From a virus: 20,421 nt of DNA. Positions 1-20,421 of this stretch are shown one piece after another. The stretch lies in IMG/VR virus record IMGVR_UViG_3300025769_007585, positions 1 to 20,421 of that record. One strand, written 5' to 3'. A model generated the notes under the pieces. That model searched no databases, was not told where the DNA came from, and saw only the letters and a list, made by a program, of their open reading frames with translations. The stretch's first letter is position 1, and the number at the start of each line of letters is the position of its first letter. Both the position numbers and the translations under genes were made by a program.

Positions 1-458
1 AAGGTTTGCTGATTGCCAAAAGGCTCATCCGCACCATCTAAATAATAAATGTCAAAAGGTACAAACTCGCTGTCATCAGCAAACATCTTCGACAAACATT
101 CTGCCGCATCGCCAACGTGAAGATTGACTTGATATTTTAGGTTTGATGAAGCAAAGTTAGAATGGGCTATATGGTTCAAGTTAATGTCACAGACATGTAG
201 GCTTCCACCATATTCTCTGATATACTCTCCCCAAAAAAGCTCGCTCCAGCCAGACCCAAGCCTAAACTTTGTTTCCAAGGATTCAATAGCACCAACCTGA
301 AAAACTCTGATAGGCTCTCCGTTAAATGATTTTAAAATTCCTTCAAACACCGAGTCTCGATAAGGGAAATCTCGGTATTGATCAATCTCTCTATCTATCA
401 AAGATGCTCTTAGAATTGGATCTGCCATACGGTTTAAAATATAATCAAAATTAAGCAT
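1..458 (-). CDS. Partial class I SAM-dependent methyltransferase-like protein
   Basis: The gene begins at ATG 456-458 and runs off the left edge after about 152 codons, so its C-terminus is not seen. An AAGGAG Shine-Dalgarno (467-472) sits eight bases before the start. The start overlaps the end of the glycosyltransferase gene by eight bases (ATGCTTAA), which suggests coupled translation. The visible translation has the layout of a Rossmann methyltransferase: a glycine-containing strand-loop (FQVGAIES, then a GSGWSE stretch), a strand ending in an acidic residue (HVCDIN), a DAAECL segment and a strand FDIYYLDGADE like the motif IV region of the Methyltransf_24 group. The substrate is unknown. 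Other Rossmann-fold enzymes are possible because motif I is not a clean GxGxG and the end is missing. Confidence 0.55.
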   Translation of the reverse strand, partial: MLNFDYILNRMADPILRASLIDREIDQYRDFPYRDSVFEGILKSFNGEPIRVFQVGAIESLETKFRLGSGWSELFWGEYIREYGGSLHVCDINLNHIAHSNFASSNLKYQVNLHVGDAAECLSKMFADDSEFVPFDIYYLDGADEPFGNQQT

Positions 459-2097
459 TTAAATTTCTCCTTAAAGTTTCCCACTCGTTCCATTGGTTTC
501 TTAGAGCCTTAAAATCTTCGTAAGCATCTACTACGTTATAGTCTTCGTATTTGTCCATGTTTGGCACATGAGATTCGTTAAAATAGTAATCTTCTTCAGA
601 ATTTTTTACCCTATAGCCAAATGTGCAGTCTTTCATAGCTTTTGACCATAAAAAGCCACCTATCCACTCTGGTTTAAATAAAACTTTTTCAAACAAAAAG
701 TTAACCTGCTCTCTTAAAGTTTGCAGATTCATTAAATCTTCAACAGGACTTGGTTGAATAATCTGCGGCTTGGATCGCCAAGTTTCATCGTCAGATTTTA
801 TTGGAATTGACTTAAAGTGGTCTATCCAAATTTCAGCAGTTTTATCCCAATTGTAATGAGACATTGCGTCTTTACTCATTTGCTTGCCTCGTTCAAAGAG
901 CTTTAGATTGGCATCCTCGCCAAGCGTTGAGTCCATAACCTTTGCAAATTCTTCGAAACTAGGAACTGCTCTGAGACAACCAGTTTCACACTCTCTTGTG
1001 TAGGCTAACGGCTCCATGCAAATGCCGTTAATATTGCTCATCACGGACTCCATTGCCGAATAGTTTATTGCTGCCACAGGAGTTCCGCAAAACGCCGACT
1101 CTAATTGAGGCATACCAAAACCTTCGCTGTTTGCGTATTGCACATACAAATCGTGCATTTTGTATATGTCGCCTAGCTGATATCCGTCTATAGGGTTTCT
1201 TACGCCCACTAGTTTTTTTGCAAATTTACCGCAGGAATCGCAATGACATACGCTGTCTTTGTAAAAATCAATAGACACATTGTCACATTTAATACACTTG
1301 TACGTAAACAAAACTCTATTGCTTAATTCATATTCGTTTAAAAGTTGTGGAATTTCCCAACCAATATCTGGATAATAAGTATGACAATGAAGAAACGTGT
1401 TGTTTACACCTTTGTTATTGTCTAGCCATTTTCTAAAGTGCTGGAACAAATCGGGAAATAATTTTCTACGCTGATTTCTTCCAACCATACCTACGATAGT
1501 GGCATTTGGATCTAGCCCCATAGCAGACTTGTGCTTTAGTTTTGATGCGTATTCTGGGCATGGATAAAAGTGTTCTGAATTTGCAGCAGGAGAAGCTACT
1601 CCTGACACTTTGATATCAGAGCATTGATCTTCAAGAACCCTCTGACCAAACTCAGAATAAGTCATCAAGGAGTCCGCAGACGCAAAGGTGTTGATCCACT
1701 GGGGATTTTGCGGCATTGCGTCAACCGTTGGCATTAAACACCAGTGAAATAGATTTCTAAACGGAGATCGTTGCTGATATTCAAACATCCACCAATCACG
1801 AATGTCCATAACAATATCTGGACGAAAGTGAAGCAACACCTCGTTAAAAGTCCTTTCTCCGAAAACCTGAGAAGCAGAGCGTTCATAAGCAGTATCGTTT
1901 TCTAAAGGTTTGTTGGGATAAACTCTCCACGGTCTAGGCTCTTTTTTAATGTCGTTTTCCGTTACATAACAGGCCAACTCCGCAACTTCAAACTCTGGAA
2001 CTTTGTGAAGTCTAGACAAAATTTCATTACCATAAACTCCATATCCAGTGTTCTTGGTGGATGATTCGTTTACCCAAAGAATTCTTTTCTTTCTCAA
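451..2097 (-). CDS. GT-B (GT4-like) glycosyltransferase with inserted zinc ribbon
   Basis: This 548-residue protein is a GT-B-type glycosyltransferase. The N-terminal half opens with a strand and glycine-rich loop (ILWVNESSTKNTGYGVYGNEI). The C-terminal half starts at a GMVGRNQRRK segment near residue 203 and carries the EX7E donor-site motif SEGFGMPQLE near residue 326, followed by GTPVAAINYSA. Between them, at about residues 265-292, there is a CxxC and a CxCxxC cluster that looks like a structural zinc ribbon and is not part of a standard GT4 domain. The start is TTG, chosen because AAGGAG lies seven bases upstream and the codon overlaps the SSB-like stop (TTGA). About 120 residues follow the EX7E region and I cannot assign their tail. 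The donor and acceptor are unknown. Its neighbours are a methyltransferase and replication genes. Confidence 0.8.
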   Translation of the reverse strand: MRKKRILWVNESSTKNTGYGVYGNEILSRLHKVPEFEVAELACYVTENDIKKEPRPWRVYPNKPLENDTAYERSASQVFGERTFNEVLLHFRPDIVMDIRDWWMFEYQQRSPFRNLFHWCLMPTVDAMPQNPQWINTFASADSLMTYSEFGQRVLEDQCSDIKVSGVASPAANSEHFYPCPEYASKLKHKSAMGLDPNATIVGMVGRNQRRKLFPDLFQHFRKWLDNNKGVNNTFLHCHTYYPDIGWEIPQLLNEYELSNRVLFTYKCIKCDNVSIDFYKDSVCHCDSCGKFAKKLVGVRNPIDGYQLGDIYKMHDLYVQYANSEGFGMPQLESAFCGTPVAAINYSAMESVMSNINGICMEPLAYTRECETGCLRAVPSFEEFAKVMDSTLGEDANLKLFERGKQMSKDAMSHYNWDKTAEIWIDHFKSIPIKSDDETWRSKPQIIQPSPVEDLMNLQTLREQVNFLFEKVLFKPEWIGGFLWSKAMKDCTFGYRVKNSEEDYYFNESHVPNMDKYEDYNVVDAYEDFKALRNQWNEWETLRRNLNA

Positions 2098-2408
2098 CTT
2101 CGATCTCCTTGTTCGGTGTTGTGCAGTATTTTAAAATTGGTGATTCTAAACCAAGTTTGATCCACATCACCTCTAGCTATAGCTTCGACCACAATTTCAG
2201 AATTTTCGCTTAGGTACTGACTCAAAGCATAAGCCGCAGAGTGCCACGCTTCCATTTGAAGACAATTTGCCTCTCTTACCTTTTTACCATCTCTAGTCTT
2301 TCTATATTCATCAACTTCTAGCACAAACTCGATAAAAGACGGGTTTTCCGAATCTCCGCTTGAGTATCGAATGTCCGTAGCCCTGCCTAAAAAATGACAC
2401 TTATTCAT
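2094..2408 (-). CDS. SSB-like OB-fold single-stranded DNA-binding protein
   Basis: The 104-residue product follows the bacterial SSB/PriB OB-fold plan. It opens MNKCHFLGRATD, like the MNKVxLIGRLxxD start of SSB. Next come a strand FIEFVLEVDEYRK, a charged hairpin, a CLQMEAWHSAA strand matching the 'fi.vv.w...A' region, the YLSENSEIVVEA strand and a final FRITNFKIL strand. It probably coats single-stranded DNA at the fork. It is short for an SSB and ends at GDRS directly after the OB fold, without the acidic DDDIPF-type tail through which bacterial SSBs recruit partners. A weak AAAGG site precedes ATG 2406-2408. The gene follows the C-terminal polymerase gene by nine bases and its stop overlaps the glycosyltransferase start. 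Confidence 0.7.
   Translation of the reverse strand: MNKCHFLGRATDIRYSSGDSENPSFIEFVLEVDEYRKTRDGKKVREANCLQMEAWHSAAYALSQYLSENSEIVVEAIARGDVDQTWFRITNFKILHNTEQGDRS
2105..2110 (-). promoter_or_regulatory. Shine-Dalgarno deciding the TTG start of the glycosyltransferase
   Basis: The minus strand reads AAGGAG, then ATCGAAG, then TTG. The match and the seven-base spacing support TTG 2095-2097 as a true start, placed in a 4-base stop/start overlap with the upstream SSB-like gene. Confidence 0.7.
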
Positions 2409-2417
2409 ATCAACCTT

Positions 2418-3998
2418 TCAAATATGTTTAACATTATTAACAATTAATGATTTTTTATCCTTTTTGGAAATTTCTCCACAGAGTAAAACTGTGTTGTTTT
2501 CGATTAAAATATGTTTACTACTACCGTAAACATCTGGGAAAACAGTAATATCATCCAAAGATCCGGTAGAATCTTCTACAGTTAGAAATGCCATTTCTTG
2601 TCCCGGATTATCACCCTTCTTTGTTTTAACAACTTTAATAAAGTTTATTTCAACAGCTAAGTTAACTTTTCCAGAAACGGCTCGGTTTTCTAAATCTCTA
2701 CACGAATAAGTTGCTACAGATAAATCAATCGCGTCTAACTTACTGCAAGTCAGAGCACAACTCATATACTTTTCTTCAGCCATAGCTAAACTTCTCGGGT
2801 TATCTTCAATGTCGTAAAATGGGTTATCTAAAGCATCTTTGATATCAACCAATGTCAACATTCGTTTTTTGTTAACAGTGATGGGCGACCTGCCTTCTAT
2901 GAGATGACCAATAGCTTCAGACAAATTCGATGCGTGACAGCTAGGATCGCTATAATTATGAACTATCGCACCCCGCTCTCTTGCTGTCAAAAGTCTCCAG
3001 CTATCATATTCGTACAACATAGTCGCTCTACTCAAGCGATTATTTTTACCATTAAAAGCACCAACAGAGATCATAGCAATTGTCGCTCTTTTGTTGATAT
3101 TAAGCTCGTTAATCAACCTAATCAAACAGTCCATCCAAGTATAATCGTTCACGTCTCCATGAGTTTCTTTTAAATTGTTTATTTTCTCACACTCTTTAGT
3201 GCCTACATGCTTAACGTGGTTTAAGCCATAGTAAATAATATTCTTGTCGGGATGCCTAGTAAAATCAACATAGAGGTGTTGTAGCCTCGGAGGTAGCACC
3301 TCAATGTCGAATTTTTTAGCATCCATAATCAACTGCTTTTTCTCAATATCGGGCTTAGGCTTTCTGTCTGCACGATCTAGGTACTTTTCAAAAAACTTTT
3401 TTACACGATGAGTTTTGCAGTAAGCAGACCAATAAGCATTGATAGCATAGGAAACAGCATGAGATTTATTGAAAGCATATCGAGATGACTTCTCAATCCA
3501 AGAAAATATTTCCTCAGCAACAGCAGTGCTGACGATTCCTTGTTCTTGAGTCCCTATCAAGAAGTCTTTTTTGACCTTTGCCATTAGATCAGCCTTCTTT
3601 TTACCGATAGCTTTACGTAGCCCGTCCGCTTCTTTCAGGTTGAAACCTGCCAACCTTTGAGCAATCATCATGGATTGTTCTTGGTAGACGAGTACGCCAT
3701 AGGTCTCTTTCAAAATAGGCTCCAATGATTCATGAAGGTATTCAACGGGAGAGTCTGTTTTACCAGCCTTTCTGTCCGCATAAACCTGAGTCATGCTTTT
3801 ACCATTAGCGTCTTTAGCCATAAGAGTTCCCGGCCGGATCAAACTAACCAAAGCGGCCAAATCTTTGATGTTTCTAGGCTTTGTCTGTTTAGCCCAGTGT
3901 TTACCAAGATTAGACTCTAGCTGGAACACACCTTTGGTATTACCCTCACATATCAAATCCCAAACCTTTGGATCATCAAAATTATTAATATCAAACAT
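2418..3998 (-). CDS. DNA polymerase III alpha, C-terminal half (fingers, HhH, OB)
   Basis: These 526 residues match bacterial DnaE from just after the palm domain to the OB fold. The N-terminus is MFDINNFDDPKVWDLI, equal to the LDIAxIPLDD region of E. coli DnaE. It continues with GVFQLES, the ALVSLIRPG segment, TYGVLVYQEQSM, LRKAIGKKK and the fingers signature AFNKSHAVSYA. A helix-hairpin-helix-like region (YYGLNHVKHVG) follows, and an OB fold fills roughly the last 85 residues (from VNLAVEINFIKVV to the end). No tau-binding C-terminal domain and no clear QxxLF-type clamp motif is visible. ATG 3996-3998 is preferred over TTG 4008-4010 because GAGGA lies five bases before the ATG and overlaps the TTG. 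It carries none of the palm acidic residues, so it must pair with the product of 6072-7664. Confidence 0.92.
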   Translation of the reverse strand: MFDINNFDDPKVWDLICEGNTKGVFQLESNLGKHWAKQTKPRNIKDLAALVSLIRPGTLMAKDANGKSMTQVYADRKAGKTDSPVEYLHESLEPILKETYGVLVYQEQSMMIAQRLAGFNLKEADGLRKAIGKKKADLMAKVKKDFLIGTQEQGIVSTAVAEEIFSWIEKSSRYAFNKSHAVSYAINAYWSAYCKTHRVKKFFEKYLDRADRKPKPDIEKKQLIMDAKKFDIEVLPPRLQHLYVDFTRHPDKNIIYYGLNHVKHVGTKECEKINNLKETHGDVNDYTWMDCLIRLINELNINKRATIAMISVGAFNGKNNRLSRATMLYEYDSWRLLTARERGAIVHNYSDPSCHASNLSEAIGHLIEGRSPITVNKKRMLTLVDIKDALDNPFYDIEDNPRSLAMAEEKYMSCALTCSKLDAIDLSVATYSCRDLENRAVSGKVNLAVEINFIKVVKTKKGDNPGQEMAFLTVEDSTGSLDDITVFPDVYGSSKHILIENNTVLLCGEISKKDKKSLIVNNVKHI

Positions 3999-4003
3999 TT
4001 TAT

Positions 4004-4008
4004 TCCTC
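4004..4008 (-). promoter_or_regulatory. Shine-Dalgarno deciding the start of the C-terminal polymerase gene
   Basis: The minus strand reads GAGGA, ATAAA, ATG. The site overlaps a possible in-frame TTG at 4008-4010, so that TTG is unlikely to be the start and the ATG at 3996-3998 is favoured. Confidence 0.65.
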
Positions 4009-4012
4009 AAAA

Positions 4013-4321
4013 TTAATACGTTTTATGCTTTCTTTGAATAAACTTTCCAGCATCTAACTCTTCGCCGTTATTAGCGGCATTAACAATTTCCACAACCTTT
4101 TCGTCAATTTCATCAATCAAAACATTTCTTTGGTAATTCAAGTCACAGCACTTTTTTACAGATTCGAAAAGACTTTTCTTTTGCTCCACAGTCGTAGCAA
4201 ACTTTTGACAAAACTCTTGAAATGTCATTCGTCTAACTTCGTAGAGGAACTCTTGATTAGTCCACATCTTCATGTCAATTGTGATTAACTTATCCACCAA
4301 GCCGCCTAAAGTATCTGCCAC
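4013..4321 (-). CDS. DUF4254-like small helical protein
   Basis: The 102-residue product starts at GTG, which shares one base with the stop of the formyltransferase gene (TAGTG); AAGGAG lies six bases upstream. The sequence is mainly helical. It has the pattern LGGLVDKLITIDMKMW at the N-terminus, then CCDLNYQRNVLIDEID in the middle (residues ~58-73), which resembles the 'tigsLvDKL.i...K.WH ... N..Rn.LieEID' pattern of DUF4254. That family has no established biochemical activity that I can cite, and in bacteria it turns up near surface-glycan genes. The family match is from memory. The position directly behind a formyltransferase suggests a shared pathway. Confidence 0.55.
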   Translation of the reverse strand: MADTLGGLVDKLITIDMKMWTNQEFLYEVRRMTFQEFCQKFATTVEQKKSLFESVKKCCDLNYQRNVLIDEIDEKVVEIVNAANNGEELDAGKFIQRKHKTY

Positions 4322-5010
4322 TATAATCTCCTTAAAATATCTTTATTTATTAATGTGAATTTTTCCCCATCAATCTCAATATAAGCACCATCGTGTGGGG
4401 GACACCAAAACGCTCTACATTTTCTATCTACAGTTTCTTTATCATCAGATGGAAGAATACGAGATTCTTTTAACATTTTAGACTTTGAGTAATACGCACC
4501 TTCATCTAAATCGCTTTGCTTTTCTGCTTCATTAAAAAACACATCAAACTCATTAGTAATCTTTGTTAAGATTCTTTCAAGAGATAACTCCATAATAGTA
4601 TGAGTTTTATCTCTTAGAGATGTCACAGTTTCGTCTTTTCTTATTTTACACTTTGCTGTTTTGTATAAAATATCTCCACAGTCTATATCTTCGGCAATCT
4701 TATGAACAGTGGCGTACCACTCTGTTTCGTTGTTAAGGATACCGAAGTTGTAAACAGCAAACCCTCTGTATTTAGGCAGAGGTGCGGGGTGGAAGTTGAT
4801 CCCTCCGAAAGTGGTTTTATTTACAACTGACATTGGAATTTTGTGAGGAAACAGGTATGAAAAAACCAAGTCGTATGTTTCATCAATTTTCTCAACATCT
4901 TCTTTTTGTGTGAATGTTACCACTTGATCAAAACCAAAATACCGAATAAACGCCGGGATGCAGTGCGTTTGTCCTAGTATGTCAATTGGTACGAGTAATG
5001 CAATTTTCAT
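4321..5010 (-). CDS. Formyltransferase (sugar N-formyltransferase/Fmt-like)
   Basis: The 229-residue protein has the formyltransferase catalytic core. The signature NFHPAPLPKYRG supplies the catalytic asparagine (N72) and histidine (H74), and EDIDCGDIL supplies the aspartate (D110). These are the Asn-His-Asp triad of enzymes that move a formyl group from N10-formyltetrahydrofolate to an amine. The N-terminal strand KIALLVPID fits the fold's first strand. The size and the GFAVYNFGILNNE segment look closer to amino-sugar N-formyltransferases than to full-length Met-tRNA formyltransferase (about 310 residues), but the end (CRAFWCPPHDGAYI) recalls the Fmt C-terminal subdomain. The acceptor is unknown. 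The gene lies between the exonuclease and the DUF4254-like gene, inside the gap between the polymerase halves. Confidence 0.8.
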   Translation of the reverse strand: MKIALLVPIDILGQTHCIPAFIRYFGFDQVVTFTQKEDVEKIDETYDLVFSYLFPHKIPMSVVNKTTFGGINFHPAPLPKYRGFAVYNFGILNNETEWYATVHKIAEDIDCGDILYKTAKCKIRKDETVTSLRDKTHTIMELSLERILTKITNEFDVFFNEAEKQSDLDEGAYYSKSKMLKESRILPSDDKETVDRKCRAFWCPPHDGAYIEIDGEKFTLINKDILRRL

Positions 5011-5019
5011 TTATAAACC

Positions 5020-5706
5020 TTATTCAATAAAGAACTTGTTATTAGCAAACGAGTTTTGAAAAGTAATCTTTTGCGACATTTTTCTCTGCATTTTGAGAAA
5101 CTTAATAAGAATATTAGCCGTATCCTTAACATCTTGCAAAGCATCGTGAGCGTTGTCCGAAGGCATACCAAAAAATTCACGCATGTAATCCATGCTCATT
5201 CCTGTAGCGTCACCATTATCTTCAAACCAGCAATAAATGTGTTGCATCAAGTCCATTGTAAAAATGGGGTTAAATAACTTCTGCTGCTCCTTCTTTTTAT
5301 CCCACGGGCCAAATGCCTTGCAAAGACGGTCTACAATAACCATATCATACGAGTTGATGTTGTAGCCTGCCGCAATAGGTGCATACCAACCAGTGCCTTT
5401 GTAGTTAAATTGGTTTACCCATTGAGAAAACTTATTCCAAACAGTTTTGGGCATTGGCCCCTTGGCAATTTCTGCTCTGGTTTTTCTAGTGACTTCTAAC
5501 GCTTTGTCTTCTACCGGACTAAACCCAGCGGCAATAGCTTTTTCGTCATCCACAATACAACGCATCTTGCTTTCAAAGACACCTCCGGGTTGAAGGGTTA
5601 GTTTACGCGGATGAATAGCTACAGCAGCAATCTGTGTAGGCTGACACGTATGAGGATTGCGACCTGTGGTTTCAAAGTCAAATACGATTATATCTCTATA
5701 GTTCAT
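5020..5706 (-). CDS. DEDDh 3'-5' exonuclease, probable proofreading subunit
   Basis: The 228-residue protein belongs to the DnaQ-like DEDDh family. ExoI is seen as FDFETTG with D10 and E12, ExoII as GYNINSYDMVIV with D121, and ExoIII as NAHDALQDVKDT with H187 and D192, so all five catalytic residues are present. It removes nucleotides from 3' ends. Its place between the two halves of the Pol III alpha gene makes it the likely proofreading (epsilon-like) partner. About 35 residues follow the exonuclease domain and could be a docking tail, although I see no clear clamp motif. GGAG, overlapping the stop of the small lipoprotein gene, precedes ATG 5704-5706. RNase T- or ExoX-like roles are alternatives. 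Confidence 0.88.
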   Translation of the reverse strand: MNYRDIIVFDFETTGRNPHTCQPTQIAAVAIHPRKLTLQPGGVFESKMRCIVDDEKAIAAGFSPVEDKALEVTRKTRAEIAKGPMPKTVWNKFSQWVNQFNYKGTGWYAPIAAGYNINSYDMVIVDRLCKAFGPWDKKKEQQKLFNPIFTMDLMQHIYCWFEDNGDATGMSMDYMREFFGMPSDNAHDALQDVKDTANILIKFLKMQRKMSQKITFQNSFANNKFFIE

Positions 5707-5714
5707 AGCCTCTC

Positions 5715-5855
5715 CTAGTAATTCTGATTATTTTCCAACATTTCAAATTTCTGATCAACACTCAAAGGTGCTGGCTCAGGTTCCGGTAAACACCCCCAAA
5801 CGCTCAACACAATCATCACGCAAAAGAATAAGCCGATAGCTCTCAAAAAATTCAT
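5715..5855 (-). CDS. Small lipoprotein-like peptide, 46 residues
   Basis: A 47-codon gene (with stop) fills what would otherwise be a gap. AGGAGG lies five bases before ATG 5853-5855 and is part of the end of the preceding gene, whose TAA stop falls inside the spacer. The product begins MNFLRAIGLFFCVMIVLSVW with a charged N-region and a hydrophobic core of about 15 residues. A cysteine follows (VWGC at residue 22) in a lipobox-like setting, then a short acidic, proline-rich tail (LPEPEPAP) and 20 polar residues. This suits a lipoprotein signal peptide with the mature part outside the inner membrane. Tryptophan at -2 is not a classic lipobox residue, so a plain membrane peptide is possible. 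The function is unknown; small outer-membrane spanins have this general form, but no inner-membrane partner is seen. Confidence 0.7.
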   Translation of the reverse strand: MNFLRAIGLFFCVMIVLSVWGCLPEPEPAPLSVDQKFEMLENNQNY

Positions 5856-5857
5856 AA

Positions 5858-6082
5858 TTACCTCCTGTTAGATAGTTTTAAAAACGCATCAGTAGCTTCA
5901 CCAAGATCTTGGTATAAATCGTAAACCTTATGCCTATCAGACCAAACTTGATACTTTTTTCTTGGTATAAAATTTCCCATCATATGATCTGCTAGATTGC
6001 ATAGGGAAGTGTTGTTGCTACTTACAACCATATGGCCTTGGTAAACAACGGCCATAATTTCTTCTTTATTTTCAATTTTCAT
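5858..6082 (-). CDS. Hypothetical protein, 74 residues
   Basis: I do not recognise this protein. Its start ATG 6080-6082 overlaps the end of the N-terminal polymerase gene by 11 bases. GGAG lies about ten bases upstream, slightly distant; an in-frame ATG at residue 10 is a less well supported alternative. The product is soluble, mildly basic and rich in aromatic residues in the second half (KYQVWSDRHKVYDLYQDL), with no cysteine cluster or membrane segment. It is the first of five genes between the two polymerase halves. Confidence 0.7.
   Translation of the reverse strand: MKIENKEEIMAVVYQGHMVVSSNNTSLCNLADHMMGNFIPRKKYQVWSDRHKVYDLYQDLGEATDAFLKLSNRR
5861..5866 (-). promoter_or_regulatory. Full-consensus Shine-Dalgarno for the small lipoprotein gene
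   Basis: The minus strand reads AGGAGG, TAATT, ATG. TAA is the stop of the upstream gene (5858-5860). A perfect site with ideal spacing is strong support that the 46-codon frame is translated. Confidence 0.75.
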
Positions 6083-7664
6083 TACTGCTGATCTCCATTA
6101 TTTTAGATAAAAGGTCAATGCCTAAAACGTCAAACTTTACATGACCTTGAATTTCCAAGGGGTTCATTTCAAATGCTACTATAGGATCTCCTGAACTATC
6201 AATAGTTACAGGGCAAACATCTTTTAGCGAATGTTTCGAAATAATCACACCAGCGGGATGTTTACCCTGAGACTTTTTAGTTCCCTCAATAAGCATAGCT
6301 TGTTTAAACAACGATGCTAGTGGCCCAGTTAAATTCTTGTCATCATCATAATAACACCAGTTCTTTAGTTCTTCAGATTGATTTTCTAAAGCCCACTTGA
6401 TAATCGACTTGTCTTCCATTAATTCAAGCTGATCAGATATCATTGCTTCGTCTGGTATACTCTTAGTTATCATGTTCATTTCGTCAAAAGACACAGAATT
6501 ATTTACTCTTAACACTTCTTTAATAGCAGATCGCCCTTGGAGTCTGTTATAAGTGATCATTTGGGCTACATTATCTTGACCGTATTTTTTCTTAATGTAT
6601 GCTATCACTTCATCTCTATGCTCGGCGGGAACGTCCATGTCGATATCAGGAATAGCCACATTACCATCAGTATTTCGACCTTCGTTATAAAATCTCTCAA
6701 AGATTAGGTCGTACTCAACAGGGTCTACGTCCGTAATATCAAGCAAATATGAAACCAAGCATCCAGCAGCAGACCCTCTTCCCGGACCCGCGAGCCAATT
6801 TTGGGATTTAACCCATTTAATAATGTCCTGAACGATTAAAAAATATCCAGACAACTGAGCTTTAAAAATAACTTTCAACTCATGCTTGATTCTTTCTGCA
6901 TAAATATCCTGCTGCTCCTTGGAATTAATCTTTCCTTGGGGCAACAGCTTGTTTTTCCACCCGTCTCGACATAACTGTGTAAGCCAGTCATCCTCTGAAT
7001 AACCTTCAGGGCAATCAAATGTAGGAAAAGAGGGCTGATCCGCAAGATCATACTCTTCACAACGATCCACGATACGCCAGATGTCTTTTTCTCCAACTGT
7101 TGACACGCTTTTTGTAAGAGTTGTGTTTTTGTCAGTTAGATAAAACGTATCGTTACCATCAAAAAACTGTTTAAAGTCATGATCAACGTTTTTGATTTTT
7201 TTAAAATCAGTTTTCAGCTTGCCACAAAGCATGATTCTATGGCACTCAGCCTCTTCTGGAGAAACGTAATAGATCGCTTGTGCTTCATAATCAAGCTGTA
7301 CATGGTTGCCTTTAAAAAGATTGGCAAATCCGTTAGAATCAGAAGTTACGCAAAGAATATTGCCATTTTTTGCTATTTGTTTTAAAACATCTAAATTCTG
7401 ATTGGAAACATACTTAACTAGATCAAACCAACCGTCTTTGTTTTTAGCGTACAAAATATAACCGTCAAATTCGCAACCAATGATCGCTTTGACTCCGTTC
7501 TTTTTGCACTCTTGCTGAAACTCAACAGCACCCGAAACTGTTCCGAAATCAGCAATACCGCACGCGGTGTAACCATATTCGGCACACTTTTGTGCTAGTT
7601 TATCAGTTTTACAAAAACCATGCTGCAAGCTAAAATGAGTCTTGCAGTTAATCGGATTCCACAT
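6072..7664 (-). CDS. DNA polymerase III alpha, N-terminal half (PHP and palm)
   Basis: The 530 residues align with DnaE from its N-terminus through the palm. Residues 1-70 are the PHP domain. Its metal-binding HxHxH position reads P-I-N-C-K-T-H, so the usual histidines appear lost and PHP nuclease activity is unlikely. The palm has GPGRGSAAGCLVSYLLDITD (293-312), the catalytic pair in PDIDMD (D342, D344) and the third aspartate in KFDVLG (D512), which matches E. coli D401, D403 and D555. The conserved GKHPAGVIIS segment is at 468-476. The protein stops 18 residues after D512, exactly where DnaE has a variable linker before the fingers; the rest is encoded at 2418-3998. GGAG lies eight bases before ATG 7662-7664. 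The start overlaps the upstream zinc protein gene by 17 bases. Confidence 0.93.
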   Translation of the reverse strand: MWNPINCKTHFSLQHGFCKTDKLAQKCAEYGYTACGIADFGTVSGAVEFQQECKKNGVKAIIGCEFDGYILYAKNKDGWFDLVKYVSNQNLDVLKQIAKNGNILCVTSDSNGFANLFKGNHVQLDYEAQAIYYVSPEEAECHRIMLCGKLKTDFKKIKNVDHDFKQFFDGNDTFYLTDKNTTLTKSVSTVGEKDIWRIVDRCEEYDLADQPSFPTFDCPEGYSEDDWLTQLCRDGWKNKLLPQGKINSKEQQDIYAERIKHELKVIFKAQLSGYFLIVQDIIKWVKSQNWLAGPGRGSAAGCLVSYLLDITDVDPVEYDLIFERFYNEGRNTDGNVAIPDIDMDVPAEHRDEVIAYIKKKYGQDNVAQMITYNRLQGRSAIKEVLRVNNSVSFDEMNMITKSIPDEAMISDQLELMEDKSIIKWALENQSEELKNWCYYDDDKNLTGPLASLFKQAMLIEGTKKSQGKHPAGVIISKHSLKDVCPVTIDSSGDPIVAFEMNPLEIQGHVKFDVLGIDLLSKIMEISSNEN

Positions 7665-7830
7665 TTTCTTTACTCCAAAAAGTTTTTAAAACAATATCGT
7701 TCCACTCTTTTGCGTGCTTGCCGCACAGTGACCCCAAAGGGATACACCCGCCTTCTGCCTTTTCTCCGCATATAGCACACTTTTTCAAGTCTGGTGGCTC
7801 ACCTCGGAGTTCGTAGCTTACTTTAAACAT
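7648..7830 (-). CDS. Small zinc-binding protein, 60 residues
   Basis: The 60-residue product is unassigned. It has a compact set of metal ligands, C18 and C21 (CAIC), C29 and a C36-G-K-H39 pair, which suggests one bound zinc. The start shares a base with the stop of the RecB/Cas4-like nuclease gene (TAATG), and its last 17 bases overlap the start of the polymerase N-terminal gene, so it is probably translated in a chain with both. It could be a small nucleic-acid-binding or adaptor protein; nothing in the sequence decides this. Confidence 0.7.
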   Translation of the reverse strand: MFKVSYELRGEPPDLKKCAICGEKAEGGCIPLGSLCGKHAKEWNDIVLKTFWSKENVESD

Positions 7831-8855
7831 TATCCCGGAGCCTCGTAATATCCTACACTGTGTCCCTTTTTAGTACATTTGGCAACAGTTTCATCATGAC
7901 CAAGTGCATGAAGATGATCATCTACATACTGACACATAGACACGTTGGTGTTAGGCCATTTCTTTTTATGAAAGTCACACAATCTAGTACACTTAAAGCT
8001 CGTTCTGTTTTTTGAACAAGGGCTAGGATACTCATTGTGCTTGATTTGCTCGAATCTTTGCTTTAGCATATTTAAAAACTTTTTTCTATCGGATTCATCA
8101 AAGCACATACTGAATGGCCCACCATCTCTAGTGTAAAAAATAGTCATAATTGCCTGATCGTAATTAGGGTACAGTTTGGATATAGCGTAATTATACAATA
8201 ACAATTGCGGATCTTCAAGTAGTTTTTCGTAAGTTTTTTTCTCTCCAGTCGCCCAGTTCTTACGTTGTCCAGTTTTCCAATCTACAACTTCAATAATACC
8301 TTCCTCAACCTCGGTTACAAGGTCGATAGTTCCTTTGATTGCCAACTGACCCTCAAAAGTTTCGCCATCTACATCATACTTAAACTTTGCCCAAGGTTCA
8401 TCAATGGCAATATCAAATTGAGGTTCAGTGTCTACAATTTTTCTGTTACGTGGATCAAATTGACCATCGTTAAAATCTAAGGCGTTGAATGTCTGAACTT
8501 GACAAAATTTAAAATCGGAACCCGTATACTTGTGTTTTGCTTCACAGGTAGAGGTATAATGTTCATAACTTCTGGCAAGTGTGTCCATTATAAATTTCTT
8601 AGTTTTAAGTTTGGCAGGTGTGAAATTAACCTTGCCGATAGCGTCATCCTCAATGCTTAACCTTTTACCATCTGGTTTTTCCTGCAACTCTTTGGTGCAT
8701 GAGGCCAGAACTTCTAAGACTTTGTGGACAACCGTTCCTAATTGAGCTTTCTTTCCACTTACGCTTCTGTGTCCTAGAACGTAAGTGATGAAATACTGCA
8801 TTTGACAGTATTCATAATTATTGTAAGATGAGCTTCTGATGTATGTTACTATCAT
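7830..8855 (-). CDS. RecB/Cas4-family PD-(D/E)XK nuclease
   Basis: The 341-residue protein carries the RecB-type nuclease motifs in order: LGTVVH (H44), GTIDLV (D178), VVDWKTG (D192 and K194) and QLLLYNY (Q217, Y221). Such enzymes cut or trim DNA and need a divalent metal. A cysteine at C17 and a C-terminal group (C280, C289, C293, C308) resemble the arrangement in Cas4/AddB nucleases, where one N-terminal and three C-terminal cysteines hold a 4Fe-4S cluster; the spacing here is not canonical. A likely role is end processing for recombination or breakdown of host DNA. The gene lies between dNMP kinase (4-base ATGA overlap) and a small zinc protein. No cas genes are present, so it is not a CRISPR adaptation Cas4. 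Confidence 0.85.
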   Translation of the reverse strand: MIVTYIRSSSYNNYEYCQMQYFITYVLGHRSVSGKKAQLGTVVHKVLEVLASCTKELQEKPDGKRLSIEDDAIGKVNFTPAKLKTKKFIMDTLARSYEHYTSTCEAKHKYTGSDFKFCQVQTFNALDFNDGQFDPRNRKIVDTEPQFDIAIDEPWAKFKYDVDGETFEGQLAIKGTIDLVTEVEEGIIEVVDWKTGQRKNWATGEKKTYEKLLEDPQLLLYNYAISKLYPNYDQAIMTIFYTRDGGPFSMCFDESDRKKFLNMLKQRFEQIKHNEYPSPCSKNRTSFKCTRLCDFHKKKWPNTNVSMCQYVDDHLHALGHDETVAKCTKKGHSVGYYEAPG

Positions 8856-9760
8856 TTTGTTTCCTTAATTGTATGAAGGGCAGATCTTGTTTTTAGCTCT
8901 TCTGTTTGTTTAGTAGGCCAGTCTGCCGTGTTCAGATATTCGATAAGAGACTTGCACATCGCATGAATCCCATTATCGTTGTCATTGTCTATAACGTGAT
9001 CTAGTTTATCCCAATGTTCTTTTATAATTTGCTCACTCGAATGAGAAGATTCGTGAGGGCATCTGTTCAGTCCTATTACCTTAGCTCCGACCTGTTGCAG
9101 TGCTTCGATTTCGTTTACAAATCTAACATCGTCAACAACAGCGACAGCGGGTTGTTCTAATTGAATATCTTTGATAAGACGCTCCACCCAAATAGGTTCG
9201 TACATTTTACGCATAACGTCCGTCCCAAGATATTGCAGAAACTCGCGGGCGGTCATTGGTCCGGGTGCGTGATAAATTAACTTATAGCCTGCATCTTCTT
9301 CATCTTTAGCTAACTGAGGCTGCATTTTAGATTGCATGAAGACAAAGAATTTTTCGTTAGTACAGACTCCCGGCATGTTCTCCCATCTAAGATGTGGAAT
9401 CCTTTGGTTTTTGTAAGAGTCGTCTCCGTAAACCTGCTCGTAAGAAAGTCCAAACAAAGTAATGGCAATTTCTTTTAAAGTATCCGCAAATGAATATTTC
9501 TTAACAAAAGGCCACACGTTGTACATAGCCCATTCTACATATGCTTCATCTTTACGAGATGTGTCTAGAAAAGTTTCTTCAACTTTTTCTTTACCATCCT
9601 CTTTTACTACGTTGGTTTTTACGATTAGTCTACCAGTTTCGGAAAGCATAAACTTATCCACAACGTCTCTACCGCATAGCTCATAACCATGAATAAAATT
9701 TGAGCAAGTAGATTTGCCTGACTGTTTAGCTCCAGCAAATGCAATTATTCTAGTTTCCAT
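8852..9760 (-). CDS. Deoxynucleoside monophosphate kinase
   Basis: This 302-residue P-loop kinase resembles the phage T4 gp1 family, which phosphorylates dNMPs for phage DNA synthesis. The Walker A loop is GAKQSGKS (residues 10-17). Further family-like segments are KKYSFADTLKEIAITLFGLS, the REFLQYLGTDVMR helix and the AVAVVDDVRFVNEIEAL strand-helix, which is the typical 'D.R...E' core. It is longer than many relatives because of extra residues between the P-loop and FADTLK. An AAAGGA site lies nine to ten bases before ATG 9758-9760. The gene follows primase by three bases and overlaps the nuclease gene by four. Its specificity (dGMP, dTMP, a modified dNMP) cannot be read from the sequence. 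Confidence 0.85.
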   Translation of the reverse strand: METRIIAFAGAKQSGKSTCSNFIHGYELCGRDVVDKFMLSETGRLIVKTNVVKEDGKEKVEETFLDTSRKDEAYVEWAMYNVWPFVKKYSFADTLKEIAITLFGLSYEQVYGDDSYKNQRIPHLRWENMPGVCTNEKFFVFMQSKMQPQLAKDEEDAGYKLIYHAPGPMTAREFLQYLGTDVMRKMYEPIWVERLIKDIQLEQPAVAVVDDVRFVNEIEALQQVGAKVIGLNRCPHESSHSSEQIIKEHWDKLDHVIDNDNDNGIHAMCKSLIEYLNTADWPTKQTEELKTRSALHTIKETK

Positions 9761-9763
9761 AAA

Positions 9764-10858
9764 TTATATTCCTTTAATATAGGGGTAAATTTCATTTTTT
9801 ATATCTTCAATCGTCATATTTCCTAAATCTCTTTGTTTTTTAGGAACGTCTCGTTCTTCAAACCAAGGCTCTAAATCTGGTCTGATTAAATTAAATCTTC
9901 TTCCGCATTTCTTAACTATGCCTTCAACAGCTTTTTCACCAGCCTCATCGTAGTCTGTTAAAATAACCACATTCAAAGCTCCAGACTTTTCTAACAGAAT
10001 CAGTTGATCCTCGCTTAAAGATGTTCCAAAAATGCCTACAGTCATTTCTAACCCAGCTTCGAAAGCTCTCCAAACATCACCTTGACCTTCTACCAGAATA
10101 ACGGTTCCTGTTTCCATAATTCTTTCTTGAGCCAAGTTCAATCCGTATAAAATATTTTTATTAAACCCTTTGCTATGCAGCCACTTTGGTTGCAAATGCT
10201 CTTTGATAGATCGACCCACGCACCCTACATAATTGTGTTCTTCGTCATACAGAGGAACTACAACCCTTCCAGACATTGGCTGATTCTCTACCAAACACTC
10301 TCCAACATCAAAAGCCTCTAAAACTAATTGAGAATAACCTCTGTTTAAGTAATAATTAGCTGGTATATGCAGCTTGTTTCTGATCTCGCCTCTGTTTATG
10401 GCGGCGGGTCTTCTCTCAATCTTTCTGCTAAAAATATCTAAAACCTTGTTTTGCCTTGTTGGAGTCAAGCTCAACTCGGAAAGGTCAGCGTTTAAAAACT
10501 TTGATAGAAATGCAGCCGTTTCGTTCATTGAAACTGGTCTACCCCTATTTGTAGTTAAACAACCTCTAACGAAACCAAACAAATTGCTTACATACTCTTC
10601 TTCACAATGAGCAGTCCAGCAAGTCCAGTTTCCCTTTTGAGTATCACCATCGGTAAAAATGCAACAACCTTCTGGGCTATCGCCACCATGAATAGGACAT
10701 GGAAATGCAACCCTATTATGAAAGTTTAAAAATTCAATATTAAAATAATCTAATAAACTCTCTAGCTTGCAAAACGCTGCTTCGTTAATCGCTGAAATCA
10801 TCTCCTTCGTCAATGTCTGCGATTTCGAACCCTTCTTCGTTTGTTCTGTTTGATTCAT
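9764..10858 (-). CDS. DnaG-type primase
   Basis: The 364-residue protein has a CHC2-type zinc-binding domain (C54, H57 in CPIH; C80 and C85 in CWTAHC) and then a TOPRIM domain with the glutamate in VILVEGQGD (E257) and the DxD pair in ILTDYDEAG (D302, D304). It makes RNA primers on single-stranded DNA. It is shorter than DnaG of bacteria (about 580 residues) and has no separate helicase-binding domain at the C-terminus. The chosen start ATG 10856-10858 has AAGGA nine bases upstream and gives a 74-base overlap with the helicase gene. An in-frame ATG at 10799-10801 has AAGGAG directly adjacent with no spacer, so it is less likely. The helicase and primase genes are adjacent, as expected for a primosome. 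Confidence 0.9.
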   Translation of the reverse strand: MNQTEQTKKGSKSQTLTKEMISAINEAAFCKLESLLDYFNIEFLNFHNRVAFPCPIHGGDSPEGCCIFTDGDTQKGNWTCWTAHCEEEYVSNLFGFVRGCLTTNRGRPVSMNETAAFLSKFLNADLSELSLTPTRQNKVLDIFSRKIERRPAAINRGEIRNKLHIPANYYLNRGYSQLVLEAFDVGECLVENQPMSGRVVVPLYDEEHNYVGCVGRSIKEHLQPKWLHSKGFNKNILYGLNLAQERIMETGTVILVEGQGDVWRAFEAGLEMTVGIFGTSLSEDQLILLEKSGALNVVILTDYDEAGEKAVEGIVKKCGRRFNLIRPDLEPWFEERDVPKKQRDLGNMTIEDIKNEIYPYIKGI

Positions 10859-12230
10859 GAATTTCGTTCCTTGTCAACCCTTGTTCAATTCTTCCAAGTT
10901 TTCCAAACATTTTTATACTAATGTAATCACCATCATCCAAACCTTCGCCGTGTCTAGCTACGACTGGAACTATTTTACGATCTCCATTTTCTTTACCGTC
11001 AACAGCTATTTCTTCCTCGTTCTTTAGTTTAAAGATGGAGAAGCTGGTACACAACCATATCAAACGATCAGAACCAGACACAACATCCGTTGTCTCTTTA
11101 GTTATTCCATCTCTGTTAAGCTGAACAAAAGCTAGACAGGCAACATCGTATTTTACTACAAAGTTATGCAGCTTAGTGATTTGGAATCCTAAAACCTGAT
11201 ACTCTTGCATCGAGGCACTGATGCCTTCACTGCCCATAAGTTTCAAATAGTCATAGACAATCAAGCAGTCGTTTGTTTTCCCGTTCTCGTCAAATCCTAC
11301 ATGGGTGTAAATCCATTTACGCATCTGGCTAATGATATTTTCAAAACTCTCTCCAGCGATGCTAATATAATGATAAGGGATTTTTTTAAGACGTTCAACA
11401 GCTTTGGCAACCTTTTCAGTTTCGATAGCACTTTCTGAAAACTTTCCAGTAGCAATTTTGTTAATTTCGACTCCAGAGAAATCGGCAAGAATTCTATTAT
11501 AGTGATCTTCTTTGCCCATCTCAGTATCTAGCACTAGAACTGGGATATTGTGCTTCTCAGCAACATGGGTAGCCACAGCGTCTCCCAACATAGACTTACC
11601 TACCTTTGGTCGTGCAGCGACAAGATCGACACACTTCCTGCGGAAACCTCCACCAATTGCCACATCTAAGGCAGGTAAGCCTGAAGGGATGCCAACAAAA
11701 TCAGTAACATTGTTGACTAAGTAGTCAACATAATCTTCAAGACCTTCACCAATTGTTTCTGACTTTTTGCTAGAAGACTTGTAAATATCTCCAGTTGCGT
11801 CTAAAAGTGGCTCTTCAATTCTAGCCACAATATCCATAACATCTTCATCGCCAGTAACCTCTAATAGCTCTTGCTTTGATTGTTCTAGAGTTTTCAATAG
11901 ATCACGAGACAGTTGTAGTTTTGCTACCTTTACCCCGTATTTTCCTATGTTTTCCTTGGCGATGGGAAAATTAAATAAAGACCTAATAAATCCGATTTCG
12001 TCTTTTGAGTTTATCTGCTCTGCCACACCTAGATCATTAGCCACCGACAAGATTGAAGAAAGCTCAACAGTGGTATTGTCAGATATAGACTTATAAACAC
12101 AGTCAAAGATTAACTGGTTCATTGGGTCTGTAAAACTCTGAGAAGTTAAAAAATCAACTTCTAAGTAGGCATCTAATCCGTACTGGCACATTCCCGCCAA
12201 TACTGCTCTTTCTGCCGCTATGTCTTTCAT
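10785..12230 (-). CDS. Replicative DNA helicase, DnaB type
   Basis: The 481-residue protein has the DnaB layout. An N-terminal helical domain (AAERAVLAGM at residues 5-14) leads by a linker to a RecA-like motor with GIPSGLPALDVAIGGG, Walker A ARPKVGKS (206-213), the LDTEM segment (234-238) and Walker B LIVYDYLKLM (323-332). A conserved FVQLNRDG segment follows. It unwinds DNA 5' to 3' at the fork as a hexamer. The C-terminal tail is strongly acidic (DIDEGDDFSD), and its last part overlaps the primase coding sequence by 74 bases in another frame. GAAGGT lies six to seven bases before ATG 12228-12230. The gene directly before it encodes a coiled-coil/zinc protein that could be an accessory factor. 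Confidence 0.93.
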   Translation of the reverse strand: MKDIAAERAVLAGMCQYGLDAYLEVDFLTSQSFTDPMNQLIFDCVYKSISDNTTVELSSILSVANDLGVAEQINSKDEIGFIRSLFNFPIAKENIGKYGVKVAKLQLSRDLLKTLEQSKQELLEVTGDEDVMDIVARIEEPLLDATGDIYKSSSKKSETIGEGLEDYVDYLVNNVTDFVGIPSGLPALDVAIGGGFRRKCVDLVAARPKVGKSMLGDAVATHVAEKHNIPVLVLDTEMGKEDHYNRILADFSGVEINKIATGKFSESAIETEKVAKAVERLKKIPYHYISIAGESFENIISQMRKWIYTHVGFDENGKTNDCLIVYDYLKLMGSEGISASMQEYQVLGFQITKLHNFVVKYDVACLAFVQLNRDGITKETTDVVSGSDRLIWLCTSFSIFKLKNEEEIAVDGKENGDRKIVPVVARHGEGLDDGDYISIKMFGKLGRIEQGLTRNEIHESNRTNEEGFEIADIDEGDDFSD

Positions 12231-12234
12231 TGAA

Positions 12235-12804
12235 TTACCTTCTTAAACAATTATCGCAAGCAAAAGAATCTCTAGCGTGTTGAGGGTGAACTGAAAATGT
12301 TTTACTACACCTTGAACAAATTTGATCAACTTTTTCAAATTTTTTACGTGTGCCTTTGGAAGTAATTTTAATATCTGGAGTTTCGTTTATTGAATCTTTA
12401 TGAAGAGATCCATCATCTACAAACTTATTAGATTGCGGCTTGGTGATTTGTTTTTGCAATTGTTGAATTTTTTCTGAACCTGTGTCAGCAGGTCTCATTG
12501 CAAAATTATCTAATGAACTTTCGTGTATTGGTAGGTTCTGGACTGGTACTACTGTAGCAGGCAAAGGGGATTCTAACCAGCCGTCCTTCAATACTTCTTC
12601 CTTCGTCTGCTCAGGTAAATTATCAATGGAGCCTGTCACGGGCGACCCGTTGATTATTTTCCCTAGATCATTGAACGCTTTACGGACACCCTCTACTTTT
12701 TTATTAATTTCAGATAATGTTATGTTATATTTTGAGATTTTTTCAGATAATGTAGATAAGCTGGTATTTAGCTGCTGCATATACTCTCTGTCTTTAGTAT
12801 TCAT
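12235..12804 (-). CDS. Coiled-coil protein with C-terminal zinc ribbon
   Basis: I do not recognise this 189-residue protein. Residues 5-50 are a probable coiled coil with hydrophobic spacing (LNTSLSTLSEKISKYNITL). Residues about 52-150 are polar and low in order-promoting residues. Residues 163-186 form a treble-cysteine or zinc-ribbon-like module with CSRC and CDNC pairs. AGGAG lies six bases before ATG 12802-12804, and the start overlaps the preceding gene by 11 bases. The gene is four bases from the helicase gene. An oligomerising and zinc-binding protein here could be a helicase loader or single-strand adaptor, but that rests only on position. Confidence 0.75.
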   Translation of the reverse strand: MNTKDREYMQQLNTSLSTLSEKISKYNITLSEINKKVEGVRKAFNDLGKIINGSPVTGSIDNLPEQTKEEVLKDGWLESPLPATVVPVQNLPIHESSLDNFAMRPADTGSEKIQQLQKQITKPQSNKFVDDGSLHKDSINETPDIKITSKGTRKKFEKVDQICSRCSKTFSVHPQHARDSFACDNCLRR

Positions 12805-13279
12805 TTTTTCTCCTCGCTAAGTTTGTTAGTGTATCAGCCATTTTTGTAACCCTTTTCGACTTACCTTCTAGAGTCTCAACTCTGGCTGATGCGTGATTTT
12901 TTACTTTCAATATTTCTGACGCTAGTGGATTTTCAGCAACTGCGGCGTAGTATTTGACTTGCCACTTGGTAAAATTATCACCGTAGTTATCCATCTCTTT
13001 ACTTATTATAAACCAAATTGAGGATTCTGACCACTCTAAAATATTTTTTTCTTTAACTTTTAGGGTTTCCAGATATTCCGCGTAGGAATAAAGCTCGTAA
13101 GCGTGTTCCAAACAACTTGTTCCACCAAGCCTTCTAAGTTGTTCTTGGTCTAAATTAAGGATGAAAGCCACGTTAGGATTGGATTCTACTTCTGGTAAAG
13201 ACTTAGATTTTGTCCACCTTTCTACATTACCTAGAAACTCTGACAAAAGATCGTCACATCTCTGTTTTGATGGGTTCAT
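12794..13279 (-). CDS. Hypothetical protein, possible UvsY-like recombination mediator
   Basis: The 161-residue product is helical and charged and has no cysteine motif or membrane segment. A helical stretch ELYSYAEYLETLKVKEKNIL at residues ~62-81 is followed by an aromatic segment (WSESSIWFIISKEM) and FTKWQVKYYAAVAENP, and a lysine-rich helical tail. The general form (small, helical, early 'Y..YL' helix, basic end) and the gene neighbourhood of recombinase and nuclease recall T4 UvsY, the loader of UvsX, but I see no decisive motif. The start overlaps the nuclease stop by four bases (ATGA) and the end overlaps the next gene by 11 bases. Treat it as unknown until a profile or structure comparison is made. 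Confidence 0.7.
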   Translation of the reverse strand: MNPSKQRCDDLLSEFLGNVERWTKSKSLPEVESNPNVAFILNLDQEQLRRLGGTSCLEHAYELYSYAEYLETLKVKEKNILEWSESSIWFIISKEMDNYGDNFTKWQVKYYAAVAENPLASEILKVKNHASARVETLEGKSKRVTKMADTLTNLARRKNEY

Positions 13280-13659
13280 ATTTTAGCCTCCCACTCTTCT
13301 TCTGATTCATCAAAATTAAAACTAATGATTCTAATTTCATTAATTTCACACCATTCTATTTTTTTAGCATCTCTAGCTTTGGCTCGCAAAAAATCCGCTT
13401 TGCTAGAGTAGAAGTGTTTGTTAAAAGAAAAGTGCTGCTCTCCGTGAGCTTCGACAATTAAGTTTCTACTTGGTAAGTATAAATCTGCTCTCAGTGGAGG
13501 TTTCCCCGTTCCGGCTAAAACCACCTCTTCTATGATATTGTCATGAGGAAATAATGAAACTAAAAGAGCTTTAGAACGCTCATGAAGATTCGATCTCTTA
13601 CCATAAGTAGAAGAGGGTTTCCAGTCATACTCTTTTCCGTCTAAGCCTATCACTTTCAT
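13276..13659 (-). CDS. DUF559/Vsr-like PD-(D/E)XK endonuclease
   Basis: The 127-residue protein has the compact nuclease core of the DUF559/Vsr group. It has RADLYLP (D59), LIVEAHGEQH (E70, H72, Q75, H76), then an AKARDAKK segment with R96 and D97, and a last strand EIRIISFNFDE. This is the 'D...LP..lIVE..G.qH ... RD..K ... i.ii.F' pattern of small single-domain endonucleases, some of which are free-standing phage homing enzymes. The N-terminal 50 residues (WKPSSTYGKRSNLHERSKAL) may help bind DNA. The gene overlaps the glycosyltransferase gene upstream by 35 bases in another frame and the next gene by four bases. Whether it repairs mismatches, cuts host DNA or homes is not shown by the sequence. 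Confidence 0.75.
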   Translation of the reverse strand: MKVIGLDGKEYDWKPSSTYGKRSNLHERSKALLVSLFPHDNIIEEVVLAGTGKPPLRADLYLPSRNLIVEAHGEQHFSFNKHFYSSKADFLRAKARDAKKIEWCEINEIRIISFNFDESEEEWEAKI

Positions 13660-14515
13660 ATCTAATCCTGTCTAATAAATTTTTAAAATATTCTTCTTTC
13701 AGCAAGTCTGTGTCGTATGATATCGAGCCATACTTTTCGAAAAAGGAGTCCATTAGCAGTGTAAGGTTGCAGTTCTCATACCTGCTTATAATAATCATAG
13801 GCCATATTTTTGAGAACACTCTAGTCATCCAACTGTCCTGTACGATAGGAACAGTGTTAGTTAAGATACATTCCCACATTCGAAATGTGTCTAAACCATT
13901 ACCTTTTGGGCAGATGCAGAATTGATGACGAGCTAGGTTAGTTTTAAAATCTTGAACTCCAAGTCCAGAATGGTGTAAAAAGGGCATCTTCAAATCCTCT
14001 TTTTGTCCCCGATATCTTTCAAAGAAGTGACAACTAATGTCTAACTTATCACAGTTTTCTATCGCCCATTCAGCGACTCTAATTCTATAGGGAGAAGTTA
14101 TACTAAAATTAGCACAGCATAACGAATCTTTACTTACCTCATTTTTTGCTTCTATAAAAGAGTCCATATCTCCATTGATACCAAGAGGAAGTGGGTATAC
14201 TTTTTTACCTAGATATTGATAAAGATTTGTAGTAAACCATCTTTTGGTGTTATGTTTAATAGACTTAATTTCTAAAGGAATAAATGCTCCACCATGCGTT
14301 GCATCTTCTATTCTGTAAACGGGTTGCCGCCTTCCGTGAATGTTAACTTCATCTGAACGCTTGATTCCCCAATCTCCACATTTCGTTATTAAAGTACATC
14401 CACTTTTTAAATCTGGGTAGTCTTCTTTGAGCATGTCCCAAGAGTTGTCATGACTACGGTCATTCAGGCGTTTCGTTAAGGATTTGTATAAGTTTACCGA
14501 AAACATCTTACTCAT
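13625..14515 (-). CDS. Exostosin-like (GT47-type) glycosyltransferase
   Basis: The 296-residue protein carries the signature of the exostosin C-terminal domain at residues ~196-230: HQFCICPKGNGLDTFRMWEC, then ILTNTVPIVQDSW. This is equal to the 'F.lcP.G.g.ds.R.wEal..g.iPVi..d' motif that forms the nucleotide-sugar site. The N-terminal half (WGIKRSDEVNIHGRR and PLPLGING) fits a small GT-B partner domain. No signal peptide or membrane segment is seen, so it acts in the cytoplasm. The start ATG 14513-14515 overlaps the recombinase stop by eight bases (ATGAGTAA). It sits between a recombinase and a nuclease gene, an unusual place for a glycan enzyme. Donor and acceptor are unknown. Confidence 0.75.
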   Translation of the reverse strand: MSKMFSVNLYKSLTKRLNDRSHDNSWDMLKEDYPDLKSGCTLITKCGDWGIKRSDEVNIHGRRQPVYRIEDATHGGAFIPLEIKSIKHNTKRWFTTNLYQYLGKKVYPLPLGINGDMDSFIEAKNEVSKDSLCCANFSITSPYRIRVAEWAIENCDKLDISCHFFERYRGQKEDLKMPFLHHSGLGVQDFKTNLARHQFCICPKGNGLDTFRMWECILTNTVPIVQDSWMTRVFSKIWPMIIISRYENCNLTLLMDSFFEKYGSISYDTDLLKEEYFKNLLDRIRYESDRLRRKRV

Positions 14516-15632
14516 TGATCGCCTCCATGACCAGCTTGGTTAATAGTTCGACTATATCAGTATTGTTAATAAGCAACTCGTACAATTTAAACTCACCTTG
14601 GGTGGTAAAGGCTTTACGAAGTTCTTCATCGGTCATATCTTCATTCATCAAACCTTTTTCAATAAGGTTTCCTGCCATGCCCACAGGCTTTCCCCCCGGA
14701 ATTAGCATAAAGTCTAGCGTATACCAAGCCCCTCTTTTGGAGATAAACCCAAGATCTAGCCCTAGAGACATGATTTCTTTAACCTTGTCAATACCGTGAC
14801 CATATCTAATATAACTTTGAATAAAATCTCCGGGTGGTCCCATGCTTGAGCAAAGAACCTTCCAATTGACAATCTGTCCTATTTGAGTGCCATTGTTATC
14901 CATCCAAGGAGTCACAGCAGAGTTGCCACCACCTCCTGTGATTTCCATTCTAGTGTCAACTTGATATTGAATCTTGTTTCCACCATCTGCCATTTTAGCT
15001 TTACCGTATCCAGATGTGTTGGCAATAAAGTGCGTGATAGCAATTACCAATCCCTTCTGGGTTGGAAGAAGCTGACCTATTTTTTTAGTAAACACACTGA
15101 GGATTTTTGGCAAGCCAGCACGATATGATCCAAAGTCCGCATCAATTTCTTTTTGTGGAATTAGCGAAGAGACTGAATCTATGATCAAAACAGCACCATG
15201 ATACTCAGGATCGCTCATCATTTTGTAAGCGATTTCTAAAAACTGCTCTGCGGAAACAGGTTTATCCACAGGGCTAACGACTATCATTTTATCTGGGTCA
15301 AGACCTGCTAGTGCAAAGTTTAATTTCTTTAAACGTCCTTCTACGTCAAGATAGATAATTGTACGACCTTGCTCTTGGCAGTTTTTTGCAATCTGCATAG
15401 ATGTGGTCGTTTTGCCAGATTTCGGGTCTCCAGTTAAAGTAATCCAACTACCTTCTAGAACGCCCCCTCCCAACCCAACGTCGATAGCTGGGCTGATACT
15501 GATAACTTGCAAGTCCTCTTTGTCTTTTAAAACTTCCGAGCCTTTTTTAAGTATCTGACCATATTCCTTAATAGTTTTGTCTAGATATGAGGGTGTAATA
15601 CTCTTCTCGGATTTTGTTTTAGTTTTTGCCAT
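14508..15632 (-). CDS. RecA/UvsX-like recombinase
   Basis: The 374-residue protein is a RecA-family strand-exchange ATPase. It has the core opening ISPAIDVGLGGGVLEGSWIT, Walker A GDPKSGKT (68-75), the YLDVEGR strand (94-100), Walker B AVLIIDSVSSL (147-157) and an AITHF segment (198-202) corresponding to the motif-4 region. The RAGLPK stretch and the glycine-rich loop between residues 203 and 240 are in the places of the DNA-binding loops. It forms filaments on single-stranded DNA for recombination and replication restart. It has a lysine-rich N-terminus and a predicted helical acidic end. It overlaps the upstream gene by 14 bases and the glycosyltransferase gene by eight. Phage UvsX and bacterial RecA cannot be separated here with certainty. 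Confidence 0.92.
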   Translation of the reverse strand: MAKTKTKSEKSITPSYLDKTIKEYGQILKKGSEVLKDKEDLQVISISPAIDVGLGGGVLEGSWITLTGDPKSGKTTTSMQIAKNCQEQGRTIIYLDVEGRLKKLNFALAGLDPDKMIVVSPVDKPVSAEQFLEIAYKMMSDPEYHGAVLIIDSVSSLIPQKEIDADFGSYRAGLPKILSVFTKKIGQLLPTQKGLVIAITHFIANTSGYGKAKMADGGNKIQYQVDTRMEITGGGGNSAVTPWMDNNGTQIGQIVNWKVLCSSMGPPGDFIQSYIRYGHGIDKVKEIMSLGLDLGFISKRGAWYTLDFMLIPGGKPVGMAGNLIEKGLMNEDMTDEELRKAFTTQGEFKLYELLINNTDIVELLTKLVMEAINE

Positions 15633-16095
15633 CTGATTTCCTTAGTTTCGATATTAGACTGTTTTTGTTAGGTTGAGACTTTCTTGGTTTGTAATTGCCT
15701 TCAGGAATATCAACAACCTTCTTGGGTTTCTTTTCCTCTGCCTCAACAATTTCTTGAGATTTTGCCAAGCCTTCTTTAACAAAGTCTAGCAAAATAACAA
15801 ACTTTTTACTGCGATGCAAATACCCTAGCGAGAATGTGTTCTTCCCTCTAGGGCTGTTTAAATAGTGAAAAACGGCCTTTTCTCCATATTTTTTAATGGC
15901 CTTGTGTGCCGCTTTTACTTGAGTTTGGTATTCTTGTGTTTTAGAACCATTCCAAAATTTATAAGCAAGAGAGCCTTTGTTATCTTTTTCGGAACGTCGG
16001 ATACACATTTTTTCAGCTATAAACTGAGCAGCACTACACTCCTGCCCCGTCGAGATACTTGTATACTTTTTCGTTTTTGGGTTTTTCTGATCCAT
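15619..16095 (-). CDS. Hypothetical basic protein, 158 residues
   Basis: I do not recognise this protein. Residues 10-105 look like a folded basic domain (SISTGQECSAAQFIAE, then GSLAYKFWNG and KKYGEKAVFHYL). Residues ~112-158 are a charged, probably disordered tail rich in lysine, glutamate and proline. It has no membrane segment. Its start at ATG 16093-16095 lacks a clear Shine-Dalgarno and gives a 62-base overlap with the upstream gene, so translation probably depends on coupling, or the true start is elsewhere. The basic content and position directly upstream of the recombinase make a nucleic-acid role possible. Confidence 0.7.
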   Translation of the reverse strand: MDQKNPKTKKYTSISTGQECSAAQFIAEKMCIRRSEKDNKGSLAYKFWNGSKTQEYQTQVKAAHKAIKKYGEKAVFHYLNSPRGKNTFSLGYLHRSKKFVILLDFVKEGLAKSQEIVEAEEKKPKKVVDIPEGNYKPRKSQPNKNSLISKLRKSDGKN

Positions 16096-16561
16096 GTTTA
16101 AATACCATTTGTTTAATATTGTTACGTGTCAGTAGTCGATTGGATTCGAGTTGCTCATAGTCATTTAAAGGCCAGACAAACTTTCTTACCTTAATATAAT
16201 CACAGCTTTCATCCATTAATGACACGCTTAAAAACTGAAAATCTTTAAAATCCCCAGACATGGACTGCTCTCTAGCAGCACCTCTACACACTGAAACTCC
16301 ATCTAGCCCATTTTCATCTTCGAAAAAAATAGCTTCAGGCATACCAAACATATGGAGTCTAATTTTTGTAAAGTGACAATTATTCTCTTTACAATACTTT
16401 TGGACTCGTTCCCAACAAGGAGCGTATCCCGATCTTTCATAGTCCCCAAAGACTGTTAGACCATTGCTTAAAGTCCCAGTCCAACTCATATCTAGCCGTT
16501 CTACAAGTAACTGTCTAATAAAAGGATCGTAAGACGTGCATATATCCCAACAAGTTCCCAT
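16034..16561 (-). CDS. Hypothetical protein, 175 residues
   Basis: No family is recognised. The protein is soluble, with several tryptophans and seven cysteines that are spread out and not in zinc-ribbon pairs (MGTCWDIC at the start, APCWERVQKYCKENNC around 48-62). Strand-like stretches such as KIRLHMFGMPEAIFF and FQFLSVSLMD suggest a mixed alpha/beta fold. An AAGGA site lies about seven bases before ATG 16559-16561, and the start shares a base with the upstream stop (TAATG). Its last 62 bases overlap the next gene in a different frame, which is long for this array. Confidence 0.75.
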   Translation of the reverse strand: MGTCWDICTSYDPFIRQLLVERLDMSWTGTLSNGLTVFGDYERSGYAPCWERVQKYCKENNCHFTKIRLHMFGMPEAIFFEDENGLDGVSVCRGAAREQSMSGDFKDFQFLSVSLMDESCDYIKVRKFVWPLNDYEQLESNRLLTRNNIKQMVFKHGSEKPKNEKVYKYLDGAGV

Positions 16562-16917
16562 TATTTATCCTTTTTGATAACGTGAATCCTTCCAGAAAAT
16601 CTACTAACACTGTTGGCAGACTCTTGTCTTTTTGCTCTAGATTCGTCAGAAGCTACTGATGCGTTTTGCGTCATAATCGTTGCTCCATACTTTTCGTTTC
16701 TAGCAAACATTCTGCCCGCTTCACCCTTGGGTGTCTCGGTCTTGGTGTTGGTAGTTGATTGTTCTTGTGTCACTGAGTCGATGAATTTCGATATAACTTT
16801 CTCGGAACGGTTAGTAGCACCCGAGATTGTTGCAACATCATCTCCATGACTAAGCATATCGTGGATCTGAGTTTTTTCAGCTTTAGATAGTGGCCCTTTT
16901 TTGTTTTGTTTTGTCAT
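16561..16917 (-). CDS. Small HTH-like phage protein, 118 residues
   Basis: The protein is unassigned. Residues ~10-46 (LSKAEKTQIHDMLSHGDD, then VATISGATNRSEKVISKFID) have the helix-loop-helix rhythm of a helix-turn-helix of the sigma region 4 or resolvase kind. Residues 50-105 are polar and low in hydrophobic content. The end RFSGRIHVIKKDK may form a short strand and basic tail. A DNA-binding regulator or RNA-polymerase adaptor would fit, but the helix-turn-helix reading is by eye. The gene is four bases from its upstream neighbour and shares a base with the downstream start. Confidence 0.7.
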   Translation of the reverse strand: MTKQNKKGPLSKAEKTQIHDMLSHGDDVATISGATNRSEKVISKFIDSVTQEQSTTNTKTETPKGEAGRMFARNEKYGATIMTQNASVASDESRAKRQESANSVSRFSGRIHVIKKDK

Positions 16918-16921
16918 TATA

Positions 16922-17272
16922 TCACTCCATAATTAATCGTCTAGCGTTAGTAAAAAACTGTCTCTTTTTATTTTTAAGATAATTAGAGTAAGAAATCCAA
17001 GCGTTTTGGTTAACTTTTCTAAATTCAAATCTTTTCAACTTTTGTTGGTTAAGATGGCGATGGGTTCCGTGAGGGTCTAAAACTTCACCGGAACCAACCC
17101 TTACAAAATAATGAACTGAAATGTCGTTATAACCGTGAAAGTATTCAACACATTTCGCCACAGCCTGCTTATCAGTATCGCAGTAGTTGCCGTTTCTGTC
17201 TAGAAATGTAATTAGAATTTCCGGCTTTTCTGGAAGTTTTAAATGGTCTGTATTTTCATCTTTATGAATCAT
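16922..17272 (-). CDS. Hypothetical protein, 116 residues
   Basis: I see no known family. The middle (LITFLDRNGNYCDTDKQAVAKCVEYFHG, split here by a short linker at residue ~32) alternates strand and helix, followed by HYFVRVGSGEVLDPHG and a basic end with FRKVNQNAWISYSNYLKNK. There is no signal peptide or membrane segment. It overlaps the upstream gene by 11 bases. Together with its neighbours it forms a run of small genes of the kind phages express early to act on the host, which is a statement of position only. Confidence 0.7.
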   Translation of the reverse strand: MIHKDENTDHLKLPEKPEILITFLDRNGNYCDTDKQAVAKCVEYFHGYNDISVHYFVRVGSGEVLDPHGTHRHLNQQKLKRFEFRKVNQNAWISYSNYLKNKKRQFFTNARRLIME

Positions 17273-17567
17273 TAATTTTCTCCAATGCTTGTTTTACTTT
17301 TCTTATACAATCAGCTTCGCTACTGCCTTTGATCATTATCCTAGCCTTGTTAGACATTTTGTATCTTTCAAAATCTTTGTTGTTCAAAGGAGGGTCAACT
17401 ATAGTATTGTCAAGATTTACAGGAGTTATCTCTATTTCGAAATTTAAAACAGCAATATGTGCTTTTTCCCTACTGGAAAAGTTGGCTGATTTTTCATGAC
17501 GAATCTCTTCTAAGGCTTTGATAAAAGCTGAGTTAGACTCCCACTCTCTACCGTTCATTTCTTTCAT
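17262..17567 (-). CDS. Hypothetical protein, 101 residues
   Basis: No family is recognised. The sequence has a charged helical N-terminus (FIKALEEIRHEKSANF), a strand-rich middle (AHIAVLNFEIEITPVN) and an end KARIMIKGSSEADCIRKVKQ that resembles a small alpha/beta sandwich. GGTGAG lies about eight bases before ATG 17565-17567. The start overlaps the FmdB-like stop by four bases (ATGA) and the end overlaps the next gene by 11 bases. Confidence 0.7.
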   Translation of the reverse strand: MKEMNGREWESNSAFIKALEEIRHEKSANFSSREKAHIAVLNFEIEITPVNLDNTIVDPPLNNKDFERYKMSNKARIMIKGSSEADCIRKVKQALEKINDS

Positions 17568-17920
17568 TTGGGCTTCTCACCTGTTTTAATCCAGTGCTGT
17601 TGTTGTTGAGGTGTCATAGAGATGATGGATTTATGACGCTCTCTAGTTTCTTTGTGCTTTTTACTTACAGTGTTGTTTAGATCATCTTTTAAACGTCTTT
17701 CTTGTAGCTCATACTTTCCCATACTCTTAGTGTTCTTTTCAGCCTGTTGAGCTACAGTCTTTACCTCTTTAACAAATGTGTTTGGTGGAGTTAGAACAAC
17801 TATTTTAAAAGCCTTATTAACATTGCAAGCTGGACATTTTCTGAACGAATCAGCAGACATAGATTGAATCACTTCGTCGCGATGCCCACACTCGGAGCAC
17901 TCAAAATCATAAGTTGGCAT
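17564..17920 (-). CDS. FmdB-family zinc ribbon protein
   Basis: The first 35 residues match the FmdB-type zinc ribbon: MPTYDFECSECGHRDEVIQS, then KCPAC, with ligands C8, C11, C29 and C32. The remaining 80 residues are helical, basic and glutamine-rich (KYELQERRLKDDLNNTVSKK, then TPQQQQHW) and are not part of that domain. FmdB-type ribbons are widespread in bacteria and phages, without a well-defined role. GGAG five bases upstream of ATG 17918-17920 supports the start. This is the first gene of the long array and follows the promoter at 17972-18000. Confidence 0.8.
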   Translation of the reverse strand: MPTYDFECSECGHRDEVIQSMSADSFRKCPACNVNKAFKIVVLTPPNTFVKEVKTVAQQAEKNTKSMGKYELQERRLKDDLNNTVSKKHKETRERHKSIISMTPQQQQHWIKTGEKPK

Positions 17921-17971
17921 TTTTACTCCATTGATTTAAATATACGAATATTATTTAACACTAGATACTGT

Positions 17972-18000
17972 ATTATAAGCTGCAATTAAGCATTTGACAC
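17972..18000 (-). promoter_or_regulatory. Sigma70-like promoter before the long gene array
   Basis: On the minus strand, GTGTCA (17995-18000, four of six to TTGACA) is separated by 17 bases from a perfect TATAAT (17972-17977). Transcription would begin near 17964, about 45 bases before the FmdB-like start. No other non-coding stretch of useful length occurs from here to the left edge, so this could drive the whole replication array. The reading is by eye; AT-rich DNA gives chance matches. Confidence 0.45.
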
Positions 18001-18026
18001 AATAAAAAACAAATAGATAGGATTCT

Positions 18027-18155
18027 TCAAATTTTTAGAATTGTCAATATTAACAACACTCCAACAGAAACACACCATAATATTTCGCTGCGACTTTCTG
18101 GATTTTTACCAGCTATTAGACTCTCACGTTTCCTAAGATTAGGCAATACGTGCAT
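18027..18155 (-). CDS. Possible 42-residue membrane microprotein
   Basis: An open frame starts at ATG 18153-18155 and ends at TGA 18027-18029. The product begins MHVLPNLRKRESLIAGKNPE (charged, basic) and ends with a hydrophobic stretch ILWCVSVGVLLILTILKI, which would make a single tail-anchored membrane segment. There is no good Shine-Dalgarno, only a weak GAG six bases upstream. The same frame stays open for 15 codons before the ATG and reads protein-like (RGRFGVSDYDTELA) up to a TGA at 18201-18203, without any usual start codon. It may be a real small gene, a gene with an unrecognised start, or the remnant of a longer one. Confidence 0.4.
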   Translation of the reverse strand: MHVLPNLRKRESLIAGKNPESRSEILWCVSVGVLLILTILKI

Positions 18156-18183
18156 GGCTAACTCGGTGTCATAGTCCGATACC

Positions 18184-18231
18184 CCGAAACGCCCACGAAA
18201 TCAGTCTTTCGGTTTACACACTGTGGTGTGC
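18184..18231 (-). other. Tandem and mutually exclusive hairpins after the PhoH gene
   Basis: On the minus strand, CACAC-CACA-GTGTG (18217-18230) forms one short hairpin. Directly after it CGAAA (18207-18211) can pair with TTTCG (18196-18200), or CCGAAA (18207-18212) can pair with TTTCGG (18184-18189); the two pairings exclude each other. No U-tract follows, so this is not a standard intrinsic terminator. The stretch to about 18155 is also visibly richer in GC than its surroundings. It may be an RNA element between the PhoH gene and the array, but short stems also arise by chance. Confidence 0.35.
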
Positions 18232-18265
18232 TTCTGATGGAAGCGATGTTATTAACCAATAGGTA

Positions 18266-18952
18266 CTATCTTCTACCGCCAGTTCTTGCCATTATTCTTC
18301 CGATAATAGGATTTCTGACGATATCGCAAGCCTCAAGCTCGCAAATTCCAACTCCATCTAAATCATCTAGTTCATCCATTAACTGATCGAACGCCCCAGC
18401 GTCTCTGCCTTTAAGGTCTGTTTGGTCTGGGTCGCCATTGATTACAGCAGTAGAGTGCATACCTAGTCTAGTGATGAACATGATAATTTGCTCGTATGTA
18501 GCGTTTTGAGCTTCGTCTAAGATAGTGAAGGAGTCATCAAAAGTTCTTCCTCGCATAAACTCCAGAGGACATACTTCGATTGTTTTTGTAGCTCTCATAG
18601 AGTTATAAGTATCCAGACCTAAATATTTTTTCATTTCTTCCAAAACAGGAATCATGTAGGGTTGGACTTTTTCGTTAAGGCTTCCCGGAAGATGTCCTAG
18701 CCCTCGACCAGCTTCAATTGCGGGTCTAGCTACAACAATGTTGTTTATTTTTTTATTCAGTATCCAATCGCAAGCCAAGCCGACTGAGCAAGCGGTTTTA
18801 CCCGAACCTGCTGGGCCAGAACAAAGGGTAACGTCACATTCTGTTATTAACCTTAAATATTCAGCTTGATTTTCGCCTTTGGGTTGAAGTCTTTTTCTTT
18901 GGGGTCTAATTGGTAACTTCCGCTGCTTCCTCTTCTCTTTTTTTCGTGACAT
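18266..18952 (-). CDS. PhoH-like ATPase
   Basis: The 228-residue protein is a PhoH-type P-loop ATPase. Walker A is GPAGSGKT (46-53), Walker B is FTILDEAQN (142-150, D146 and E147), and the conserved VARPAIEAG (74-82) and INGDPDQTD segments are present, with an arginine-containing end near NPIIGRIM. A basic N-terminal extension (KKEKRKQRKLPIRPQRKR) precedes the ATPase core. PhoH proteins resemble superfamily 1 helicase cores and are common in marine phages; their role there is unsettled. AAAGG lies seven bases before ATG 18950-18952. It follows the virion protein gene by ten bases, so they are probably one transcript. Confidence 0.9.
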   Translation of the reverse strand: MSRKKEKRKQRKLPIRPQRKRLQPKGENQAEYLRLITECDVTLCSGPAGSGKTACSVGLACDWILNKKINNIVVARPAIEAGRGLGHLPGSLNEKVQPYMIPVLEEMKKYLGLDTYNSMRATKTIEVCPLEFMRGRTFDDSFTILDEAQNATYEQIIMFITRLGMHSTAVINGDPDQTDLKGRDAGAFDQLMDELDDLDGVGICELEACDIVRNPIIGRIMARTGGRR

Positions 18953-18962
18953 AGAAAAGCCT

Positions 18963-20174
18963 TTAGTAAGTAGTCGTAGATGTAAAATTTCTCAAGGTAG
19001 AGTCTTTAAGTAAGAAAATCTCGCTATGATCATTTTGGAAACTCATGCTGGTTTCCACATTTCCTTCTCCCCCAGCATCCCCTCCGGTTACATCAAAGGA
19101 AGATATATAATTCTTACTGCCTAAATTCCACTGAAAATAATTGCTACCGTTTCCAAAAGCAGCAATTCTTATTTCTCTATCTGTTCTATAATTATCAATC
19201 CCTTTGGTTTCACTACCATAAGTTCCAGCACTATGATAAGTGTCGGTAACTTCATGATCTTGCGGCGATCCCTCTGCAAAGTATTGTGCTCTTGTTATTC
19301 CAGAAAATGTACAAGAAACTCCAACAGGCAATTCAATTTGTCTAAACTTATTCATCTCGGCTCTATCGGTTACCGAGCCTCTCCATTGTCCAATGTCTGG
19401 AATATCTCGATATGCAATATCAACATTGATATCAATTTGCTGTAGTCCCAAAATAGGAATTCCATCAAGAGTATTCCCTATAGTAAATGCCTTTTGTGCT
19501 TCAAACGGTAAAATACAGCTTGTTAAATCTATATCTTCTCGCGTCAAAACATCTCTATCTAAATGAGGAAAGTCAGCGGCTCCACCAAAAAAATCAAAAT
19601 CTGTAATGTTAGTCACATCATCTTGTGTGTATGAAAAGGTATCAAAGGTTAAATCTTCTGTAATTGCACCATTAATCGAAACAGAATAGGATATATTGGT
19701 TAGCAAACAACATCTGTATGTCTGAGTTTGACACTGATTGTCCGATGGTGAGCCTGCACCAAGATAAGAGTAGTTATCTGGAGTGTATACAATACAAATG
19801 TCATAATTTTTCAACCTGTTGTTGAATCCGGTAAAACCTATAGTCTGATCGGTTGCTATGCCTAAAATATGAGAATCTGTATAAGAGGACAATCCTGAAG
19901 TATTGTAAAAGAAATCGTTTTGTTTTGCTATAACTCTAGAAACATTTATAGTGTACTGGATTTTGTTCCATCTTCCGTATTGGTTTTGCATCCTACCTAT
20001 GTCTGGAATCGCAGTTCTAACTAGCTCTCTAGACACACCAACGCTTTGAACACCTTCAAGTATAAGAGCGTCAACCGGAGATTCGTTACCGCCAGTTGCC
20101 GTTGTTACCCGATCTTTAACCAGCACAGCTTGGCAAGCGGAGAATATTCTATCATTAGGGGGTGAAAATGTCAT
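18963..20174 (-). CDS. Probable virion structural protein
   Basis: The 403-residue protein is beta-rich with few lysines and many T, S, D, N and G residues, a composition typical of phage tail or capsid proteins. It has no signal peptide, membrane segment or catalytic motif. Two related segments appear: VSRELVRTAIPDIGRMQNQY (48-67) and VDIAYRDIPDIGQWRGSVTD (251-270), which share IPDIG and suggest a duplicated beta-barrel unit as in tail-tube-type proteins. AAGGA lies six bases before ATG 20172-20174. I cannot name the exact virion component. Its presence next to PhoH marks the end of a structural module and the start of the replication module. Confidence 0.65.
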   Translation of the reverse strand: MTFSPPNDRIFSACQAVLVKDRVTTATGGNESPVDALILEGVQSVGVSRELVRTAIPDIGRMQNQYGRWNKIQYTINVSRVIAKQNDFFYNTSGLSSYTDSHILGIATDQTIGFTGFNNRLKNYDICIVYTPDNYSYLGAGSPSDNQCQTQTYRCCLLTNISYSVSINGAITEDLTFDTFSYTQDDVTNITDFDFFGGAADFPHLDRDVLTREDIDLTSCILPFEAQKAFTIGNTLDGIPILGLQQIDINVDIAYRDIPDIGQWRGSVTDRAEMNKFRQIELPVGVSCTFSGITRAQYFAEGSPQDHEVTDTYHSAGTYGSETKGIDNYRTDREIRIAAFGNGSNYFQWNLGSKNYISSFDVTGGDAGGEGNVETSMSFQNDHSEIFLLKDSTLRNFTSTTTY

Positions 20175-20198
20175 ACGTTTCCTTTAAGTTTTGTCAAT

Positions 20199-20228
20199 AT
20201 TATATACACATTACTTCTTAAATTTGAA
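20199..20228 (-). promoter_or_regulatory. Possible promoter before the virion protein gene
   Basis: On the minus strand TTCAAA (20223-20228, four of six) is followed after 18 bases by TATAAT (20199-20204), 25 bases before the start of the 403-residue protein. The TATATAATAT run also resembles phage late promoters of the TATAAATA type. The AT-rich context makes this a modest call. Confidence 0.35.
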
Positions 20229-20421
20229 GTGTATATCTTTAATATGAATCGTAATAAATGTTTCGTCTCCTATTTCCTTGACTGAGACATTCTTTACAAC
20301 ACTGTCAATAATCTCGGTTACACCTTTGACAGTTTTCTCTGTAATGCCGTAGCGTTTTAGAATATCGTCAACAAAATTATCAACAAATCCTGTAGATACA
20401 GGCTCGCCTCTTGGCGGCTCT
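20211..20421 (-). CDS. Partial hypothetical protein (C-terminal 69-70 residues)
   Basis: An open frame enters from the right edge and ends at TAA 20211-20213. The visible part reads EPPRGEPVSTGFVDNFVNDI, then LKRYGITEKTVKGVTEIIDS, then a strand-like end with FITIHIKDIHFKFKK. Helices with basic and hydrophobic spacing are followed by two likely beta strands. The start is outside the window and I recognise no family. It is probably cotranscribed with the virion gene, from which it is separated by 36 bases. Confidence 0.65.
   Translation of the reverse strand, partial: EPPRGEPVSTGFVDNFVDDILKRYGITEKTVKGVTEIIDSVVKNVSVKEIGDETFITIHIKDIHFKFKK

What the first reader, a model, noticed from the sequence alone, without database searches (positions are those of the whole stretch)
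2418..7664. DNA polymerase III alpha split in two genes between palm and fingers, with five genes in the gap
The product of 6072-7664 holds PHP and palm with all three catalytic aspartates (D342, D344, D512) and stops 18 residues after D512. The product of 2418-3998 starts at the equivalent of the DnaE LDIAxIPLDD segment and holds fingers, HhH and OB. Joined end to end they give a nearly complete DnaE missing only a few linker residues, so the break is precise. It is not the cyanobacterial DnaE intein site, which lies before the FNKSHS motif; that motif is intact here. I see no intein residues at either end. The halves would have to assemble in trans. Relocation of the halves around an inserted cassette is an inference.
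Basis: partly seen in the sequence, partly recalled or inferred. Interest (0 to 1): 0.8.

Follow-up and report, generated by a model that had tools for sequence, protein, structure and literature searches.

The report
Phage replication polymerase split in two
This virus of microbes, and more than a hundred of its relatives, makes its main DNA-copying enzyme as two separate proteins broken at the joint between the palm and fingers domains, with the proofreading gene lying between the two halves; the halves very probably assemble without being re-joined, and one relative has fused them back together.

Summary
Gene 6072-7664(-) encodes PHP, palm and thumb of a DnaE-type Pol III alpha; gene 2418-3998(-) encodes fingers, HhH and OB. 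Predicted models of the halves (pLDDT about 93) align to E. coli alpha residues 5-573 and 583-1073, so the break is one short loop. It is no artefact and no decay: 135 loci show the same break. In 134 of them a DEDDh proofreading exonuclease lies between the halves, often with overlapping start and stop codons. dN/dS is mostly 0.02-0.09 in both halves. Sixteen large relatives (83-224 kb) hold one copy of each half and no PolA or PolB. No intein at the break, no Rfam intron in the window. One lineage (L077) nested inside the split clade has the halves fused (AU p=6e-10 against the alternative), suggesting secondary fusion. An isolated phage (phiT1) has the same break; independence is not proven. 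Six lineages carry a split intein at a second site (FNK|SHS), so some polymerases are encoded in three pieces. Best reading: a permanently two-chain replicase assembled in trans. Split phage polymerases are known (T4-like gp43A/B, jumbo-phage minimal Pol III), so this is a new variant. Assembly and activity are inferred.

The parts
6072..7664 (-). Pol III alpha N half: PHP, palm, thumb; 530 aa; catalytic D342, D344, D512; ends 18 residues after D512
5858..6082 (-). O74, conserved small protein of unknown function overlapping the end of the N half by 11 nt; found in most close relatives, absent in others
5715..5855 (-). 46-aa ORF with a hydrophobic start and lipobox-like VWGC, preceded by AGGAGG; fifth gene of the gap
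5020..5706 (-). EX: DnaQ-like (RNase_T) 3'-5' exonuclease, DEDDh residues D10, E12, D121, H187, D192; lies between the halves in 134 of 135 split loci
4321..5010 (-). Formyltransferase-like gene; variable cargo of the gap
4013..4321 (-). 102-aa ORF, weak similarity to DUF4254 (below cut-off); variable cargo of the gap
2418..3998 (-). Pol III alpha C half: fingers, HhH, OB; 526 aa from ATG at 3998 (an in-frame TTG lies at 4010); FNKSH motif intact
2094..2408 (-). SSB-like protein directly downstream; conserved neighbour in many relatives

Best explanation
The window encodes the replicative DNA polymerase of a phage-like virus as two permanent subunits. The N chain carries PHP, palm (all three catalytic aspartates) and thumb; the C chain carries fingers, HhH and OB. 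They are made from one operon together with a proofreading exonuclease, fold on their own, and dock through the palm-fingers interface into a working DnaE-type alpha without covalent joining. The exonuclease probably binds the PHP side, as epsilon does in E. coli, and supplies proofreading, because the PHP nuclease motifs are degraded in the window's own lineage. Shown: domain content, break point, conservation, purifying selection, gene order, absence of another polymerase in large relatives, a nested natural fusion. Inferred: physical assembly, activity in trans, exonuclease contact, and that the split preceded the fusion.
For: Domain content and break point. High-confidence separate folds of both halves. 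Same break in 135 loci with the exonuclease between in 134. Overlapping start/stop codons along N-O74-EX-C. dN/dS 0.005-0.16, mostly 0.02-0.09, in N, EX and C. One N half, one fingers domain and no PolA or PolB in 16 records of 83-224 kb. Fused relative L077/L078 nested in the split clade, AU p=6e-10 against a split clade without it; its linker is shorter than the bacterial one. Exonuclease active-site residues in 57 of 57. Precedent: split gp43A and gp43B (PolB) of Aeromonas phage 25 co-purify and polymerise (PMC2988022).
Against: No experiment and no prediction of the two-chain complex was possible. The virus is uncultivated and the window is a 20 kb fragment, so a second polymerase elsewhere in this very genome cannot be excluded directly. 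The fused lineage is one sequence seen in two contigs. No sliding clamp was found in the large relatives, so a host clamp would be needed.
Confidence: 0.85

Rival explanations
1. The halves are joined after all, by RNA splicing or by a cryptic split intein, giving a normal one-chain DnaE.
For: Phage genes are often broken by introns; Jug phage terL and nrdD are restored by group I introns (PMC12363816). Relatives carry a true split intein at another site of the same protein.
Against: No Rfam intron family in the window. In many relatives the EX stop overlaps the C start by 4-23 nt, leaving no room for an intron. N halves end in short variable tails followed by stops, C halves start with short leaders; no intein family matched either half.
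Confidence: 0.05
2. The halves no longer make a replicase: they are decaying, or each serves its own purpose.
For: Split genes can be steps towards loss (general knowledge); no tool result here points to decay.
Against: Low dN/dS in both halves, catalytic residues invariant in 57 sequences, no other replicative polymerase in 16 large relatives, natural fusion in a nested lineage.
Confidence: 0.04
3. A variant of the best explanation: the polymerase needs the exonuclease as a structural bridge, so that the true enzyme is an obligate three-subunit core.
For: The exonuclease sits between the halves in 134 of 135 loci and keeps all active-site residues.
Against: L157 lacks a detectable exonuclease in its gap and fetched flank; in L077 the exonuclease lies upstream of the fused gene. 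Synteny alone does not show a bridge.
Confidence: 0.2
4. Assembly or binning error created the break.
For: Window and relatives are metagenome contigs.
Against: The same break in 135 loci from many samples, with different gap contents, and in an isolated phage.
Confidence: 0.01

Closest known systems
Split PolB gp43A/gp43B of T4-like Aeromonas phages 25 and 44RR (PMC2988022)
   Same: A phage replicative polymerase in two genes, without a known joining step; the halves of phage 25 co-purify and polymerise
   Different: B family, not C family; split associated with a homing endonuclease or an untranslated insert, here with a proofreading exonuclease gene; here found across a broad clade
Split minimal Pol III alpha of group 2.2 jumbo phages (Iyer et al. 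2021, PMC7824862)
   Same: C-family fold divided into an NTP-binding and a template-binding protein
   Different: There a minimal form without the other Pol III domains, in distant genes, beside a PolB; here a nearly full DnaE with PHP, HhH and OB, in one operon, with no PolB in 16 large relatives
Cyanobacterial split DnaE
   Same: DnaE from two genes
   Different: Joined by a split intein before the CFNKSHS motif; here broken about 170 residues earlier, with no intein, and FNKSH intact
Rossellomorea phage phiT1 gp20/gp18 (PV767480.1)
   Same: Break at the same palm/fingers point, in an isolated phage
   Different: A 49-aa ORF in the gap and no exonuclease there; about 34% identical; common or independent origin unresolved (AU p=0.415)
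Fractured genes with split inteins and Vsr-like nucleases in metagenomes (recalled from Dassa et al. 2009, not readable here)
   Same: Relatives L005, L068, L077, L079, L142, L262 show this arrangement at FNK|SHS
   Different: The palm/fingers break of the window has neither intein nor homing nuclease

Membership tests
C-family Pol III alpha (DnaE) | PHP, palm with three catalytic Asp, thumb, fingers, HhH | tested here: met
   over two chains
C-family Pol III alpha (DnaE) | OB domain after HhH | tested here: met
   Pfam match below cut-off, but the model aligns through residue 1073 of 5fku
C-family Pol III alpha (DnaE) | C-terminal tau-binding domain (present in E. coli alpha, not in all C-family members) | tested here: not met
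   C half ends at the equivalent of about residue 1073 of 1160
C-family Pol III alpha (DnaE) | single polypeptide | tested here: not met
Cyanobacterial split DnaE | break at the CFNKSHS site | tested here: not met
   break at E. coli 573/583; motif intact in the C half
Cyanobacterial split DnaE | split intein fragments at the inner ends | tested here: not met
   no intein family match and short ends
Jumbo-phage split minimal Pol III | minimal form lacking the other Pol III domains | tested here: not met
   PHP, HhH and OB present
Jumbo-phage split minimal Pol III | accompanied by PolB | tested here: not met
   0 of 16 large relatives; the window's own full genome is not held
Split gene made by a homing endonuclease | homing endonuclease in the gap | tested here: not met
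   gap genes of the window have no such match; the sampled large gaps of relatives hold methyl-, glycosyl- and other genes; not every gap ORF was tested
Trans-assembled two-chain polymerase | halves bind and polymerise without covalent joining | not testable with these tools
   needs biochemistry or a complex prediction

The most novel reading that the evidence does not exclude
A large lineage of viruses replicates with a permanently two-chain C-family polymerase whose palm and fingers are separate proteins, kept so over deep divergence, with the proofreader encoded between them; the state has been reversed once by fusion and in other lineages was broken a second time at a split-intein site, giving three-gene polymerases of which only one break is re-ligated.
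Probability: 0.75. Interest if true: 0.75.

Novelty: new variant of a known kind. Interest (0 to 1): 0.7.

Why it matters
Replicative polymerases of the Pol III family are one chain in nearly all known cases, and the cyanobacterial exception is re-ligated by an intein. A widespread, old and stable two-chain form would show that the palm-fingers joint can be non-covalent in a working replicase, offers a natural split enzyme for biochemistry and engineering, and gives a case in which the origin, stability and reversal of a gene split can be followed on a tree. It also warns that automatic annotation counts such polymerases as fragments.

Tried and rejected
Intron at the break: rejected (Rfam; overlapping codons). 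Intein at the break: no match. Decay: rejected by dN/dS. Second polymerase: none in 16 large relatives. L077 as an ancestral fused outgroup: rejected, it is nested. Independent origin of the phiT1 split: not provable. Other broken phage DnaE genes (KLEB27-3 with an HNH gene, KKP_3916, vB_BpsS-140) break elsewhere. Two bacterial loci scored split (L177, L225) only because of an in-frame stop and were not counted. The exonuclease found no solved structure by sequence. Kazlauskas and Venclovas 2011 and Dassa 2009 are not held, so prior mention there could not be checked. Literature searches found no report of this split in these phages; the library is partial. AlphaFold of the two chains together was not possible with the tool.

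Full report
Observation. The window is a 20,421-base virus record. ORF 6072-7664(-), 530 aa, and ORF 2418-4010(-) (ATG at 3998) match the N and C parts of DNA polymerase III alpha: NCBIfam polc positions up to 567 and from 587 of 1022. Sequence alignment with E. coli alpha reaches residue 563 for the N half and starts at 591 for the C half.

Structure. AlphaFold2 models built from alignments of relatives have mean pLDDT 92.7 (N) and 92.6 (C). Against solved structures the N model aligns with 2hnh 5-573 (Z 27.2, 492 residues, rmsd 3.0) and the C model with 5fku 583-1073 (Z 21.7, 453 residues, rmsd 9.1, probably from domain motion) and 2hnh 583-910 (Z 17.3, 321 residues, rmsd 3.5). The break is therefore a short loop, at what the literature on E. 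coli alpha calls the palm/fingers border (own knowledge). The tau-binding end is missing.

Conservation. Searches of viral contigs and genomes gave 135 split loci (a few contigs were fetched twice) with the order PD-(D/E)XK nuclease - N - (O74) - exonuclease - C - (SSB) - glycosyltransferase; a further search added more of the same. In 134 of 135 the DnaQ-like exonuclease is between the halves; the exception, L157, has a DUF4326 gene and a macro-domain-like ORF (judged by eye, no Pfam match) there. Start and stop codons commonly overlap by 4, 8 or 11 nt, which suggests translational coupling and leaves no room for an intron. Formyltransferase and the 102-aa gene of the window are variable cargo; other gaps hold methyltransferases, a glycosyltransferase or ThyX. 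Three MAG contigs carry the split: L155 (Flavobacteriales bin), L156 and L157 (Lokiarchaeota bins); binning does not establish hosts. Of the other DnaE genes fetched from cellular genomes, all are uninterrupted at this point apart from two with an in-frame stop.

Selection and sufficiency. Pairwise dN/dS is 0.005-0.16, mostly 0.02-0.09, for N, exonuclease and C; several pairs are saturated at synonymous sites. Each of 16 records of 83-224 kb has exactly one palm domain and one fingers domain, no PolB, no PolA and no beta clamp. No record is rated complete, so absence is not final, but the pattern is uniform.

Fusion. L077 and L078 (identical sequence in two contigs) have N and C in one frame, with the exonuclease upstream. 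In a careful tree L077 lies inside the split clade under several starred branches, and a tree with the split sequences as one clade without it is 69 log units worse (AU p=6e-10). The junction lacks the extra residues of the bacterial linker. Secondary fusion is the simplest reading; recombination with a fused gene around the junction is an alternative. Such a fusion is evidence that the two products act together.

Other breaks. L005, L068, L077, L079, L142 and L262 are interrupted at FNK|SHS by a split intein: about 95 aa IntN starting with Cys, a separate nuclease ORF with NUMOD3, DUF559 and Vsr-like matches, and a short IntC before SHS. L265 has a contiguous intein at IRPG|C, and L262 has both. 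In L005, L068, L079, L142 and L262 the polymerase is thus encoded in three pieces.

Isolated phage. Rossellomorea phage phiT1 (PV767480.1) has gp20 and gp18, broken at the same point, with a 49-aa ORF between. A common origin with the present clade is neither supported nor rejected (AU p=0.415).

Proofreading. The exonuclease keeps D10, E12, D121, H187 and D192 in all 57 representatives, while in the window's lineage the PHP motifs LHxHS and TDHG have become CKTHFS and ADFG; deeper branches keep them. This fits proofreading by the separate exonuclease.

Known systems. The closest are T4-like gp43A/gp43B (PolB, shown to co-purify and polymerise; PMC2988022), and the minimal split Pol III of group 2.2 jumbo phages (PMC7824862). 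The survey of about 2000 bacterial genomes mentions only cyanobacterial intein splits and a few fragmented sequences, usually frameshifts (PMC3919608). I found no report of this clade, within a partial library.

Verdict. Real, conserved, and best explained as a two-chain replicase assembled in trans. What is shown is genomic; the assembly and activity are inferred. New variant of a known kind; interest 0.7.

Noticed in passing
L005 3530-6443; L068; L077 4334-9020; L079; L142 13958-16841; L262: Split intein at FNK|SHS of DnaE with a Vsr-like, in L005 NUMOD3-bearing, nuclease ORF between the halves; four residues downstream of the cyanobacterial DnaE intein site (as I recall that site).
   Followed up: partly
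L265 8322-10679; L262 8473-10062: Contiguous intein at IRPG|C in the fingers domain; L262 carries both inteins.
   Followed up: partly
L241 3986-7268 (phiT1): Isolated phage with DnaE broken at the same palm/fingers point.
   Followed up: partly
L155, L156, L157: The split polymerase on contigs binned as Flavobacteriales and Lokiarchaeota; hosts unproven, binning may be wrong.
   Followed up: no
L142 10716-13071: DUF1501 and DUF1559 genes, which I recall as typical of Planctomycetes, inside the polymerase gap: acquired genes or a chimeric contig.
   Followed up: no
L131, L132, L138, L156 C halves: Cys-rich extension (CGCKF-like) at the start of the C half, absent in the window.
   Followed up: no
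window 7460-7664: PHP nuclease motifs degraded in the window's lineage but kept in deeper branches.
   Followed up: partly
window 5715-5855: Small lipoprotein-like ORF inside a replication operon.
   Followed up: no
window 6072-7664 against phrog_7513, phrog_13169, phrog_12219: Phage families ending near residue 331 or starting near 339 of the N half suggest another DnaE break just before the PDIDMD motif in other phages.
   Followed up: no
L235 1836-6206 (Bacillus phage KLEB27-3): DnaE in two genes with an HNH endonuclease between, broken within the fingers domain.
   Followed up: partly
window 451-2097, 4321-5010, 13625-14515: Glycosyltransferase and formyltransferase genes among the replication genes; gaps of relatives hold similar sugar- and methyl-modifying genes.
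   Followed up: partly
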